Of a stretch of DNA of 64,000 bases, positions 1 through 64,000 are shown in pieces. The position numbers and the translations under genes are program-made. The stretch is from Paraflavitalea sp. CAU 1676 (lineage in GTDB: Bacteria > Bacteroidota > Bacteroidia > Chitinophagales > Chitinophagaceae): contig NZ_JARHUJ010000001.1 of NCBI RefSeq assembly GCF_029223285.1, positions 744,001 through 808,000 on the forward strand, in the 5' to 3' direction. The notes under the pieces were generated by a model. That model searched no databases and was not told where the DNA came from. It saw only the letters and a list, made by a program, of their open reading frames with translations. Each line of letters begins with the position of its first letter. Positions within the stretch are counted from its first letter, which is position 1.

Positions 1-33
1 CGACGAATATCAGCAAACAACTCAAGCGCCACT

Positions 34-735
34 ATGCCCTCAGCATTCGAGAATACAATACGGAAATACCAGTCAGGCTTTCATCCCGTGATGGCCATCA
101 ACAAGGATAAGGATCATCTGTTGCACCTCGATTTCACAGAGGAAAATAAGGAGTTGACGGCGGCTGTTATTGACGACACCCAACGCTTCTCGGCATATAT
201 CGAACATAAAATAGCTTCCGCCGGTTGCCGCTATGGCATCGGGGGCTATGATGAGAACAGAACGGTGTATAGCCGCAGCGCCCACTTCAGCGGACAGCCG
301 GGTGAAGAGCCCCGCCGCCTTCACCTTGGTATCGACGTATGGGGACCTTCCGGCACTCCTGTGTATGCGTTCATGGGCGGCATGGTGCACAGCTATGCCT
401 TCAACGACCAGTTTGGAGACTATGGCGCAACGCTCATCCTGTTGCACCAGCTCGATGGTATGCCCTTTTATACCTTATACGGCCATGTTAGCCTGCCCGA
501 TATTCAGAAAGTATCGACCGGTCAATATGTTTCGATCGGGCAGGAGATCGCTCATTTTGGCAAGCCCGAAGAAAACGGACATTGGCCGCCGCACCTGCAC
601 TTCCAGATCATACTCGACATGGAATTAAAAGAAGGCGACTATCCCGGCGTTTGCAAATATTCCGAAAGAGAAAAGTACCTCGCCAATTGTCCCGACCCCG
701 ACCTGATCCTGCAATTAATGCGTTACGCGAAATAG
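34..735 (+). CDS. M23 family metallopeptidase (LytM/peptidoglycan endopeptidase fold)
   Basis: 233-residue M23 (lysostaphin/LytM) domain protein. The zinc ligands are visible as H97 and D101 in HLGID and H189 in the HLH motif, with H151 (YGH) and H187 as catalytic histidines. Family members cut peptide cross-links in peptidoglycan. There is no signal peptide at the chosen ATG, and the reading frame is open to the window edge, so the true protein may start further upstream or be a domain of a larger protein. The segment around residue 16 (FHPV, then LDFTEEN) looks like genuine domain sequence and supports a start at or before 34. A strong terminator follows 26 bp after the stop. The family call is firm; the substrate is unknown. 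Confidence 0.85.
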   Translation: MPSAFENTIRKYQSGFHPVMAINKDKDHLLHLDFTEENKELTAAVIDDTQRFSAYIEHKIASAGCRYGIGGYDENRTVYSRSAHFSGQPGEEPRRLHLGIDVWGPSGTPVYAFMGGMVHSYAFNDQFGDYGATLILLHQLDGMPFYTLYGHVSLPDIQKVSTGQYVSIGQEIAHFGKPEENGHWPPHLHFQIILDMELKEGDYPGVCKYSEREKYLANCPDPDLILQLMRYAK

Positions 736-761
736 ACATTCACTCCCCACCAAAGTTCAAC

Positions 762-786
762 AAAAGGGCTAGCTGCTAGCCCTTTT
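762..786 (+). terminator. Intrinsic terminator after the M23 gene
   Basis: Perfect 11-bp stem (AAAAGGGCTAG / CTAGCCCTTTT) with a 3-nt loop, ending in a T-run, 26 bp downstream of the stop codon. The flanking A and T tracts would let it work in both directions. Confidence 0.8.
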
Positions 787-941
787 CAGTATATTTCAAC
801 TTCAGGAGCGCCTTACTACGCTATTAACTTACCGCTGAACAACACACGCCCCCACCGGCTTAAGGCCACACCCTCTACCGGCACCGCAGACCTGCGGATA
901 CCTGTTCCATTCAATTTTATTCAACCTAAAATGAACAACTT

Positions 942-2180
942 ATGTCATTTAATCTTGTTGATTCGGTGAAGGGCCTTTTTACCAATGAACTTGCCGGTAA
1001 GATGGCCTCATCTTTTGGGGAAAGCGAAGGCAGTGTTCAGAAAGCACTCAGTGGAGCCATCCCGGCAGTATTGGCCGGTTTGCTCAACAAAGCAGGTACA
1101 ACAGAAGGAGCGTCCAGTATCCTCAATTTATCGAAGGAAGCGGCCAGCAGCGGGGTACTCAATAACCTGGGTAGTTTCGCGGGCAGCGGCAACCTCGTCA
1201 GCAAAGGACTCGAATGGCTGAAGAAACTGTTTGGAGATAAATTCGACAACATCACCAGCCTGATCTCCGGCTTTGCCGGCATACGCGATTCTTCGGCAGC
1301 ATCGGTATTGAGTGTCGCTGCGCCGGCTGCGTTAGGCACACTCGGCAAACAGGTAAATACGAACAACCTCAGTGTGGGCGGACTCACTTCTTTGTTAGCC
1401 AGCCAAAAAGATTCCATTCTTAGTGCGCTGCCTTCTGGGCTTAACCTGGCTGGCGCACTTGGCCTGGGCAGTCTGGGCGATCTTGGCAGTAAACTAACAG
1501 GAGCTTTCAGCAGTGCCACCGGTACAGCCAGGGCTACCGCCGAAAAGGCGACCAGCGGCGGTAACAAATGGTTGATGCCGCTCATTATTGCGTTGATCGT
1601 GATCGCTGCGCTGTACTACCTGTTCAAAGGCTGCAACAAGAGTGCAGGTGATGCTGCCGTACCGCCGGCCGATACGGTGGTGAACCGGGCACAGGATTTG
1701 CCGGCAGCACCGGTCATGGAGTCTATCAAGGTAAAACTGCCCGATGGGGTAGAACTCGATGCATATAGAGGCGGCATTGAAGACAAGCTGGTCACATTCC
1801 TCAATGATCCTGCCTCACAGGGCGGCAAGGATGTTTGGTTCGATTTCGATAACCTCAATTTCCAAACGGGCAGTGCCGAAATAACGGCCGAAAGCATGCG
1901 GCAGGTGAATAATATTGCAGCTATACTCAAAGCTTATCCTAAATTGAAGATCAAGATAGGTGGGTATACTGATAAGAGCGGAGATGTAGCCGTCAATAAA
2001 AAGTTGTCGCAAGACCGGGCCGATGCCGTGCTGAAAGCATTGAAGGATACCGGCTCCAATTCCGCACAACTGGTAGGCGCCGAAGGGTACGGATCGGAGT
2101 TTGCGAAAGCAGCTGCCGATGCCCCAGACGAAGAACGCCGTCTCGATAGAAGGATTGCCGTTGGCGTAAGAGAGAAATAG
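942..2180 (+). CDS. DUF937 - transmembrane - OmpA-like peptidoglycan-binding protein
   Basis: 412 residues in three parts. Residues 1 to about 150 resemble the YidB/DUF937 family (repeated small-residue helices, with segments such as AIPAVLAGLLNKAG). A single transmembrane helix lies near 209-230 (LIIALIVIAALYYLF). Residues about 295-405 form an OmpA C-terminal domain, with VWFDFDNLNFQTGSAEI and GGYTDKSGD followed by a conserved RADAVLKAL helix, the peptidoglycan-binding fold. A DUF937 head joined to an OmpA tail through one helix suggests an inner-membrane protein that reaches the cell wall. A GS/GA-rich linker precedes the helix. It is monocistronic and ends at a strong terminator. The exact role is unknown. 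Confidence 0.8.
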   Translation: MSFNLVDSVKGLFTNELAGKMASSFGESEGSVQKALSGAIPAVLAGLLNKAGTTEGASSILNLSKEAASSGVLNNLGSFAGSGNLVSKGLEWLKKLFGDKFDNITSLISGFAGIRDSSAASVLSVAAPAALGTLGKQVNTNNLSVGGLTSLLASQKDSILSALPSGLNLAGALGLGSLGDLGSKLTGAFSSATGTARATAEKATSGGNKWLMPLIIALIVIAALYYLFKGCNKSAGDAAVPPADTVVNRAQDLPAAPVMESIKVKLPDGVELDAYRGGIEDKLVTFLNDPASQGGKDVWFDFDNLNFQTGSAEITAESMRQVNNIAAILKAYPKLKIKIGGYTDKSGDVAVNKKLSQDRADAVLKALKDTGSNSAQLVGAEGYGSEFAKAAADAPDEERRLDRRIAVGVREK

Positions 2181-2224
2181 GGGAGCACACTACAGTAGCG
2201 TTATGTAATGCACGGATATTAAAA

Positions 2225-2265
2225 CAGAGCCTGTCTCAATGGATGGAGACAGGCTCTGCTATTTT
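2225..2265 (+). terminator. Intrinsic terminator after the DUF937-OmpA gene
   Basis: Perfect 13-bp stem (CAGAGCCTGTCTC / GAGACAGGCTCTG) with an 8-nt loop, then CTATTTTTTT. It lies 45 bp after the stop codon. Confidence 0.9.
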
Positions 2266-2384
2266 TTTATGCCCCGGCTTGCGGGCTCCTACCCGTGGGG
2301 CACAGCGTGTTGGCGCTACAACCGGGTTGTTGGAAGCTCTGCCCTAAACCTGTTTCGCTAAATGACCTTTCCGTCAGGTAGCAA

Positions 2385-3170
2385 TCAGATGCTATAACCC
2401 AATTTGATCTTGTAGCGGTACTTGCTGCCAAACTGCTGTTCGAGCTTCAATACTTCATGGGTTTTCTTACTGATCCAGAATGTTTCATTGTTATTGGGGC
2501 TGCCGTGTTTCAATAGCCAGCAATCGATCTTTTGATTGTTCACCCCTTCCAGCTGCGCGCTGCCCGAAACCGTGTAGGCCTGCAGTTTAGGAGCCGGAAA
2601 ACCCGGATCATAAAAGTTGATCATGAAAGTAACATTGTCTTTGTATGGGAGAATGGGGAAGGTTTCAAGATCGAGATGCCAGTTGAGGACATTTTGATCG
2701 AGGGCTGCATGGAAAGCCTGCAATATGTTCTTCTTTAACCTGGCGGTATCCGTATTCGAAAGCAAAGTGTCCTGCATGAAAAACTGTTTGCTGATAAAGT
2801 CGGCTTTCGTGGTTCCGCGACTTGCCCACCAGCTTTCATGCAGAAGCGGTGCAAATGTTTTCTTATCGCATACAGAATAAACTTTGTGTACGATGGTCTT
2901 ATTGTCTTCCCATTCCTGGGTAATGCCGATAGCTTCCCGTCCCTGGTAAGAAAGAAAGTCTACCTTCCTCGACCAGAATTGGAAGTCGATACGACTGCTG
3001 TCCTTGCCCATTTTAAAATAAACGAGATACCGGTTCACGCCGGGTTGCAGATAACGGGTCTGTACTTTCGATCCATCTACCACAATGGTATCGTGCTGCT
3101 GAGCAACTGCAAGGGAAATGTTGCCCATAAGGATCAAACACAGTAGGCTGACTGAGTAAATTGGTTTCAT
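2385..3170 (-). CDS. Secreted hypothetical protein (DUF3108-like)
   Basis: 261 residues starting with a clear Sec signal peptide (hydrophobic core ILMGNISLAVA, probable cleavage before QQHD). The mature part is rich in beta-strand pattern, with paired lines such as SGSAQLEGVNNQKIDCWLLK and a closing EVLKLEQQFGSKYRYKIKL. This resembles periplasmic DUF3108-type proteins, whose role is unknown. It is a single gene with no evident operon partner. The fold assignment is an impression from pattern only. Confidence 0.6.
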   Translation of the reverse strand: MKPIYSVSLLCLILMGNISLAVAQQHDTIVVDGSKVQTRYLQPGVNRYLVYFKMGKDSSRIDFQFWSRKVDFLSYQGREAIGITQEWEDNKTIVHKVYSVCDKKTFAPLLHESWWASRGTTKADFISKQFFMQDTLLSNTDTARLKKNILQAFHAALDQNVLNWHLDLETFPILPYKDNVTFMINFYDPGFPAPKLQAYTVSGSAQLEGVNNQKIDCWLLKHGSPNNNETFWISKKTHEVLKLEQQFGSKYRYKIKLGYSI

Positions 3171-3298
3171 GGCTTATGTTTTAAGAGTAAGCCATAAAAA
3201 TATATTCCGGAACGCCCGCCTCCGGCAAAATGGGAATAATGGAAGGGCGCGGGGATAGGTGGCAATTCATCCCAATTCCATGTCGTTTTATTACATAC

Positions 3299-3583
3299 TT
3301 ACAGCATCGCTTTCACGATCTCTTCCCACTCCTGTTCGAGTGAGTAGCCGGGCATACGTTGATCAGCTTTATTGTACCAATAGTTTGCGTTGAAAACATC
3401 ACCTTCTTTGCGGTGCAGGTAAGCATGTATCCATGAAGCCTTTTTGTCGGGCACATCCTGTATGGTCTCGTGCGATGCATCCCAGTCGCCTTTGGCATCG
3501 TACCAAAGCGATTTCAGGTAAACCGACAAGCCGGAGGGAGGAGTTGCTTGCGTAATGCTGGCATAAAATTGATCGTAGTTCAT
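3299..3583 (-). CDS. Small conserved-looking hypothetical protein (94 aa)
   Basis: 94 residues, rich in Tyr, Trp and Asp (NYWYNKADQRMPG, SLWYDAKGDWDASH), with no signal peptide, so probably cytosolic and folded. It is supported as a real gene by a Bacteroidota -7 box (TATCTTTG at 3591-3598) just 7 nt before the ATG. A TTG lies 18 nt upstream of that box. No function can be assigned. Confidence 0.65.
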   Translation of the reverse strand: MNYDQFYASITQATPPSGLSVYLKSLWYDAKGDWDASHETIQDVPDKKASWIHAYLHRKEGDVFNANYWYNKADQRMPGYSLEQEWEEIVKAML

Positions 3584-3590
3584 AGTGAAC

Positions 3591-3619
3591 CAAAGATAAG
3601 AAAACTAAAAGCCCGGCAA
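3591..3619 (-). promoter_or_regulatory. Bacteroidota-type promoter of the 94-aa gene
   Basis: On the minus strand, TTG (3619-3617), an 18-nt spacer, then TATCTTTG (3598-3591) match the -33/-7 arrangement of Bacteroidota sigma. Only 7 nt separate the box from the ATG, so the transcript would be nearly leaderless. Confidence 0.6.
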
Positions 3620-3640
3620 CTTTGGGAAACGGCCGGGCTT
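3609..3640 (-). terminator. Intrinsic terminator after the NmrA-type gene
   Basis: 9-bp perfect stem (AAGCCCGGC / GCCGGGCTT) with a 14-nt loop. On the minus strand it runs into TTTTAGTTTTCTT. It lies about 85 bp beyond the stop of the 3725-4612 gene and overlaps the promoter region of the following gene. Confidence 0.7.
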
Positions 3641-3724
3641 CAGCATGTATTTTGGTGGAGCGCCGTGCGCTCAGGTTAGTTACGCGTTGTGGTCATTTAG
3701 CTGAACGACACCTTCTTCGTTGGC

Positions 3725-4612
3725 CTATGCATTATAGACAGCTGCAAACACCTGCGCGAAATCATTGAGCTTTACTTTGCCCAATGCAGGACGATGCTTC
3801 CAATAGTCTTCGAGCGCTGCACCCGTATCCATCGAGGTACCCATCTCAACGAGGTTGTCAGCCCCCGATTCTCCCAGCCCCGCCTGCAACAATCCTGCTT
3901 TGGCCTGATCGTCGGGGAATTTTATCCAGGCAAGGTCCGGTTTGCCGATGGCCTTGCCGATAGCGGCAGCGATGGCGTCGGTACCCACTTCATCACTGGC
4001 GATGTATTGAATTGTATGTCCTTTAAATGACCGGTTGAGGAGAGCATCCGCAGCCACGGCAGCAATATCGCTGGTATCCGCGATCGGGAACTTACCGGCG
4101 GGGATGCTGAAATTGTTGCCAATGATGCCAGCATGTTTAACGAGACCTACTAGCGCCAGCAGGTTGTAGTAGAAGAAACCGGGACGCAGGTACAGGATGT
4201 TTATATCCGTGAGTTCGTTCAGTGCCTGTTCCGTGCGATGCAGACCGGTGATGGGGCCCGTACCATCGGGCAGGTGAGCGCCGATGCTGCTGAGCACCAC
4301 TACGTGTTTCACCGGACTTGCTTTCAATGCAGCAGCATAGTTCTTTCCTACCTGAGTTATGGCGCCCTTCAAATCCGTTGTACCATAGTTGGGCGGTATC
4401 ATCAGGTAAAGGCCGTCTGCCCCTTTAAACGCGGCCGATAGAAAAGCTACATCTTCCACCGAACCGATGGCAGCCTTTGCACCTTTGGCAACAAGCTCCT
4501 GTAAATTGGCAGCATTACGTCCGATAACGGTAACCTGGTGGCCGGCGGCTATCAGTGTTTCGGCGAGTGGCTTTGAGATGTGGCCTGCGCCACCTGTAAT
4601 AACATAGTTCAT
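3725..4612 (-). CDS. NmrA-like NAD(P)-binding family oxidoreductase
   Basis: 295 residues with an N-terminal Rossmann motif (ITGGAGHISKPLAETL) and a strand-end Arg (VTVIGRN) that favours NADP. The atypical SDR/NmrA pattern continues with VVVLSSIGAH and a YLRPGFFYYNLL segment. Members bind NAD(P)H and reduce quinones or small carbonyls, or act as redox sensors. It follows the MarR gene on the same strand with a 73-bp gap. That gap holds a perfect TTGTATATACAA palindrome matching the site before the MarR gene, so co-regulation is likely. The substrate is unknown. Confidence 0.8.
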   Translation of the reverse strand: MNYVITGGAGHISKPLAETLIAAGHQVTVIGRNAANLQELVAKGAKAAIGSVEDVAFLSAAFKGADGLYLMIPPNYGTTDLKGAITQVGKNYAAALKASPVKHVVVLSSIGAHLPDGTGPITGLHRTEQALNELTDINILYLRPGFFYYNLLALVGLVKHAGIIGNNFSIPAGKFPIADTSDIAAVAADALLNRSFKGHTIQYIASDEVGTDAIAAAIGKAIGKPDLAWIKFPDDQAKAGLLQAGLGESGADNLVEMGTSMDTGAALEDYWKHRPALGKVKLNDFAQVFAAVYNA

Positions 4613-4652
4613 AATAAGTTGATTTGTGCGTTAGTAGATGAGTGATATTTGT

Positions 4653-4664
4653 TTGTATATACAA
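4653..4664. promoter_or_regulatory. Palindromic operator upstream of the NmrA-type gene
   Basis: Perfect 12-bp palindrome TTGTATATACAA, 41 bp upstream of the start codon. A near-identical sequence precedes the neighbouring MarR gene, as expected for a MarR dimer binding site. Confidence 0.6.
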
Positions 4665-4685
4665 GTATTGGGGTAAAAAAAAGAG

Positions 4686-5114
4686 TTACTCAGGCAGCTT
4701 GTCGGCCAGGTGGGCCATGTTGGCCACCATTTGCAGACTTTCTTCTTTGCCAAGGATATTGGAATAGTTTTCAATAAAGTGGCCGAGGCATTCCTGCAGT
4801 TTGGGGTATAGATCTTTGGCTTTTGCCGTCGGAAATACCTTCGTCAGCTTGCCTTCAGTGGTTCGGGTAGCCAGTTCTTTGTCTTCCAGCTTCTCGATGA
4901 GGCGTGTAATGGTCGACGGGCTCAGGATCAACTGCTCGCTGATGGCCGTGGGCTGAATGCCGGGCTCCTCGATCACCAGGATCAGAAGGTAGGCATGGCT
5001 GGGCGACAGGTCAACCTGCTTCCAGGTTTCCATGGCCAGCCGCTCGATTCGCCGGCCAAGGGCATTGGCCACGAAGTACATGCAGTGTCGATATTTGCTT
5101 TCAGAAGGCTTCAT
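4686..5114 (-). CDS. MarR family transcriptional regulator
   Basis: 142 residues with the winged-helix MarR layout: dimerisation helices at both ends, helix-turn-helix around QPTAISEQLILSPSTITRLIEKLE, and a wing at LATRTTEGKLTKVFPTAKA. Such repressors release DNA when they bind a phenolic ligand or are oxidised. The gene directly precedes an NmrA-type oxidoreductase on the same strand. Both genes carry a similar AT-rich palindrome in front, consistent with autoregulation and control of the reductase. Confidence 0.88.
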   Translation of the reverse strand: MKPSESKYRHCMYFVANALGRRIERLAMETWKQVDLSPSHAYLLILVIEEPGIQPTAISEQLILSPSTITRLIEKLEDKELATRTTEGKLTKVFPTAKAKDLYPKLQECLGHFIENYSNILGKEESLQMVANMAHLADKLPE

Positions 5115-5139
5115 TCAACAAGGCAAAGGAAGGGAACTT

Positions 5140-5157
5140 TATTTGTATATGCAAATA
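5140..5157. promoter_or_regulatory. Operator and promoter region of the MarR gene
   Basis: TATTTGTATATGCAAATA is an 18-bp palindrome with one mismatched pair, 26 bp upstream of the MarR start. On the minus strand its TTG is followed after 20 nt by TTCCTTTG, close to the -7 consensus, so a bound repressor would cover the -33 element. Confidence 0.6.
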
Positions 5158-5390
5158 AGATACTGCTTAGATTTAGTTAATGGCCAAATGGCCCCGCCGA
5201 AGGGGGAGATGTGGTACTAAAAGTTTGCTCAAGGATAGGATCAAGGGGCTTTTCTGGAAAAGGCAACCATGGATAAGTCATTGACTGATAACTATTTTAT
5301 AGATGATTCTACTAATAGCCGGGCGGTCCTGGCCGGTTGTCGGGATGAAAGGGTGTATAATGGAAGGCTTATCCGTCTGCAACTGTCTGC

Positions 5391-5510
5391 ACATTGCCTG
5401 CATATTGCCTGGATATTGCCTGCGCTCCCTATGTAGAGATACCCTATTCGGGCAATATGCGGGCATGTGGCAGTGAAGTGGCAGGCAAGTGGTGGTGAAG
5501 TGGCAGTACA
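5391..5510. repeat. Two inverted arrays of 11-bp tandem units
   Basis: Three units of ATATTGCCTGS lie at 5391-5423 and four units of the form GTGGYRGNNNA at 5467-5510 (GTGGCAGTGAA, GTGGCAGGCAA, GTGGTGGTGAA, GTGGCAGTACA). The reverse complement of the first unit (GCAGGCAATAT) shares GCAGGCAA with the second array. A 10-bp perfect inverted repeat (GCATATTGCC at 5400-5409, GGCAATATGC at 5451-5460) joins them. The rest of the 500-bp gap at 5115-5614 shows no convincing gene. Confidence 0.7.
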
Positions 5511-5614
5511 TATGAGACGGACTACATGCCTGTTTGGACGATCGAGGTGCGGCAAAGCTGCCGGCATGTAGGATCTGCTAAAACAACTGATCTGGCGGGT
5601 CTAATCTGCGGCGC

Positions 5615-6310
5615 TTATAAATTTACAAAACCTTCGATAAACTTCACGAGCAATTCCTGCTGGTTATCGTCGTAGTGAGGCGCATGTAGTTTTATCAGGT
5701 CGCCCTGCTGAATATAAGGGCCCGAAATCAGCTCATCGGCGCCGTGGGTTACCATTTGATCCACGAGGGCAGGAGTGGCCTCAAAATGGAATTGCAGGCC
5801 TGCTACGCGGTCGTTGATCAGGAAGCCCTGGTTGGGGCAAATTTCGGTGGCAAACAGGTGTTTGGCGCCGGCGGGCAGGTCGAAGGTGTCGCCATGCCAG
5901 TGAAAGGTGACGAACTCATCCGGAAAGGAAGCCAGCATGGAAAGGGTTTTATCGTTCGTGACCTTGCGCACCGGCCACCAGCCGATCTCTTTTTCTTTGT
6001 TGGGATACACGCGCGCACCGGCCACCTCGGCGATCAGTTGTGCGCCCAAACAAATGCCTAACACTTTTACGCCGGCATCGATGGCGCTGCGAATAAATGC
6101 TTTCTCTTCCTTAAGCCACGGATGCTTTTCTTCTTCATAGACGCCCATGGGGCCGCCCATTACCACAAGCAGATCGATCGTGTTGATGGCAGGAAATTTT
6201 ACTGCTTCATAGATCTTCGTAAATGTAGTAGTGTGTTGCTGACTGATGGCCCACTCCCACAGGTATCCGGGTGTTTCAAAGTGTACGTGCTGTATAAAAT
6301 GAATGCGCAT
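5615..6310 (-). CDS. Class I glutamine amidotransferase-like protein
   Basis: 231 residues with the class I GATase triad: nucleophile C87 in GICLGAQL, plus H175 and E177 in QFHFEAT. The oxyanion strand VVMGGPMGVYEE is also present. The length and layout match stand-alone GMP-synthase-like amidotransferases (COG0518), which usually hydrolyse gamma-glutamyl compounds or serve an unknown acceptor. No synthase partner is adjacent. It is divergent from ruvB with a 49-bp gap. Confidence 0.85.
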   Translation of the reverse strand: MRIHFIQHVHFETPGYLWEWAISQQHTTTFTKIYEAVKFPAINTIDLLVVMGGPMGVYEEEKHPWLKEEKAFIRSAIDAGVKVLGICLGAQLIAEVAGARVYPNKEKEIGWWPVRKVTNDKTLSMLASFPDEFVTFHWHGDTFDLPAGAKHLFATEICPNQGFLINDRVAGLQFHFEATPALVDQMVTHGADELISGPYIQQGDLIKLHAPHYDDNQQELLVKFIEGFVNL

Positions 6311-6323
6311 AGGATTACTGCCT

Positions 6324-6331
6324 TACATTTG
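6324..6331 (+). promoter_or_regulatory. -7 box of ruvB
   Basis: TACATTTG matches TAnnTTTG, 28 nt before the ruvB ATG, in the short divergent gap. No clear -33 TTG is seen. Confidence 0.5.
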
Positions 6332-6359
6332 TGTAGATTTACAAAGTTGACCGAAAAGC

Positions 6360-7391
6360 ATGGCGAATCCAAACTTAAATACTGAAAAAGGGACCTTATC
6401 CGCGGCTGATAAAGAGTTCGAGAACAACATCAGGCCCAAAGAGATCGAAGACTTTGCAGGGCAGGGCCAGATCATCGAGAATCTCAAGATCTTTATCAAA
6501 GCTGCCAAGCTACGCGGTGAGGCTTTGGATCATGTGCTTTTTCATGGCCCTCCCGGTTTGGGTAAAACCACGCTCAGTCGCATCGTTGCGAATGAAATGG
6601 GTGTCAATATCAAAGAAACATCCGGGCCGGTGATCGAAAAGCCCGGCGACCTGGCTGGCCTGCTCACCAACCTGGAGCCGCACGATGTATTGTTCATCGA
6701 TGAAATACACCGCCTCAGTACGGTAGTGGAAGAATATCTCTACGCAGCCATGGAAGATTACCGCCTAGATATCATGATCGATAGCGGTCCCAATGCGCGC
6801 AGCATCCAGATCACCCTCAATCCCTTTACGCTGGTAGGCGCCACTACCCGGAGCGGATTACTTACAGCTCCCTTACTATCCCGTTTCGCCATCAAATCGA
6901 GACTGGAGTACTATAATTCCGAAACGTTGCAAAAGATCGTGACGCGTGCGGCCAATATCCTCAACGTTAAGATCACTTCCGATGCGGCGCATGAAATAGC
7001 GCGGCGCAGCCGGGGTACTCCGCGTATCGGCAATGGCCTCCTGCGCCGCGTGCGCGACTTTGCTCAGGTACTTAGTAACGGAGTTATCGAACTTGGTATC
7101 ACGCAGCATGCGCTCCGTGCGCTGAATGTGGATGAATATGGGCTCGACGAAATGGACAATCGCATCCTGCTTACCATCATCGATAAATTCAAGGGCGGCC
7201 CGGTAGGTATTACCACCATCGCCACAGCTGTTGGCGAAGAAACCGGTACACTGGAAGAAGTGTATGAGCCATTTTTGATACAGGAAGGGTTCATCAAACG
7301 TACGCCACGTGGCCGCGAAGTGACCGCGAAAGCCTACGAGCATCTTGGTCGCACACCTGGCGGTGCGAACAGTGGCAACCTCTTGTTTTAA
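6360..7391 (+). CDS. ruvB: Holliday junction branch migration helicase RuvB
   Basis: 343 residues, the usual RuvB length. Walker A is [12 protein letters not shown] (about 63-73) and Walker B is [10 protein letters not shown] (about 110). The sensor region has [19 protein letters not shown] with the arginine finger. The winged-helix C-terminus has [16 protein letters not shown] and ends in a typical [17 protein letters not shown]. RuvB hexamers drive branch migration with RuvA and hand junctions to RuvC. Neither ruvA nor ruvC is in the window. Confidence 0.97.
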
Positions 7392-7621
7392 GCATCCACC
7401 TCATTGCTATCGGCTTTTCGAATCGCTGTAAAGTCTTTGTGACAGCGGGTTTGAGTCATTGCCGACCTTCTGCCCAAAAATAGTTGCCTATTTATGCGGG
7501 ATTCCTGAAACCAATTCAGTGAATTTCCCGTAAATGGTATTCTTTTTGATTACTCGTTAAGCCTGTTTGGTAGCTGCACTACACCCCTTCCTGGTTGTAA
7601 GCCTATTTTATTTTAATTCTT

Positions 7622-8551
7622 ATGAGATTATTGAGATCCATCGTGATGCTATGGGTAATAGCTCTGTGCGCCCATAAGGTATCAGGTCAGTACTATTTCT
7701 ATGATAACGAACATCTCGAACCCAATGTATTATGGGAGGCAGGTATTTCTGTAGGCGCTATGAATGCACTTACCGATCTCGGTGGTAAGAAAGGACTTGG
7801 CAAGGGTGGGATCAAAGACCTGAATGGTCAGCATTACAATTTTGCGGGAGGCTTTTATGTAGGCGCTTTATACCACCAAACGATCGGCGGCCGGCTGGAC
7901 CTTACTTTTGGAAGGGTGAGCGGGTCGGACAATGTACTGGAAGGCGAAATGGGTGAAGCGAAGGGACGGTACATGCGCAACCTCAGTTTCCAAAGCAAGA
8001 TCACAGAAGCCGCGCTGCTGGCGGAATTTCATCCACTGCCACTTTTCCAGTCTATGGCTAAAGAACCTTCTTTTTTCTCTCCTTATATTGTTGGCGGTGT
8101 TGGTCTCTTTCATTTCAATCCGCAAGGCTTTAATGGCTACCGGTGGGTTGATCTGCAGCCGCTGCGTACCGAAGGGCAAGGCTTTCCGGAATATCCTACG
8201 CGCCGGCCCTACAAACTTACACAGGTTAATTTTCCACTGGGCATAGGCGTTAAGTATGAAGTATCGGCTTTTATGAATGCGCGCTTTGAGATCATGCACC
8301 GCGTGTTAAAGACCGATTACCTGGACGACGTAAGCACTACCTATATAGATCCCGCGCGCTTTATTGAGAACCTGCCGCACGGGCAAGCCGAGCTGGCGGC
8401 GCAAATGGCCGACAGAAGGAATGAGCTCGATCCTTCTTCCGTTACCGTCGATGGCAGTATTCGTGGCAATCCCAACAACAACGACTCTTACTTCACGATC
8501 CAGTTCAAGTTGAGTATGTCCATCGGACGTACGAAGCGGGTGAAGTGGTAG
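7622..8551 (+). CDS. Outer-membrane beta-barrel protein (DUF6089-like)
   Basis: 309 residues with a signal peptide ending near SGQYYFY. The mature protein has alternating beta-strand patterns (WEAGISVGAMNALTDLGG, YNFAGGFYVGALYH, FFSPYIVGGVGLFHFNPQG) and ends in strands typical of a barrel (YFTIQFKLSMSIG). This resembles the Bacteroidota DUF6089 family, probable small outer-membrane barrels of unknown role. The last 15 codons are repeated, with synonymous changes, just downstream at 8565-8612. The 230-bp gap before it shows no other feature. Confidence 0.75.
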   Translation: MRLLRSIVMLWVIALCAHKVSGQYYFYDNEHLEPNVLWEAGISVGAMNALTDLGGKKGLGKGGIKDLNGQHYNFAGGFYVGALYHQTIGGRLDLTFGRVSGSDNVLEGEMGEAKGRYMRNLSFQSKITEAALLAEFHPLPLFQSMAKEPSFFSPYIVGGVGLFHFNPQGFNGYRWVDLQPLRTEGQGFPEYPTRRPYKLTQVNFPLGIGVKYEVSAFMNARFEIMHRVLKTDYLDDVSTTYIDPARFIENLPHGQAELAAQMADRRNELDPSSVTVDGSIRGNPNNNDSYFTIQFKLSMSIGRTKRVKW

Positions 8552-8564
8552 GCGAAGGGGGCGC

Positions 8565-8612
8565 TTCAAGCTCAGCATGTCTATTGGACGTACGAAGCGG
8601 GTGAAGTGGTGA
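8565..8612 (+). pseudogene. Remnant of a paralogous barrel gene (duplicated 3' end)
   Basis: 48 bp that translate to FKLSMSIGRTKRVKW plus a stop, exactly the tail of the gene ending at 8551. Four codons differ synonymously (TTG/CTC, AGT/AGC, TCC/TCT, ATC/ATT) and the stop is TGA instead of TAG. The frame upstream of this stretch is not coding. It looks like the surviving end of a second gene copy. Confidence 0.7.
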
Positions 8613-8725
8613 GTGAAATCGTGCGTTGAGCAGTCCGGGAGATAGTGGCTATGTTTTGTGGAGCCGTTTGCCGGGGCGGTGTTGACGAATTGATGTGTGA
8701 GTGCCTCAGGTTGAGCGTAAATAAG

Positions 8726-8751
8726 AAAGTCCCGCCTTGCGGCAGGACTTT
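8726..8751 (-). terminator. Terminator after the response regulator gene
   Basis: 11-bp stem with one mismatch (AAAGTCCCGCC / GGCAGGACTTT) and a 4-nt loop, followed on the minus strand by TTATTTA. It lies 27 bp past the stop of the regulator. Confidence 0.6.
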
Positions 8752-8777
8752 GTCTATTTTGGTCCGTACAAATGAAA

Positions 8778-9479
8778 CTAGGCTACAGGAACTACCAGGC
8801 GGAAGCCATTGCCGTGGATGTTCACGATCTCGATCTTATCATCTTCCTTCAGGTACTTGCGCAGCTTGGCGATGTACACGTCCATACTACGACCGTTGAA
8901 GTACGTGTCGCTACCCCAGATCTTCTTTAAGGCCTGCTCACGAGGCAACAGATCATTCATATGCTCAGCCAGCATCTTCAGCAGTTCATTCTCTTTGGGA
9001 GAAAGGGTCTGCATTTTGCCGGCATGGCTCAGTTCGCGCAATTTCGGATTGAAGTGATAACTGCCCAGATCGAACTCCTTGTTCTCCTGCTCGCGGGTTG
9101 TTTCTTCATTCCGCTTCAGGATGGCTTTGATCTTCAGCAACAGCACTTCGCTGTCGAATGGCTTGGTGATATAATCATCGGCGCCAAGGCGATAACCCTG
9201 AATGATGTCCTCTTTCATGGTCTTGGCGCTGAGGAAGAACAAAGGAATATCCGGATCTATATCGCGGATCTCTCCGGCTACTGTAAATCCGTCCATGTGC
9301 GGCATCATGATGTCCAGCAGGCAGAGGTCGAATTTTTCACGTTGGAATGCTGCGAGACCGAGACGGCCATCGCGCTCCAGGATCACATCAAAATCATTTA
9401 ACTCGAGATAATTCTTAAGTACACTGCCCAGGTTCTGATCGTCTTCACACAATAGAATTTTCGGTTTCTTTCCTTCCAT
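8778..9479 (-). CDS. OmpR/PhoB-family response regulator (RprY-like)
   Basis: 233 residues. The receiver domain (1-120) has acidic pocket D13/D14, phosphoacceptor D56 in LLDIMMP, S84 and K106 in ITKPF. A winged-helix OmpR DNA-binding domain follows (about 135-230, with LSPKENELLKMLAEH, WGSDTYFNGRSMDVYIAKLRKYL and a terminal IHGNGFRLV). It resembles Bacteroidota RprY. No histidine kinase is next to it, so its partner is encoded elsewhere. A terminator-like hairpin follows. Confidence 0.88.
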   Translation of the reverse strand: MEGKKPKILLCEDDQNLGSVLKNYLELNDFDVILERDGRLGLAAFQREKFDLCLLDIMMPHMDGFTVAGEIRDIDPDIPLFFLSAKTMKEDIIQGYRLGADDYITKPFDSEVLLLKIKAILKRNEETTREQENKEFDLGSYHFNPKLRELSHAGKMQTLSPKENELLKMLAEHMNDLLPREQALKKIWGSDTYFNGRSMDVYIAKLRKYLKEDDKIEIVNIHGNGFRLVVPVA

Positions 9480-9834
9480 TATTAGGTAGATTTAGTTCGA
9501 TAGTGTAAATAAAATTAAATCATTTGCTATATCCGACAAGCCGCGTGTAATATTTTGTTAATAAATGCACTCTGCGGCCTGGCGGCTGTGGGCGCCAGGC
9601 GGTTGGCGGGGAATGGTTACTTGCGAAATTGGCGCCAGCCGCTTGCCGGGGATGGTTGCGTATGAAACGCCGGCAGTTGGCTTCACTACCGTGTTGCGGG
9701 CTGGTTAGCCGTTTCTCATTGGTTCACCAGCCTGCTACTGGCTTACAAGACAATAGCTATGCTTCGGTTAATTCGCGGGGTAAGGGATGGGCCGTGGTCG
9801 ATCCAATCTGCGCGACAGATACACGGCAATACGT
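9480..9834. other. Intergenic stretch with an imperfect 40-bp direct repeat
   Basis: No convincing gene. Two adjacent imperfect copies of a 40-bp unit occupy 9591-9630 and 9631-9670. Both begin GGCGCCAG, and both contain a G-rich ATGGTT core and a GAAA tail. The function is unknown. The rest holds the regulator's AT-rich upstream region and the approach to the GroES-like gene. Confidence 0.5.
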
Positions 9835-9842
9835 TAATTTTG
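9835..9842 (+). promoter_or_regulatory. -7 box of the GroES-like gene
   Basis: TAATTTTG fits TAnnTTTG and lies 18 nt before the ATG at 9861. This supports that start over an in-frame ATG at 9759, which would lie upstream of the promoter. Confidence 0.55.
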
Positions 9843-9860
9843 TGGTTTACAATTTTCGAT

Positions 9861-10232
9861 ATGCGATTGACGAATGATAATACCTTCAAGAAACTGATTG
9901 TGATCGGCGACCGTGTGCTGATCCGCCCCTCGAAAGCGAATGAACGTACCGACAGCGGACTGTACCTGCCGCCCGGCGTACAGGAGAAAGAAAAAGTGCA
10001 GCAAGGCTATGTGATCAAGACCGGGCCGGGATATGCCATCCCGATGCCCATGGAAGATGAGTCCTGGAAAGGGAAGGACGAGCAGGTGAAATATATTCCA
10101 TTACAGGCGAAAGAAGGCGATCTGGCCGTATTTCTGCTGAGCGGTGCTACTGAGGTTCTGTATGAAAATGAAAAGTACTATATCGTTCCCCAAAGCGCCA
10201 TCCTGATGCTGGAACGTGAAGAAGATATGTAG
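9861..10232 (+). CDS. GroES-like co-chaperonin family protein (orphan Cpn10)
   Basis: 123 residues with a Cpn10 fold signature: KKLIVIGDRVLIRP at the start, SGLYLPPGVQEKEKVQQGYVI for the mobile loop region, EGDLAVFL and a final strand with EKYYIVPQSAILML. It is longer than canonical GroES (about 95 residues) because of an insertion around IPMPMEDESWKGKDE. There is no groEL beside it, so it is a second, divergent family member rather than the main GroES. The start at 9861 is chosen from domain alignment and promoter position. Confidence 0.75.
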   Translation: MRLTNDNTFKKLIVIGDRVLIRPSKANERTDSGLYLPPGVQEKEKVQQGYVIKTGPGYAIPMPMEDESWKGKDEQVKYIPLQAKEGDLAVFLLSGATEVLYENEKYYIVPQSAILMLEREEDM

Positions 10233-10258
10233 TATCTTTCCCTTAATAATAATCCCTT

Positions 10259-11827
10259 ATGCCAAACACGGAATCATTCCTGCAATCGGTGCAGGCTGGA
10301 TATGCTTTTAAAGGAGAATTTGCTGTATTGGGCGTTGGTATGCTGGACAAAGCGGCTGTGCCCGGCGCGCAGGTAAAACTGCCGCTCAAAACGATGAACC
10401 GCCACGGGCTCATTGCCGGTGCTACCGGTACCGGTAAAACCAAGACCCTGCAGGTGATCGCCGAAGCACTGAGCGACGCCAGTGTGCCGGTATTGCTGAT
10501 GGATATCAAAGGCGACCTCAGTGGCATCGCTGCTGCAGGTGTAGAGAACGAGAAGATCAAAGAACGCATGACCGTTATCGGGGAGGCTTACAAGCCCACC
10601 GGTTTCCCGGTTGAACTGATGAGTTTGAGTAATGAGCAGGGCGTTCGGTTAAGGGCTACTGTCAGCGAATTTGGCCCCATCCTATTGTCGAAGATCCTTG
10701 ACCTCAATGACACCCAGCAGGGACTGGTGGCCATGATCTTCAAATACTGCGATGACAACAAACTGCCTTTGCTCGACTTGAAGGACTTTATCAAAGTACT
10801 GCAGTTCGTGAGCAATGAAGGCAAGGCCGAAATAGAGAAACAATATGGTAAGATCGCTTCTACGAGTACAGGTACCATCCTGCGTAAAGTGATCGAACTG
10901 CAGCAGCAGGGCGCCGACGTGTTCTTCGGTGAACCATCTTTTGAGGTCGATGATCTGATGCGGATCAGTGATGATGGTCGTGGTATGATCAACGTGTTGC
11001 GCGTGACCGATATGCAGAACAGGCCAAAGCTGTTCTCTACTTTCATGTTGCAGCTGCTGGCTGAGCTGTATGCTTCCCTGCCCGAAGCGGGCGATCTCGA
11101 TAAACCCAAGCTGGTGATGTTCATCGATGAGGCCCACCTGGTGTTCCAGGAAGCTACCGATGCTTTACTGCAACAGATAGAAACGGTCATCAAACTGATC
11201 CGCTCCAAAGGGGTAGGCATCTTCTTCTGCACACAGAATCCGCAGGACGTACCAGCCAGTGTGTTGAGCCAATTGGGGCTGAAGGTACAGCACGCCCTGC
11301 GCGCCTTTACGGCGGCCGATCGTAAAACGATCAGGCAGGCCGCAGAGAACTATCCTGAAACGGAGTTCTACAAAACGGAAGAATTACTTACCGAACTGGG
11401 TATTGGTGAAGCACTGGTTACTATGCTCAATGAAAAAGGTATTCCAACCCCACTCGTGCACACGATGCTGGTATCGCCCCGCTCACGGATGGATGTTTTG
11501 ACTGAGGGAGAGATCGATGCCTTGATCGGCAAGTCGAAACTGGTGAAGAAATATGCGGAAGTGGCCGACGCGGAAAGTGCCTACGAGATTCTGAACGATA
11601 AGCTGGAAGAAGCGGCTAAGCGCAGTGAGGAAGAACAGGAGGAGAAAGCCGCTAAGAAGACAACCGGCAGGGCGAAAGAAGAGAAATCGACCCTGGAGAA
11701 GGTGCTGGATAATTCGGTTACCCGCCAGATTGGCCGTACAGCAGCCAATGTGATCACCCGCAGTTTGCTGGGGGCGCTTGGTCTGGGTGGTAAAAGCAGC
11801 AAGAAGAAAAGCAGCAGCTGGTTTTGA
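10259..11827 (+). CDS. HerA-like ATPase (DUF853 / YjgR family)
   Basis: 522 residues. Walker A is GLIAGATGTGKTKT (about 50-63), followed by VLLMDIKGDLSGIA. Walker B is LVMFIDEAHLVF (about 284-294), with a sensor FFCTQNPQDVP. This is the DUF853 branch of the FtsK/HerA superfamily, of unknown cellular role. The C-terminal 80 residues are a Lys/Glu-rich helix and a GG/KKK basic tail (GGKSSKKKSSSWF). It starts 26 bp after the GroES-like gene and may be co-transcribed with it. There is no NurA or SIR2 partner, so it is not a recognisable defence HerA. Confidence 0.85.
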   Translation: MPNTESFLQSVQAGYAFKGEFAVLGVGMLDKAAVPGAQVKLPLKTMNRHGLIAGATGTGKTKTLQVIAEALSDASVPVLLMDIKGDLSGIAAAGVENEKIKERMTVIGEAYKPTGFPVELMSLSNEQGVRLRATVSEFGPILLSKILDLNDTQQGLVAMIFKYCDDNKLPLLDLKDFIKVLQFVSNEGKAEIEKQYGKIASTSTGTILRKVIELQQQGADVFFGEPSFEVDDLMRISDDGRGMINVLRVTDMQNRPKLFSTFMLQLLAELYASLPEAGDLDKPKLVMFIDEAHLVFQEATDALLQQIETVIKLIRSKGVGIFFCTQNPQDVPASVLSQLGLKVQHALRAFTAADRKTIRQAAENYPETEFYKTEELLTELGIGEALVTMLNEKGIPTPLVHTMLVSPRSRMDVLTEGEIDALIGKSKLVKKYAEVADAESAYEILNDKLEEAAKRSEEEQEEKAAKKTTGRAKEEKSTLEKVLDNSVTRQIGRTAANVITRSLLGALGLGGKSSKKKSSSWF

Positions 11828-11917
11828 TGCAGGCGAAAGGCGGCAAGCTCCCCGGAGCAAGTTTACTGCTGAATAGAGTAGGTGATGTTGAGATGATTGA
11901 GCACCTCAATGCTGGTT

Positions 11918-13822
11918 TTAAGCAAGCCTGATCAACCCTTTCTCATCAACTGATAATTTTTGTTCGGCCTGGAGGAAATGAATCACCTGCCAGGCCTTTT
12001 CTTTTTTAATGCCGTTGAGCGCGCTAAACAGCGCTTCAGCAGTGATGGACCGGTTGCCGATGATGGTGGTAATGCGCTGGTGTATCTGGCTCACTTCTTC
12101 GGGGGTGAGTGGCTGCTGTTGTTTGTTGCGGCAATTATCGCAGATGCCGCAGGGTGGTGTCGTTTCATCACCGAAATAGCTGGCGATGTACTGGCTGCGG
12201 CATTGCTCCCTTTCTATAATATAACCTACCATGGCCGCGATCCGTTCCTGGAACTGCTGCTTACGTTTGGCATAGTCGGCCATGTTGATGTAGAGGTCTT
12301 CCGTTTTTACCCTGCCTTTCAGGAAATACAACTGGGGCTTATCTTTCTGCGGGGTGTATTCGATGATGGCATTGGCATCGAGTATCTTCAACTGCTTCAC
12401 AATGTCTTCCTGCTCGCGCTTCAACAGCCAGGCCAGTGTTTTCTCATGAATGCTCACCGGCATATCGAAGATGCCTTCATAGGTGCGCAACAGGGCATGT
12501 ATCAACGGTTCCAGTACCGGCGCGCTCTTCTCGAACTCATACAGCCAGTCCTTGTTGGTGACGAACTGTATCCTCGAAGGCAGGAACACCTGTTCGTTGA
12601 AACTAAGCCAGCCATCCTGTTCCAATGCCTTGATGGCATAGGTGGTGATCCAGGCATCTACCTTGAACTTGGTAGTGAAGTCGGTAAGGTCGAAATTGTA
12701 ATACACGCCTTCGCCTGAGCCGGTTGGTATTTGCAGGTAATGAACAATGGCCTGGTAGATGGTGCGGATGTCTTCGATCGAAGGAAATCGGAAATCGGGC
12801 AGGGCACTCAATTCGCCCAATATCTTTTTGTCGTGCAGCAACACGGCATAAGCTTTCTGTCCGTCGCGACCTGCACGCCCGGCTTCCTGGTAATAGTTCT
12901 CGATGCAATCCGGTACATCGGCATGGATCACGGTGCGCACATTGGGTTTGTCGATGCCCATGCCAAAGGCATTGGTACAAACGATCACCCTGGTATTGTC
13001 TTTGATCCAGGCTTCCTGCCTTTTGTTGCGCTCGTCCTGCGGCAGGCCGGCATGGTAGAAATCGGACTGTATGCCTTGTATATTCAGTTGCTCGCTGATG
13101 GTTTGGGTGCGTTTACGGCTTTTGCAATACACGATGCTGCTGCCGGGCACTTTCAGTAATATCTCTGCGATCTTGGTGATGCGGGTATCTTCTTCGAAGA
13201 TGCTATAGGACAGGTTGGGCCGCTCGAAAGATTGTCGAAATACATTGCTTTGTTTAAAGCCCAGCTTTTCGCAAATATCCTGCTGCACCATCGGTGTTGC
13301 CGATGCGGTAAGTGCCAGTACAGGCACGCCGGGCAGCTCCTCGCGCAGGGCGGCGATGCGCAGGTATGGTGGCCGGAAATCGTAGCCCCATTGCGATATA
13401 CAGTGCGCTTCATCGATGGCGATAAGGCTTATATCGAGTGCAGGGAGATACTCTTTGAAGAGGTTCGTTTCCAGGCGTTCGGGCGATACGTATAAGAATT
13501 TGCAGTTGCTGTCGGTTGCTACTTTGAGCGCGTTCATAACATCGCGGCGGCTCATACCCGAGTAGATGGCGTAGGCCGTGATGCCTTTGCGGCGCAGGTT
13601 GCTGACCTGGTCTTTCATGAGTGCGATCAGCGGACTGACCACGAGGCATAATCCTTCCTGTGCCATGGCAGGTACCTGGAAGCAAATGGATTTGCCGCCG
13701 CCGGTAGGCAGCAGGGCCAGGGTATCTTTTCCGCTGAGGATCGATTGTATTATATCTTCCTGCAGCGGACGGAATGATGGGTATCCCCAGTATTCTTTTA
13801 GTATGGAATGGATGTTGGGCAT
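11918..13822 (-). CDS. recQ: ATP-dependent DNA helicase RecQ
   Basis: 634 residues from the chosen ATG; a further in-frame ATG at 13870 would add 16 residues unlike the family. Walker A is LLPTGGGKS, the DEAH box is IDEAHCISQWGYDFRP, the Arg-rich motif VI is QEAGRAGRDG, and the RecQ zinc site has four Cys (C-R-S-Q, then CGICDNC). A winged-helix-like C-terminus follows; no HRDC domain is visible. RecQ unwinds 3'-5' in recombination and fork repair. It lies 72 bp downstream of the copper ATPase gene on the same strand. Confidence 0.93.
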   Translation of the reverse strand: MPNIHSILKEYWGYPSFRPLQEDIIQSILSGKDTLALLPTGGGKSICFQVPAMAQEGLCLVVSPLIALMKDQVSNLRRKGITAYAIYSGMSRRDVMNALKVATDSNCKFLYVSPERLETNLFKEYLPALDISLIAIDEAHCISQWGYDFRPPYLRIAALREELPGVPVLALTASATPMVQQDICEKLGFKQSNVFRQSFERPNLSYSIFEEDTRITKIAEILLKVPGSSIVYCKSRKRTQTISEQLNIQGIQSDFYHAGLPQDERNKRQEAWIKDNTRVIVCTNAFGMGIDKPNVRTVIHADVPDCIENYYQEAGRAGRDGQKAYAVLLHDKKILGELSALPDFRFPSIEDIRTIYQAIVHYLQIPTGSGEGVYYNFDLTDFTTKFKVDAWITTYAIKALEQDGWLSFNEQVFLPSRIQFVTNKDWLYEFEKSAPVLEPLIHALLRTYEGIFDMPVSIHEKTLAWLLKREQEDIVKQLKILDANAIIEYTPQKDKPQLYFLKGRVKTEDLYINMADYAKRKQQFQERIAAMVGYIIEREQCRSQYIASYFGDETTPPCGICDNCRNKQQQPLTPEEVSQIHQRITTIIGNRSITAEALFSALNGIKKEKAWQVIHFLQAEQKLSVDEKGLIRLA

Positions 13823-13894
13823 GTACCGGGGCCGGATGGTCGGCAGGGCTTCGTGTGCTGTTTTTGGCACAAGTTGCCTGTTGCCGGCTCTTTA

Positions 13895-16021
13895 TCAGGT
13901 TACTTTTTTAACGAACAAACGTACTGAATTAAGTGCTAATACAACATCACTAAGTCCCATGACGAGTGCGCCAAAGGTAGGCGTCAGCAATCCGAATGCT
14001 GCAACCGGTATGGCGATGATGTTATAGAAGAATGCCCAGAAGAGGTTTTGTTTGATGGTTAGGAAGGTGTGGCGGCCCAGGCCCAGCGATAGGGGCAGGC
14101 TTTTGATGCCTTTGTTCATCAGCACTACGTCGGCTGTTTGTACAGCTATTTGTGATGCTTCGCTGAGGGAAATGCCGATCGTTGCTTTGGCGAGTGCCGG
14201 GGCATCGTTGATGCCGTCACCAACCATCGCGGTGGGACCTTGCAGCGTGAGGTCTTCCACCACCGTCAGTTTTTCTTCGGGTGACTTTTCGGCGATCACT
14301 TCATCGATGCCGAGGAAATTGGCGAGTTGGTGGCATTTGTTGTACCGGTCGCCGCTGAGCAGGATGGTGCGGATATTTTTATGCCGCAGGTATTGCACTA
14401 CCTGGATGGCTTCGGGACGTATCTCATCTTTTACGTCGATCCAGCCCAGCAGTTCATCATTCTTCATGATATAAACATTGTGGCTGTCGTCGCGGGTGTG
14501 GGCCATAGCTACCTGGTAAGAGCCAGCCTGGTACACATCGCCATTCATGGCAATGCCTTTCATGCCCTGTCCTTTGATCTCTTCTATCTTCTGCCAGCGG
14601 ATATTTTCGGGGTGTTTCCAGGCGGTGGCGATGCTTTGTGCGATGGGGTGGTTGGAATATTTTTCAAGGGAGGTGGTGATCTTTTTGAACTCGTCGACGG
14701 TGAGTTTTTCATCGATGAGTTTATAGCCGGCCACTACAAATTTACCCGTGGTTAGGGTGCCGGTTTTGTCGAATACCACTTGTTTGATGCTGCGGAACAG
14801 CTCGAGGCTTTTGGAATTACGGAAAAGGATGCCGTTGCGTGCTGCCCTTCCGAGCCCTACAGCGATGGCGGCCGGCGTGGCCAGGCCCATGGCGCAGGGG
14901 CAGGCGATCACCAGTACCGCAATACTGCGCATCAGCGAAGCGGTAAAATTGTGCAGTATGATAAAGTTGACGATAAAGGTTACCGCAGCTATGCCGAGCA
15001 CGATGGGTACAAAGATGGCGCTGATCTTGTCGGCCATTTGCTGTACGGGCGGTTTTTCGCCCTGGGCGCGTTTTACGAGGTTGATGATATTGGCGAGTAC
15101 GGAGTCCTTGGCTTCGGTGGTTACCTGCGCACGGATGGTGCCATCTACGATGAGGCTGCCGCCGATCAGTGTGTCTTTCGACTTTTTATGGAGGGGCATG
15201 CTTTCGCCGGTGAGGATCGATTCGTTCACGGTGGCATCGCCGGATAGTATTTTACAGTCGGCCGGTACCTGTTCTCCGTTCTTGATGAGAATGAGGTCGC
15301 CGGCGCGCAGAGAGGTGTTTTCAACGGGGAACACATGTTCTTCTCCATCGGTATAGGCGATCATATTGGCCATCACTTTCTGCGATTTGGCCAGTTTGTT
15401 GAGGGCTCGCTGGGTGGATTGTATGGAAGCGTCTTCGAGGAAGTTGCCCAGGAATACGAGGGTAATGACGGAGGCGGCGGTTTCGTAAAACAGGAACCCT
15501 TCGCCGAGGTTAAAGAGGGTGCCGATGAGGCTGTAGAGAAACGCGGCGGTAGAACCAATGGCGACCAGCACATTCATATTGGGCATGCCGTTGCGGATGC
15601 TTTTGATAGCGCTGCGGCCGAAAAAGTCCATGCCCACGATGTAAACGGGGAGGCAAAGTGTTAGCTGTATCCAGGGGTTCATGAGCCAGTGAATATGCAC
15701 CCAATTGTCGACCATATGCAGCATAAGCGGGGCCGTAAACAGCAGGCAGAAAAGGAAGCGCTGTTTATGATTCGACAGGAACTTTTTGCTCCTGGCCGGA
15801 GCGATCGTTCCTTCTTCGTCATGAACGGTATAACCTAAGGACTCTATGCCTTTGACGATCTGTTGGCTGGACCCCTGTTTGCCGTTGAGCTCGAAACTAA
15901 CATCTCCGCTGGCCAGGCTCACTTTTACATCCTTCATACCTTCTTTTTCAAGGTATTTGTGGATGGTCAACGCGCAGTTAGAGCAGGTCATGCCTTCAAC
16001 TTTCCAATTCACTGTTTTCAT
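13895..16021 (-). CDS. copA: Copper-translocating P-type ATPase
   Basis: 708 residues. One N-terminal heavy-metal domain has GMTCSNC (C13, C16). The transport motif is ACPCAMGLATPAA (about 370), the phosphorylation loop is FDKTGTLTTG (about 415), then the SNHPIA nucleotide-domain HP and GDGINDAPALA (about 598), with eight transmembrane helices implied. The CPC motif and the CxxC domain mark the Cu(I) P1B-1 class, exporting copper from the cytosol or feeding cuproenzymes. No CopZ, CsoR or CopY is nearby. Confidence 0.93.
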   Translation of the reverse strand: MKTVNWKVEGMTCSNCALTIHKYLEKEGMKDVKVSLASGDVSFELNGKQGSSQQIVKGIESLGYTVHDEEGTIAPARSKKFLSNHKQRFLFCLLFTAPLMLHMVDNWVHIHWLMNPWIQLTLCLPVYIVGMDFFGRSAIKSIRNGMPNMNVLVAIGSTAAFLYSLIGTLFNLGEGFLFYETAASVITLVFLGNFLEDASIQSTQRALNKLAKSQKVMANMIAYTDGEEHVFPVENTSLRAGDLILIKNGEQVPADCKILSGDATVNESILTGESMPLHKKSKDTLIGGSLIVDGTIRAQVTTEAKDSVLANIINLVKRAQGEKPPVQQMADKISAIFVPIVLGIAAVTFIVNFIILHNFTASLMRSIAVLVIACPCAMGLATPAAIAVGLGRAARNGILFRNSKSLELFRSIKQVVFDKTGTLTTGKFVVAGYKLIDEKLTVDEFKKITTSLEKYSNHPIAQSIATAWKHPENIRWQKIEEIKGQGMKGIAMNGDVYQAGSYQVAMAHTRDDSHNVYIMKNDELLGWIDVKDEIRPEAIQVVQYLRHKNIRTILLSGDRYNKCHQLANFLGIDEVIAEKSPEEKLTVVEDLTLQGPTAMVGDGINDAPALAKATIGISLSEASQIAVQTADVVLMNKGIKSLPLSLGLGRHTFLTIKQNLFWAFFYNIIAIPVAAFGLLTPTFGALVMGLSDVVLALNSVRLFVKKVT

Positions 16022-16266
16022 TTACTTGCCGGGTTTTGATCTCTCTATGATAATACTGCAGGATCATCCCCGATCGTACAGTTCATAGTTATTGGGTATT
16101 CAAAGTTGGCTGGCAATTCATAGAATCGTTCTCTATGGGGGGACTTGCATCGGGGTTACTGCAAATTTACCGCGTTAGGGCGGGTGCACGGTGGCAATCT
16201 ACGGATAATATCATTACGCGGTTGCAAAATCCTGCCGGCAAAATCTGCAGCAAATCAACCTGCCCG

Positions 16267-16274
16267 TATCTTTG
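16267..16274 (+). promoter_or_regulatory. -7 box of tsaE, abutting the start codon
   Basis: TATCTTTG matches TAnnTTTG with only 6 nt before the ATG at 16281. Transcription would begin at or just before the start codon. Confidence 0.6.
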
Positions 16275-16280
16275 CGGGCT

Positions 16281-16694
16281 ATGGAAATACGGTTTACGCT
16301 GGATGGTATCGGGGAGGCGGCGCAGCAGTTCTGGCTGGCGGCCAACGGGGCCAGGGTTTTTGCCTTTCATGGCGACATGGGAGCGGGCAAAACGACCTTT
16401 ATTCATGCCTTGTGTGAGGCGAAAGGGGTCACCAGCACCATTGGCAGCCCTACTTTTTCTATTATAAACGAGTATGCCTGGCCCGGTGGCAAGATGTTCC
16501 ATATAGACCTGTACCGGCTTAAAGATGAGGAAGAGGCCATGCAGGCCGGGGTAGAGGACTGCCTGTATTCGGGCAATATCTGCTTTGTGGAATGGCCCGG
16601 GCGGGCGGCCGGTATTTTCCCCGAGGATACGATAACGGTTTACATCAATGCCATTGATCCTCAAACCCGTGTTCTGAGGATCGGGGAGAAATAA
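16281..16694 (+). CDS. tsaE: tRNA threonylcarbamoyladenosine biosynthesis ATPase TsaE
   Basis: 137 residues. The P-loop is FHGDMGAGKTTF (about 29-40), then SPTFSIINEY and the FHIDLYRL stretch with EDC and FVEWPGR, all TsaE hallmarks. TsaE drives the TsaD/TsaB complex that makes t6A37 on tRNAs reading ANN codons. The start is the ATG at 16281; a TTG 9 nt earlier falls inside the promoter box. The alanine dehydrogenase gene follows after 61 bp and has its own -7 box. Confidence 0.93.
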   Translation: MEIRFTLDGIGEAAQQFWLAANGARVFAFHGDMGAGKTTFIHALCEAKGVTSTIGSPTFSIINEYAWPGGKMFHIDLYRLKDEEEAMQAGVEDCLYSGNICFVEWPGRAAGIFPEDTITVYINAIDPQTRVLRIGEK

Positions 16695-16695
16695 G

Positions 16696-16703
16696 TATAT
16701 TTG
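16696..16703 (+). promoter_or_regulatory. -7 box of the alanine dehydrogenase gene
   Basis: TATATTTG, 52 nt upstream of the ATG at 16756, just after the tsaE stop. Confidence 0.5.
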
Positions 16704-16755
16704 ACGGCTCCCTGACATTATAAACAACAGCAACCAGAAAACTGAAAATCGCTTC

Positions 16756-17970
16756 ATGTCTCAGCAAAAACCGATCATCAGCACCTCTTTCAGTTACGAA
16801 ACGCTTGAAGAAAAGCTTGATATAAAACCCAAAGGGGCTCAGTTACATATCGGTATCCCGAAGGAAAGGGCTTTCCAGGAGAACCGGATCGCGCTGACGC
16901 CGGAGGCGGTCGGTGTGCTGATCAGCAATGGTCATGAAGTAGTGCTGGAACACAATGCCGGTGAGGCGGCCCATTACCGCGATCGCGACTACAGCGAGGC
17001 GGGGGCACGCATTGTTTATGACAAAGCCGAGGTGTACAAATCGCCCATCCTGGTGAAGAGCGCTCCGGTAGTTGAAGAAGATCTTCCTTATTTACAATAT
17101 AACCAGGTGGTGATCTCTCCCATCCACCTGTCGGCTATGAAAGCCGAATTGTTGCAAAAGATGATGGACAAGCGTATTACGGCCATCTCTTTCGAAAACC
17201 TCAAGGACGACAGCGATAGTTTACCCATCGTTCGCAGTATGAGTGAAATAGCCGGTAGTGCGGTGATGTTGATCGCGGCGCAGTACCTGAGCTCGGCCAA
17301 CCATGGCAAAGGGGTGTTGCTGGGAGGTATTTCGGGTATCCCACCTACCAAGGTGATCATCCTGGGTGCCGGCATTGTGGGTGAGTTTGCGGCACGGGCA
17401 GCCCTGGCGCTGGGTGCTTCGGTTAAAGTGTTTGATAATAGCGTATACCGTTTGAAACGGTTGCAGAACAATATTGGTCAGCGGATGTGGACTTCCGTGA
17501 TGGAGCCGCGCATTCTGGCCAAGCAGTTAAAGACCTGCGAAGTGGCGGTAGGCGCCCTGGCTTCTTCGAGTGGCAGAACACCGGTGGTGGTGACGGAAGA
17601 AATGGTGAGCAATATGCGCCCGGGCAGTGTGATCATCGATGTAAGCATCGACCGTGGCGGTTGTTTCGAGACCTCGGAGATCACCAGCCATGAACGGCCT
17701 ATTTTTATGAAGTATGGAGTAATACACTATTGTGTACCCAATATCCCATCAGGCTTTGCACGGACGGCCTCCCAGGCCATCAGTAACGTGTTGATGCCTT
17801 TGCTGCTGGAAGCAGGCGAGGAGGGTGGCTTTGAAACCCTTGTATGGCACAAGGTGCACCTGCGCAGCGGCATCTATCTCTTTAAAGGGGCGTTGACGAA
17901 CTTCCATCTTAGTCAGCGGTTTGACCTCAAATACACCGATCTGAATTTGTTGATCGCGAGTCAGCGGTAA
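16756..17970 (+). CDS. ald: Alanine dehydrogenase (AlaDH/PNT family, Bacteroidota type)
   Basis: 404 residues, longer at both ends than the 370-residue enzymes, as is usual in Bacteroidota. The N-terminal substrate lobe has HIGIPKERAFQENRIALTP. The NAD-binding lobe has VIILGAGIVGEFAARAAL (about 200) and continues with VIIDVSIDRGGCFETS and CVPNIPSGFARTAS. It interconverts L-alanine with pyruvate and ammonia using NAD. The promoter lies in the gap after tsaE. Confidence 0.9.
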   Translation: MSQQKPIISTSFSYETLEEKLDIKPKGAQLHIGIPKERAFQENRIALTPEAVGVLISNGHEVVLEHNAGEAAHYRDRDYSEAGARIVYDKAEVYKSPILVKSAPVVEEDLPYLQYNQVVISPIHLSAMKAELLQKMMDKRITAISFENLKDDSDSLPIVRSMSEIAGSAVMLIAAQYLSSANHGKGVLLGGISGIPPTKVIILGAGIVGEFAARAALALGASVKVFDNSVYRLKRLQNNIGQRMWTSVMEPRILAKQLKTCEVAVGALASSSGRTPVVVTEEMVSNMRPGSVIIDVSIDRGGCFETSEITSHERPIFMKYGVIHYCVPNIPSGFARTASQAISNVLMPLLLEAGEEGGFETLVWHKVHLRSGIYLFKGALTNFHLSQRFDLKYTDLNLLIASQR

Positions 17971-18071
17971 ATGTGAAAGAGTGGCCCGGAAATAAATTCC
18001 CGATTGGTCGATTGTACTTGTCGGAGTCTGGTGCTTTTGTGTAGGGGGTAAGTCGTTAGCTGGGGCTACGG

Positions 18072-18782
18072 TCAGGCGACTGGCTTAGCCTGTTTGTAAT
18101 CGAGTATATTGATCTTCTCTTTACAGAACCCATATTCCTGGGGGTCGTTGCTGCTCACGATCACGAGGCGGCGGCTGCAATAATCATTGATCAATTGCTG
18201 GTAGAGGGCGATGCCTTCGGCATCGAGGTTGGTGCAGGGCTCATCGAGCAGCACGCAAGGCACATCGCTGAAGATGGCCTGGGCCAGCTTGACCCGTTGT
18301 TTCATACCACTGCTATAAAACCTGATCTGTTTGTGGGCTGCTTTTTCCAGTCCGACTACTTTAATAGCTTCCTGAATAGTGATAGCAGCCAGCAGGGGTT
18401 TGAACTGAATGTGAAAGTGGAGGAATTCGCTAACGCTCATCTCTTCGATCAACTCGAGATAAGGGGCGGCGATGGATATGTGGCGGAACAGCAGGTCGGG
18501 ATTTGATCGTACGCCGTTGCGGGCAGGTGCGCCAGCCGGTGTAGCAGGCCTAGCAGTTGTTGCGTTGCCTTGGCCGGGTTGATCGGTGTTAACGACCTCG
18601 TAATCGAGGGTGCCTTCACTCATCATGAGGGCGCCGCCGAGCACTTGCAGCAAGGTGGATTTGCCCGAGCCGTTGGGGCCGGTAATCGCATAGGCGTTGC
18701 CTGCTGTAAAGTCGTAAGTAACGTTACGGAATATCCAATCGCGGTTGAAGCGTTTACCGGCTTTAGTCAGCGATATCTTCAT
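18072..18782 (-). CDS. ABC transporter ATP-binding protein (orphan)
   Basis: 236 residues from an ATG that overlaps the lpxA 3' end by 20 bp. Walker A is ITGPNGSGKST (about 34-43), the signature is YSSGMKQRVKLAQA (about 156-169) and Walker B is CVLLDEPCTNLD. Residues 65-92 form an unusual Gly/Ala/Pro/Thr-rich insertion between Walker A and the Q-loop. No permease gene is adjacent. The overlap with lpxA implies translational coupling. It may be the ATPase of a small exporter, but its substrate cannot be read. An in-frame start at 18824 is possible and less likely. Confidence 0.8.
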   Translation of the reverse strand: MKISLTKAGKRFNRDWIFRNVTYDFTAGNAYAITGPNGSGKSTLLQVLGGALMMSEGTLDYEVVNTDQPGQGNATTARPATPAGAPARNGVRSNPDLLFRHISIAAPYLELIEEMSVSEFLHFHIQFKPLLAAITIQEAIKVVGLEKAAHKQIRFYSSGMKQRVKLAQAIFSDVPCVLLDEPCTNLDAEGIALYQQLINDYCSRRLVIVSSNDPQEYGFCKEKINILDYKQAKPVA

Positions 18783-19569
18783 CCACACTACCTTTTGAAT
18801 AGCGTTTAATGATACCACGACCACTTTCGCGGATGAATGTTACGATCTCATCGCGTTCGTCGGTGGCGGGGAATTCTTCTTCCAGGTATTCGAGTGCCTG
18901 GCTGGTATTCATGCCTTTGTTGTAGATAACGCGGTAGATCTCGAGCAGGTGATTGATCTTATCGACCGTGAATCCCCTGCGTTTAAGGCCTACGGAGTTT
19001 ACACCTGAGTAACTCAGGGGCTGGCGTCCGGCCTTGATATAAGGAGGAACATCTTTACCTACGAGTGAACCACCGCTTACGAATGCGTGCTGACCGATCT
19101 TCACGAACTGATGCACGGCACACATACCTCCGAGAATTGACCAGTCGCCCAATTCGACGTGACCGGCAATTTGGGTATTGTTGCTCATGATACAGTTGTC
19201 GCCGATCCAGCAATCGTGCGCCAGGTGGCTATAAGCCATGATGAGGCAATTCTTACCCACCTTTGTTTTACCACGGTCTTTGGTTCCGCGGTTGATGGTT
19301 ACGAATTCGCGGATAGTTGTATTGTCACCTACCTCAACGAGTGTATCTTCTCCTTCGAACTTAAGATCCTGTGGAATGGCAGCGATAACAGCGCCCGGGA
19401 ATATGCGGCAGTTTTTGCCGATGCGAGCGCCTTCCATGATGGTTACATTACTGCCGATCCAGGTTCCTTCACCGATTTCTACGTTCTGATGAATCACTGT
19501 GAAAGGGTCGATCTTAACGTTGGTGGCCAGCTTGGCGTTAGGATGGATATACGTGTGAGGATGGATCAT
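18763..19569 (-). CDS. lpxA: Acyl-ACP--UDP-N-acetylglucosamine O-acyltransferase
   Basis: 268 residues of left-handed beta-helix hexapeptide repeats (IGEGTWIGSNVTIMEGARIG), with catalytic H118 in SHLAHDC and the typical C-terminal helical domain starting near GLKRRGF. It carries out the first step of lipid A synthesis. The start at 19569 (MIHPHTYIHP) matches the family; an upstream in-frame ATG at 19716 would add 49 residues without homology. It lies downstream of lpxC-fabZ and overlaps the ABC ATPase gene. Confidence 0.95.
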   Translation of the reverse strand: MIHPHTYIHPNAKLATNVKIDPFTVIHQNVEIGEGTWIGSNVTIMEGARIGKNCRIFPGAVIAAIPQDLKFEGEDTLVEVGDNTTIREFVTINRGTKDRGKTKVGKNCLIMAYSHLAHDCWIGDNCIMSNNTQIAGHVELGDWSILGGMCAVHQFVKIGQHAFVSGGSLVGKDVPPYIKAGRQPLSYSGVNSVGLKRRGFTVDKINHLLEIYRVIYNKGMNTSQALEYLEEEFPATDERDEIVTFIRESGRGIIKRYSKGSVDEDIAD

Positions 19570-19791
19570 TGTATTGACATTCTTGAGTGTAGCCTGGAAA
19601 GAGCCCTTTGAAGTGACGGACAGCTTTTCCCCCTGGGAATCCGGCTGTTCTTCGCCTGGCGTATACTTATGGATTGATTGATGTTTGATATAATGAGATT
19701 GTACTAAAATAGACAAAAGTCATGCAATTCACCCCTATAATCAAATATAATTTATTGAGATAGGGGCTTTCAAATGCTCCTAACCGATTCT

Positions 19792-21198
19792 TTAGCCGCG
19801 TTTTACCAACTGGGCCATCAAATCGCCTTCGGTAGCTATCTTATTGCCGATGTACACTTTACCACGCATTTCACAGATCCCACGACGTATTGGAGCTAAT
19901 AACTCCATTTTCAAAATCATGGTATCACCGGGTACTACTTTTTGCTTGAACTTAACATTATCGATCTTGATAAAGTAAGTGTCGTACTCGCCGGGAGGCA
20001 TGGCGTTGATACAAAGAATGCCACCTGTTTGCGCCAATGCTTCTACCTGCAATACACCAGGCATAACCGGATTTCCGGGAAAATGCCCCTGAAAGAAGGG
20101 TTCATTGAAGGTTACATTCTTGATACCTACGATGTGACGATCGCTCAGTTCGATGATCTTATCGACCAGCAGGAATGGAAAACGATGCGGCAACGTTTTT
20201 TCTATTTGCTGTAACGTATAAACCGGGGGTTGGTTTGCATCGTATACAGGAATATCTTTTACGTGCTTATTCTTCTTAATGTATGACTTGATCATACGCG
20301 CAAAATCGACATTGGTGCTATGACCGGGACGGTTGGCGATGATATGTGCCTTGATGGGATAGCCGATCAAAGCGAGGTCGCCCACAACATCCAGCAGTTT
20401 GTGCCGGGCTGGTTCATTTGAATAACGCAATTCAAGGTTATTCAGGTAGCCTTCACTTTTTACCTCCATGTTCTTGCGCCCAAAAGCTTTTGCCAGTCGG
20501 TCCATTTCGGACTCTGTGACTGGTTTGTCGACCACGACGATCGCGTTGTTGATGTCTCCCCCTTTGATCAGGTTGTGATCCAGCAGCATTTCCAGCTCGT
20601 GCAGGAATACAAATGTGCGGGAGGAAGATATCTCAGATTTGAACTCCTGCATGGATTTCAAACCGGCATGTTGTGTTCCCAGTACGGGGCTGTTGAAATC
20701 TATGAGTGTTGTGATCTTGTATTCCGTTGCAGGGAGGGCTGTCATTTCCACCCTTTTCTTTTCGTCGTAATGGGTGATGTTGGTATCGATGGTGTACCAG
20801 ATCTTGGTGGCTTCCTGTTCTATCACGCCCACTTCTTCAATGATCTCCACAAAAGGCGAGGAACTGCCGTCCATAATGGGGATCTCGGGTCCATTGAGTT
20901 CAATGAGGCAGTTGTCGACGCCCATACCCACCAGGGCGGCGAGTATATGCTCTACGGTACTCACTTTCGCTCCGTTGTCTTCAAGGGTAGTTCCCCTGGA
21001 TGTATCGGTAACGAGTTCACAATCAGCCTTTATGACTGGTTGACCGGGCAGATCGATACGTTGGAACTGGTATCCAAATCCTGCATTGGCGGGCTTGAGG
21101 GTCATATCGACCTTTATACCGGTATGCAGGCCGGTACCTGATATACTTACTGCTGAACCTAATGTGTGTTGTTTATCCGGATTGAAAGTAGCGTCCAT
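19792..21198 (-). CDS. lpxC-fabZ: Bifunctional LpxC deacetylase / FabZ dehydratase
   Basis: 468 residues. Residues 1 to about 310 are LpxC, with zinc ligands in TVEHILAALVGMG and the RHKLLDVVGDLAL helix. Residues about 325-468 are FabZ, with TLPHRFPFLLVDKI and the GHFPGNPVMPGVLQVEALAQ catalytic segment. The fusion is characteristic of Bacteroidota. LpxC commits the pathway to lipid A; FabZ dehydrates 3-hydroxyacyl-ACP and so competes for the same acyl pool. It has its own -7 box, separated from lpxD by a 365-bp repeat-containing gap. Confidence 0.96.
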   Translation of the reverse strand: MDATFNPDKQHTLGSAVSISGTGLHTGIKVDMTLKPANAGFGYQFQRIDLPGQPVIKADCELVTDTSRGTTLEDNGAKVSTVEHILAALVGMGVDNCLIELNGPEIPIMDGSSSPFVEIIEEVGVIEQEATKIWYTIDTNITHYDEKKRVEMTALPATEYKITTLIDFNSPVLGTQHAGLKSMQEFKSEISSSRTFVFLHELEMLLDHNLIKGGDINNAIVVVDKPVTESEMDRLAKAFGRKNMEVKSEGYLNNLELRYSNEPARHKLLDVVGDLALIGYPIKAHIIANRPGHSTNVDFARMIKSYIKKNKHVKDIPVYDANQPPVYTLQQIEKTLPHRFPFLLVDKIIELSDRHIVGIKNVTFNEPFFQGHFPGNPVMPGVLQVEALAQTGGILCINAMPPGEYDTYFIKIDNVKFKQKVVPGDTMILKMELLAPIRRGICEMRGKVYIGNKIATEGDLMAQLVKRG

Positions 21199-21220
21199 TC
21201 GAGTTTTTTAAAGGATCGCG

Positions 21221-21228
21221 CAAAGATA
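21221..21228 (-). promoter_or_regulatory. -7 box of lpxC-fabZ
   Basis: On the minus strand TATCTTTG lies 22 nt before the ATG at 21198. This shows that lpxC-fabZ can be transcribed separately from lpxD. Confidence 0.55.
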
Positions 21229-21447
21229 ACAGAAAGTTTAATTGCGGACTTCCTTTTGTCGGGTTGTTTACTATAATCGATTGTTAATGAAGTAGGTTGG
21301 TGCAAAAAGGGGAGGTGTGCGGGGGGATTGCGAGGTTATACCGGCCGGCAATATGATAAAAAGTCGCTATAAATAAGGAGGGAAGCCTATACGGCGGCCC
21401 GAAGCAATTATGGGGGATGCCTGATGGACAGGTGATATATAAGCCAA

Positions 21448-21547
21448 ACCCGGGTCAGCAGCCTGTTCGGTTCGGCGCTGACCCGGGTCCGGGTCTCGAT
21501 AATGTCTCGATAAGGTCTCGAAAAGGTCTCGGTAAGGTCTCGATAAG
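21448..21547. repeat. 12-bp inverted repeat plus five 11-bp tandem units
   Basis: ACCCGGGTCAGC (21448-21459) and its perfect complement GCTGACCCGGGT (21477-21488) flank a 17-nt loop. Immediately after come five 11-bp units (21493-21547) of consensus GTCTCGATAAG. This sits in the lpxD to lpxC-fabZ gap. The remainder of 21199-21563 holds the lpxC promoter and no gene. Confidence 0.75.
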
Positions 21548-21563
21548 GGTGTCCTGGTGGCGC

Positions 21564-22616
21564 TTAGAGATTGACCTTTTCTGCCAGCAGCTGCTGCACG
21601 AGTTTTTCCAGTTCCTTGATGCGCCGTTCCATATCGGGAAGGTTACGGCTGAGGGCCTGGCTGCGCAGGGTGCTTGTATAATCGAATGCCGGTGAGCCTG
21701 TTACGGCTGTATTGGGCGTTTTGATCGATTTGCTGACGCCGCTTTGGGCATTGATCCGGGCGCCATCGGCGATGGAAAGGTGGCCTACGATGCCTGCCTG
21801 TCCGCCGATCAATACATTGTTACCCAGTTTGGTACTTCCGCTTACGCCGGCCTGTGCTGCGATCACGGTATTGTTGCCCACTTCTACGTTGTGAGCGATC
21901 TGGATCAGGTTGTCGAGCTTGGCGCCCGATTTGATCAGGGTGGAGCCCATGGTTGCCCGGTCGATGGTGGCATTGGCGCCAATTTCCACGAAATCTTCTA
22001 CTACTACATTACCGATCTGCGGTACTTTCTTAAAGCTGCCATCGGCCTGGGGAGCAAATCCGAATCCATCGCTGCCCAGTACGGTACCGGCGTGGATGGT
22101 TACATTTTTACCCACTACGCAGTCGTGGTATACTTTTACGCCAGGGTGAAGGATGCTGTTATCGCCAATCTTTACATTGTCGCCAATGAAGGTATTGGGG
22201 AATATTTTTACGTTGTTGCCCAGACTTACGTTTTCGCCGATATAGCTGAAGGCGCCGATAAAGATGTTTTGACCAAGTTTAGCTGTTTTGGCTATATAGC
22301 TGGGTTCCTGGATGCCGGTCATTTGCTGGGTCATCACTTCCTGGTACTTTGCCAACAGGGTAGCAAAGGCGGTATAGGCATCGGCTACGCGCAAGAGAGT
22401 AGCTTTTACCGGTTGTTTGAGCTCCAGCGAGGTATTGATGATCACGATGGAAGCGCTCGTAGTGTACAGGTAATCTTCGTATTTAGGATTGGCCAGGAAT
22501 GCGAGTTGTCCGGCCTGGGCTTCTTCAATCTTTCCAAACGAACCCACCGCGGCGTTGGCATCGCCTTCGACGGTTCCGTTAATAAGCATGGCTATCTGTG
22601 CTGCCGTAAATTGCAT
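21564..22616 (-). CDS. lpxD: UDP-3-O-(3-hydroxyacyl)glucosamine N-acyltransferase
   Basis: 350 residues. The N-terminal LpxD uridine-binding domain (1 to about 100, with GTVEGDANAAVGSFGKIEEA) is followed by hexapeptide repeats, the catalytic His in IQIAHNVEVG, and a C-terminal helix (MERRIKELEKLVQQLLAEK) that trimerises. It adds the second acyl chain after LpxC. It starts 9 bp after the stop of the HD hydrolase gene upstream, so the two are co-transcribed. Confidence 0.95.
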   Translation of the reverse strand: MQFTAAQIAMLINGTVEGDANAAVGSFGKIEEAQAGQLAFLANPKYEDYLYTTSASIVIINTSLELKQPVKATLLRVADAYTAFATLLAKYQEVMTQQMTGIQEPSYIAKTAKLGQNIFIGAFSYIGENVSLGNNVKIFPNTFIGDNVKIGDNSILHPGVKVYHDCVVGKNVTIHAGTVLGSDGFGFAPQADGSFKKVPQIGNVVVEDFVEIGANATIDRATMGSTLIKSGAKLDNLIQIAHNVEVGNNTVIAAQAGVSGSTKLGNNVLIGGQAGIVGHLSIADGARINAQSGVSKSIKTPNTAVTGSPAFDYTSTLRSQALSRNLPDMERRIKELEKLVQQLLAEKVNL

Positions 22617-22625
22617 GGTTGTATT

Positions 22626-23846
22626 TTATAAATTCAGATAACAAATGTAATATTTTTTCACAGGGCTGGCGAGGGTTTGATGGATCAAAGCGTTGTCGAC
22701 CCTGGAAATATCCCTTGCGGTACCATCTTTGAACAGGATATTGATCTTTTCTTCCCGTGGATCGTAGGTCGTATTTTCGGCTATCCCGCTGAACAGGAAG
22801 TAGTGACAATCGCGCGATTCGATCTCCAATGAGCGGCAAATCCTGTTCCGTTGTTCTTCCATCCAGGCCTCATCGGGGGGCGTGGCGGATATTTTAACTT
22901 TTAATAAACGGCGGGTTACGAGGCAATGGCAGAGTTTGGACAGCACCTTATCCTGATGGAACATCCAGTTCTTGATGGTGCTCAGTACATCGTAATCGTC
23001 GAGCAGGCAGAATCGCTCCAGGTGATCTTCGATGGAAGTTACCTGGTCGTGGTGCTGGAGGAAGAAATCGAATACGGGTGAGGTTGAGCTAACGGCAATG
23101 CCCCGGGTAATGAGCTCCTGTGCCCGTTCGATGACCTTGACCAGTAATTTTTCGGCGCCCAGCACGGTCTTGTGCAGGTATACCTGCCAGTACATGAGAC
23201 GGCGGGATACCAGGAATTTCTCAATGGAATAAACCCCTTTTTCTTCTACCATCAATTCTCCATCACGTACGGCGAGCATTTTCAGGATGCGGTCGTAGCC
23301 GATCACGCCTTCCGATACTCCGGTAAAGAAGCTGTCGCGGGTGAGGTAGTCCATCCGGTCTACATCGAGCTGTCCGGAGATCAGTTGATGAAGAAAGGGT
23401 TTATGGTATTTATTCGTGAATATATCAATGGCGAGGGTGAGCGCTCCATTTAGTTCCTGGTTGAGGATCTCCATGATCTTGATGGAGATGGTTTCGTGGT
23501 GAATGCCTTTGAATAGTTTGTTCTCGAGCGCGTGTGAATAGGGGCCATGGCCGATATCGTGGAGCAGGATGGCGATCTTGGCTGCCACTTCTTCTTCGGG
23601 GGTGATCTCTACTCCCTTGTTCTTGAGTTCGTGCAGGGCATTGCACATGAGGTGGTAGGCTCCCAGCGAGTGGTGCAGGCGGGTGTGCACGGCACCGGGA
23701 TATACGAGCTGTGCAAATGCCATCTGGTGAATGCGGCGCAAACGCTGGTACCAGGGATGCGCGATCACCTTAAAAACAAGCGGATGATCGATGGTGATGA
23801 AGCCGTAAACAGGGTCGTTAATGATCTTTCTGATGCCTGATGCCAT
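22626..23846 (-). CDS. HD-domain phosphohydrolase (dGTPase-like, COG1078)
   Basis: 406 residues. The HD metal site is visible as RLHHSLGAYH, then LLHDIGHGPYSHALE, with a later Asp in SGQLDVDRMDYL. Related enzymes hydrolyse dNTPs or other nucleotides. The start at 23846 fits the family (MASGIRKIINDPVYG). A TAnnTTTG box lies between it and an upstream in-frame ATG at 23894, which rules out the longer form. It is the first gene of the transcript leading into lpxD, an arrangement of unknown meaning. Confidence 0.85.
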   Translation of the reverse strand: MASGIRKIINDPVYGFITIDHPLVFKVIAHPWYQRLRRIHQMAFAQLVYPGAVHTRLHHSLGAYHLMCNALHELKNKGVEITPEEEVAAKIAILLHDIGHGPYSHALENKLFKGIHHETISIKIMEILNQELNGALTLAIDIFTNKYHKPFLHQLISGQLDVDRMDYLTRDSFFTGVSEGVIGYDRILKMLAVRDGELMVEEKGVYSIEKFLVSRRLMYWQVYLHKTVLGAEKLLVKVIERAQELITRGIAVSSTSPVFDFFLQHHDQVTSIEDHLERFCLLDDYDVLSTIKNWMFHQDKVLSKLCHCLVTRRLLKVKISATPPDEAWMEEQRNRICRSLEIESRDCHYFLFSGIAENTTYDPREEKINILFKDGTARDISRVDNALIHQTLASPVKKYYICYLNL

Positions 23847-23891
23847 TTCGCTGCTTGCTGTTTTGTTAAAATTGCTGCCAAAAGGAGTTGG

Positions 23892-23899
23892 CAAAAATA
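23892..23899 (-). promoter_or_regulatory. -7 box of the HD hydrolase-lpxD transcript
   Basis: On the minus strand TATTTTTG lies 45 nt before the ATG at 23846, in the gap divergent to porX. Confidence 0.5.
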
Positions 23900-23957
23900 C
23901 ATATTAACTGATTGCACGCGGAATAATGTATTTTAGGGTGATTATTAAAACATTTAC

Positions 23958-25514
23958 ATGGCATTAGGAAAGATACTCTGGGTCGACGATGAAATTGAAA
24001 GTTTACAATCGCAAATCCTGTTCCTGCAAAACAAAGGGTATGAGGTAAGTGCGCTTACCAATGGCTTCGATGCCGTTGATTTTGTGCGAGAGAATTATGT
24101 GGATGTTGTGTTGCTCGATGAAACCATGCCCGGGATTACCGGTTTGGAAACGATTGCCAAGATAAAAGAAGTGAATCAGCAGATCCCGATCGTGATGATC
24201 ACCAAGAACGAGACGGAAAACCTGATGGATGAGGCCATCGGCAGCCAGATATCCGATTACCTGATCAAGCCGGTAAACCCCAACCAGGTGTTGCTGAGCC
24301 TTAAAAAGATCATCGATAATAAGCGCCTGGTGGCGGAAAAAACCACTACGGCTTACCAGCAGCAGTTCCGCAACCTGTTCATGGCGCTGAACAGCAGCCC
24401 GGATTACAACGAATGGATGGAACTGTACAAAAAACTGGTGTACTGGGAGCTGGAAATGGAGAAGAGTGATAGTCCGGAGATGCAGGAAGTTTTCCAAACC
24501 CAGAAGAGTGAGGCCAATAATGAGTTCTTCAAGTTTGTGTCGAAGAATTATGCCAAGTGGATTGGGCCTAAATCGGTCGAAGGCCCGGTGATGTCGCACA
24601 CACTTTTCAAATACAAGGTGATGCCGCATGTGGAAAAGGGTACGCCTACTTTTTTCCTGTTGATCGATAACCTGCGGTTTGACCAGTGGAAGGCCATTCA
24701 ACCCATTTTTGCAGAAAGCTTCCGCATCCTTGAAGAGGAGAGCTTTTACGCGATCTTACCCACCGCTACTCAGTATGCGCGCAACGCGATCTTCAGCGGA
24801 CTGATGCCGATGGATATCGAGAAGAACTTCCCGCAGCAATGGAAAAATGACGATGAAGAGGGAGGAAAGAATCTTTATGAAGAGGAATTCTTCCGTGCCC
24901 AATTGAAAAGGATGAAGCGGGATGATGTGCGGTTTTCCTATACGAAGATCCTCAATAACCAGGCGGGGCAGGATCTGGTAAACAATATCCATAACCTGCT
25001 GGTCAATGACCTCAATATCATCGTTTACAATTTTGTGGACATGCTAAGCCATGCGCGTACAGAGATGGAGGTGTTGAAAGAACTGGCCGGTGATGAAACC
25101 AGCTATCGTTCGGTGACCCGCAGCTGGTTCGAGCATTCGCCGCTGCACCAGGCGCTGAAAAAGATTGCGGACAAAAAGATCAATATCGTGCTGGCTACAG
25201 ACCATGGCAGTGTGCGGGTAAAAACGCCGGCCAAGGTGATCGGCGATAAGCAAACGACTACCAATCTGCGTTATAAACATGGGCGCAACCTCAATTATGA
25301 GCCCAAGGAAGTGCTGGCTTTCCGGGATCCCAAGGAGGCGGGGCTGCCGGTACCAACGGTGAATTCATCGTACATATTCGCGAAGGAAGACCTGTTCCTT
25401 TGTTATCCCAACAATTACAACTACTACGTGAACTATTACCGGAACACCTTCCAGCATGGCGGTATTAGCCTGGAAGAGATGATCGTGCCGGTGATCAAGA
25501 TGACTACGAAGTAG
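23958..25514 (+). CDS. porX: PorX-type response regulator with PglZ phosphodiesterase domain
   Basis: 518 residues. The receiver domain (1-120) has D9/D10, phosphoacceptor D54 in LLDETMP and K in YLIKPVNP. A helical linker follows, then a PglZ/alkaline-phosphatase-fold domain (about 205-510) with metal-site segments LLIDNLRFDQW, PTATQYARNAIF, VDMLSHAR and ATDHGSVRV. In Bacteroidota this architecture is PorX, which with the kinase PorY controls type IX secretion genes. The PglZ domain is reported to cut oligonucleotides. There is no porY, sigP or secretion gene in the window. Confidence 0.92.
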   Translation: MALGKILWVDDEIESLQSQILFLQNKGYEVSALTNGFDAVDFVRENYVDVVLLDETMPGITGLETIAKIKEVNQQIPIVMITKNETENLMDEAIGSQISDYLIKPVNPNQVLLSLKKIIDNKRLVAEKTTTAYQQQFRNLFMALNSSPDYNEWMELYKKLVYWELEMEKSDSPEMQEVFQTQKSEANNEFFKFVSKNYAKWIGPKSVEGPVMSHTLFKYKVMPHVEKGTPTFFLLIDNLRFDQWKAIQPIFAESFRILEEESFYAILPTATQYARNAIFSGLMPMDIEKNFPQQWKNDDEEGGKNLYEEEFFRAQLKRMKRDDVRFSYTKILNNQAGQDLVNNIHNLLVNDLNIIVYNFVDMLSHARTEMEVLKELAGDETSYRSVTRSWFEHSPLHQALKKIADKKINIVLATDHGSVRVKTPAKVIGDKQTTTNLRYKHGRNLNYEPKEVLAFRDPKEAGLPVPTVNSSYIFAKEDLFLCYPNNYNYYVNYYRNTFQHGGISLEEMIVPVIKMTTK

Positions 25515-25723
25515 GCGCAAAGGAGCTACTTAGGAACCGGCTTTGATGAGTTTTAAGCCAGGAAAGACACCGCATCTGTTGCCAAAGCAACCCTGATGGG
25601 GCCGAAGGCGTCTTCTTATGGCAGGGTATTTGGGATCATTATTGTATAAAAGTGGTTGATTTTCTGTCCACCACGTGTGGAAAACATTAATAGCCTGTAA
25701 ACGCTGCAGGGCAGACATTTGGC

Positions 25724-25731
25724 TAATTTTG
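25724..25731 (+). promoter_or_regulatory. -7 box of the 93-aa gene
   Basis: TAATTTTG, 23 nt upstream of the ATG at 25755. It sits inside a longer in-frame extension from a TTG at 25719, favouring the ATG. Confidence 0.5.
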
Positions 25732-25754
25732 TTAGTGAATTTGGTAGTACGACT

Positions 25755-26036
25755 ATGAAATATACCCAGAACACATTAGATAAAATTGAACGTATCCTCG
25801 ACGAGTTGGAATATGTGGTGCGTTACGAGCGGGGCAATTTCCAAAGCGGCTACTGTATCCTCGAAGATAGAAGGGTAGTAGTGCTGAATAAGTTTCTCCA
25901 GCTCGAAGGGCGTATCAATACCCTGATCGATCTTATTCCTCAACTGAATATCGATCCGGACATACTTTCTTCCGATGTGCGAAAGACGTATGAAGACGTG
26001 CTGATCCGGCATGCGGCAGCAGCAGCCGAGAAATAA
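25755..26036 (+). CDS. Small alpha-helical hypothetical protein (93 aa)
   Basis: 93 residues, mostly amphipathic helix (LDKIERILDELEYVVRYERG, then LEGRINTLIDLIPQL), with no signal peptide and an alanine-rich end. It has an upstream -7 box and is 24 bp before the MBL-fold gene on the same strand, so it is probably co-expressed with it. No function is assigned. Confidence 0.65.
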   Translation: MKYTQNTLDKIERILDELEYVVRYERGNFQSGYCILEDRRVVVLNKFLQLEGRINTLIDLIPQLNIDPDILSSDVRKTYEDVLIRHAAAAAEK

Positions 26037-26060
26037 CTTCAAACTCCGTATTTTTATCGC

Positions 26061-26837
26061 GTGAGTTATCCTTCATTAAAGATCACTTTTTTAGGAACCG
26101 GAACGAGTAGCGGGGTGCCCATGATCGCCTGCGAATGCCCGGTTTGTCAATCGCCCGATACCAAAGACAAAAGGCTGCGTGCCAGCATTCTGGTACAGTC
26201 GGAGCATACGACGCTGGTGGTGGACACCGGTCCGGATTTTCGTTACCAGATGTTAAGGGCCAATGTAAAGCACCTCGATGCGATCCTTTTTACCCATCCC
26301 CACAAAGACCATATTGCAGGGCTCGACGACGTGCGGGCTTTCAACTTCTTTCAGCAGCAGCCTATGAAGGTTTTTGCCAATGAAATGACGCAGGAAGTGG
26401 TGATCCGGGAATTTCCCTATGCTTTTTATGAAACGAGGTACCCGGGTGTGCCGGAGATCCACCTCAATACGATCGATCTCAAACCTTTCACGGTAGGCGA
26501 TATTGAAGTGACTCCGGTGCAGGTATGGCATTTGAAAATGCCCGTATTAGGCTTCCGGTTCGGGAAGTTTACCTATATCACCGATGCCAATAATATCGAT
26601 GAATCGGAGAAGCAGAAGATCTGGGGTAGCGAGGTGCTGGTGTTGAACACCCTGCGAAAAGAGCAGCATATTTCCCATTATAGCCTTTCGGAAGGGATCG
26701 CGGTAGCCCAGGAACTACAGGTGCCGCAAACCTATTTCACGCATTTGAGTCACCAGATGGGTAAACATGCCGATGTGGGGCAGGAGCTTCCAGCCGGCAT
26801 CCTGCTGGCGTATGACGGCCTGGTCATAAATCTATAA
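26061..26837 (+). CDS. MBL-fold metal-dependent hydrolase (PhnP-like)
   Basis: 258 residues, GTG start. It begins with ITFLGTGTSSGVPM, the mark of the PhnP/RNase Z-like branch. C24, C26 and C29 (CECPVC) probably form the structural zinc site of PhnP. Active-site ligands are H79, H81, D83 and H84 in THPHKDH, then a TDAN Asp and HLSH. PhnP relatives are phosphodiesterases of cyclic ribose phosphates. No phosphonate genes are nearby, so the substrate is open. Confidence 0.85.
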   Translation: MSYPSLKITFLGTGTSSGVPMIACECPVCQSPDTKDKRLRASILVQSEHTTLVVDTGPDFRYQMLRANVKHLDAILFTHPHKDHIAGLDDVRAFNFFQQQPMKVFANEMTQEVVIREFPYAFYETRYPGVPEIHLNTIDLKPFTVGDIEVTPVQVWHLKMPVLGFRFGKFTYITDANNIDESEKQKIWGSEVLVLNTLRKEQHISHYSLSEGIAVAQELQVPQTYFTHLSHQMGKHADVGQELPAGILLAYDGLVINL

Positions 26838-26899
26838 TCTGAATTATTCGTATGTATAAGCATGTTGGCGGTTCATAAGGCTGCCCGATCTCTTATACT

Positions 26900-27943
26900 A
26901 TGAAAAATTACCGGAAGCATTTCCTCAGCTACTCCAAAAAAGAACGTACTGGCATTTTTGTGCTCGTGGGGTTGATCATTGCTACGATCACTATTCCTTC
27001 GCTGGTACCGCCTCCCGTGATGGAGGCCGATAAAGCCGCTTTTGAAAAATTACGGGCTCAGTTGGCCAAACTGGAATCCGACAATTCCCCCCAGGATGAG
27101 ACTTCGAAATCCCGCGAGGGACTGGCAGGCCACCATGAGGAGCCGGCATCGGCTGCCAGGAGTGGAGGCAGGTTGTTCCCTTTTGATCCCAATACGCTTG
27201 CGGTGGAAGGATGGATTCAGTTGGGGGTGCGTGCCCGTACGGCAGCAACCATTCAGCGATACCTCGCAAAGGGAGGTCGGTTCCGGGCAGTTACTGATAT
27301 TTATAAGATATATGGTTTGAAGAAAGAAGAGGCTGATCGGTTGGTGCCTTACGTGCGGATACCCGTCGGGACCAATATGGACCGCTTTGCCGGCAGTGAA
27401 ATGGTTGCGGGGTTGCCGGCTGGCAAAACCCGGGGTGAGGGGAATCGGGGAACTTCAGGCACGGGCGGGCGGGGAGCTTTCCGGGATGGACGTGGCAGTG
27501 GGCAGGATTTGAGCTATGGCCGGTACACGAAGCCTTCCGGCACGCCAGTAATCGACATCAACACTGCCGATACGACAGCCTTTATCGCCCTAAGGGGCAT
27601 TGGCCCGGCACTGGCCGGCAGGATCGTGCGCTTCCGGGAAAAACTGGGTGGATTTCACCGCATGGAGCAGGTGGGAGAGACCTATGGTTTGCCAGACTCT
27701 ACTTTTATATCCATCACGCCTTATCTGCAATGTATATCGCCAGTTCTTCGCACGATCGATATCAATAATGCAAGTTTCGAGGCTTTAGATGCTCACCCCT
27801 ATATAAGCCGGCAACAGGCAGGCGCTATTGTGCGCTACCGTGAGCAACACGGCCCTTATCAATCTGTGGATCAATTGTTACAGATCACCATCCTTTCGCC
27901 GGAGGGGCTGGATAAAATAAGGCCCTACCTATCGGTCAGATGA
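26900..27943 (+). CDS. Membrane-anchored helix-hairpin-helix protein (ComEA-like)
   Basis: 347 residues. A transmembrane helix lies near 19-37 (GIFVLVGLIIATITIP). After a Gly/Arg-rich linker come three HhH-type repeats. The last two, which begin IDINTADTTAFIALRGIGPA and IDINNASFEALDAHP, are of the ComEA kind. The first (about 98-160, FPFDPNTLAVEGW) is more divergent. ComEA binds double-stranded DNA in the periplasm during uptake. Whether this one does so is inference; no other competence gene is adjacent. Confidence 0.8.
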   Translation: MKNYRKHFLSYSKKERTGIFVLVGLIIATITIPSLVPPPVMEADKAAFEKLRAQLAKLESDNSPQDETSKSREGLAGHHEEPASAARSGGRLFPFDPNTLAVEGWIQLGVRARTAATIQRYLAKGGRFRAVTDIYKIYGLKKEEADRLVPYVRIPVGTNMDRFAGSEMVAGLPAGKTRGEGNRGTSGTGGRGAFRDGRGSGQDLSYGRYTKPSGTPVIDINTADTTAFIALRGIGPALAGRIVRFREKLGGFHRMEQVGETYGLPDSTFISITPYLQCISPVLRTIDINNASFEALDAHPYISRQQAGAIVRYREQHGPYQSVDQLLQITILSPEGLDKIRPYLSVR

Positions 27944-27971
27944 GTTGGCAAATATTTCTCTTAAAAAGGAG

Positions 27972-27985
27972 CTAACAATTGTTAG
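27972..27985. promoter_or_regulatory. Perfect 14-bp palindrome upstream of the acyl-CoA dehydrogenase gene
   Basis: CTAACAATTGTTAG, followed by TTTTT. A near-consensus -7 element (TATCTTG near 28003) lies about 18 nt beyond it, so the palindrome would cover the -33 region. It could be a repressor operator; a weak terminator of the HhH gene is the alternative. Confidence 0.45.
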
Positions 27986-28052
27986 TTTTTCAGAAATAGT
28001 ACTATCTTGCACTGACCTCTAAGGGATTTCTTGCCAACGTATTAATTATCTT

Positions 28053-29195
28053 ATGAATTTCGAGACTTCTGAATTAACACAGCAGGTAGCTCAGACTGCC
28101 CGGGACTTTGCGCAACAGCATATCAAGCCTCATGTGATGACATGGGATGAAAGCCAGGAGTTTCCACTGGAGGTTTTCCGGGAAATGGGGAAGCTGGGAT
28201 TGATGGGGGTTTTAGTACCCGAGAAGTATGAAGGTGCCGGACTTGGTTACCTCGAGTATGTAGCGGTGCTACAGGAAATAGGAAAAGTTTGCGGCTCCAT
28301 CGGTTTGAGTGTCGCTGCCCACAATTCGCTCTGTACGGGACATATCCTCGCTTTTGGTAACGAAGAGCAAAAGCAAAAGTTCCTGCCCAAACTGGCTACC
28401 GGCCAGTGGCTGGGCGCCTGGGGACTTACGGAGCCGAATACCGGCAGTGATGCCGGCAATATGAAAACAACGGCGGTGCGCGATGGCGATCACTGGGTGC
28501 TGAATGGCACGAAATGCTGGATCACCCACGGTAAAAGTGGCGATGTAGCGGTAGTGATTGCGCGAACGGGCGAGCCGAGATCGAAGGATAATGCCACGGC
28601 TTTTTTGGTTGAGCGCGGCACGCCTGGGTTTTCGGGCGGTAAAAAGGAAAACAAGCTGGGCATGCGTGCCAGTGAAACGGCAGAAATGATCTTTGATAAC
28701 TGCCGTATTCCGGATAGCAATCGCCTGGGTGAAGTTGGATCGGGTTTCAAGCAGTCGTTGAAAGTGCTGGACGGTGGTCGTATCTCTATTGCAGCCCTAT
28801 CGCTGGGCATTGCTAAAGGTGCTTACGAAGCCTCCGTGCAGTATTCAAAAGAGCGGCATCAGTTTGACCAGCCTATTTCCAATTTTCAGGGCATTTCCTT
28901 TAAGCTGGCGGATATGGCTACGGAGATCATGGCAGCCGAACTGCTGACCCTGCAGGCCTGTGATCTGAAGATGCGTAAGCAGCCCATGACAAAAGAGGCG
29001 GCGATGGCCAAGTATTATGCGAGTGAAGTAGCGGTGAAGGTGGCCAATGATGCAGTACAAATTTTCGGGGGATATGGTTATACCAAGGATTTCCCGGTTG
29101 AAAAATATTATCGCGATAGTAAGTTATGTACTATCGGTGAAGGTACCTCTGAAATTCAGAAGCTGGTTATATCCAGAGAAGTTTTGAAAGCCTAA
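28053..29195 (+). CDS. Acyl-CoA dehydrogenase (short-chain type)
   Basis: 380 residues, the usual ACAD length. FAD/substrate motifs are [15 protein letters not shown] and [10 protein letters not shown], with a catalytic Glu at E363 in [10 protein letters not shown]. The C-terminal [18 protein letters not shown] is typical of short-chain or branched-chain enzymes. It oxidises an acyl-CoA to the enoyl-CoA, passing electrons to ETF. It is monocistronic, with a strong terminator after it and a palindrome in front. Confidence 0.93.
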
Positions 29196-29220
29196 GGTTA
29201 CGAAAGGTTGCTTGTCACGT

Positions 29221-29252
29221 CAAAAGGTCCCGTTGGTTGCGGGACCTTTTTT
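29221..29252 (+). terminator. Intrinsic terminator after the acyl-CoA dehydrogenase gene
   Basis: Perfect 11-bp stem (AAAAGGTCCCG / CGGGACCTTTT), 7-nt loop, then more T residues. 25 bp after the stop. Confidence 0.9.
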
Positions 29253-29366
29253 TATTGGTGCGGTTTTGATATAGCCTGTTTTATTGCGAACTTTTTATAT
29301 GTGTTGGGCTGTTGGTATGCGTTAGAAAAGTTCTTCAATTTTCTTGTGCAGCAAATGTTGCCGATG

Positions 29367-29374
29367 TAACTTTG
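29367..29374 (+). promoter_or_regulatory. -7 box abutting the first cytochrome c gene
   Basis: TAACTTTG lies only 3 nt before the ATG at 29378, so the mRNA would be leaderless if this is the promoter. Confidence 0.55.
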
Positions 29375-29377
29375 GGT

Positions 29378-29833
29378 ATGAACAAAGAAGTCGGTTATAT
29401 AGGACGGGGCTTCTTACTGATGCTGGTGGTTTTAGCCGGCCTTGGGATTGTTCGTTTTCTCTCTTCTACCGGGCGCCCGCCTACTGCGGAGGACACTGCG
29501 CCCACTTATATTACCATTACTGATGACCATGGAGCACCGCGTGTTTATAATGCGCGTGGGAGGGCTTTGTTTGATACGCATTGCAGCACCTGTCACAAGT
29601 TAGATAAAGATGATGGCGACATGCTCAGGTTGCCGTATGTCGAAGAAAGAATTACTGATAAAGCGTTGCTGTATGGTTGGATACGCAACAATGATTCGGT
29701 CTTAAAAAGTGGCAACAAGTATTTCAACGCCTTGTATGAAAGGTGGAACAAGACCGCGATGACCGCTTTTCCCAACCTGAGCGACCAGGATATCGATGCC
29801 ATGCTGGAATACCTGCGACAGCGCCGCAAGTAA
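29378..29833 (+). CDS. Membrane-anchored monohaem cytochrome c (copy 1)
   Basis: 151 residues. An N-terminal anchor helix (GFLLMLVVLAGLGIVRFL) is followed by a class I cytochrome c domain with the haem motif C69-S-T-C-H73. The probable distal Met lies in KTAMTAFPNLSD, and the C-terminal helix is DIDAMLEYLRQ. It sits in the periplasm facing the respiratory chain. The start MNKEVGY is chosen because the next gene starts MNKELGY with the same layout; the longer open frame contains the promoter box. It has 78 bp to its sister gene. Confidence 0.85.
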   Translation: MNKEVGYIGRGFLLMLVVLAGLGIVRFLSSTGRPPTAEDTAPTYITITDDHGAPRVYNARGRALFDTHCSTCHKLDKDDGDMLRLPYVEERITDKALLYGWIRNNDSVLKSGNKYFNALYERWNKTAMTAFPNLSDQDIDAMLEYLRQRRK

Positions 29834-29911
29834 TTGATCCAACCCCGCCATCTGTGCGGCATTGCCTCTCGACAATGCTGCCTGTCACGACTTTGCTTAA
29901 TACCATTTATT

Positions 29912-30355
29912 ATGAATAAGGAACTTGGTTATGTATGGGAGGGTACCTTCCTGGTAGTTGTAGTTATTATAGGCATGTGGGTGGTGCAGGTGCTGGGGAA
30001 TATCGGGGCATCAATTGACGAGCAGGCTGACGCTGAGGTTGCCAAAACGGAAAAGAAAGCAGTGGTACAGTTAACGGGCAATTCGGCGAAAGGAAAAGCT
30101 TTGTTTGATGAAAAATGCGCCACGTGCCATGGTGTAGACAAGGAGCTTACAGGGCCTGCCTTGCGCGGTATCCAAGATCGCGTTAAAGACAAAAAACTAC
30201 TGCACGACTGGATCAGGAATAGCCCTGCCGTACTGAAAGCCGGTAATCCCTATTTCCAGGGGCTTTACGAGAAATATGGGAAGGTTTCTATGAGCGTATT
30301 TCCCAGCCTGACCGACGAAGAGATCGACAATATTCTACTCTACATCGGTATGTAG
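29912..30355 (+). CDS. Membrane-anchored monohaem cytochrome c (copy 2)
   Basis: 147 residues, a clear paralogue of the gene before it. It has the same MNKE-GY start and anchor helix (FLVVVVIIGMWVVQVL), and its haem motif C69-A-T-C-H73 falls at the identical residue number. The Met region is KVSMSVFPSLTD. The linker differs, being Ala/Glu/Lys-rich. It probably shuttles electrons at the inner membrane; its redox partner is unknown. Tandem position and matched length indicate local duplication. Confidence 0.85.
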   Translation: MNKELGYVWEGTFLVVVVIIGMWVVQVLGNIGASIDEQADAEVAKTEKKAVVQLTGNSAKGKALFDEKCATCHGVDKELTGPALRGIQDRVKDKKLLHDWIRNSPAVLKAGNPYFQGLYEKYGKVSMSVFPSLTDEEIDNILLYIGM

Positions 30356-30369
30356 ACTGTTATTGCCGG

Positions 30370-30546
30370 TTAGGGCATAAAATCGTCGTCATCACTCTTC
30401 TTAGCATATTTATCAAACACTTTGTCGATCGCACCGCCGAAGATGGGGAACTTTTCTTTGGCAAAGTTCTTCACGATCTCCACTGCCTTGTAGGCTTGTT
30501 GTTCACTGAGTCCTTCGGCCATGAGTTTTTTGATCAGTTCGTCCAT
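30370..30546 (-). CDS. Small acidic-tailed hypothetical protein (58 aa)
   Basis: 58 residues: an amphipathic helical start (MDELIKKLMAEGLSEQQAYK), a middle with FPIFGGAIDKVFDKYAKK, and an acidic end SDDDDFMP. The coding pattern ends exactly where the clpX terminator begins upstream, so it is an independent small gene. No function is recognised. A longer in-frame reading upstream runs through the clpX terminator and is rejected. Confidence 0.6.
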   Translation of the reverse strand: MDELIKKLMAEGLSEQQAYKAVEIVKNFAKEKFPIFGGAIDKVFDKYAKKSDDDDFMP

Positions 30547-30571
30547 ACCTGTAAGATTTAATAGTGAGTAC

Positions 30572-30603
30572 AAAAAAACAGAGGTACGGGTTGCGTGCCT
30601 CTG
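30572..30603 (-). terminator. Intrinsic terminator after clpX
   Basis: 10-bp stem with one G-U type pair (CAGAGGTACG / CGTGCCTCTG on the plus strand), 5-nt loop, then TTTTTTT on the minus strand. 26 bp past the clpX stop. Confidence 0.85.
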
Positions 30604-30629
30604 TAAATATAAAAAGATGTTCTTAATTC

Positions 30630-31868
30630 TTATGCTACTTTCAGCATGCTCATCTTGGTCTTGTCGAACTTCTTCTGTGCATACTCCAGGGTGAGGTGGA
30701 ATACCTGCTGTTTGGAGGTGGGCATTTCGAACATGGCATCGATGAGTATGCTTTCGCAAATGCTGCGCAAGCCACGGGCGCCGAGTTTGTATTCGAGTGC
30801 TTTATCGACCATGAAGTCGAGCACATCTTCATCCACATTGAGCTGAATGTTTTCCAGTTCAAAGAGGCGTTTGTATTGCTTGATGAGTGCGTTCTTGGGT
30901 TCTGTAAGAATTGAGCGCAGGGTCGACTTGTCGAGCGGATTGAGGTGGGTTACCACCGGCAGACGGCCGAGCAATTCGGGGATCAGGCCAAACGACTTGA
31001 GGTCGGTGGCGTTGATGTACTGCAGCAGGTTTTTCTTCATGTGCTCCTGCAGATCCTTGTTGACATTAAAGCCGATCGCGTTGGTATTTACCCGGCGGGC
31101 AATCACCCTGTCGATGCCATCGAAAGCGCCACCGCAAATGAACAGGATGTTCTGGGTGTTGATCTTGATGAGTTTTTGTTCGGGGTGTTTACGACCTCCT
31201 TGAGGCGGAACCAATACATCGGTACCTTCCAGGAGTTTCAGGAGGCCCTGTTGTACGCCTTCACCGCTCACATCGCGGGTGATGGAAGGGTTATCCCCTT
31301 TGCGGGCGATCTTATCGATCTCGTCGATGTACACGATACCTCTTTCGGCAGCAGGCACGTCATAATTGCACACCTGCAGCAGACGGGTAAGGATACTTTC
31401 GACATCTTCACCAACGTAGCCGGCTTCTGTGAATACAGTTGCGTCTACGATCGCGAATGGAACGTTGAGCAATTTGGCGATGGTTTTTGCCAGCAGGGTT
31501 TTACCCGTACCGGTTTCTCCCACCATGATGATATTGCTCTTTTCGATATCCACTTCTCCTTCGGCACTTTTGTGCTGAAGGCGTTTGTAGTGATTGTATA
31601 CTGCTACAGCCAATACCTTCTTAGCTTCGTCCTGCCCGATCACGTATTCATCGAGGAAACGTTTTACCTCTACCGGCTTCTTTACATTGAGTTTGAAAGA
31701 AGGGGAGGCGGCAGGCGTTTCGCTGCGGATCATGAGCTCCTGCTCGATGATCTCGCGGGCATGTTCTACACAGTTCTCGCAGATATGTCCTTCCTGGCCG
31801 GCGATCAGGATCTTCACCTCATCCCGGCTGCGTCCACAAAAAGAACAATGTAAGGTTGTTTTTGCCAT
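30630..31868 (-). CDS. clpX: ATP-dependent Clp protease ATP-binding subunit ClpX
   Basis: 412 residues. The N-terminal zinc finger has four Cys (C8, C11, C30, C33: HCSFCG and HICENC). The AAA+ core follows: Walker A is [13 protein letters not shown], Walker B is [12 protein letters not shown], then the RKHPEQKLI pore-loop region and the [12 protein letters not shown] region. ClpX unfolds substrates for ClpP. The start at 31868 ([10 protein letters not shown]) is chosen; an in-frame start at 31967 adds unrelated residues. A terminator separates it from the clpP pair upstream. Confidence 0.97.
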
Positions 31869-31956
31869 TGGTTTTTTTCTTCTCCGGCTACAAAGGTATT
31901 CAAAGGGATCGCTAAATCCAATTAAATAGCCCTCGTCCGGGGCATTGGGTAAGTTA

Positions 31957-31987
31957 AAAAAGCTCAACGGGTTATCCGTTGAGCTTT
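31957..31987 (-). terminator. Intrinsic terminator between clpP and clpX
   Basis: Perfect 12-bp stem (AAAGCTCAACGG / CCGTTGAGCTTT), 5-nt loop, then a T-run on the minus strand. It starts 7 bp past the clpP stop, so clpX needs its own promoter or read-through. Confidence 0.9.
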
Positions 31988-31993
31988 AATGCG

Positions 31994-32626
31994 TTATAGT
32001 TTTTCGAAGACCTTATCGACGATTCCGTATTCGATGGCTTCCTTAGCATCCATCCAGTAATCGCGGTCGAAGTCTTTCATGATCTGTTCGGGCTTTTTGC
32101 CACAATTCTCGGCCAGGATCTTTGCGCTGATCTCTTTTACGCGCTTGGTTTGTTTGGCCTGGATCTCGAGGTCGGCGCTAACTCCCTGGATATGACCACC
32201 GAGGCTGGGCTGGTGGATCATTACTTCTCCGTGGGGGTAGATATAGCGGCTGCCTTTGGTTCCACCACTGAGGAGGATGGAGCCCATAGAGGCTGCCAGA
32301 CCCATACAGATGGTGCTTACGGGGCTTTTCAGCATGCGCATGGTATCATAGATCACCATACCGCTGGTTACGATGCCACCGGGGCTATTGATATAGAACT
32401 TGATCTCTGTACCGGGCTTGTCCGCGTCGAGCAGCAGCAATTTGGCTGTTACGTCGCGGGCCGATTTATCGTCAACTACTCCCCACAGGTGAACACTGCG
32501 GGTTTCGAAGAAGTACTGCTCCAGCTTTTTGCTGAAGATCATCAGATCCGATTTGGGCGCCTCTTCTTTTTCGTCGTCTTCATCATCCATGCGATAAGGC
32601 TTCGATAAATATTTTGAGTAGTTCAT
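31994..32626 (-). CDS. clpP: ClpP protease paralogue (divergent, acidic N-terminus)
   Basis: 210 residues. The catalytic triad is intact: S113 in GLAASMGSILLSGG, H138 in HGEVMIHQPSLGG, and the Asp of DRDYW near 188. An acidic N-terminal extension (MDDEDDEKEEA, about 13-23) is unusual for ClpP. It is the second of two adjacent clpP genes, 21 bp after the first, so the two are co-expressed. They could form mixed ClpP1P2-type barrels, but nothing in the sequence proves it. Confidence 0.93.
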   Translation of the reverse strand: MNYSKYLSKPYRMDDEDDEKEEAPKSDLMIFSKKLEQYFFETRSVHLWGVVDDKSARDVTAKLLLLDADKPGTEIKFYINSPGGIVTSGMVIYDTMRMLKSPVSTICMGLAASMGSILLSGGTKGSRYIYPHGEVMIHQPSLGGHIQGVSADLEIQAKQTKRVKEISAKILAENCGKKPEQIMKDFDRDYWMDAKEAIEYGIVDKVFEKL

Positions 32627-32647
32627 ATGATAATCTGTTGTTTGTGG

Positions 32648-33343
32648 TTAGTCTTCTTTTTTCTCTTTCCTTGGATTGACGAGCAGCACTTCATCTACCA
32701 GGCCATATTCTTTGGCTTCGGTAGAAGTGAGCCAGTAGTCGCGTTCGCAGTCTTTTTCAACCTGCTTGTTTGTTTTGCCGGTGTGGGTAGAGATAACGTC
32801 GTACAGGTTCTTCTTGATCTTCCTGATCTCGTTCACCGTGATCTCGATATCGCTGGCCTGGCCACCGATGGCGCCACTAGGCTGGTGCAACATGACGCGG
32901 CTGTGCCTGAGGGCTGTTCTTTTACCCTTGGTACCTGCGCAGAGCAGTACGGCAGACATAGAGGCAGCCATACCGATACAGATGGTCGATACATCGGGAG
33001 TGATGTATTGCATGGTATCATAGATGCCCAAGCCGGAGTATACGCTACCGCCGGGGGAGTTGATGTACATCTGGATATCGCGGGTACGGTCGGTGCTTTC
33101 GAGGAACAATAGCTGGGCCGTTACGATGTTGGCTACTTCGTCATTGATGGGGTAACCGAGGAAGATGATCCGGTCCATCATCAGGCGACTGTACACATCC
33201 ATTACGGCGACATTCATGGGACGCTCTTCAATGATATTGGGCGTAAGATTGGTTACCTGATATTTATGGTAATCATTCAACGTATTGCTGGAAATACCCC
33301 TGTGCTTCACCGCATATTTTTCAAATTCTTGGCTGAGGTTCAT
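32648..33343 (-). CDS. clpP: ClpP protease catalytic subunit (canonical copy)
   Basis: 231 residues. The triad is S128 in IGMAASMSAVLLCAG, H153 in HSRVMLHQPSG and the Asp of ERDYW near 202. It has a long N-terminal segment before the core and a basic/acidic tail (PRKEKKED). This copy looks closer to the usual Bacteroidota ClpP. It degrades proteins fed by ClpX or ClpA/C. The order trigger factor, clpP, clpP, clpX is the classic cluster with an added clpP. Confidence 0.93.
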   Translation of the reverse strand: MNLSQEFEKYAVKHRGISSNTLNDYHKYQVTNLTPNIIEERPMNVAVMDVYSRLMMDRIIFLGYPINDEVANIVTAQLLFLESTDRTRDIQMYINSPGGSVYSGLGIYDTMQYITPDVSTICIGMAASMSAVLLCAGTKGKRTALRHSRVMLHQPSGAIGGQASDIEITVNEIRKIKKNLYDVISTHTGKTNKQVEKDCERDYWLTSTEAKEYGLVDEVLLVNPRKEKKED

Positions 33344-33510
33344 AAGATTTTCCTATTGATTTAGTGAGCAATTTAAGTCATTTGGCAAATCAATTACCGT
33401 GCTATATAAAAAATCGGACATTTTGCCAGAAATAACGGTTTGGTCGTCATGGCATTGCCCAAATAGAGGACGAATTTGGCAGATGAGGCGGAGCCGTAAC
33501 AGGCTGGGTC

Positions 33511-33544
33511 AACAAAAAAGCCATCCGGCGGGCGGATGGCTTTT
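33511..33544 (-). terminator. Intrinsic terminator after the trigger factor gene
   Basis: Perfect 12-bp stem (AAAAGCCATCCG / CGGATGGCTTTT), 5-nt loop, T-run on the minus strand. 22 bp past the stop. Confidence 0.9.
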
Positions 33545-33565
33545 ATCTTTTACAGCGGTCACCGA

Positions 33566-34945
33566 TTAATGGTGGTGGTGCTGGTGTTTTTCCAGTTCTT
33601 TGGTGAATTCTTCTACTGTTACAGGCTTATCGGTTGCCTTTACTTGTGTTTCGGCCCAGCCAAACACTTTCTCCGTTTGAATGCGGTGGTAGGCATCTTC
33701 TACAAACTTCCTGTCCTGCATCATACGGTTGATGTAGTCGGCAACCCAGGGTTGTTCTTCGCCGCCACCGGGCATGCCCATGTAGCTGAACAACTGATTG
33801 CGGGCGAACGCCTGCAGGTCTTCGGGCTTCACTTCGATGTTGTTTTCGCGCACCAGCTGATCGATGATCAACGTCCACTTAAGTTGGTTGGCGAATGTGG
33901 GGAATTCAGCTTCAGCCTGCTCAGCAGTCTTGGGCGCTTCGCCACCTTGCTGGATCCAACGCTTCAGGAACGTTTCGGGGAACTCGATCTTGGTGTGGTC
34001 GAGCAGTACGTGGTACAGTTCGTGTTGCAGGTGGTTGCTGCTTTGTTTGTTCCAGTAGGATGCGCTCTCTTCTTTTACCGTATTGCGGAACTCTTCTTCG
34101 GTCTTAATGTTCTTGCCGGGGAAGGCTGCTTCGAAGAAGGTTTCATTGAGATCAGCTTTTTCTACCAGGCCTACCTTCGTGATCAGCATGTTGAAGAACT
34201 TGCCGGCTGCTGCAGCATCGTGCTTGTCCAGGCCGAGGTCGCCGAGAACCCATTCTCTTTCCTTTTCGTCGAATGCCTTGTTCAGCTGAACCAGTATTGC
34301 ATCGTCCTTCTTACGGCCGTGCAGGGTGTTGCGGAAGTTTTCTGCAAAGTATTTTACCAGGAGTGAGTTATCTTTCTTGATGCCACCTTCTACTACATTA
34401 CCTTCTTCATCAGCTTCGGTGAATGTAACGTTCAGCACATTGTCATCACCGGTTACTGTTTCGGGGTCGGACATTTTACCGTGACGCAGACGCAGACGGT
34501 CAACTTCTTCGTTGATCATCTCATCTGTGATCGTAACTGCATAACGGGTAGTTTTTTCCTTGGCGAGGTCGGCCACTTTGAAATCAGGCTTCAGACCTAC
34601 TTCGAATGCAAAAGCGTATTCGGTAGGTTCATTAAAATTCAACTGACGGGCATCATTCTCGGGCAGGGGGAGCGGCTGGGCAAAGATCTCCAGCTTTTCG
34701 TTCTGCATGTAATCTGTCAGTTGTTTCTCCACCGTTCTCAGTACTTCGTCGGTGAAAACAGACTGTCCGTGCATTTTCTTGATCATGCCGGCAGGAACCA
34801 TTCCTTTCCTGAAACCAGGTATATTGGCAGTTTTACTATAAGTTTTGAGTGCTTTCTCGAAAGAAGGCAGATAGTCTTCTTTGGCCACTTTAACAGTGAT
34901 CTTGTCGTTCAGCAGGCCTATATTCTCTCTGGTAACTGTTGCCAT
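33566..34945 (-). CDS. tig: Trigger factor
   Basis: 459 residues. The ribosome-binding N-domain has the signature PGFRKGMVPAGMIKK (about 44-58). The middle FKBP-like domain is degenerate and lacks an obvious PPIase pocket. The C-terminal helical arms form the cradle. It folds nascent chains at the ribosome exit. The C-terminus is an unusual native His run (EKHQHHHH). The upstream gap to 35117 is short and holds its leader. Confidence 0.92.
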   Translation of the reverse strand: MATVTRENIGLLNDKITVKVAKEDYLPSFEKALKTYSKTANIPGFRKGMVPAGMIKKMHGQSVFTDEVLRTVEKQLTDYMQNEKLEIFAQPLPLPENDARQLNFNEPTEYAFAFEVGLKPDFKVADLAKEKTTRYAVTITDEMINEEVDRLRLRHGKMSDPETVTGDDNVLNVTFTEADEEGNVVEGGIKKDNSLLVKYFAENFRNTLHGRKKDDAILVQLNKAFDEKEREWVLGDLGLDKHDAAAAGKFFNMLITKVGLVEKADLNETFFEAAFPGKNIKTEEEFRNTVKEESASYWNKQSSNHLQHELYHVLLDHTKIEFPETFLKRWIQQGGEAPKTAEQAEAEFPTFANQLKWTLIIDQLVRENNIEVKPEDLQAFARNQLFSYMGMPGGGEEQPWVADYINRMMQDRKFVEDAYHRIQTEKVFGWAETQVKATDKPVTVEEFTKELEKHQHHHH

Positions 34946-35116
34946 ATTGCTTTTTTTATAAATTGGGGTGCAAAAGTACGGGAAAATCTCAATAGGCTAA
35001 AACGGTAAACTATGCCCGGTTACGGGTATTAGGCAAAATGTTTTCTATTATGCAGATTATGAATGACTTATGCAGGAATGGGTTCATGACTCTGGCGCAG
35101 GGATATCTGCCAGCTT

Positions 35117-35932
35117 TTACCCTTTGTCCTGTAATACCAGCAGGGGTATCTTAGTTTCATAGGCCATGGCTGTTGTGGTGCTTTTCGAAAAGATCCGCTC
35201 GAAGAAAGTGTGTGCATGGGCTACCATGACCAGGACCTGACTATCCTGTTGCTGGAGATACTCGCTGATGCCGTGGGTTACCGACTGATCGACGATGTTT
35301 ACAAATTCATGGTCGTAACCATTAAAGACCTTTTCCGTACTGGTACGGCCTGCCAGCTCTTCTGCCTTCACCACATTCTTCTGGACGTTCAGGATATGAA
35401 TGCGTGCGCCCAGCGTTTTGGCTATTTTCAGCAGTGGGGTAAACAGGTTGATATTGGTTTTATAACTGAAGTCGCTGGCATAGGTAATATGCTGTATGAG
35501 TTTGTAGCCCGCATCGTGCGGTATGATCAACACGGGGATCTTCACTTTCCGGATGACGTTGGTGGTGGTGCTGCCAATGATCTTATCGATGCCGCCGGCT
35601 CCTTTCATGCCCATCACGACCAGGTCGGCCGATTGTTCGGCTATCAGTTCGCGGATCTCGTCCGACGCAATGCCGATCCTCACCAGGTATTCTACCTGCA
35701 CGCCGTAGGTGGCTTGCAGCTGATCGGCCTCCTTCTTCAAAAATGCCTCGTTTTCCTTCTGCATTTCATCGGCGGTAACCATCACATAGGGCACTTCACT
35801 TACCGGCGTGGGCAACATATACGCATGGAACAGGAGCAGCCGGCTGTTGAATATCCTGGCCAGCTCGGCGGCGTACACGGAGGCATTGCGGGAAACTGGT
35901 GAAAAGTCGACGGGAACGAGGATCGTTTGCAT
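35117..35932 (-). CDS. Universal stress protein with two Usp domains
   Basis: 271 residues, tandem UspA domains. The first starts MQTILVPVDFSPVSRNA and has the ATP-binding loop GMKGAGGIDKIIGSTTTNVIRK, which matches the G-x2-G-x9-G(S/T) motif. The second domain (about 145-271) has no such motif and may be structural. The start at 35932 matches the family; an in-frame ATG at 35959 is upstream. The role in stress survival is generic and the ligand is unproven. Confidence 0.88.
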   Translation of the reverse strand: MQTILVPVDFSPVSRNASVYAAELARIFNSRLLLFHAYMLPTPVSEVPYVMVTADEMQKENEAFLKKEADQLQATYGVQVEYLVRIGIASDEIRELIAEQSADLVVMGMKGAGGIDKIIGSTTTNVIRKVKIPVLIIPHDAGYKLIQHITYASDFSYKTNINLFTPLLKIAKTLGARIHILNVQKNVVKAEELAGRTSTEKVFNGYDHEFVNIVDQSVTHGISEYLQQQDSQVLVMVAHAHTFFERIFSKSTTTAMAYETKIPLLVLQDKG

Positions 35933-36344
35933 AATGGATGGTTTGTATAAAGTTACCAAAGGTTGTTGGGGTTAGGCGCTACAAAAAAAGAATACCAGGC
36001 TGGCAGGTGTGATGCAGCGCCAGAAGCCTGGCGCGGTGTAATATGGCGAAATGTGGCAGGCGGCCCACTAACTGATCGGAAAAGTAGGTAGATAGAAAGG
36101 GGGGTAGACAGACAGGTGGCCGGAAAACCGGGGAACCTCAGTGGGAGCAATACTGCAGACGGGCAAGAAGTGGGGAGGTAAAGCCAGGCCGTGTCGGAAT
36201 GGCGGCTGGGCTAGCTGGTTTGTAGTGCTTCAATAAGGAAAAAACGGCTCGACAGCGCGAATGTGGAGCGGGTGTAAGTGCGCCGGCCATGGTTGGGGCT
36301 GGCGACAAACCGGATTGGGTATCTAATTGCCCAGCTCGTGATTG
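35933..36344. other. Gene-free stretch between the stress protein and the LytTR regulator
   Basis: No convincing gene. It contains a perfect 7-bp hairpin (GCGCCAG / CTGGCGC, 36017-36034) and an A-tract at 35984-35990 that would read as a T-run on the minus strand, together perhaps a weak terminator for the regulator gene. Otherwise it is GC-rich with no clear pattern. Confidence 0.4.
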
Positions 36345-37064
36345 TCAGATCATTTTGTCCTTTACAATTTTCATCAGTTCCTGCCGGTAATTGTCGCCGG
36401 TAACAATTTCGGCCGTTATGCCTTTCAGCAATACACGATTTCCTTCTATTCCCGAGATGCGATCCAAAGCAATTATAAACGATTTGTGGATGCGCAGGAA
36501 CCTGCTGGAGGGCAGGCGGTCCTCTATTTCTTTCATACTGGCGTATACGAGTATTTTTCTGCCGCCTGTGTGAAATGCCACATAGTTCTTTCTGCCTTCG
36601 ATATAATCGATCTCTGCCAGGGTTATCCTGATCAGCTTCCCTTTCGATTCGGTCTTTACAAAGAGGTAGTCTTCTCCCGGCTGTTCCAGATCGGTGGCTG
36701 GTGCCGACGACTGCAATATGGCTGCTGCTTTTTGTACTGCCGTGAGGAAGCGTGGCAGACGGATCGGTTTAAGTAGATAGTCAACTACGTCGAGCTCGTA
36801 TCCATCCATGGCAAATTCGCTGTATGCCGTAGTGAGGATCACCCTGGTTTTTCCCTGGAGGGCACGGGCAAGGTCTATGCCCGACAGTTCGGGCATTTGT
36901 ATGTCGAGGAAGACCAGGTCGATCTTTTGAGCAGTCAGGATGCTTAGTGCTTCGAGCGGGTTGGTAGTGGATGCCGCCAGTTGCAGCAAGGGCGTTTGCC
37001 CGATATAGTATTTCAATATATCCAGTGCAGGCTGTTCATCATCGACTATCAGGCAACGTATCAT
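36345..37064 (-). CDS. LytTR-family response regulator
   Basis: 239 residues. The receiver domain has D8/D9 and phosphoacceptor D54 in FLDIQMPEL. The C-terminal LytTR DNA-binding domain (about 130-239) has IDYIEGRKNYVAFHT and FLRIHKSFIIALDRI. It is cotranscribed with the sensor kinase gene upstream (4-bp overlap). Two 12-bp direct repeats 21 bp apart upstream of the kinase gene are a likely binding site. Confidence 0.9.
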   Translation of the reverse strand: MIRCLIVDDEQPALDILKYYIGQTPLLQLAASTTNPLEALSILTAQKIDLVFLDIQMPELSGIDLARALQGKTRVILTTAYSEFAMDGYELDVVDYLLKPIRLPRFLTAVQKAAAILQSSAPATDLEQPGEDYLFVKTESKGKLIRITLAEIDYIEGRKNYVAFHTGGRKILVYASMKEIEDRLPSSRFLRIHKSFIIALDRISGIEGNRVLLKGITAEIVTGDNYRQELMKIVKDKMI

Positions 37065-38146
37065 AGCGCGTGGATGGTTAATTGGGTGGTATAGATATGT
37101 TGTTCATCTTTTATATCCAGACTGTATCGATCCTGGTAAGCGAGTTCCAGCCGCTTTTTGATATTATCCAGACCAATACCTGTAGACATTTCTTTGGGAC
37201 CCTGCTTCTTTTTGTTGCTGCAGTAGAACTGCAGGCTGGTGCCGTTTAGCGACAGGCGGATCGTAATCGGGTGCCCAGTACTTTTCAGGTCGCCGTGTTT
37301 AAAAGCATTCTCCACGAGCGTGATCAACACGAAGGGTATGATATGTACACCATTTACTACGCCATTCACTTCAAATTGCACCTGCAGGTCGTTGTTGAAT
37401 CGTAGCTGGTGTATCCTGATCACATTGCGCAAGTGCTCTATTTCGTCTTTGAGGGCGGCCTTGCCGTTGGTGAGGTTAGGATCGGTAAGGGCATAGCGCA
37501 TGATCTCGCTCAAAGTGAGTATCCCTTCCGCCAATTCGGGCGAGTAGGGCAGGGACCTGGCATAAAGGAAATTGAGGGTGTTGTGGAGAAAGTGGGGATT
37601 GATCTGTGCCTTCAGGAAGTTGAGGTTGGCATGAGCTTTCTCTATCTCAAGCTGCCCTTTTTGCGCTTCCAACAACTTGCGATGTTTTTTTTCATCGATC
37701 GTATAGACGATGAATGCAATCAACAGGGCTGGTGCGGCCGACAGGAACAGGCACATCACGAAAAAGACGATCATCGCTCCGGGCGACCAGACCCCTTCGA
37801 TGGTTCCGGGGCGCATGCGATCACTCACGGACATGTATACAAAATATACCGTGGTTAGCAGGAGCGTTGTTGCCAGGTAGTAAAAGAATCCTTTGCGCTG
37901 GCCAATGAGGTGATAGAAGAAATTAAGGGCGTAATAATAAAAGCCGGCAAAGAATATCGTATTGACTACCACTTTGATGTAGTAGTAGGTCGAGAACAAT
38001 AGCGAGAATTCGCGTGACCGGTCTTTAGTGGGAAACAGGTACAGGGAGGCTATGACCAATACGATCAGTATGGCGTAGGTGATGGCCACTGTGCCCAACA
38101 CAGTCCGAAAGGCAAAACGCCGGTTTGATGGTACCAGATATTTCAT
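37061..38146 (-). CDS. Sensor histidine kinase, LytS/YehU type
   Basis: 361 residues. Four transmembrane helices (about 15-165) are followed by a coiled helix and the His_kinase domain with INPHFLHNTLNFLYARS (phospho-His about 186). The ATPase domain has a VENAFKHG N-box and STGIGLDNIKKRLEL. There is no extracellular sensor domain, so it probably senses the membrane itself. It overlaps the regulator gene by 4 bp. It lies 127 bp after the giant ATPase gene of the membrane-stress operon. Confidence 0.9.
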   Translation of the reverse strand: MKYLVPSNRRFAFRTVLGTVAITYAILIVLVIASLYLFPTKDRSREFSLLFSTYYYIKVVVNTIFFAGFYYYALNFFYHLIGQRKGFFYYLATTLLLTTVYFVYMSVSDRMRPGTIEGVWSPGAMIVFFVMCLFLSAAPALLIAFIVYTIDEKKHRKLLEAQKGQLEIEKAHANLNFLKAQINPHFLHNTLNFLYARSLPYSPELAEGILTLSEIMRYALTDPNLTNGKAALKDEIEHLRNVIRIHQLRFNNDLQVQFEVNGVVNGVHIIPFVLITLVENAFKHGDLKSTGHPITIRLSLNGTSLQFYCSNKKKQGPKEMSTGIGLDNIKKRLELAYQDRYSLDIKDEQHIYTTQLTIHAL

Positions 38147-38226
38147 TGATTACCTGCTGATGGTGGCATCAAGGTAAGAAACTATTGGTGCAGTGGCGGC
38201 AATAGAGCTTGCGAGTCTGTATTTTT

Positions 38227-38259
38227 TATACGAAACCGATCATTGTATATACGAAACCG
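38227..38259 (-). promoter_or_regulatory. Putative LytTR binding site: two direct repeats, 21 bp apart
   Basis: On the minus strand CGGTTTCGTATA occurs twice (38259-38248 and 38238-38227), identical over 12 bp, with a 9-nt spacer, giving two helical turns. It lies 80-113 bp upstream of the kinase gene, a geometry typical of LytTR regulators. A weak -7 match (TAGTTTCT, 38184-38177) lies downstream. Confidence 0.6.
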
Positions 38260-38273
38260 GCGCCTGGAATAGC

Positions 38274-41200
38274 TTAATCGTTCTTCCTGATCGCGTTGGC
38301 AATGGCCTCAAGGTGTTCGTTGAATGAGTTCAGTTGAACCAGCATTTGTCCCGTGGTGTCGTTGGCCTCCATGCCTGCGAACTTGTTGTTCTTCCGGAAG
38401 GTTTCTTTGATGTGATTCCACCGTTCGGCTTCTGTCTCCGGCAAAAAGTCTGCTATCTCTTTTAGTTTAAGGAGGTTGGCTTCAGCATCGGAGGTGAGGG
38501 TTTGCGACTCCCCTTCGTAGTGCGACCGGATGAGCGTGTTGATCTCTTCGGGGTTCATCAACGGCACTACCTTCCCCACCATCTTGTTCATATTGCGGTA
38601 CGAACCCTGCAGTTTAAAAGAGGGCTCCATGCGATAGGCATCTTTCATGGCCGCGCTGGCGATGTATTGCTGGTTTACCTTAATGACTACTTCCCGTATC
38701 CGCAGTACATTCTTCAATACGGCGATGGCGTCATCGATCTCCTGCCGATTGTAATTGCCTTCCAGTTCCGGCAGCATCTCGCTGGCTGTTTCGAGGTGGT
38801 TGATCAGTTTGTACAGGTCCTCGAAACTACGATTGGCAATGCGCTGGAGGTAACTGTTCTCCGCCATGGCATTTTCGATAAGGCTCAGTTTAAATAGCTG
38901 ATCCGACCCGCCGATCACATCGCCCAGGTTGTATACATCTGCCCGGTTGGCGAGCATGTCCGGTATTTTGAATTGTTCGCCGCTCTCCGTGTAGGGGTTA
39001 CCCGCCATTACTACACAGAACCTTTTACCCCGCAGATCGTAGGTTTTGCTGTCTCCTTCGAATATGCCATCCATTTTACGCTGACCATCGGCCAGGGATA
39101 TGAATTTTTGCAGGAACTCGGCGCTGCAGTGCTGAATATCGTCAATGTATAACATGACGTTATCGGCCATTTCGAATGCCAGGTTGATCTTCTTCAATTC
39201 TTCCCTTGCACCGGAGGTAGTGGCTTCCTGCGGGTCGATGGAAGTAATGCGATGACCAATGGTAGGACCGTTGATCTTCACAAAATGAAGTCCCATGGTT
39301 TTTGCCAGGTACTCCATGAGGGTTGTTTTACCGTAGCCCGGTGGAGAAACCAGGAGCAGCATGCCCATCCTGGCTGTGCGTTTGTCATTTCCGGCTGCGC
39401 CGATCTGCTTGGCCATATTGGCCCCGATCAAGGGGAAATAGACCTCATTGATGAGGCGGTTGCGCACGAAGGAGCTCAGCACCTTCGGTTCAAACTCGCT
39501 TATCTTGAGTTGTTGCCGGTAAGTGGCGGCCAGTTGTTCCCTGAGCTGGTTGAAGGCACTAAAGGCCGGCACGGTCTGCGAGAAATACTGCTGCAGCCGG
39601 GCCATGAACCGGTGAAAGCTGAGGTTGTAGCGCGTGTCTTCTATTACAGGGTGTGTGCCTTTTAATCCTTCCAGTCGTAATTGGTCAGCTGCGGCCCTTT
39701 CTTTATAAGGGTGATCTTTAAACAGCAACAGGCATACGGTTTCATCCACATATTGCTGGTCGGCCTCTACGGGTTGTGTTTGCAGGAAAGCCTGCAGCCA
39801 GCTTTGGATGATGTAAAAGCGATCCATTACACTAAAGGCGGTATTGGTGACTTCCTGTTGAAATATCTCGGCCCGCTTTTTTGATTGAAGGTATTCTTTG
39901 AATGTTTTACGCAAATGAAGTGCCTGTTGACTGGCTGTAAAATTGCGGGTGGTGGACAGCTCCACATACAGATAATGCGCTACGGCGCCGGGTATTACTG
40001 TATCATAAACGATACCTGCCTGCTCGTAGCGTGCAGCGATCTCCTTTTCCACAAAGGCTGTTTGCCGGCTATTGGGAAAACTATCCTGGATGGCGTGGGT
40101 GGCCGTGATAAAGTGTTGCAGCTTGGTGCGTACTGGTTCTTCCAGCTGAAACCAGAACAATTGTGCGGCTACCCGCACAGCAGGGGCATGTTGCAGTATA
40201 CCCAGTTCTTCCTGGATTTTCTTAAGACCCTGGTAGATGATGCTGGCATCCGTATTGTGAACGCCCTTCAGGTAGGAGGCTGCGTAATCGCGTTCCGTTT
40301 GATCGTTCAGGAATCCTTCCGCATCCCAACCGGGTGGTTGCGACAGGCTCTCCAGAAAGGTTTTGTAGGCCAGGTACTCTGACCGGTAAACGGTTCCGTT
40401 CTCGGAGATGATCTCCTGCTCCCAGATGGCCCGGTGCTGGTAGAGCTCGGCGGCGGTAACCTCTTTGTAAAAGCTGGTGCCGATGAGGTGATAGAAGAGA
40501 CGCTCGTTGCGGCGCACGATGGTGAGGTCGAGTACCTGCTTGTTCACCACAAACTTGTAGGTGCCGAGGCTAATAATATTTTGACCGTCTACAAATAGAT
40601 CGGTTTTATCCTTGAGGTTGCGCAGGGCGTTCTCCTGGGCTACTTTTACGAGGTTCTCGAGATTCTCTGCTTTGGCCACATCGCCCAGGTCGCTCAGCTC
40701 CTGACTAAGACCGCGCAGTTTGTCGATCATGAGGTCGGTCGAGAAAAAGGCGTAGATGCTTTCCTTATTATCAAACGACTGTGCTTTGTTCTCTACATTC
40801 TTCAATACCCTCAGGCCAATCTGTTCCAGCGAAGCGGTGCGCTTGTTGATCTGGGCAATCAGCATTTCCTTTTTGCCGTTGAAGGCCTTGATCACTTCAT
40901 CGCGCTTATCGGCGATCTTATTGACGAACTCTTCAAAGTCGGCAAACTTACTTTCGAGCTCCTCTATCTGTATGCTGATCTTCGTGAAATAGTCTTCGCA
41001 TTTTTCTGGCGAGCTGGAGAGGTTTAGGAAGTTGACAATGCTCTGGTCGAGCAAGGTTATCTGTGCATAAAATTCGCCGGTTGATTCCTTCGACCGCAAC
41101 GCCGTGATGGTCCGTACGAGGTCGGCCTTCACTTCGTTCAGCGATGAGAAGATCAACGATATCTTTTCTACGATCCTGGTAGTTTGGGTGGTATCCTCGA

Positions 41201-43115
41201 TCTTGAGGCTGTTGAGGATGTCGATGAGCATTTCCAGTTCTTCCGCAATATCTTTTACCGCTTCTTCTACCGGTTGTGCGTCTATTACTTTCGAGATACC
41301 GCTTACTGCTTTCTTCTGTTCTGTTACCCTTGTTTCGTAGGGCGTCAGGGCATCTTCCTTCAACAGGAACTGGATGGTGTCCTGCGAAAGGGATGCGTTG
41401 TATTGCTGCAGGGTTTCTTTGAATCCGTTGACTGCCTGGGTATCGATGTACTTTACATTCAGCAGATCGATAACGGCGCCCTGCATGCTGCGGGTGGCGG
41501 CCAGGAGGTCGACCAACTGCTGCAAGGACGTGATGGATGCATTCTTGACGTCAATGACCAGTTGCTCCACCTTCTTCTGCATGGCCAGCAAAGCGTCTTT
41601 GGCATGCTGTCGTTGTGCCTGCACCTTGGCAAATTCATCGATGGCTGTATTGGCAATATCGCGGATCTGCGATAAAGGGGTGGCTATGTCGAAAGTAGCG
41701 GCATCTTTTAGCCAGAAGTAAGCGTCGATGATGTCGTTGGACCTTTTATGGATGTCCTCATAGAGGTCTTCGTAGCTGTCTTCCTTTTGCAGTAACTGTA
41801 TCACTTCCTGGCTTTCGCTCATGGCGCTCACAATATCCTTGTTGCCGATCTTGTACAGGACATTGTTGCTCATGGCGGTATTTTCCTTCAGGGTGAGCGT
41901 GTAGGGCGTCTGCCATATCTGCACCTGGTGATGCCTCACCGCTTCGATCTCTGAGCGGAAATAGACCAGCGTACCGTCGTTGAATACGGTGAATCCGTTA
42001 CAAATGATCGGCGTTTCTACCTGTTGCGCGATCATATTATACGACATCAACACATAGGTATTGGTCGTTTTCTGGTAGAAGATGTACAGAAAGTCCTCTC
42101 CATTGGGAGAAGCTATGCTGCGTACAAACTCCAGTTCAGTAATATCAGATTCGAAGATCTTGTACTCACCGTTTTGCAGGTAATAACCATTGGGAAAAAT
42201 GACGCCCTGGTTATCGGGCAGTAATATCCCGGCATCGAGCAGGTTGGGAATGGGGATTACCTGTTTGGTGCGTACGTTGAAGATGTAGGACCTGAATGTT
42301 TCCTGGTAGGGTTTTATTTTGATGGGGATCAGGTTGCCCAGGTCGGCATAATGATACTCCGCATCATCGAGTTGCTGGTCTTTGTTGAGCACGGGCTCGG
42401 CGTATATGCCTTTACCCGTATCGGTATTGTTCTCGATCTTGAAGGTAATATCGCCATGCAGGGCTTCAATAAATACTTTATTCAATACCGAGATATGCGG
42501 ATGCAGGCCCAGGCGGCGGTGGCTGAGGTCGGTCTTGATCCATTGGAAATCGTGCTGGGGTGATTTACGGACCTCATGTACACTGCGGTCATCGATATAG
42601 ATGAGCCGGTCGTTCTTGATGAGCCATTTGAATGCTTTGCGGTCGTCGGGGTTCTTACTCGTTTGGAAAATCATAAACAAATGATTTTCCGTTTTGGTGA
42701 ACCGCGCAAATATCGAATCCCGGTAGTACCGGTACAGGTTGGTGAAGTCGGTTACGAAGTTGGCGTCTTCGATCAGCGTGAGCGGCTGCGACTCAAAATG
42801 GTTGCCGGTGAACTTGTAGATACTGAATACGTCACTGAGCTTAATATCCTCGCGCAGGCCGAAATGTACGTTGTAGGCAAAGATGGTGAGGTCGCCAAAG
42901 GCCATGATGCCGCGCGCCACTCCGTTGTTTTCGGTAGTGATGCGTTGGTTGGCGATCAACTGAAAGCCGGAGGAATTGAATATTTCCTTGCGGGCTGTAT
43001 TCAGTTTGGCCAACCGCTGTGCCAGATCGAGCCGCTGATCGTTTAACCGGTTACGGATAATTTCATACGTGCCCGAATCCAGTACCGCTGTCATGTTGTT
43101 CTCAGTGCCTGCCAT
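38274..43115 (-). CDS. Giant DUF3686-type AAA+ ATPase (called DNA repair ATPase)
   Basis: 1613 residues. The N-terminal ~470 residues form a beta-rich domain of the DUF3686 type. A long predicted coiled-coil centre runs from about 490 to 860. An AAA+ module follows: Walker A is VSPPGYGKTTLMEYLA (about 1258), Walker B is VMLYIDDIQHC (about 1322), the sensor is VVMAGNPYTESGEQF (about 1371) and LANRADVYNLGD is a possible arginine finger. The family name suggests DNA repair, but no DNA-binding motif is visible. It is the last gene of the PspA-flotillin operon, which suggests a membrane role. Confidence 0.8.
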   Translation of the reverse strand: MAGTENNMTAVLDSGTYEIIRNRLNDQRLDLAQRLAKLNTARKEIFNSSGFQLIANQRITTENNGVARGIMAFGDLTIFAYNVHFGLREDIKLSDVFSIYKFTGNHFESQPLTLIEDANFVTDFTNLYRYYRDSIFARFTKTENHLFMIFQTSKNPDDRKAFKWLIKNDRLIYIDDRSVHEVRKSPQHDFQWIKTDLSHRRLGLHPHISVLNKVFIEALHGDITFKIENNTDTGKGIYAEPVLNKDQQLDDAEYHYADLGNLIPIKIKPYQETFRSYIFNVRTKQVIPIPNLLDAGILLPDNQGVIFPNGYYLQNGEYKIFESDITELEFVRSIASPNGEDFLYIFYQKTTNTYVLMSYNMIAQQVETPIICNGFTVFNDGTLVYFRSEIEAVRHHQVQIWQTPYTLTLKENTAMSNNVLYKIGNKDIVSAMSESQEVIQLLQKEDSYEDLYEDIHKRSNDIIDAYFWLKDAATFDIATPLSQIRDIANTAIDEFAKVQAQRQHAKDALLAMQKKVEQLVIDVKNASITSLQQLVDLLAATRSMQGAVIDLLNVKYIDTQAVNGFKETLQQYNASLSQDTIQFLLKEDALTPYETRVTEQKKAVSGISKVIDAQPVEEAVKDIAEELEMLIDILNSLKIEDTTQTTRIVEKISLIFSSLNEVKADLVRTITALRSKESTGEFYAQITLLDQSIVNFLNLSSSPEKCEDYFTKISIQIEELESKFADFEEFVNKIADKRDEVIKAFNGKKEMLIAQINKRTASLEQIGLRVLKNVENKAQSFDNKESIYAFFSTDLMIDKLRGLSQELSDLGDVAKAENLENLVKVAQENALRNLKDKTDLFVDGQNIISLGTYKFVVNKQVLDLTIVRRNERLFYHLIGTSFYKEVTAAELYQHRAIWEQEIISENGTVYRSEYLAYKTFLESLSQPPGWDAEGFLNDQTERDYAASYLKGVHNTDASIIYQGLKKIQEELGILQHAPAVRVAAQLFWFQLEEPVRTKLQHFITATHAIQDSFPNSRQTAFVEKEIAARYEQAGIVYDTVIPGAVAHYLYVELSTTRNFTASQQALHLRKTFKEYLQSKKRAEIFQQEVTNTAFSVMDRFYIIQSWLQAFLQTQPVEADQQYVDETVCLLLFKDHPYKERAAADQLRLEGLKGTHPVIEDTRYNLSFHRFMARLQQYFSQTVPAFSAFNQLREQLAATYRQQLKISEFEPKVLSSFVRNRLINEVYFPLIGANMAKQIGAAGNDKRTARMGMLLLVSPPGYGKTTLMEYLAKTMGLHFVKINGPTIGHRITSIDPQEATTSGAREELKKINLAFEMADNVMLYIDDIQHCSAEFLQKFISLADGQRKMDGIFEGDSKTYDLRGKRFCVVMAGNPYTESGEQFKIPDMLANRADVYNLGDVIGGSDQLFKLSLIENAMAENSYLQRIANRSFEDLYKLINHLETASEMLPELEGNYNRQEIDDAIAVLKNVLRIREVVIKVNQQYIASAAMKDAYRMEPSFKLQGSYRNMNKMVGKVVPLMNPEEINTLIRSHYEGESQTLTSDAEANLLKLKEIADFLPETEAERWNHIKETFRKNNKFAGMEANDTTGQMLVQLNSFNEHLEAIANAIRKND

Positions 43116-43200
43116 GCGTTCAATAAGATATGAGTTCTATGTAAGCGCCGGCAGCTTTTACAATGACTGCCGGCGATGTGATCAGGTTATTTCCTTGAGT

Positions 43201-45234
43201 TTATTGCAGCTTTTTATTCGATAAGCCCAGGCTGCTGGCCAGGTTGGCCAGGCTGAGCAGGGAGGAACGATCGCCTTCGGTGCTCTGTTGCTGCATCTTC
43301 AGGATCAGACTGGATATCGTAAGATTCTTGATGTCGTTGGTAGAAATATTGTATTTCTCAGCAAATTCCTTGATGCGTGCCAGCAGATCGCCGCCGCCAT
43401 TGGCGCCATCGCCCAGCAAAGCATTCTTGATCTGTGTGGCGTTTTCGCTTTCGTTCACCAATCGATCGAATCCTTTCGCATTGGATATCTGGTTGATGAT
43501 GTTCTGGAAGAACATGGTTTCGCCGCCAACGATATCGATCCTGGCCGATTTCAGGGCCTCGGCCAGTACATCAGCCTGCGCGTTGGCAATATCCTTTTGT
43601 ATGTTGATCTGTGCCAGTGCGATGTCTTTTTCTTTCTGCAGGAGTAGCTTGAACTCTTCGTGGTCTTTGCCCACAGCGTCCAGCTTCTTCATGGCTTCTG
43701 CCTTTTCCTGGATACCGGCTGCTTCCGCAAGGGCTTTTTCCTTTGTCACTTCGGCCTGGGTCAATCCTTCTTTTCGTTTTGCATCGGCGAGTTTTTCAAT
43801 CACGGTAGCGTCTACGGTACCCTGTCTTTCGGCAGCTTCCGCTTTCGCCATCATTACCTCTGCTTCTGACAATCCAAGGGTCGCTTCTTCACGGGCCTGT
43901 GCTTCGGCCAGTATTTTACGGGCTTCTGCCTGTTTAACGGCTGCTTCTTTTTTCGCTTCGGCGTCGATGATCAACTGCTTGGCTTTTTCTTCTGCGGCTT
44001 TCTTATCAGCTTCAGCGGCTTTTACCGTATAGATCAGCTTTTCTTCTGCCTGGCGGCTGGCTTGCGTGATGCCGACCGTTTTCTCCCGCTCTACGGCGCG
44101 GAATGCTTCGAGGTCTTTTACTCCCTGTTGTTCCTCCACCACTCCTTTCTCGAGGCGTACGCGTTCGCGGATCACGTCCTGGATGTTCTTGCGTTCTACT
44201 TCCACTGTTTTTTCCTTCTCGATCTGTGCGAGGGTGACGATCTTTTCACGCTCAGTGGCTTCGAGGGCGCGGTCTTTCTCAACTCTTTCCGTTTCTACGG
44301 CGTCGGTCCTTTGCTTGTTCTTTTCGGCGATGATGATCTGGCGCAGTTTGTTCTCTTCCTGTACGGCCAGCGACTCATCGGTCCTGATCTTGACGGTTTG
44401 CGCTTTCAGGCGTTCTTCTTCGCGCACCTTGATGATCTCTGCATTTTCGCGGGCGCGGATATTGTCGATCTCTCTTTTTTGTTTCTCTTCTTTCTCTGCC
44501 ATCTGGCGGTCGAGTTCGAGGATCGCTTCACGGGCTTCCACATCCTGCTTCTTGATCACCTTTTCTTCTTCACGCTTGATGAGGTTGGCTTTGATATTTT
44601 GCTCGGCGGTGAGTTCTGTGATCTTTTTGATACCCTGGGAATCGAGGATGTTCTGCGCGCTCAGGAACTTGATCTCGGTTTGTTCGAGGTAGTCGATGGC
44701 GCAGTCGTCGAGGATATAACCATTGAGGTCGGTGCCGATGATGTTCAGGATCTCGGTCCTGAATTCGCGGCGGGCTTCATACAGTTCTATGAAGTCGAAT
44801 TTCTTACCTACCGTTTTGAGGGCTTCGGAGAATTTGGCTTCGAAGAGGTTGCGGAGGGTGTCGACATCACTGGCGCGGTCGGTGCCGATGATCTGGGCAA
44901 CATTGAGTACATCGTCGATGTTCTTGTTAACCCGTACAAAGAAGGCGACCTTGATATCGGCCCGGATATTGTCTTTACAGATCAGGCCATCGTTTTCCAT
45001 CCGGTCGATCTGCAGTTTTTTGACGGATATATCCATGATCTCCATCTTGTGGAGGATGGGGATCACATACATACCTCTGTTGAAGGCTACTTTGCCGCCT
45101 CCCACACCAGTACGCACGATGGCCTTGCCCTGCGGTATCTTTTTATAAAAAGTGGCGAATGCAAACAGTAAGATAAAGATCAGAAATACGATTCCTCCGA
45201 TAAGCAGCAGGCTGATTCCTCCTAAGGCTCCCAT
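43201..45234 (-). CDS. Flotillin-like SPFH protein (YqiK type)
   Basis: 677 residues. An N-terminal membrane helix (ISLLLIGGIVFLIFILLFAF) is followed by an SPFH/Band 7 domain (about 30-200, with KIPQGKAIVRTGVGGGKV and YILDDCAIDYLEQTEI). A long Glu/Ala/Lys/Arg coiled coil runs to about 580 with repeated KAEA/AEAKKEA units, and the C-terminus is a small region with an LNLAS-like end. YqiK/flotillins assemble into membrane microdomain cages. It follows the YqiJ-like gene by 58 bp, the usual pair order. Confidence 0.92.
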   Translation of the reverse strand: MGALGGISLLLIGGIVFLIFILLFAFATFYKKIPQGKAIVRTGVGGGKVAFNRGMYVIPILHKMEIMDISVKKLQIDRMENDGLICKDNIRADIKVAFFVRVNKNIDDVLNVAQIIGTDRASDVDTLRNLFEAKFSEALKTVGKKFDFIELYEARREFRTEILNIIGTDLNGYILDDCAIDYLEQTEIKFLSAQNILDSQGIKKITELTAEQNIKANLIKREEEKVIKKQDVEAREAILELDRQMAEKEEKQKREIDNIRARENAEIIKVREEERLKAQTVKIRTDESLAVQEENKLRQIIIAEKNKQRTDAVETERVEKDRALEATEREKIVTLAQIEKEKTVEVERKNIQDVIRERVRLEKGVVEEQQGVKDLEAFRAVEREKTVGITQASRQAEEKLIYTVKAAEADKKAAEEKAKQLIIDAEAKKEAAVKQAEARKILAEAQAREEATLGLSEAEVMMAKAEAAERQGTVDATVIEKLADAKRKEGLTQAEVTKEKALAEAAGIQEKAEAMKKLDAVGKDHEEFKLLLQKEKDIALAQINIQKDIANAQADVLAEALKSARIDIVGGETMFFQNIINQISNAKGFDRLVNESENATQIKNALLGDGANGGGDLLARIKEFAEKYNISTNDIKNLTISSLILKMQQQSTEGDRSSLLSLANLASSLGLSNKKLQ

Positions 45235-45292
45235 AATGTGTAGTTATTTTAAGGGTTTAAACAGTTTATTTGTCAGGGTATGTAAAATTGTG

Positions 45293-45979
45293 CTATACAA
45301 CGTTAGAAAGGTTGATCTCTGGTACAACCAGGTAATATTTTTTATCGGCCGATTCGTCGGCGATCATTACTTCGGCATCGTAGGCGATGGTTTCGCCGGT
45401 CTTGCTCTTTACATTGACGCGGATCACATCGCTTTGAACCTTCAGTTCGGCCGCGCCGATGGTATCGCCGGATATGGTAGAACGCATACGGGCGATTCTG
45501 CCTAACAGTTCAGTTGGTTCTTCTCCGTTATAGCCCATGGCTTTGTAGATTTTGACCAATGGTTTGGTGGCAAACCGGGTGATGAGGAAGGCCACCAGGA
45601 ATGCCGGGAGCAAGATGAAAACAGACTTCCAACCCCAACTGGCAAGCCCCAGTGTAACCGAGCTTACGAGGGTTACGATCCACGCTATGAATTTGAAGGT
45701 GGAGTAAACTACCATAAAAGGCACCTTGCCGATGTTCACAAACTCCAAAGCTTTTTGGTAAAAAGGCTTGTCTTCTACAGCGTCACCCACCTCAGCATCT
45801 GAATCCACATCGGTATCCAGGTCGGCGCCATCGAAATCGAGGTCGGTTTCGACACCGCCATCGCCGAAAAAGTCGCCGGCTATAAAGGTAAATATCCAAT
45901 AGAGGGCTGTTATGCCGGTTAGCACCGTCATGATCGCATTACTCAGTGGATGGAACAACAGGTCGAATAGTCCGGTCAT
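45293..45979 (-). CDS. YqiJ-like OB-fold membrane protein
   Basis: 228 residues. Three membrane segments lie near 12-34, 85-110 and 117-136. Between the first two is an Asp-rich loop (residues 36-70, 15 Asp or Glu of 35, with TDLDFDGADLDTDVDSD). A C-terminal soluble beta-rich domain (about 150-228) fits the OB-fold of the YqiJ/DUF1449 family. YqiJ partners with YqiK flotillin. Its gene starts 3 bp after the pspA stop, so translation is tightly linked. Confidence 0.85.
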   Translation of the reverse strand: MTGLFDLLFHPLSNAIMTVLTGITALYWIFTFIAGDFFGDGGVETDLDFDGADLDTDVDSDAEVGDAVEDKPFYQKALEFVNIGKVPFMVVYSTFKFIAWIVTLVSSVTLGLASWGWKSVFILLPAFLVAFLITRFATKPLVKIYKAMGYNGEEPTELLGRIARMRSTISGDTIGAAELKVQSDVIRVNVKSKTGETIAYDAEVMIADESADKKYYLVVPEINLSNVV

Positions 45980-45982
45980 AGT

Positions 45983-46696
45983 TTACTGTGGATTGTCGGG
46001 TATACCCAGTTTATCCTTGATCGCTTTAAGATCCTTTTCGATCGACAGGGTATCATCTTTCACTAATTTATTCAATTCGTCTTTCAGGCTATTTTTATCC
46101 CTGGCTATTTCTCCATACGCCTGGGCCAATGCCTCCTGGTCTTCCACTTTATTCTTCATGCGCTCGAGCATGGCGATGGTGCCGTTATTATCGAGCTGGG
46201 CCAGTTGTTTATTGACCTGCTCGGTTGCCTTGCTCACTTTTACCCTGGCCTTCAGCGTACGCAATTCTTTTTCCCATTTCTCCAGGTTGTCTTTCAATAT
46301 CTCCGTGTTCTTCAGCATTTCCCTCGACGACTGCTGCAAGGTAATAACCTGCAGGCCTAAATCTTCGGATTCTGCATAAAATTTCCGGCGCAGGGAAAGG
46401 GCTTCTTTAGCCAGTTCTTCGGCCTTGCCAATTTCGACCTGGCCTGCCTGTGCTTTTTGCATGATCAAGATCGCTTTTTCTGCATAAACCAGCGATTCTT
46501 TCTGACATTGTTGCTGTTCATTTTCAGTGCGTATAGCCAGGGCCTTTACCTTGGCGTAGGCCTCGGTGGCTTCGGTGAGGTCTTGCCGTAATTCCCGCAG
46601 GCCCTGTTCCGTCATTTTGACGGGGTCTTCCATTTTGTCAACGGCAGCATGTATTTCGGCCTGGCCTATCCTGAAAAGTCGTTTGAAGATGTTCAT
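45983..46696 (-). CDS. pspA: PspA/IM30 family membrane-stress protein
   Basis: 237 residues, almost entirely helical. It begins MNIFKRLFRIGQAEIHAAVDKMEDPVKM, the amphipathic membrane-binding helix and start of the PspA core. A long heptad hairpin follows. PspA/IM30 forms ESCRT-III-like filaments that protect or reshape damaged inner membrane. No PspF, PspB or PspC is present. It sits between the YbjN-like gene and the YqiJ-like gene in one operon. Confidence 0.9.
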   Translation of the reverse strand: MNIFKRLFRIGQAEIHAAVDKMEDPVKMTEQGLRELRQDLTEATEAYAKVKALAIRTENEQQQCQKESLVYAEKAILIMQKAQAGQVEIGKAEELAKEALSLRRKFYAESEDLGLQVITLQQSSREMLKNTEILKDNLEKWEKELRTLKARVKVSKATEQVNKQLAQLDNNGTIAMLERMKNKVEDQEALAQAYGEIARDKNSLKDELNKLVKDDTLSIEKDLKAIKDKLGIPDNPQ

Positions 46697-46738
46697 GATA
46701 GAATATTTTTAGATGTTAGTATGACAGGTTTTGTGGCG

Positions 46739-47131
46739 TCACAATTTTGAAAAGTCTATGATCTGCTGGCTGTATTCGCTCAGCAACAGGCCGAGGGAGT
46801 TAAGCGCTCCCTCGAACTCATTGAAATCGATGTTTTCCAGTTGCATGGTATACCTGAAAAGCACCTTATTGCCTTCTTCGTTGATGACGAAAGCCCCGTG
46901 GATGGTATCCCGGTTCTTTTGCAGCAGCTTTTTGAACATGCCGCCATGGTCGTCTTTAAAAGAAAACAGGAACTGCTCCATGATCAGGATGGGTGGGGCG
47001 ATGCCAATGATCAGGTTATGAATGCCATCGGGTTGGTTGTCGATCTTCAGGATGCCCGTAGGTTCATGCTTATACAGGATCCTGCACTGGAGTCGTTTAG
47101 CAAATCCTTCTATGGTGTCGATGTAATTCAT
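46739..47131 (-). CDS. YbjN/CesT-like small chaperone-fold protein
   Basis: 130 residues with the alpha/beta pattern of the YbjN/CesT (type III chaperone-like) fold: an N-terminal helix (IDTIEGFAKRL), strands with ILKIDNQPDG and FLFSFKDDHGG, and a closing helix (FEGALNSLGLLLSEYS). Databases often call such proteins Tir chaperone. In this operon it is the first gene and may bind a PspA or flotillin partner. The start at 47131 is chosen; an in-frame ATG at 47188 lies within the promoter. Confidence 0.7.
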   Translation of the reverse strand: MNYIDTIEGFAKRLQCRILYKHEPTGILKIDNQPDGIHNLIIGIAPPILIMEQFLFSFKDDHGGMFKKLLQKNRDTIHGAFVINEEGNKVLFRYTMQLENIDFNEFEGALNSLGLLLSEYSQQIIDFSKL

Positions 47132-47157
47132 CTGGTTTCTTTTGGGAGCTACGTAAA

Positions 47158-47188
47158 CAAATCTAAAACATCTGTCGCTTGAGTGCAA
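47158..47188 (-). promoter_or_regulatory. Promoter of the PspA-flotillin operon
   Basis: On the minus strand TTG (47188-47186), a 20-nt spacer and TAGATTTG (47165-47158) match the Bacteroidota -33/-7 promoter almost perfectly. It lies 27 bp before the start of the first gene. Confidence 0.75.
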
Positions 47189-47206
47189 AAAATATTAGCA
47201 CTTAGG
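47178..47206. promoter_or_regulatory. Inverted repeat, probable XRE operator
   Basis: CTTGAGTGC (47178-47186) and GCACTTAGG (47198-47206) pair in 7 of 9 positions around an 11-nt spacer, with a perfect AGTGC/GCACT core. The left arm covers the -33 TTG of the operon promoter, and the site lies between the divergent operon and regulator genes. Confidence 0.55.
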
Positions 47207-47223
47207 ATAAAAATAATTACAAC

Positions 47224-47231
47224 TATATTTG
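47224..47231 (+). promoter_or_regulatory. -7 box of the XRE regulator gene
   Basis: TATATTTG lies 5 nt before the ATG at 47237, implying an almost leaderless mRNA. Confidence 0.6.
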
Positions 47232-47236
47232 TAAGG

Positions 47237-47914
47237 ATGTCGAAAATAGGAGTCAATATCAAGAAGATCAGGACCACCAAAGGCCTTAGTCAGCAGGCTT
47301 TTGCCGACCTATTTGAGCTTACCAGGGGGAATATTTCCTCGTACGAAGAAAACAGGGCCGAGCCGCGGATCGAAACCCTGGTCAAGGTTGCAAATTATTT
47401 TGGCATACCGTTAGAGCAATTTGTGGGTCAAAACCTGACAATCAACGAAATATTGAAGTTTAATGGCGACAAGCTGATCGGGGAGGAGAACCATATCATT
47501 AACCTGCAATTGCGGGAGGTTCCCTTTATCAACGATAATATTTATATGAAATGCTGCTACCGGGAGCTTGCTTTCAATGAATGGGCAGCTTTTCCGCGGC
47601 TGGTGCTCCCGGAAACGAACAACCACAACCTGGTGGCGCTTACTTTCAACCAGAATATCCCCCACCATGCAGCTACACCCGCCTGGCAAATGCACGATGT
47701 GTTGGTGTTTGAAGAAGTGACCCAGCAAAATATCCATCTATGCGACAAGAAAACTGGCCTTTTCACGGCAGAGCGGGAGATCATGCTCGGCCAGTTCGAC
47801 ATGAAAGGGGCGGTGCTCGACCTGGTGTTAAATGACTTTAAGAAACAGCGATTCGATTTCAAGCATGCCCGGACTTTCTGGAAGATTTTCGCCGTGTATC
47901 AGCACGCCGTCTGA
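47237..47914 (+). CDS. XRE-family regulator with S24-like C-terminal domain
   Basis: 225 residues. The N-terminal helix-turn-helix (about 5-60) has GLSQQAFADLFELTRGNISS. The C-terminal part looks like a LexA/S24 fold (HDVLVFEEVTQQ resembles the GDxVxV strand), but the Ser of the usual GDSM motif is absent; the equivalent place reads FNQNIPHHA. It is therefore probably a ligand or stress sensor without self-cleavage. It is divergent from the PspA-flotillin operon across a 105-bp gap holding an inverted repeat. The start at 47237 fits the HTH. Confidence 0.8.
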   Translation: MSKIGVNIKKIRTTKGLSQQAFADLFELTRGNISSYEENRAEPRIETLVKVANYFGIPLEQFVGQNLTINEILKFNGDKLIGEENHIINLQLREVPFINDNIYMKCCYRELAFNEWAAFPRLVLPETNNHNLVALTFNQNIPHHAATPAWQMHDVLVFEEVTQQNIHLCDKKTGLFTAEREIMLGQFDMKGAVLDLVLNDFKKQRFDFKHARTFWKIFAVYQHAV

Positions 47915-47959
47915 CAAAATTGCTTCCGGCATAGGTTTTGGGTGACATACTACAATTAA

Positions 47960-47991
47960 AAAAGTCTGTAAATATTGATTTACAGACTTTT
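47960..47991. terminator. Bidirectional terminator between the XRE gene and tRNA-Leu
   Basis: Perfect 13-bp stem (AAAAGTCTGTAAA / TTTACAGACTTTT) with a 6-nt loop and A/T tracts on both sides, placed between convergent transcription units. Confidence 0.85.
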
Positions 47992-48005
47992 CTTAAATTA
48001 AGCTG

Positions 48006-48087
48006 TGCGGATGACAGGAATCGAACCTGCACTCCTCGCGGAACCAGATCCTAAGTCTGGTGCGTCTGCCAGTTTCGCCACATCCGC
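48006..48087 (-). tRNA. tRNA-Leu (anticodon UAG)
   Basis: 82-nt cloverleaf. The acceptor stem is GCGGATG / CATCCGC. The anticodon stem CCAGA / TCTGG encloses loop CTTAGGA (anticodon TAG). The variable arm is long (TTCCGCGAGGA), as in class II tRNAs, and the T-loop region is GCAGGTTCGATTCCTGT. CCA is not encoded. Confidence 0.95.
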
Positions 48088-48203
48088 AGGTAACCTGGCG
48101 TCCCTTTCTACTCAAAGCTAAGTTGAAAAGGAGTGCAAAAGTATGAGTTTTAGTCAAAAACAGAAAAACACTTTCTTTTAATGTAAATTCGTTGGTATAG
48201 AAT

Positions 48204-50432
48204 ATGGATACTGTAGCTGCGATACCGAAATACAATTTGAACGAGGAGCAGGAGAAGAAGCTGATACTTCGTGAATACCGTGCCTTGTTACGCTCTCTGA
48301 AGCCTAAATTAAAGCCCGGCGATAAGGAATTGTTGCGTCATGCCTTTGAAATGGCTGCCGATGCGCATAAAACAATGCGTCGCAAGAGCGGTGAACCCTA
48401 TATCCTACACCCGCTGGCGGTTGCCCGTATCGGGGTGGAGGAGATCGGACTTGGTGTGCGCTCGTCCATATGCGCCCTGCTGCACGACACCGTAGAAGAT
48501 ACTGATATCACCCTGGAAGATATTGAAAGGGAGTTTGGTTCGGAGATCGCCCGTATTGTAGACGGACTTACCAAGATCGCCAACGTTATCGACGTCAATG
48601 CCTCTCAACAGGCAGAGAACTTCAAAAAGATATTGCTGACCCTAACCGATGACCCCCGGGTTATCCTCATTAAGCTGAGCGACCGGCTGCACAATATGCG
48701 CACGCTCGACAGCATGAAACGGGAAAAGCAACTTAAGATCGCTTCCGAAACCGTGTATGTGTACGGCCCCCTGGCTCACCGGATGGGTTTGTACAATATC
48801 AAAACGGAAATGGAAGACCTTTCCATGAAGTACCTTGAACCGGAGGCTTACCGCGAAATTGCCCGTAAGCTGGCAGAGACCAAGCGCGAGCGCTCGAGGT
48901 ATATCAATGAGTTTATCCGCCCGATCCGGGAAAAGCTGGAAAAGATCAATTTCGAGTTCGAAATATATGGCCGCCCCAAGAGCATCCATTCCATTTGGAA
49001 TAAGATGAAGAAAAAGGGCGTGTCGTTTGAAGAGGTATATGACCTCTTCGCCATCCGGGTGATCCTCAATACCACACCGGATAAAGAAAAAGAAGCCTGT
49101 TGGAAGGTGTATTCCATCATTACCGACGAGTACACGCCTTCTCCCGAACGTTTGCGCGACTGGCTCAGTAATCCCAAATCGAATGGTTATGAAGCCTTGC
49201 ACACTACCGTAATGGGCCCTCAGGGTAAGTGGGTGGAAGTGCAGATACGCACCAAGCGGATGAATGAGATTGCTGAGAAAGGTTTGGCTGCCCACTGGAA
49301 ATACAAAGAAGGCACCAACGATGAGAGCCGTTTCGATAAATGGTTCCAGCAGATCCGCGAAGTGCTCAATAATCCTGATAATGATTCCATCGACTTCCTC
49401 CAGGACTTCAAGACCAGCTTCCTGGCAGAGGAGATCTATGTCTATACGCCAAAGGGAGATGTGAAAATGTTACCGGTCGGTTCCACGGCACTGGACTTTG
49501 CGTTCTCCATCCACAGTGCGGTGGGCTCTCAGTGTATCGGCGCCAAGGTGAACCACAAACTAGTGCCCATTAGCCATAAGCTGCGCAGCGGCGACCAGGT
49601 GGAGATCATTACTTCTGCCAAGCAGAAACCTTCGGAGGACTGGATCAATATCGTCGTTACCGCCAAGGCGAAAAGCAAGATCAAAGATGCGCTGAAGGAA
49701 GAAAAGCGCAAGGTGGCCGACGAAGGCAAATACACCTTGCAGCGCAGGGTGGAGGGTATGGGGGCAGCTTTCAACCAGCATAATGTTGATGTGCTCACTG
49801 CCTTCTATAAGTTGCAATCGCCCCTCGACCTGTATTACCAGATTTCTGTCAAAGCGCTGGATCTTAAAGAACTGAAGGAGTTCCAGGTGCTGGGCGATAA
49901 GCTGGAGCCACCTAAGCCCGTAAAGCCGGTGGTGGAGATCAAGACGGAACATGCAGGTATTCCTAAAAAAGATGCTGAACTGATCATCTTTGGTGAAAGC
50001 AGCGATAAGATCGTATACACGCTGGCCAATTGTTGTAAGCCTATCCCGGGCGATGATGTATTTGGTTTCGTGACCACCGGAAAGGGGCTTACCATTCACC
50101 GCACCAATTGTCCCAATGCTACCAAGTTACTTTCCAATTACGGGCACCGCGTAGTGAAGACCAAGTGGGCCAGAAATAAAGAGATTTCCTTCCTTACCGG
50201 TTTAAAGATCGTAGGCATCGACGATGTGGGTGTTATCCACAAGATCACCAACCTGATATCGGGCGAAATGAAGATCAACATCAGCGCTATGACCATCGAA
50301 GCAAAGGATGGTTTGTTCTATGGCAATGTGAAGGTCTATGTTCATGATAAGGATGAGCTGGACGACCTGGTAGACAGGCTGAAAAGATTGCCCGGTATTG
50401 AAACGGTCGACAGGTATGATGCAGAAGCCTAA
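48204..50432 (+). CDS. Bifunctional (p)ppGpp synthetase/hydrolase (Rel/SpoT)
   Basis: 742 residues. The hydrolase HD domain (about 50-200) has YILHPLAVARI and ALLHDTVEDTDI. The synthetase domain has YGRPKSIHSIWNKM, NGYEALHTTVMGP and VQIRTKRMNEIAEKG. A TGS domain follows (VYTPKGDVKMLPVGSTALDF), then a zinc-finger-like and a C-terminal ACT domain. With both domains intact it can both make and degrade the alarmone that controls growth and stress. A hairpin with a T-run follows about 100 bp downstream. Confidence 0.95.
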   Translation: MDTVAAIPKYNLNEEQEKKLILREYRALLRSLKPKLKPGDKELLRHAFEMAADAHKTMRRKSGEPYILHPLAVARIGVEEIGLGVRSSICALLHDTVEDTDITLEDIEREFGSEIARIVDGLTKIANVIDVNASQQAENFKKILLTLTDDPRVILIKLSDRLHNMRTLDSMKREKQLKIASETVYVYGPLAHRMGLYNIKTEMEDLSMKYLEPEAYREIARKLAETKRERSRYINEFIRPIREKLEKINFEFEIYGRPKSIHSIWNKMKKKGVSFEEVYDLFAIRVILNTTPDKEKEACWKVYSIITDEYTPSPERLRDWLSNPKSNGYEALHTTVMGPQGKWVEVQIRTKRMNEIAEKGLAAHWKYKEGTNDESRFDKWFQQIREVLNNPDNDSIDFLQDFKTSFLAEEIYVYTPKGDVKMLPVGSTALDFAFSIHSAVGSQCIGAKVNHKLVPISHKLRSGDQVEIITSAKQKPSEDWINIVVTAKAKSKIKDALKEEKRKVADEGKYTLQRRVEGMGAAFNQHNVDVLTAFYKLQSPLDLYYQISVKALDLKELKEFQVLGDKLEPPKPVKPVVEIKTEHAGIPKKDAELIIFGESSDKIVYTLANCCKPIPGDDVFGFVTTGKGLTIHRTNCPNATKLLSNYGHRVVKTKWARNKEISFLTGLKIVGIDDVGVIHKITNLISGEMKINISAMTIEAKDGLFYGNVKVYVHDKDELDDLVDRLKRLPGIETVDRYDAEA

Positions 50433-50919
50433 TGCATTATGATTGAATGTATTTTTCCCCTATCTTAGTATTACGGTTATAGTTATACAAGCACACCTTT
50501 ATTACCCTTTTGTAATCCGTATTGCTATGCAGCTTAAGACTGCCCTCAACTGTCTTGAGCTTAGATCCCTTTTTACGAAAAACACATTAGTCAACCAAAA
50601 TTGAACCAACATGAGAAAGAAGCCTAATATGGTGACCTAGTTACCAGTTTCCTCTCCTGAATAGACGTGATAATTCTCCAACCTACTTTCGAATCTTAAG
50701 ATCTTCCGTACCGCATCCGTGCCGGCAACAGGTTATGGGCAAGCCTTGCTTTGCCCCTACCGAAGATGCCACTTGTGCGGTTACCCCAGCAACTCTCCCT
50801 GTTGACCCTTTTCCCTAAAGCCCGTACCAGGTTCGTGCTCAAACCGGTGCAGCAGGATACTGCTATGCCTGTACCCGGTTCTTTATAACACATATTCAAA
50901 AACAAAAAGCTACACCAGC
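50433..50919. other. 487-bp leader region before susC
   Basis: No gene of normal size. A hairpin (AGCTTAAGAC / GTCTTGAGCT, 50531-50561) followed by TTTTT at 50570-50574 may terminate the Rel/SpoT transcript. A 9-codon reading frame with a good start context lies at 50611-50640. Further small hairpins follow. No clear promoter is seen. Confidence 0.45.
50531..50574 (+). terminator. Possible terminator after the Rel/SpoT gene
   Basis: 10-bp stem with one imperfect pair, 11-nt loop, and a T5 tract 8 nt after the stem. It lies 98 bp past the stop. The delayed T-run makes it a weaker example. Confidence 0.45.
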
Positions 50920-53865
50920 ATGAGACAAATGTTGAAACAAGCCCTGCTTGTATTCATGATCGCTGCGCTACCAGCACTGCTCTGGGCGCAGGTACCTGTA
51001 TCGGGTACTATTACCGATGCATCCGGCAAACCAGTGCCGGGGGCATCGATCCGTGTAAAAAATTCCAATCTTGGTACCTCTACGGATGCCAACGGGAAAT
51101 TTTCATTCACTGTTCCCGGCAAAGGAGGTACCCTTGAAATTTCAGCCATCAGTTTTAAATCACAAACGATAGAGGTAAGTGCCGCTAGTGCCGGCTTATC
51201 GATCCAATTGGTGGAAGACGTGGGTAAGCTCGATGAAGTGATCGTAACCGGTTTGGCCACCAGTGTTAAGAGAAGGAACCTGGCCAACGCTGTGGCCACC
51301 ATCTCCAATAAGGAACTGACCGGAGGTGCGCCGGCACAAACCCTGGATGCCGCCATGAACGGAAAGATCACCGGCGCCTATATCAATGCCAACTCCGGTG
51401 CGCCGGGTGGTGGTATTTCTATCAAACTGAGGGGTGTTACTTCTGTATTCGGCAATACACAACCGCTTTTTGTGGTGGATGGTGTATTTGTCGACAATAC
51501 CGCCACTCCTGCCGGCTTGAACACGGTAACGGCTGCTGCCCGTGGCGGTAGTTCCTCCAACCAGGACAACCCATCGAGCCGTATTGCCGACCTGCGTGCA
51601 GAAGATATCGAGAACATCGAGATACTGAAAGGCGCTTCGGCTGCTGCGATATATGGTTCCAAAGCGGCAGCAGGGGTTGTACTGATCACTACCAGGCGCG
51701 GTAAGCCAGGACAAACAAAAGTCTCTTTTGCCCAGGATCTTGGTTTTGTGAAGATCCGCAAGTTCCTGGGTGCACGTACCTGGACGGCCGAACGTGCTGA
51801 AGCTTTGGGCGGTAGTGATGCTGCCACCCGGGCAGCCCGCAAGCAGGAGTTTCTCGATGCGCAAGCCGCAGGAAAGATATACGACTATGAGCAAGAAATG
51901 TATGGGGAAAAAGGCTTTACCCGTAATAGCGCGCTGAGCGTAAGTGGTGGTGGTGAAAGAACTTCTTTTTATTTCTCCGCATTCCAGAAAGATGAAGAGG
52001 GCATCGTGCAGCGAACCGGTTATCGCAATAGCGGCCTCAGGCTTAATATAGATCATCGATTGAGCGACAACGTAAAGATCGGAGTAACCGCCAATTATAT
52101 CAATTCGTCTGCAGACCGTGCGCTCACCAATAATGATAATAATTCAGTTACGCTGGGGGTTGCACTGTCATCTACTCCCAGTTTCACCGAACTGCATCCC
52201 GATCAGTTCGGTAACTACCCGCGCAATAAATACAGCGCTTCTAATCCGATAGAGACACGTGACCAGGTCACCAATAATGAAGCTGTAGACAGATTTGTTA
52301 CGGGCGTTAATGTGGATGCGATCTTCCAGAAATCGGCCAAATCTACTACCCGGTTCATTGGCCGTGGTGGTATTGATTTTTATAGTCTGAAGACAACGGC
52401 TTTGTTTCCCAGTTCGCTGCAGTTTCAACAGGTAGCTGAAGGAACGAATGTGCAAGGTTTTACCAGGAGTCTGAATGCCAACTACATCGTTTCGCTGGTG
52501 AACAATTTTATAGCCTCTCCCAGTCTGAATTTTACGACCTCTGCGGGTATTACCCAGGAGCAGGGAGACTATAACAACCTGATCAATGTGGCGACTAAGA
52601 CGGTTGCCAACCAAACGAATGTTGACCAGGGAAGTGCTTTAACAGCCCAGCAGCTGAGAAACAAGTACCAGGACAATGGCATCTTTGTTCAGGAAGAGGT
52701 GGGGATCATCGATGCGATCACGCTGACTGCGGGCGTGCGCTTTGATAAGTCGACCAACAATGGTGACCCGAACAAATATTATGCTTATCCGAAAGCGGCT
52801 TTTTCCTGGAACCTCACCAATTCAGTGATCGAGAACAGTTTTTTTGATAACCTGAAAGTGAGAGCAGCTTACGGACAGGCAGGTAATTTCCCTGCCTTTG
52901 GAAGTAAGTTCACCCTGATGAATATATTCAATATCGGAGGAACTACGGGTTTGCTGGTTAGCACCCTTCGCGGATCGCCTAATATTCAACCAGAGCGTAC
53001 TTCCGAGATGGAAGCCGGCGTAGATTTCAGCGTGTTGAAAAGCAGGGTCAATTTTGAGATCAGCTTCTACGAAAAGCGCATCAAGGACTTCTTATTGCAA
53101 CGTCCTGTTGCAGGTTCTACGGGGTTTTCGACAGAGTGGGTCAATGCGGGTGACCTGAGAAACCGGGGTATTGAAATCGGTGTTAATGCACAGCCGATCG
53201 TTAATAAGAATGTACGTTGGAATACCAACCTGAACTTCTGGCTGAACCGGTCAAAGATCACGAAACTAAACATTGATCCTGTTGTATTGGGCGTATTTGG
53301 CAATACGCTGGGTACTTTCAAGATCGAGGAGGGCAAACCAGCCACACAGATCGTGGGTATAGATGGGGCTGCCGGTGTTGTTCAGCTGGGCGATGCTGAG
53401 CCCCGCTTCCAGATGAACTGGTTCAATGAGCTCACCTTCCTGAAAGGTTTCAGCCTGCGGTGGTTGTTCCATTGGAAGGAAAAAGGCGATGTGATCAACC
53501 TGAGCGAACTGCTTACCGACCTGGGTAGTACCAGTCCGGATTACGATGACCTCAACAAAGACGGTAAGGCGAGCGGACCTGCGCGCATTGCCAATGTGGG
53601 TGTGTCGGCCCGGCAGTTTGTGCAGGATGCGGGATACCTGAGGTTGCGTGAGGTTGCATTGTACTATACGTTCCCGAAGTTGCCGGTGAATTTTGTAAAG
53701 GGACTTCGGGTAGGGGTGTCGGCCAACAATTATTTCACCAGCACCAACTACAAGAATTACGATCCTGAGGTATCGAACTTCGGTACGGGATTCTCGACAG
53801 GTGTTGACGTTATGCCTTTCCCTTCCTCTAAACGCGCCACTTTCCATTTGCTGGTTGACTTCTAA
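50920..53865 (+). CDS. SusC/RagA-type TonB-dependent outer-membrane receptor
   Basis: 981 residues. The signal peptide ends near LLWAQ. A carboxypeptidase-regulatory-like domain follows (about 25-100, VSGTITDASGKPVPGASIRVK). Then comes the plug domain with LDEVIVTGL and the SusC signature around EDIENIEILKGASAAAIYG, and a 22-strand barrel ending in FHLLVDF. It imports a large ligand with its SusD partner, 18 bp downstream. No glycosidase, protease or ECF sigma gene is adjacent, so the ligand cannot be read. Confidence 0.94.
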   Translation: MRQMLKQALLVFMIAALPALLWAQVPVSGTITDASGKPVPGASIRVKNSNLGTSTDANGKFSFTVPGKGGTLEISAISFKSQTIEVSAASAGLSIQLVEDVGKLDEVIVTGLATSVKRRNLANAVATISNKELTGGAPAQTLDAAMNGKITGAYINANSGAPGGGISIKLRGVTSVFGNTQPLFVVDGVFVDNTATPAGLNTVTAAARGGSSSNQDNPSSRIADLRAEDIENIEILKGASAAAIYGSKAAAGVVLITTRRGKPGQTKVSFAQDLGFVKIRKFLGARTWTAERAEALGGSDAATRAARKQEFLDAQAAGKIYDYEQEMYGEKGFTRNSALSVSGGGERTSFYFSAFQKDEEGIVQRTGYRNSGLRLNIDHRLSDNVKIGVTANYINSSADRALTNNDNNSVTLGVALSSTPSFTELHPDQFGNYPRNKYSASNPIETRDQVTNNEAVDRFVTGVNVDAIFQKSAKSTTRFIGRGGIDFYSLKTTALFPSSLQFQQVAEGTNVQGFTRSLNANYIVSLVNNFIASPSLNFTTSAGITQEQGDYNNLINVATKTVANQTNVDQGSALTAQQLRNKYQDNGIFVQEEVGIIDAITLTAGVRFDKSTNNGDPNKYYAYPKAAFSWNLTNSVIENSFFDNLKVRAAYGQAGNFPAFGSKFTLMNIFNIGGTTGLLVSTLRGSPNIQPERTSEMEAGVDFSVLKSRVNFEISFYEKRIKDFLLQRPVAGSTGFSTEWVNAGDLRNRGIEIGVNAQPIVNKNVRWNTNLNFWLNRSKITKLNIDPVVLGVFGNTLGTFKIEEGKPATQIVGIDGAAGVVQLGDAEPRFQMNWFNELTFLKGFSLRWLFHWKEKGDVINLSELLTDLGSTSPDYDDLNKDGKASGPARIANVGVSARQFVQDAGYLRLREVALYYTFPKLPVNFVKGLRVGVSANNYFTSTNYKNYDPEVSNFGTGFSTGVDVMPFPSSKRATFHLLVDF

Positions 53866-53883
53866 CATCAAAAAACAATTATC

Positions 53884-55179
53884 ATGAAGAAGAACTTCAT
53901 TAGTTATATATCGGGTCTGCTTGTAGTGTTGACTATCATGTCGTCCTGCAAGAAGGAGATCGGGAGCCTGAATGGTTCTACGATCGAAGAGCTTTCGTCG
54001 AACGCGACTAAATTTCAGTTGAACAACGTGGTAACGGGTACAGAATCGGGGATGCGCAATTCGCTCGATTTCTACCTGGATGCGGTGGGCATGATCGGAC
54101 GGGAGATGTACCGGTTTGCCGGTTCGGAGCCCCGTTATACTACCGACCTGCTTGGCGGTGGCAGCGCTACGTTGAATAACAATACGTTTTACCTGACCAA
54201 TTCCTGGAATTCTCGTTACAGGGTGGTGAAGAATTGTAATATATTGATCCAGGCTACCAATAATTCTTCCCTGGTGAAACCGGAAGAAAAGAAGGGTTAC
54301 CTGGGTTTTGCCAAGACTATCAAAGCGTATGAGCTATTGCTTAACCTGAACCTGACCCAAAACAACGGGATCCGCATCGAGGTGGCAAATCCCGATAGTC
54401 TTGGGCCGGTGGTGTTGTATCCGGAAGCGCTCACTACCATTGCGGGTTTATTGGATGAGGCAAAAACCGACCTCACTGGTTCCGTGTTTGCGTTCAAGAC
54501 TACCCTGGGCTTCAATGAACCGGCAGGATTTATCAAATTTAACCGCGCTCTGGCAGCCAGGGTGGCAGTGTACCGGCAGCAATGGGCGGCGGCATTGACA
54601 GCACTCAACGAATCGTTTTTCAACCTGAATGGGCCTTTCAATGCAGGAGCGGATCATATCTATTCCACGGGGCCCAATGATCAGCTGAATCTGACGTTCT
54701 TTCCACAGAATCAAAATGGGGAGATCAGGCTGGCGCATCCCTCTTATTCAATTGATATTACCCCGGGCGACGACCGGATCGCAAAAGCTACTTTGAGGAC
54801 GTCGGCTGCGTCTCTGGATAATCTCACCAGTAACCGCGATGTGTGGGTATATACGTCCAGTACGGCGTCCATGCCAATCATCCGTAATGAAGAGTTGATC
54901 CTGATCTATGCGGAGGCAAAGATCAACCTAACTCAATTTCCCGATGGTATTGTTGCGCTGAACCGTATCCGGACGGGGCATAACCTGCCACCTTATGCCG
55001 GTGGTATAACGCTGGCTGCCCTGACCACGGAAATGCTGAACCAGCGCCGGTTTTCGCTGTTCTTTGAAGGGCATCGCTGGGTGGACATGCGTCGTTACAA
55101 CCGCTTGAACCAGTTGCCGCTCGACAGGGCAGGGGATGATGTGTGGGAGAAATTCCCGCTGCCTTTAACGGAAATGTAA
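53884..55179 (+). CDS. SusD/RagB family outer-membrane lipoprotein
   Basis: 431 residues, on the short side for SusD. A lipoprotein signal peptide has the lipobox Cys at C22 (TIMSSC). The SusD helical fold has the usual NEELILIYAEAKINL, RRFSLFFEGHRWVDMRRY and a final KFPLPLTEM. It sits on the cell surface as the lid of the SusC barrel. It is followed by a strong terminator, so the pair forms a two-gene operon. Confidence 0.93.
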   Translation: MKKNFISYISGLLVVLTIMSSCKKEIGSLNGSTIEELSSNATKFQLNNVVTGTESGMRNSLDFYLDAVGMIGREMYRFAGSEPRYTTDLLGGGSATLNNNTFYLTNSWNSRYRVVKNCNILIQATNNSSLVKPEEKKGYLGFAKTIKAYELLLNLNLTQNNGIRIEVANPDSLGPVVLYPEALTTIAGLLDEAKTDLTGSVFAFKTTLGFNEPAGFIKFNRALAARVAVYRQQWAAALTALNESFFNLNGPFNAGADHIYSTGPNDQLNLTFFPQNQNGEIRLAHPSYSIDITPGDDRIAKATLRTSAASLDNLTSNRDVWVYTSSTASMPIIRNEELILIYAEAKINLTQFPDGIVALNRIRTGHNLPPYAGGITLAALTTEMLNQRRFSLFFEGHRWVDMRRYNRLNQLPLDRAGDDVWEKFPLPLTEM

Positions 55180-55197
55180 TTTATTGGTAATTAAACG

Positions 55198-55260
55198 CCT
55201 GACAGGATTGCCGGTACACGCAGATAAGCAAAAACCGGCAATAACCTGTCAGGTTTTTTA
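55198..55260 (+). terminator. Strong two-part terminator after susD
   Basis: Outer stem CCTGACAGG / CCTGTCAGG and inner stem ATTGCCGGT / ACCGGCAAT form a near-continuous 18-bp hairpin, followed by TTTTTTATTT. 18 bp past the stop. Confidence 0.9.
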
Positions 55261-55284
55261 TTTCCCGTTTTTGCCACATTCGCC

Positions 55285-55292
55285 TATTTTTG
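55285..55292 (+). promoter_or_regulatory. -7 box of purA
   Basis: TATTTTTG, 49 nt before the purA ATG. No -33 TTG at the right spacing is seen. Confidence 0.45.
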
Positions 55293-55341
55293 CCCTCCCG
55301 TTTCTTAGCGGATTCAGCAAATCATACAAATACTCAGATAG

Positions 55342-56604
55342 ATGGTTGATGTTTTATTAGGTCTTCAATGGGGCGACGAAGGCAAAGGGAAAATTGTGGA
55401 TTATTTTGCTCCTTCCTACGATGTTATAGCCCGGTTCCAGGGAGGTCCAAATGCAGGTCATACCCTGTATGTTAACGACAAGAAAGTAGTTCTGCATCAA
55501 ATCCCTTCCGGCATATTCCATGAGAATACCACCAACCTCATCGGTAATGGTGTGGTGCTGGATGCGGTGACCTTACGGAGGGAGTGCGATATCGTGCAAT
55601 CTTTTGGCGTTGACTTTCGCAAGAATCTCTATATTTCCGAAAGAACGCACCTGATCCTTCCTACGCACAGAGCGCTGGACAAGGCTTCTGAACTGCAGAA
55701 AGGCAATGAGAAGATCGGATCTACCCTGAAAGGGATCGGACCTGCCTATATGGATAAAACCGGCCGTAATGGTCTGCGTGTGGGAGACCTGCTCGATAAG
55801 AGCTTTACTACACAGTATATCAAGCTGCGTTTGAAGCACCAGAAGCTGCTCGACAGCATGAACTTCCATGAGGATATTTCGGCCTGGGAAGAAGAGTTCT
55901 TTGATGCCATCGAATTCATGCGCCAGTTCAAGATCGTTAATGGCGAATACTTTATAAATGACAAGATAAGCCAGGGCAAAAAAGTGCTGGCTGAAGGTGC
56001 ACAGGGCAGTATGCTGGATGTTGATTTCGGCACCTTCCCCTTTGTAACTTCTTCCAATACCATTTCTGCTGGTGTTTGTACCGGTTTGGGTGTAGCACCA
56101 CAGAAGATCCGCGACGTGATCGGTGTAACGAAGGCATACTGTACCCGCGTGGGCAGTGGCCCGTTCCCTACCGAACTGCACGACGCTACCGGCGAAGAGC
56201 TGCGTAAGATCGGTAACGAATTTGGCGCTACCACAGGACGTCCCCGCCGTTGTGGCTGGATCGACCTGGTGGCCCTGAACTTTGCCTGCATGGTAAACGG
56301 TGTAACCAAGCTGGTAATGACAAAGGCCGATGTATTGGATGCCTTTGAAGACCTGCAGGTGTGTACTTCCTACGTAGTTAATGGACAAAAGACCAGGCAG
56401 GTTCCATTCCAGATGACCAAAGTGAATATCGAGCCAGAGCTGAAGGCCTTCAAAGGCTGGAAGCAGGATACTTCCAAGCTGAAAACAGCTGCTGAACTGC
56501 CTGAGGTAATGAAGCAGTATGTTGCCTTCATCAATGAATATCTCGGTGTGAACGTGGCCTATATTTCCAATGGACCAGGCCGGGATCAATTGATAGAAAT
56601 ATAG
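55342..56604 (+). CDS. purA: Adenylosuccinate synthase
   Basis: 420 residues. The GTP loop is LGLQWGDEGKGKIVD, with FQGGPNAGHTLYV (general-acid His), IGPAYMDKTGRNGLRVGD and TTTGRPRRCGWIDL-like segments (here GATTGRPRRCGW). It joins IMP with aspartate in AMP synthesis. It is monocistronic, with a -7 box in the short gap after the SusD terminator. Confidence 0.97.
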   Translation: MVDVLLGLQWGDEGKGKIVDYFAPSYDVIARFQGGPNAGHTLYVNDKKVVLHQIPSGIFHENTTNLIGNGVVLDAVTLRRECDIVQSFGVDFRKNLYISERTHLILPTHRALDKASELQKGNEKIGSTLKGIGPAYMDKTGRNGLRVGDLLDKSFTTQYIKLRLKHQKLLDSMNFHEDISAWEEEFFDAIEFMRQFKIVNGEYFINDKISQGKKVLAEGAQGSMLDVDFGTFPFVTSSNTISAGVCTGLGVAPQKIRDVIGVTKAYCTRVGSGPFPTELHDATGEELRKIGNEFGATTGRPRRCGWIDLVALNFACMVNGVTKLVMTKADVLDAFEDLQVCTSYVVNGQKTRQVPFQMTKVNIEPELKAFKGWKQDTSKLKTAAELPEVMKQYVAFINEYLGVNVAYISNGPGRDQLIEI

Positions 56605-56824
56605 TATTTCTGTTGAAATATTTGTTTCTTTCGGAAGGGAATGTATCTTACTGAATATCCAATAGAACCGGTGCCCGATCGTAGTTGCAGCCCCTTGCGG
56701 AGATTAAAAATTATGGTTTTATTATGAGTGCTCAGTGGGCTGTTTTTACGAGTAAATTTTTTTAATAAAAAAGTTTGGCGAATTGAAAACTTCGCTGAAA
56801 TTTACAGCATAATCTTACCAGACA

Positions 56825-57289
56825 ATGGCAGCAAAATCTGACAAAGAAAAAAAGACCGGCGGCAGTCCTGCACCAAAGTCTTCTAAGGAAACTCCTAAAA
56901 AAGCCTCGCCAAAATCTAAGAAAGAAGAGGATGAGGATGATGAAGACCTTGAGGATGATGATACCGAAACAACACCCAAAGCCTCCAAGAAAGGAAGTAA
57001 GACTGCTTCCAAGAAAGGAGACGAGGAGGATGACGATGATGATGACGACGTCGAAGACGACGAAGTAGATGATTGGGATAAGGTAGAGGAAGACGAGGAG
57101 TGGGATCCTGACTTCGAAGAATTTGATTTACCTAAGTCGAAGACCAAGAAAGCTGGTTCAGGCGGTGGTAGTACTGGTGCAGGTAAGAAAAGTGCCAAAG
57201 ATGATGACGATCTTGGCATCGATGATGAATTCAAAGACATGGATCTCTTCAACGATCGTGGTTTTGACGATGAGGAGGATGATTTTTAA
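56825..57289 (+). CDS. Highly charged low-complexity protein (Lys/Ser then Asp/Glu blocks)
   Basis: 154 residues. A Lys/Ser/Pro-rich start is followed by alternating blocks of Lys and long Asp/Glu runs (DDDDDDDVEDDEVDDWDKVEE region), then a Gly/Ser linker and an acidic end (DDEEDDF). There is no signal peptide and the protein is probably disordered. Similar acidic proteins are frequent in Bacteroidota and are often misnamed. The conserved-looking motif WDPDFEEFDLP and the tail DLFNDRGFDDEE suggest a real protein. Its function is unknown. Confidence 0.6.
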   Translation: MAAKSDKEKKTGGSPAPKSSKETPKKASPKSKKEEDEDDEDLEDDDTETTPKASKKGSKTASKKGDEEDDDDDDDVEDDEVDDWDKVEEDEEWDPDFEEFDLPKSKTKKAGSGGGSTGAGKKSAKDDDDLGIDDEFKDMDLFNDRGFDDEEDDF

Positions 57290-57319
57290 TCAACGCGTTG
57301 ATGAGGCGCTACTGCAATA

Positions 57320-58609
57320 GTGAGCAGAGGTTTTACATCATTCCCGATAAAAGATTTTCAGCAAACAAAATTGCAAATGTTGAACTGGTGCAACCGGTTC
57401 AACATTTGTTGTTTCTTAGATAACCAGCATTATCCTTCCGCTCTCCATCGTTATGAATGTTTGCTGGCAGCCGGCGCGACACACACGTTACAGGCAACAA
57501 CCGGCGACAATGCTTTCTCCCTTCTACGTAGTTTCTATGAGCTCCACAAAGATTGGCTCTTTGGTCACCTTGCTTATGACCTCAAGAATGAGCTGGAGCC
57601 TTTGACCAGTAATCACCCCGATGGTATTGGCTTTCCCGACCTGTTCTTTTATGTGCCAGCAGTGATCCTGCAACTCGGAGAAACTGAGTTGATGATCGGT
57701 ACGTTGCAGGACGATGCCGAAAGTATTTTCGAGGCCATCATGGAGATGCCAGCGGAAGACCAGGTTAAAAAGGGCGGAGGTTTCTCTGTTCAGCCGCGGT
57801 TTACGCGCGATGAATACCTACAGGTGATCAAAGATCTGCAGCAGCATATTCTCCGTGGTGATTGCTATGAGATCAATTTTTGTCAGGAGTTTTATGCAAC
57901 AGCGGTCATCGATCCCTGGCAGGTATATCATGCCTTGTGCGAGGCTTCGCCCAATCCATTTGCAGCCTTTTACAGATCGGGTGATCAATATTTAATGTGT
58001 GCTAGCCCCGAGCGTTACCTCAATAAGCAGGGGCAGCGTCTGTTCTCGCAACCGATCAAGGGTACCTGGCAGCGGGACATTACCAATCAGGTATCTGATC
58101 AGGAGAACAAGGAGCAGTTGTTTCATAGTGCCAAAGACCGTTCGGAGAATGTGATGGTGGTAGACCTGGTGCGCAACGACTTGTCGAAGGTATGTGAAGA
58201 GGGGAGTGTGCAGGTGGACGAGTTGTTTGGTATCTATAGTTTTCCGCAGGTGCATCAGATGATCTCTACCGTAAGTGGTATGCTGCGACCGGATGTGCAT
58301 TTTATCGATGCCATCAGGGATACTTTCCCGATGGGGTCTATGACCGGGGCACCTAAACGAAGGGTAATGGAATTGATCGAGCAGTATGAACGTACCCGGC
58401 GGGGACTGTTTTCTGGTTCGGTGGGGTACATTACGCCCGAAGGCAATTTCGACTTCAATGTGGTGATCCGCAGTATTCTCTATAATTCTGCAACTCAATA
58501 TCTTTCTTACCAGGTAGGTTCTGGGATCACTTTTTATAGCGACCCGGTGGGCGAATATGAAGAGTGCCTGCTGAAGGCGGCCGCTATCCGGCGGGTGCTG
58601 GGTGGGTAA
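57320..58609 (+). CDS. pabB: Aminodeoxychorismate synthase component I-like enzyme
   Basis: 429 residues, GTG start, 30 bp after the acidic protein gene. The chorismate-utilising core has GDCYEINFCQEFYA, QPIKGTWQR, VDLVRNDLSKVCEEGSVQV, FPMGSMTGAPKRRVMELIEQ and SGSVGYITPEGNFDFNVVIR. This fits PabB (chorismate to 4-amino-4-deoxychorismate, for folate) better than TrpE because the PIKGT segment has the PabB-type Lys. The glutaminase partner is not adjacent. An in-frame ATG at 57377 is a possible alternative start. Confidence 0.85.
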   Translation: MSRGFTSFPIKDFQQTKLQMLNWCNRFNICCFLDNQHYPSALHRYECLLAAGATHTLQATTGDNAFSLLRSFYELHKDWLFGHLAYDLKNELEPLTSNHPDGIGFPDLFFYVPAVILQLGETELMIGTLQDDAESIFEAIMEMPAEDQVKKGGGFSVQPRFTRDEYLQVIKDLQQHILRGDCYEINFCQEFYATAVIDPWQVYHALCEASPNPFAAFYRSGDQYLMCASPERYLNKQGQRLFSQPIKGTWQRDITNQVSDQENKEQLFHSAKDRSENVMVVDLVRNDLSKVCEEGSVQVDELFGIYSFPQVHQMISTVSGMLRPDVHFIDAIRDTFPMGSMTGAPKRRVMELIEQYERTRRGLFSGSVGYITPEGNFDFNVVIRSILYNSATQYLSYQVGSGITFYSDPVGEYEECLLKAAAIRRVLGG

Positions 58610-58644
58610 CTGCTGCTGGCGCCAGCTTTTAACTCTCTGACATG

Positions 58645-58680
58645 AAAAGGGTGGGCTACTTTCTCAGAAATAGCCCACCC
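58645..58680 (-). terminator. Terminator after the lytic transglycosylase gene
   Basis: Perfect 10-bp stem (GGGTGGGCTA / TAGCCCACCC), 12-nt loop, then TTTTC on the minus strand. It lies 17 bp past the minus-strand stop, between convergent genes. Confidence 0.75.
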
Positions 58681-58696
58681 CATATACTGAAGCTGT

Positions 58697-59797
58697 TTAC
58701 TTTACTTCTTTGGCTGCTACGGTTGCACCGCTGAGCAACATTTGAACTGATTCGTTCAGGATAGCGTACTTATTGGCCTGGAACACTTCCATCTTATCGG
58801 AAGGAAGCTTGAGTTCGTAGGCATTATCGGCACTGGCCATTTTCTTGTCGAAGTCGGGATTATACCTGTTGAAGGTATTTTGATCCATAGAAATGTGACG
58901 GGCGATCACCGCTGAATGGTACTTACCGGATACGGTTACACTCTTTGTATTGGTAAGTTCAGATGCGCTCAGGTCCCTGCGGAGCAGGTACGTGGCGGTA
59001 ACACCCATTTGTTCTTTGGCTTCGGCCTTGGTGAGTGTGGTTACACTTCCCTGACCTTCAAAGATATAATGCGTTCCAATGAACTTCTTTACGTGCGTCC
59101 TGGATTCGGCCGGCAGGTAATACTGCAGGTTCCAGAAGTTGCGGCTTCCGCTTTTGCGGATAGCACTGTATACGTTGCCGGGGCCACCGTTGTAGGCAGC
59201 GATGACCAGTAACCAGTCACCAAACTCGGTATACAGATCTTTCAGGTACTTGGCGGCGGCGTGCGTACTCTTGTAATAGTCCTTACGCTCGTCGTAGGTA
59301 CGGTTTACTTTAAGACCCAGGATGCGGGCGGTAGCCGGCATCAACTGCCAGGGGCCTACGGCGCCTGCCCAGGAAACAGCTGAACGTTTAAGTCTGGATT
59401 CAATTACGGCCAGGTATTTCAGCTCGGTGGGAAGGCCATACTGACCCAGGATGTTCTCCATCATGGTAAAGTACGGGCGACCCCAATCCTTGATCTCCAT
59501 CAGGTCTTCTGTGTTCTTCTCCATATAGTCCTGTACGAAACTGATGGCGCGTGGGTTCAGCCTTACAGTCGAATTAGCTTCGAACAGTGAGGTAAAACCC
59601 GGATCGGCCAGAGAATCTGACTTAGCGGGAGACTGAATCGTGTCATTCAACACGATGGTTGCCTTTAGTTTACGGGCTTGTGTTGATTTGGCTGCAGGCT
59701 TTTGGTTAGAGGTTTTTTTCTTTCCTCCGGTATCAAACGCCATGAGTAACCACACCAGACTTAAAACGCTGGCATAAAATAGCTTTCTTTTCATCAT
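58697..59797 (-). CDS. Membrane-bound lytic transglycosylase (MltD-like SLT domain)
   Basis: 366 residues. A signal or anchor helix at the start (MKRKLFYASVLSLVWLLMA) is followed by a Lys/Ser/Thr linker. The SLT domain has catalytic E133 in LAVIESRLK, then SWAGAVGPWQLMPATAR and AYNGGPGNVYSAI. It cleaves glycan strands to 1,6-anhydro products. The C-terminal part (about 280-350, FNRYNPDF) may be a degenerate LysM-like region. Confidence 0.9.
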   Translation of the reverse strand: MMKRKLFYASVLSLVWLLMAFDTGGKKKTSNQKPAAKSTQARKLKATIVLNDTIQSPAKSDSLADPGFTSLFEANSTVRLNPRAISFVQDYMEKNTEDLMEIKDWGRPYFTMMENILGQYGLPTELKYLAVIESRLKRSAVSWAGAVGPWQLMPATARILGLKVNRTYDERKDYYKSTHAAAKYLKDLYTEFGDWLLVIAAYNGGPGNVYSAIRKSGSRNFWNLQYYLPAESRTHVKKFIGTHYIFEGQGSVTTLTKAEAKEQMGVTATYLLRRDLSASELTNTKSVTVSGKYHSAVIARHISMDQNTFNRYNPDFDKKMASADNAYELKLPSDKMEVFQANKYAILNESVQMLLSGATVAAKEVK

Positions 59798-59942
59798 CGT
59801 TTTTTTAGCACAACAATGCCGACTCTCAGGTATGGATTAAACGGATGATGTTTTAAATAGGTAAAGGATCGTCTTTGATAGGATAGAAGAAAAAGGTTGA
59901 GCAGAAGATGACGCCGGGGAGTCGAGATTTGGGCCTTTCATG

Positions 59943-61424
59943 TTATCCGGCGAACCTGTACTGCAGCATCCACTGTTGGGATAGCTGGAGCAAATATAAT
60001 TCGCGGAATCGGTTCGTCATAATCTGCAGACCATAAGGCATGCCATTACTGTGCCAAAAAAGCGGGATTGAGATACCGGGAATGCCGGTCAGGTTGGAAA
60101 AAACTGTAAAAATGTCAGCCAGGTACATGGCGATGGGATCGTCCATTTTTTCGCCCAGCTGGAAGGCGGTGGTGGGAGCGGTGGGCAGGATGAGCGCGTC
60201 GAACTGGTTGAATACCATATTCGTCTTTTCGACCAATAGTTGTCTTACTTGCTGGGCCTTCGTAAAATAGGCATCGTAATACCCCGCGCTCAGTACGAAG
60301 GTGCCAAGCATGATCCGGCGCTTGACTTCCCAGCCAAACCCGTCAGATCGGCTGGTCTTATAAAAATCTGTTAAGGAGAGGTCTTTTTTTTCCACATCGG
60401 GTGTCCGGTAGCCATATTTTACCCCATCGAAGCGCGATAAGTTGGAGGAAGCTTCGGCGGTGGTCAGGACGTAATAGGTGGGTACGATGTAGTCTAAATA
60501 CTCAAAATCGACTGCTTCTACGGTATGTCCGTCGGCGCGGAGCTTATCGATCAGACCGAAGATATTGGTCCTTATTTCTTCATCGAGTGCCGGGCTTTCC
60601 AGGGCTTCTTTGAAATAAGCGATCCGTAAAGACGTTGGTTTTGAATCGATTGCAGCAGAGTAGGCCGGTACTTCTTCAGTTGCCACGGTGCTGTCGAATT
60701 CGTCGGGACCGGCGATTGTTTCGAGTGTGCGGGCCACGTCGGGCACGTTGTTGGCGAAAATACCGATCTGGTCGAAGGAGGAGGCATAGGCAATGAGGCC
60801 AAACCGGGAGATGCGGCCATAGGTGGGTTTGAGGCCCACTATACCACAAAAGTCGGCCGGCTGGCGTACCGATCCACCAGTATCGCTGCCCAGGCTCACC
60901 ATACAAAGGGCGGCTTGTACAGCAACGGCGGCGCCACCGGATGAACCACCGGGTACCCGGCTTTCGTCGATGGCGTTGAGTACGCTACCGTGTGCAGAGT
61001 TTTCGTTGGTGGAACCCATCGCAAACTCATCGCAGTTGGTATTACCTATTATAATGGCCTCTTCGGCGAGGAGACGTTCTACGGCGGTTGCACTATAGAT
61101 CGAGGTGAAGTTGCCGAGGATCTTCGAAGCGGCAGAGACGGGATGGTCTTTGTAGCAGATCACATCCTTGAGGGCGATCACTACTCCATGGAGTTTACCC
61201 AACGGCTTGCCGGCTGCACGTTGTGCATCCAGTTTAGCTGCCAACTGCAAAGCCTCCACGTCGTAGACCTGGAGGTATGCATTCAGATGGCGTTTCTGAT
61301 CAATATTTTTCAAATAATGCTGTACTGCGGCTACGCAAGTGGTAGCGCCAGAAAGCAGATCAGCATGGTAATGGGTTATTGACTGGTAGGTAAACAAATC
61401 CTCGTGCCGGCTTTGAGAGAACAA
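59943..61424 (-). CDS. gatA: Glutamyl/aspartyl-tRNA amidotransferase subunit A
   Basis: 493 residues, amidase-signature fold. The catalytic triad is K86 in IALKDVI, S161 in PGGSSGGAAVAV and S185 in SDTGGSVRQP, with the GatA spacing of 75 and 24 residues. With GatB and GatC it corrects mischarged Glu-tRNA(Gln) and/or Asp-tRNA(Asn). Neither gatB nor gatC is in the window. It lies 32 bp after tatA on the same strand. Confidence 0.95.
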   Translation of the reverse strand: MFSQSRHEDLFTYQSITHYHADLLSGATTCVAAVQHYLKNIDQKRHLNAYLQVYDVEALQLAAKLDAQRAAGKPLGKLHGVVIALKDVICYKDHPVSAASKILGNFTSIYSATAVERLLAEEAIIIGNTNCDEFAMGSTNENSAHGSVLNAIDESRVPGGSSGGAAVAVQAALCMVSLGSDTGGSVRQPADFCGIVGLKPTYGRISRFGLIAYASSFDQIGIFANNVPDVARTLETIAGPDEFDSTVATEEVPAYSAAIDSKPTSLRIAYFKEALESPALDEEIRTNIFGLIDKLRADGHTVEAVDFEYLDYIVPTYYVLTTAEASSNLSRFDGVKYGYRTPDVEKKDLSLTDFYKTSRSDGFGWEVKRRIMLGTFVLSAGYYDAYFTKAQQVRQLLVEKTNMVFNQFDALILPTAPTTAFQLGEKMDDPIAMYLADIFTVFSNLTGIPGISIPLFWHSNGMPYGLQIMTNRFRELYLLQLSQQWMLQYRFAG

Positions 61425-61456
61425 ATCGGTTTGGTATCCCCTTTATGGAAGATGAA

Positions 61457-61687
61457 TTATTGAGCGGGAGTAGTAGGCGCTTTTTTGTCCTTCTCGTTCA
61501 TGCCGTCTTCAATCTCTTTCTTCACATTGCTCTTGGCATCGTTGAATTCGCGGATACCTTTACCGATACCCCTCATGAATTCAGGGATCTTACGGCCACC
61601 GAACAGGATCAGTACAGCCAGAACGATCAGCACCCACTCCATACCACCAGGCATCGAGATCATCAGTAAATTGTTAGCTACAAGCAT
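61457..61687 (-). CDS. tatA: Twin-arginine translocase subunit TatA/TatE
   Basis: 76 residues: an N-terminal transmembrane helix (MEWVLIVLAVLILFGG), the hinge GGRKIPEFMRGIGKGI, an amphipathic helix and an acidic/Lys tail. It forms the pore of the Tat pathway for folded proteins with TatC, which is not in the window. It is likely first in a transcript that continues into gatA. Confidence 0.93.
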   Translation of the reverse strand: MLVANNLLMISMPGGMEWVLIVLAVLILFGGRKIPEFMRGIGKGIREFNDAKSNVKKEIEDGMNEKDKKAPTTPAQ

Positions 61688-62495
61688 GGTACTCTTTAAT
61701 TTTTGAATGAAGTACGAAATTACATCTTTTCATAGGTAAAACGCATAATGCACAGCACAAATTACCTGCAATTACTACCCAAATAAGGTATTTCACTTGC
61801 GGTTAACAAAGTAGGGGAGGCGTAGAACATAAGTGGGTAGGGGCATTCCGGCGAATCTGTTGTAATGACCGGAAGAACAAACGGTTGCACGGAGAATGAT
61901 TGCTCACCTTTTTATAATATATAGCCGCAGTCCTGGAGAAATGTGAGCAGGTGCTGGTGGGGTATAGGGAGCCCAGCCACACGCAATGGAATCATCTGGT
62001 GCTGCGCTTTACCATGAACTTTCCTGGACCGGGACTGATAGGGTCCTCGGTCGGGATTTGTTCGTGTTTGATTCGGTGTTAAAGCGCACTTTCCTAAAAG
62101 AATACCGAAGAAGGAGCGAAGAAGGACATAATGAAAGGCGAAGAAAAAGGGGCTGGGGGTAGCAGGGTTGGCGATGGAAAAAGGCCGGGGAGCGAACGGG
62201 GGAAGCATGGGGCAGTGTTTGCGGACCGATTTACAGGAGGGAAGGTGTGGTGGGGGGGGCGAGGTTTTTGGAAGACGAAGGGGAGCGGGGCAGGTAGGCC
62301 CGGAGAATGGTAAGGAGCGCCAGAGAAGGCGGCGAAAGCCAGGCGTGCGAGCGATGGAGCTCTACAGGGCCAGGCACCGGGATCGTGGGTAATCAGGCAT
62401 ATGGCCGGGTACACACAGAAGGGGGGGGCAGGGATGGCCTGCCTTATAATATGATAACTACGAGCTGCCGGAGCCGATTAGGGCCAGCAGGGGCA
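61688..62495. other. Long gene-free gap with a G-rich stretch
   Basis: About 860 bp lie between tatA and rplS with no convincing coding region. From 62090 to 62440 the plus strand is strongly purine/G-rich, including two G8 tracts (62252-62259 and 62421-62428) and many GGG runs. Overlapping open frames on both strands look compositional, not coding. The part before 62090 shows no repeat or known RNA. Confidence 0.5.
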
Positions 62496-62523
62496 TAAAA
62501 AAGCGGAACCCGAAGGTTCCGCT
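62496..62523 (-). terminator. Intrinsic terminator after rplS
   Basis: Perfect 9-bp stem (AGCGGAACC / GGTTCCGCT), CGAA tetraloop, T-run on the minus strand. 26 bp past the rplS stop. Confidence 0.9.
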
Positions 62524-62549
62524 CCGTATATCTTGTAACGAGCTGAAGT

Positions 62550-62927
62550 TTAGCCTTGTGCAGCGACAGCCATACGTTTTTCCTTGATACGAGCGCTTTT
62601 ACCGCTACGCTTACGTTGGAAGAACAGCTTGGCGCGACGAACACGACCTACCTTGTTCAGTTCAATAGACTCGATGTTGGGAGAGAAGAAGGGGAAAGTC
62701 CTTTCAACACCTACTCCGTCAGAAATCTTGCGAACGGTGAAAGTAGCAGTACCACCAGTACCCTGACGCTTGATTACATCACCACGGAAACCCTGGATAC
62801 GCTCTTTACCACCTTCAATAATCTTATAGTTTACGGTAATGTTGTCACCCGCTTTAAACTTCGGGAACTCTTTACTACCGGTCAGTTGCTCGTGTACGAA
62901 TTGAACTGCTGCGTTCATGATCTTCAA
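62550..62927 (-). CDS. rplS: 50S ribosomal protein L19
   Basis: 125 residues. The family core is [20 protein letters not shown] and the [13 protein letters not shown] strand, then [19 protein letters not shown] and a basic C-terminus with [19 protein letters not shown] -7 box (TACCTTTG, 62948-62941) lies 13 nt before the start. A strong terminator follows. It is monocistronic, without the rimM/trmD operon seen in other phyla. Confidence 0.97.
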
Positions 62928-62940
62928 ATTTTAAGGAGGG

Positions 62941-62948
62941 CAAAGGTA
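62941..62948 (-). promoter_or_regulatory. -7 box of rplS
   Basis: On the minus strand TACCTTTG, 13 nt before the rplS ATG, between the RNase Y stop and rplS. Confidence 0.55.
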
Positions 62949-62988
62949 ACTGTTTATTTCAATTTTCGGCTATTTCTACCGAATTTAT

Positions 62989-64000
62989 TTATCTGGCCAC
63001 GTTTACAGAGCGTTTTTCCCGGATCACGGTTACCTTAATCTGGCCGGGAAATGTCATTTCGGTCTGTATCTTCTGGGCAATCTCGAACGACAGTTTATCG
63101 GAATCTGAATCGGTAACCTTTTCAGCTTCAACAATTACACGCAGTTCGCGACCTGCCTGGATAGCGTAGGCTTTTTCAACTCCATTGTACGACAACGCCA
63201 GGTTCTCGAGGTCCTTGATACGCTGTAAGTATTGTTGCATGATCTCACGACGGGCACCGGGACGGGCGCCGCTGATGGCATCGCAGGCCTGTACGATGGG
63301 GGAGATCACGTATTGCATTTCCATTTCGTCGTGGTGGGCGCCGATGGCGTTCACTACGGCGGGGTTCTCACCATATTTTTCGGCGAGCTTGGCTCCCAGC
63401 AGGGCGTGGCTCAGTTCGGACTCCTCATCGGGCACTTTACCAATGTCGTGGAGCAGGCCGGCGCGTTTTGCCAGTTTGGGGTTGAGGCCCAGTTCGGCTG
63501 CCATGATACCACACAGGTTGGCTACCTCGCGGCTGTGCATCAGCAGGTTTTGACCGTAAGAAGAACGGAAACGCATTTTACCAACGATACGCACCAGTTC
63601 TTTGTGCAGGCCGTGGATGCCGAGCTCGATCACGGTACGTTCACCGATCTCCATGACCTGCTCTTCGATCTGGCGACGGGTCTTTTCCACGATCTCCTCG
63701 ATACGGGCAGGGTGGATACGACCGTCAGTTACGAGACGCTGCAAGCTAAGGCGGGCGATCTCACGACGCAGGGGGTCGAAGGAAGACAGGATGATGGCTT
63801 CGGGGGTATCATCAACGATGAGGTCCACGCCGGTGGCGGCTTCGATGGCCCTGATGTTACGACCCTCACGACCGATGATCTGTCCTTTGATCTCGTCGCT
63901 TTCCAGGTTGAATACGGTGATGGAGTTCTCAATGGCCTGTTCGGCGGCGGTGCGCTGGATAGACTGTATGATGATCTTGCGGGCTTCTTTGTTGGCCTTT
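62989..64000 (-). CDS. rny: Ribonuclease Y (partial; N-terminus beyond the window)
   Basis: About 337 residues are visible; the gene continues past the window end. A KH domain with [18 protein letters not shown] is followed by an HD domain with [26 protein letters not shown] and [13 protein letters not shown]-terminal sub-domain ends [11 protein letters not shown]. RNase Y is a membrane-anchored endonuclease that starts mRNA decay; the anchor helix would lie in the missing part. It is followed by rplS. Confidence 0.95.

What the first reader, a model, noticed from the sequence alone, without database searches (positions are those of the whole stretch)
38274..47131. Five-gene membrane-stress operon: YbjN/CesT-like, PspA, YqiJ-like, flotillin, giant AAA+ ATPase
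The gene order with small gaps (3 bp between pspA and the YqiJ-like gene) shows one transcriptional unit. PspA/IM30 and YqiK flotillin are both membrane-organising proteins, yet here they are joined to a 1613-residue ATPase whose family name suggests DNA repair. The context suggests the ATPase disassembles or remodels PspA or flotillin assemblies, much as Vps4 acts on ESCRT-III. The role of the ATPase is inference. Related PspA-flotillin associations are described in comparative genomics, but this exact five-gene unit with its own XRE regulator may not be characterised.
Basis: partly seen in the sequence, partly recalled or inferred. Interest (0 to 1): 0.78.

Follow-up and report, generated by a model that had tools for sequence, protein, structure and literature searches.

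The report
Flotillin-linked giant ATPase with PspA add-on
This is an already described, stress-type gene cluster in which a very large predicted motor protein travels with its own kind of flotillin (a membrane-scaffold protein) while the PspA membrane-repair protein looks like an optional extra, which tells experimenters which partner to test first.

Summary
The five genes are real, where stated, with gaps of 42, 3, 58 and 85 bp. The exact unit is in print as a predicted operon (Ravi et al. 2024), so the operon is not new. The tools change the reading. (1) Flotillin, not PspA, is the ATPase's constant partner: of 71 ATPase loci with at least 6 kb upstream (from the 80 nearest of 542), 70 have YqiJ-flotillin upstream and the last genome has the flotillin elsewhere; 54 have CesT-PspA. 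Of the 17 genomes without that linked pair, 12 have no PspA above cut-off. (2) ATPase-linked flotillins share a C-terminal motif absent from 12 of 12 others. (3) The AAA+ module fails marks of Vps4's clade. (4) The XRE-CesT intergenic regions share a 17-bp palindrome (49 of 55; shuffle mean 0.32), often with a second copy inside xre. Best model: a flotillin-scaffolded, non-proteolytic AAA+ machine, formally like HflKC-FtsH, with CesT-PspA as a detachable module under a dedicated repressor. The Vps4-on-PspA analogy is weakened, not excluded. Nothing was tested at the bench.

The parts
46739..47131 (-). CesT/Tir-YbjN-like protein (130 aa from the ATG at 47131); partner of PspA
   Evidence: PF22550 E 4.7e-45, PF10722 E 9e-6; in the 71 loci CesT and PspA are both present (54) or both absent (17)
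45983..46696 (-). PspA/IM30 family protein, 237 aa
   Evidence: PF04012 E 2.7e-38
45293..45979 (-). YqiJ/NfeD-like membrane protein, 228 aa
   Evidence: PF21001 E 0.016; hhalign to E. coli YqiJ probability 89, E 2e-6
43201..45234 (-). Flotillin (YqiK-type SPFH protein), 677 aa, of a group that goes with the ATPase
   Evidence: hhalign to YqiK E 7e-40; trees
43435..43539 (-). Flotillin C-terminal motif (about residues 566-600, IDIVGGExxFF...); candidate docking tail (inference)
   Evidence: regular expression, chosen after seeing the sequences, in 24 of 26 linked and 0 of 12 unlinked flotillins
38274..43115 (-). Giant AAA+ ATPase, 1613 aa (DUF3686, DUF7902, AAA)
   Evidence: PF12458 E 9.7e-164, PF25472 E 2.9e-25, PF00004 E 6.6e-9; two AlphaFold models
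41715..43028 (-). DUF3686 region of the ATPase (residues 30-467): predicted beta-propeller
   Evidence: model pLDDT 84.9; many Foldseek hits are beta-propeller proteins, all at low TM-scores
38586..39368 (-). AAA+ core of the ATPase (about residues 1250-1510): Walker A GYGKTT 1260-1265, Walker B DD 1325-1326, sensor 1 N1373, Arg finger R1391, sensor 2 R1507
   Evidence: these residues identical in 57 of 57 aligned sequences; motif names assigned by position
47237..47914 (+). Divergent XRE-family regulator (225 aa from the ATG at 47237)
   Evidence: PF01381 E 9.9e-13; divergent XRE in 54 of 54 loci with CesT-PspA and in 2 of 17 without
47184..47200 (.). Putative operator O1, palindrome TGCAAAAAATATTAGCA; only perfect match to TGCWAAW5TTWGCA in the 8.84-Mb genome
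47158..47165 (-). Putative Bacteroidota -7 box TAGATTTG, 18 nt after O1, whose end overlaps a -33 TTTG
   Evidence: promoter consensus recalled
47389..47405 (.). Putative operator O2 inside xre, one mismatch, 205 bp from O1
   Evidence: by itself not above the genome-wide control

Best explanation
The operon joins two separable modules under one repressor. Core module: YqiJ-like protein, a dedicated flotillin and the giant ATPase. The flotillin forms a membrane-bound oligomeric scaffold helped by the YqiJ protein; the ATPase docks on it, perhaps through the flotillin's special C-terminal tail and its own propeller/coiled-coil part, and its AAA+ ring uses ATP to remodel clients brought to that patch of membrane. 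It is a non-proteolytic counterpart of HflKC-FtsH. Optional module: the CesT-like chaperone and PspA, brought under the same control so that PspA repair polymers can be formed at, or handled by, the same site during envelope stress. The XRE protein represses both directions from a palindrome over the promoter, in many relatives with a second site inside its own gene. Shown: gene content, linkage, the group-specific tail motif, invariant nucleotide-binding motifs, the conserved palindrome. Inferred: docking, oligomeric state, client, repression, stress signal.
For: Flotillin and YqiJ upstream in the same direction in 70 of 71 loci with at least 6 kb upstream; in the 71st (L083) an orthologous flotillin is elsewhere in the genome. 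In 296 genomes of the phylum sample the orthologous flotillin (over 690 bits) and the ATPase occur in the same 8 genomes; the flotillins of 11 other genomes score at most 308.5 bits. CesT-PspA lacks that tie: of 19 genomes with a CesT_Tir_1 hit over 150 bits, 11 have no ATPase, and their 11 loci carry CesT-PspA with no YqiJ, flotillin or ATPase hit in the stretch fetched (one contig, L202, has only 1.1 kb on one side). Of 17 genomes with the ATPase but no linked pair, 12 have no PspA above cut-off, six of them isolates by record title. Flotillin lies next to the ATPase in 10 of 10 plasmid-collection records examined, from Bacteroidota, Pseudomonadota, Actinomycetota and Deinococcota; PspA within 9 kb upstream in 2 of 10. 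Linked flotillins lie on one side of a branch, support 100/99, with a tail motif in 24 of 26 linked and 0 of 12 unlinked. Key AAA+ residues invariant in 57 of 57. Palindrome in 49 of 55 intergenic regions, shuffle mean 0.32, maximum 3. TAnnTTTG within 45 nt beyond it in 23 of 49, shuffle mean 1.5, maximum 5; in 20 of these at 16-18 nt. L067 and L070 lack CesT-PspA but keep XRE and the palindrome before YqiJ.
Against: No physical contact was tested; linkage shows shared function, not docking. The 100/99 tree used full-length columns, including the tail itself, and treekit warned of long branches; with SPFH columns only and six new unlinked flotillins the split has weak support (60/90). The 80 named loci are the nearest of 542 or more and mostly Bacteroidota, and related loci inflate every count. 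The other six PspA-less genomes are MAGs, which may be incomplete. In 26 of 49 regions no TAnnTTTG follows the palindrome within 45 nt, so the promoter geometry is not general. Genome-wide, sites with up to one mismatch (6) hardly exceed the backward-pattern control (4). ATPase activity, hexamer formation, membrane location and XRE repression are all inferred.
Confidence: 0.6

Rival explanations
1. Vps4-like: the ATPase disassembles or remodels PspA (ESCRT-III-like) polymers, with flotillin as a mere anchor.
For: PspA linked in 54 of 71 loci. Ravi et al. 2024 draw the general parallel of PspA/AAA+ pairs with ESCRT-III and suggest that abbreviated operons may work with PspA encoded elsewhere; 5 of 17 genomes without the linked pair do have PspA elsewhere. 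By sequence the best PDB hits of the AAA part are p97-type classic AAA, over the P-loop only; Msp1 and spastin stand at Foldseek ranks 47 and 48.
Against: The core persists in genomes with no PspA above cut-off (12 of 17). Vps4-clade marks fail: sensor-2 Arg present in 57 of 57, residue before the Arg finger N or S and not R, a predicted pre-sensor-1 hairpin, no MIT hit.
Confidence: 0.15
2. The ATPase acts on flotillin itself: it takes apart or reshapes the flotillin cage to open or relocate the microdomain; PspA is an independent co-regulated partner.
For: Same linkage and tail evidence as the best model.
Against: Nothing in these data separates 'flotillin as substrate' from 'flotillin as platform'.
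Confidence: 0.17
3. A mobile conflict or defence system using flotillin-PspA to guard the membrane.
For: Patchy spread (2 of 5 genomes of the genus; 8 of 296 in the phylum sample) and presence on plasmids such as pQBR103 and a Hymenobacter plasmid.
Against: PADLOC gave only generic HTH hits and one weak AAA hit; gene order is stable and no variable effector gene was seen; scanned neighbours in the window are a Usp, a LytTR/kinase pair and a RelA/SpoT gene, not defence genes.
Confidence: 0.05
4. DNA repair ATPase, as the family label says.
For: Pfam and RefSeq labels; RuvB is among the Foldseek matches and RuvB_N matches 57 of 57, though only the P-loop region.
Against: No DNA-repair gene in the unit; the linked genes are flotillin and YqiJ types in every phylum examined; no paper of the library holds DUF3686.
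Confidence: 0.03

Closest known systems
CesT/Tir-PspA operon group with band-7/flotillin, YqiJ and 'novel AAA+ ATPase' (Ravi et al. 2024, PMC11237479; section 19 and passages read)
   Same: Exactly these five components; abbreviated flotillin-YqiJ-(ATPase) operons are also noted there, with the remark that they might function with PspA encoded elsewhere.
   Different: What was read there does not describe the XRE regulator or operator (0 occurrences of 'xre' and 'operator' in the main text), the ATPase-linked flotillin tail, or genomes with the core and no PspA. Its supplements were not read.
Pseudomonas aeruginosa bac operon bacABCDEF (PMC10948618; passages and part 1 of the discussion read)
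   Same: CesT-like (DUF2170) BacA, PspA-type BacB and an SPFH protein (PA14_16180, PMC13086221 passage) in an operon shown by RT-PCR.
   Different: BacA is DUF2170; a sigma-54 site is proposed; the main text has 0 occurrences of 'ATPase'.
HflK/HflC-FtsH
   Same: SPFH scaffold plus AAA+ motor at the membrane (PMC13220708, start of abstract in a search listing).
   Different: FtsH is a membrane-bound protease; this ATPase has no protease family hit; a membrane segment in it was not tested.
E. coli yqiJ-yqiK and alphaproteobacterial pspA-yqiJ-flotillin operons
   Same: YqiJ-flotillin pair, with or without PspA.
   Different: No ATPase beside them; their flotillins lack the tail motif.
Vps4-ESCRT-III
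   Same: General idea of an AAA+ protein acting on a membrane-remodelling polymer family to which PspA is related.
   Different: Different AAA+ features; PspA not always present.

Membership tests
CesT/Tir-PspA-band-7-AAA+ operon group (Ravi et al. 2024) | Adjacent CesT/Tir and PspA genes | tested here: met
CesT/Tir-PspA-band-7-AAA+ operon group (Ravi et al. [quoted passage not shown]
   profile match to YqiK over residues 23-445; no direct Pfam hit for the window protein; TM segment not tested by a tool
CesT/Tir-PspA-band-7-AAA+ operon group (Ravi et al. 2024) | AAA+ ATPase with N-terminal beta-propeller and coiled coil | tested here: met
   predicted strands 52-402, long helices 419-839, AAA+ at the C terminus; prediction only
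CesT/Tir-PspA-band-7-AAA+ operon group (Ravi et al. 2024) | YqiJ/YuaF-like 3TM protein | tested here: met
   hhalign to YqiJ E 2e-6; TM count not tested
Vps4 / meiotic clade AAA | Extra Arg directly before the Arg finger | tested here: not met
   N in 55 and S in 2 of 57; criterion from PMC5039278; the finger itself is assigned by motif
Vps4 / meiotic clade AAA | Classic clade lacks the sensor-2 Arg | tested here: not met
   R1507 in 57 of 57, at the start of a predicted helix
Vps4 / meiotic clade AAA | N-terminal MIT domain | tested here: not met
   no MIT hit in the Pfam scan at E 0.1; N terminus predicted as helix plus beta-rich region
MoxR clade AAA+ | Insert in helix 2 | tested here: inconclusive
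   no strand predicted in that stretch, though the top Foldseek hits include MoxR-type CbbQ and NorQ; criterion from PMC7159879
MoxR clade AAA+ | VWA-domain partner gene | tested here: not met
   none among the 10 window proteins scanned; rest of genome not searched
[quoted passage not shown]
   model strands 518-523 and 526-531 before the sensor-1 strand; prediction only
SPFH-AAA+ protease pair (HflKC-FtsH) | Protease domain in the AAA+ protein | tested here: not met
   no such Pfam hit
Canonical pspFABC system | Adjacent PspB, PspC, PspF partners | tested here: not met
   absent among the 10 window proteins scanned
Flotillin/YqiK SPFH family | Cage or oligomer in the membrane | not testable with these tools
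   only single chains could be predicted

The most novel reading that the evidence does not exclude
A widespread SPFH-AAA+ machine of its own kind: a dedicated flotillin group whose unique C-terminal tail carries a giant propeller/coiled-coil AAA+ motor without protease, spread over at least Bacteroidota, Planctomycetota, Calditrichota, Pseudomonadota, Actinomycetota and Deinococcota, to which PspA-CesT has been added as an interchangeable module, and which in Bacteroidota is switched by a two-operator XRE repressor.
Probability: 0.42. Interest if true: 0.72.

Novelty: new member of a known kind. Interest (0 to 1): 0.45.

Why it matters
How bacterial flotillins do work, and how PspA is handled where no known AAA+ partner exists, are open questions. 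If the ATPase is the flotillin's motor, one protein pair makes 'what does a flotillin microdomain do' biochemically testable, and the label 'DNA repair ATPase', seen on 4 of the 12 plasmid-collection records with the gene, would be replaced. The conserved palindrome gives a handle to induce the system.

Tried and rejected
PspA as the ATPase's obligate substrate: weakened by genomes without PspA. Extra conserved operon members: genes in the wider gaps differ from lineage to lineage by eye. The LytTR/histidine-kinase pair downstream as part of the unit: a hit within 3 kb downstream in 2 of 80 loci (L076, L089; some loci have short flanks). Defence system: PADLOC gave nothing specific. Other palindromes of the own genome as a regulon: the four one-mismatch sites outside this locus have no XRE, CesT, PspA, YqiJ, flotillin or ATPase hit in the 7-8 kb around them, so they look like background. 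Literature (open-licence PMC library only): DUF3686 in 0 papers; PspA with DUF3686 in 0; 'DNA repair ATPase' with flotillin in 0; a Bacteroidota-centred search listed 12 of 756 papers, none of the 12 holding PspA or flotillin. Solved structures: no hit of the flotillin profile at 1e-5, none of the window flotillin alone at 0.01, and for the ATPase only short hits around the P-loop. Sigma-70 promoter and terminator scans: no excess over shuffles. Rows dropped before counts: 9 of 80 loci with under 6 kb upstream; fragments and ATPases over 85% identical to one kept, leaving 56 relatives for the models; flotillin tree from every fourth linked sequence plus 10 plasmid-collection ones (30 linked, 12 unlinked, of which L127 is a contig-end fragment), then from every fifth plus 10, without L113 and without six of the first unlinked set but with six new ones (26 linked, 12 unlinked).
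Full report
What is there. The window (G000:C1:744001-808000 of an 8.84-Mb genome) holds, on the - strand, genes for a CesT/Tir-YbjN-like protein, PspA, a YqiJ-like membrane protein, a flotillin and a 1613-residue protein with DUF3686, DUF7902 and AAA regions. The nearest named relatives by ATPase are Chitinophagaceae (80 and 83% identity in the best segment), so the host is probably of that family (inference). The gaps are 42, 3, 58 and 85 bp. The flotillin has no direct Pfam hit but matches E. coli YqiK over residues 23-445 with hhalign probability 100.

Is it conserved? Yes. In 7 of 7 further DUF3686-bearing genomes of the 296-genome phylum sample the six genes (divergent XRE, CesT, PspA, YqiJ, flotillin, ATPase) have the same order and orientation. 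Of these, 71 have at least 6 kb upstream of the ATPase: 54 have all six genes, 14 have YqiJ-flotillin-ATPase only, 2 have XRE-YqiJ-flotillin-ATPase, and 1 has the ATPase alone; in some, other genes lie between flotillin and ATPase. In the last genome an orthologous flotillin lies elsewhere. Of the 9 short contigs, 3 show flotillin upstream; of the other 6, 3 genomes have the flotillin on another stretch and 3 (MAGs) gave none.

Two modules. CesT and PspA are both present (54 of 71) or both absent (17 of 71). In the 17 genomes without the linked pair, PspA is over Pfam's cut-off in 5 and not in 12 (one of the 12 has a hit below cut-off); six of those 12 are isolates by title and six are MAGs. 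This bears on the suggestion of Ravi et al. that abbreviated operons may use PspA encoded elsewhere: some can, most of these cannot. Conversely, CesT_Tir_1 is over cut-off in 36 of 296 genomes; 19 of these score over 150 bits and the next is at 40.5. Of the 19, 11 lack the ATPase, and their loci carry the CesT-PspA pair with no YqiJ, flotillin or ATPase hit in the stretch fetched (L202 is on a short contig). The orthologous flotillin (over 690 bits) and the ATPase coincide in 8 of 8 genomes, the flotillins of the 11 other genomes scoring at most 308.5 bits. Twelve records of the plasmid collection carry the ATPase. Ten were examined by profile: flotillin directly upstream 10 of 10, YqiJ 9 of 10, PspA 2 of 10 within 9 kb. 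The eleventh, Deinococcus actinosclerus, has its flotillin in place and was used as linked in the second tree; the twelfth, a second Proteus record, was not examined. In pQBR103 the triad ends a long YjfI-PspA-polyamine operon. Three alphaproteobacterial plasmids have PspA-YqiJ-flotillin without the ATPase beside them.

A dedicated flotillin. In a tree of 30 linked and 12 unlinked flotillins (YqiK included) the label needs one change, support 100/99; this tree used full-length columns and carries long-branch warnings. On SPFH columns only, with 26 linked and 12 unlinked, six of the latter new, it is still one change but support is 60/90. The tail tells them apart: a motif around IDIVGGExxFF, chosen after seeing the sequences, occurs in 24 of 26 linked and 0 of 12 unlinked. 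A profile of the C-terminal part hits 9 of 10 plasmid-record linked flotillins at whole-sequence E 0.01 or better (in L107 and L114 the stretch printed lies in the coiled coil, so these count for less) and 0 of 12 unlinked (best 3.2; one of the 12, L127, is cut off before the tail). The tail is the obvious candidate for docking; that is inference.

The ATPase. Two AlphaFold models cover it: residues 1-912 (pLDDT 84.9, pTM 0.60) and 830-1613 (pLDDT 87.6, pTM 0.75), from alignments of 57 sequences. The N part is a helix, a beta-rich stretch 52-402 with many beta-propeller proteins among its Foldseek matches, all at low TM-scores and beside long helical proteins, then long helices to 839. This agrees with the 'coiled-coil and beta-propeller' of Ravi et al.. 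The C part ends in an AAA+ core whose Walker A, Walker B (DD), sensor-1 Asn, Arg finger and sensor-2 Arg are identical in 57 of 57. Against criteria read in PMC5039278 (passages) it fails Vps4's marks: the sensor-2 Arg is present, there is no Arg before the finger, and a hairpin precedes sensor 1 in the model. The top 50 Foldseek hits include CbbQ and NorQ (MoxR type), RuvB, Lon and MCM, with Msp1 and spastin at ranks 47-48. By sequence the best PDB hits are p97-type but only around the P-loop. The helix-2 insert that defines MoxR (PMC7159879 passages) is not visible. The subclade is therefore open.

The switch. The intergenic region holds TGCTAATATTTTTTGCA (47184-47200). TGC-W11-GCA occurs in 49 of 55 XRE-CesT intergenic regions, the window's included (200 shuffles: mean 0.32, maximum 3). 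In the 1.81 Mb of the 80 loci there are 80 sites; together, 51 lie in the intergenic region, 28 inside xre and one (L087) elsewhere; two control patterns gave 0. In the own genome TGCWAAW5TTWGCA has one perfect match, this one, and five with one mismatch, of which one lies inside xre at 47389; the backward-pattern control gave 4, and the other four sites have none of the six gene families near them, so one-mismatch sites as such are background. Inside xre an exact site is found in 28 of 57 genes and a one-mismatch site in a further 18, at two alternative places in different lineages; synonymous shuffling gives a mean of 1.2 genes with an exact site (maximum 5 in 300 shuffles), so the DNA and not only the protein seems constrained, although the genes are related. 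TAnnTTTG lies within 45 nt beyond the palindrome in 23 of 49 regions (shuffle mean 1.5), 20 of them at 16-18 nt; 26 of 49 have none. Where present, the palindrome covers the -33 TTTG of a Bacteroidota-type promoter (consensus recalled). That is the geometry of a repressor. L067 and L070, which lack CesT-PspA, keep XRE and the palindrome in front of YqiJ: the same regulator can govern the core.

How it most likely works, and what is known. See the best explanation. The five-gene unit and the abbreviated forms are in print (Ravi et al. 2024, section 19 read; supplements not read); the nearest experimental relative is the P. aeruginosa bac operon (passages and discussion part 1). A knock-out of a COG2268 SPFH-type gene in Shewanella, predicted to share an operon with a DUF1449 gene, altered iron metabolism and peroxide sensitivity (PMC1468410 title and passages, which do not mention an ATPase). 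Nothing found in the library treats DUF3686. The verdict: observation right, operon already described, Vps4 analogy weakened, and the flotillin-ATPase pairing and the XRE palindrome are the testable points.

Noticed in passing
L109 (pQBR103 83443-106350): Composite operon YjfI-PspA-rhomboid-DUF2491-DUF350-DUF1190-glutathionylspermidine synthase-YqiJ-flotillin-ATPase, joining two of Ravi et al.'s operon groups on one plasmid.
   Followed up: partly
L106 (Hymenobacter sp. DG25B plasmid): The whole six-gene unit with its LexA/XRE-type regulator is plasmid-borne, so it may move as a block.
   Followed up: partly
L196-L206: Stand-alone CesT-PspA pairs of Bacteroidota often have a further small open frame (about 130-215 aa) just upstream in the same direction; not identified.
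   Followed up: no
L053-L055, L071 (Aquimarina): Between flotillin and ATPase lie small proteins (82-88 aa) sharing a GIKxEPVSEExL-like stretch and a hydrophobic C terminus, and between PspA and YqiJ a YbjQ-like gene (recalled resemblance).
   Followed up: no
L218 (E. coli IncK2/Z plasmid pH2332-107): An OB-fold gene and a flotillin gene sit just before a type IV pilus cluster; of 318 plasmid records with a flotillin match, 228 are Escherichia and 260 are predicted conjugative.
   Followed up: no
L107, L108 (NZ_OL790812.1, NZ_LT559118.1): Records of 4.09 and 11.85 Mb are filed as plasmids; their size suggests mislabelled chromosomes.
   Followed up: no
36345-38146: A LytTR response regulator and histidine kinase follow the ATPase in the same direction, 127 bp away; not conserved there in relatives.
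   Followed up: yes
48204-50432: A RelA/SpoT-type (p)ppGpp synthetase/hydrolase gene lies just beyond xre in the same direction as xre.
   Followed up: no
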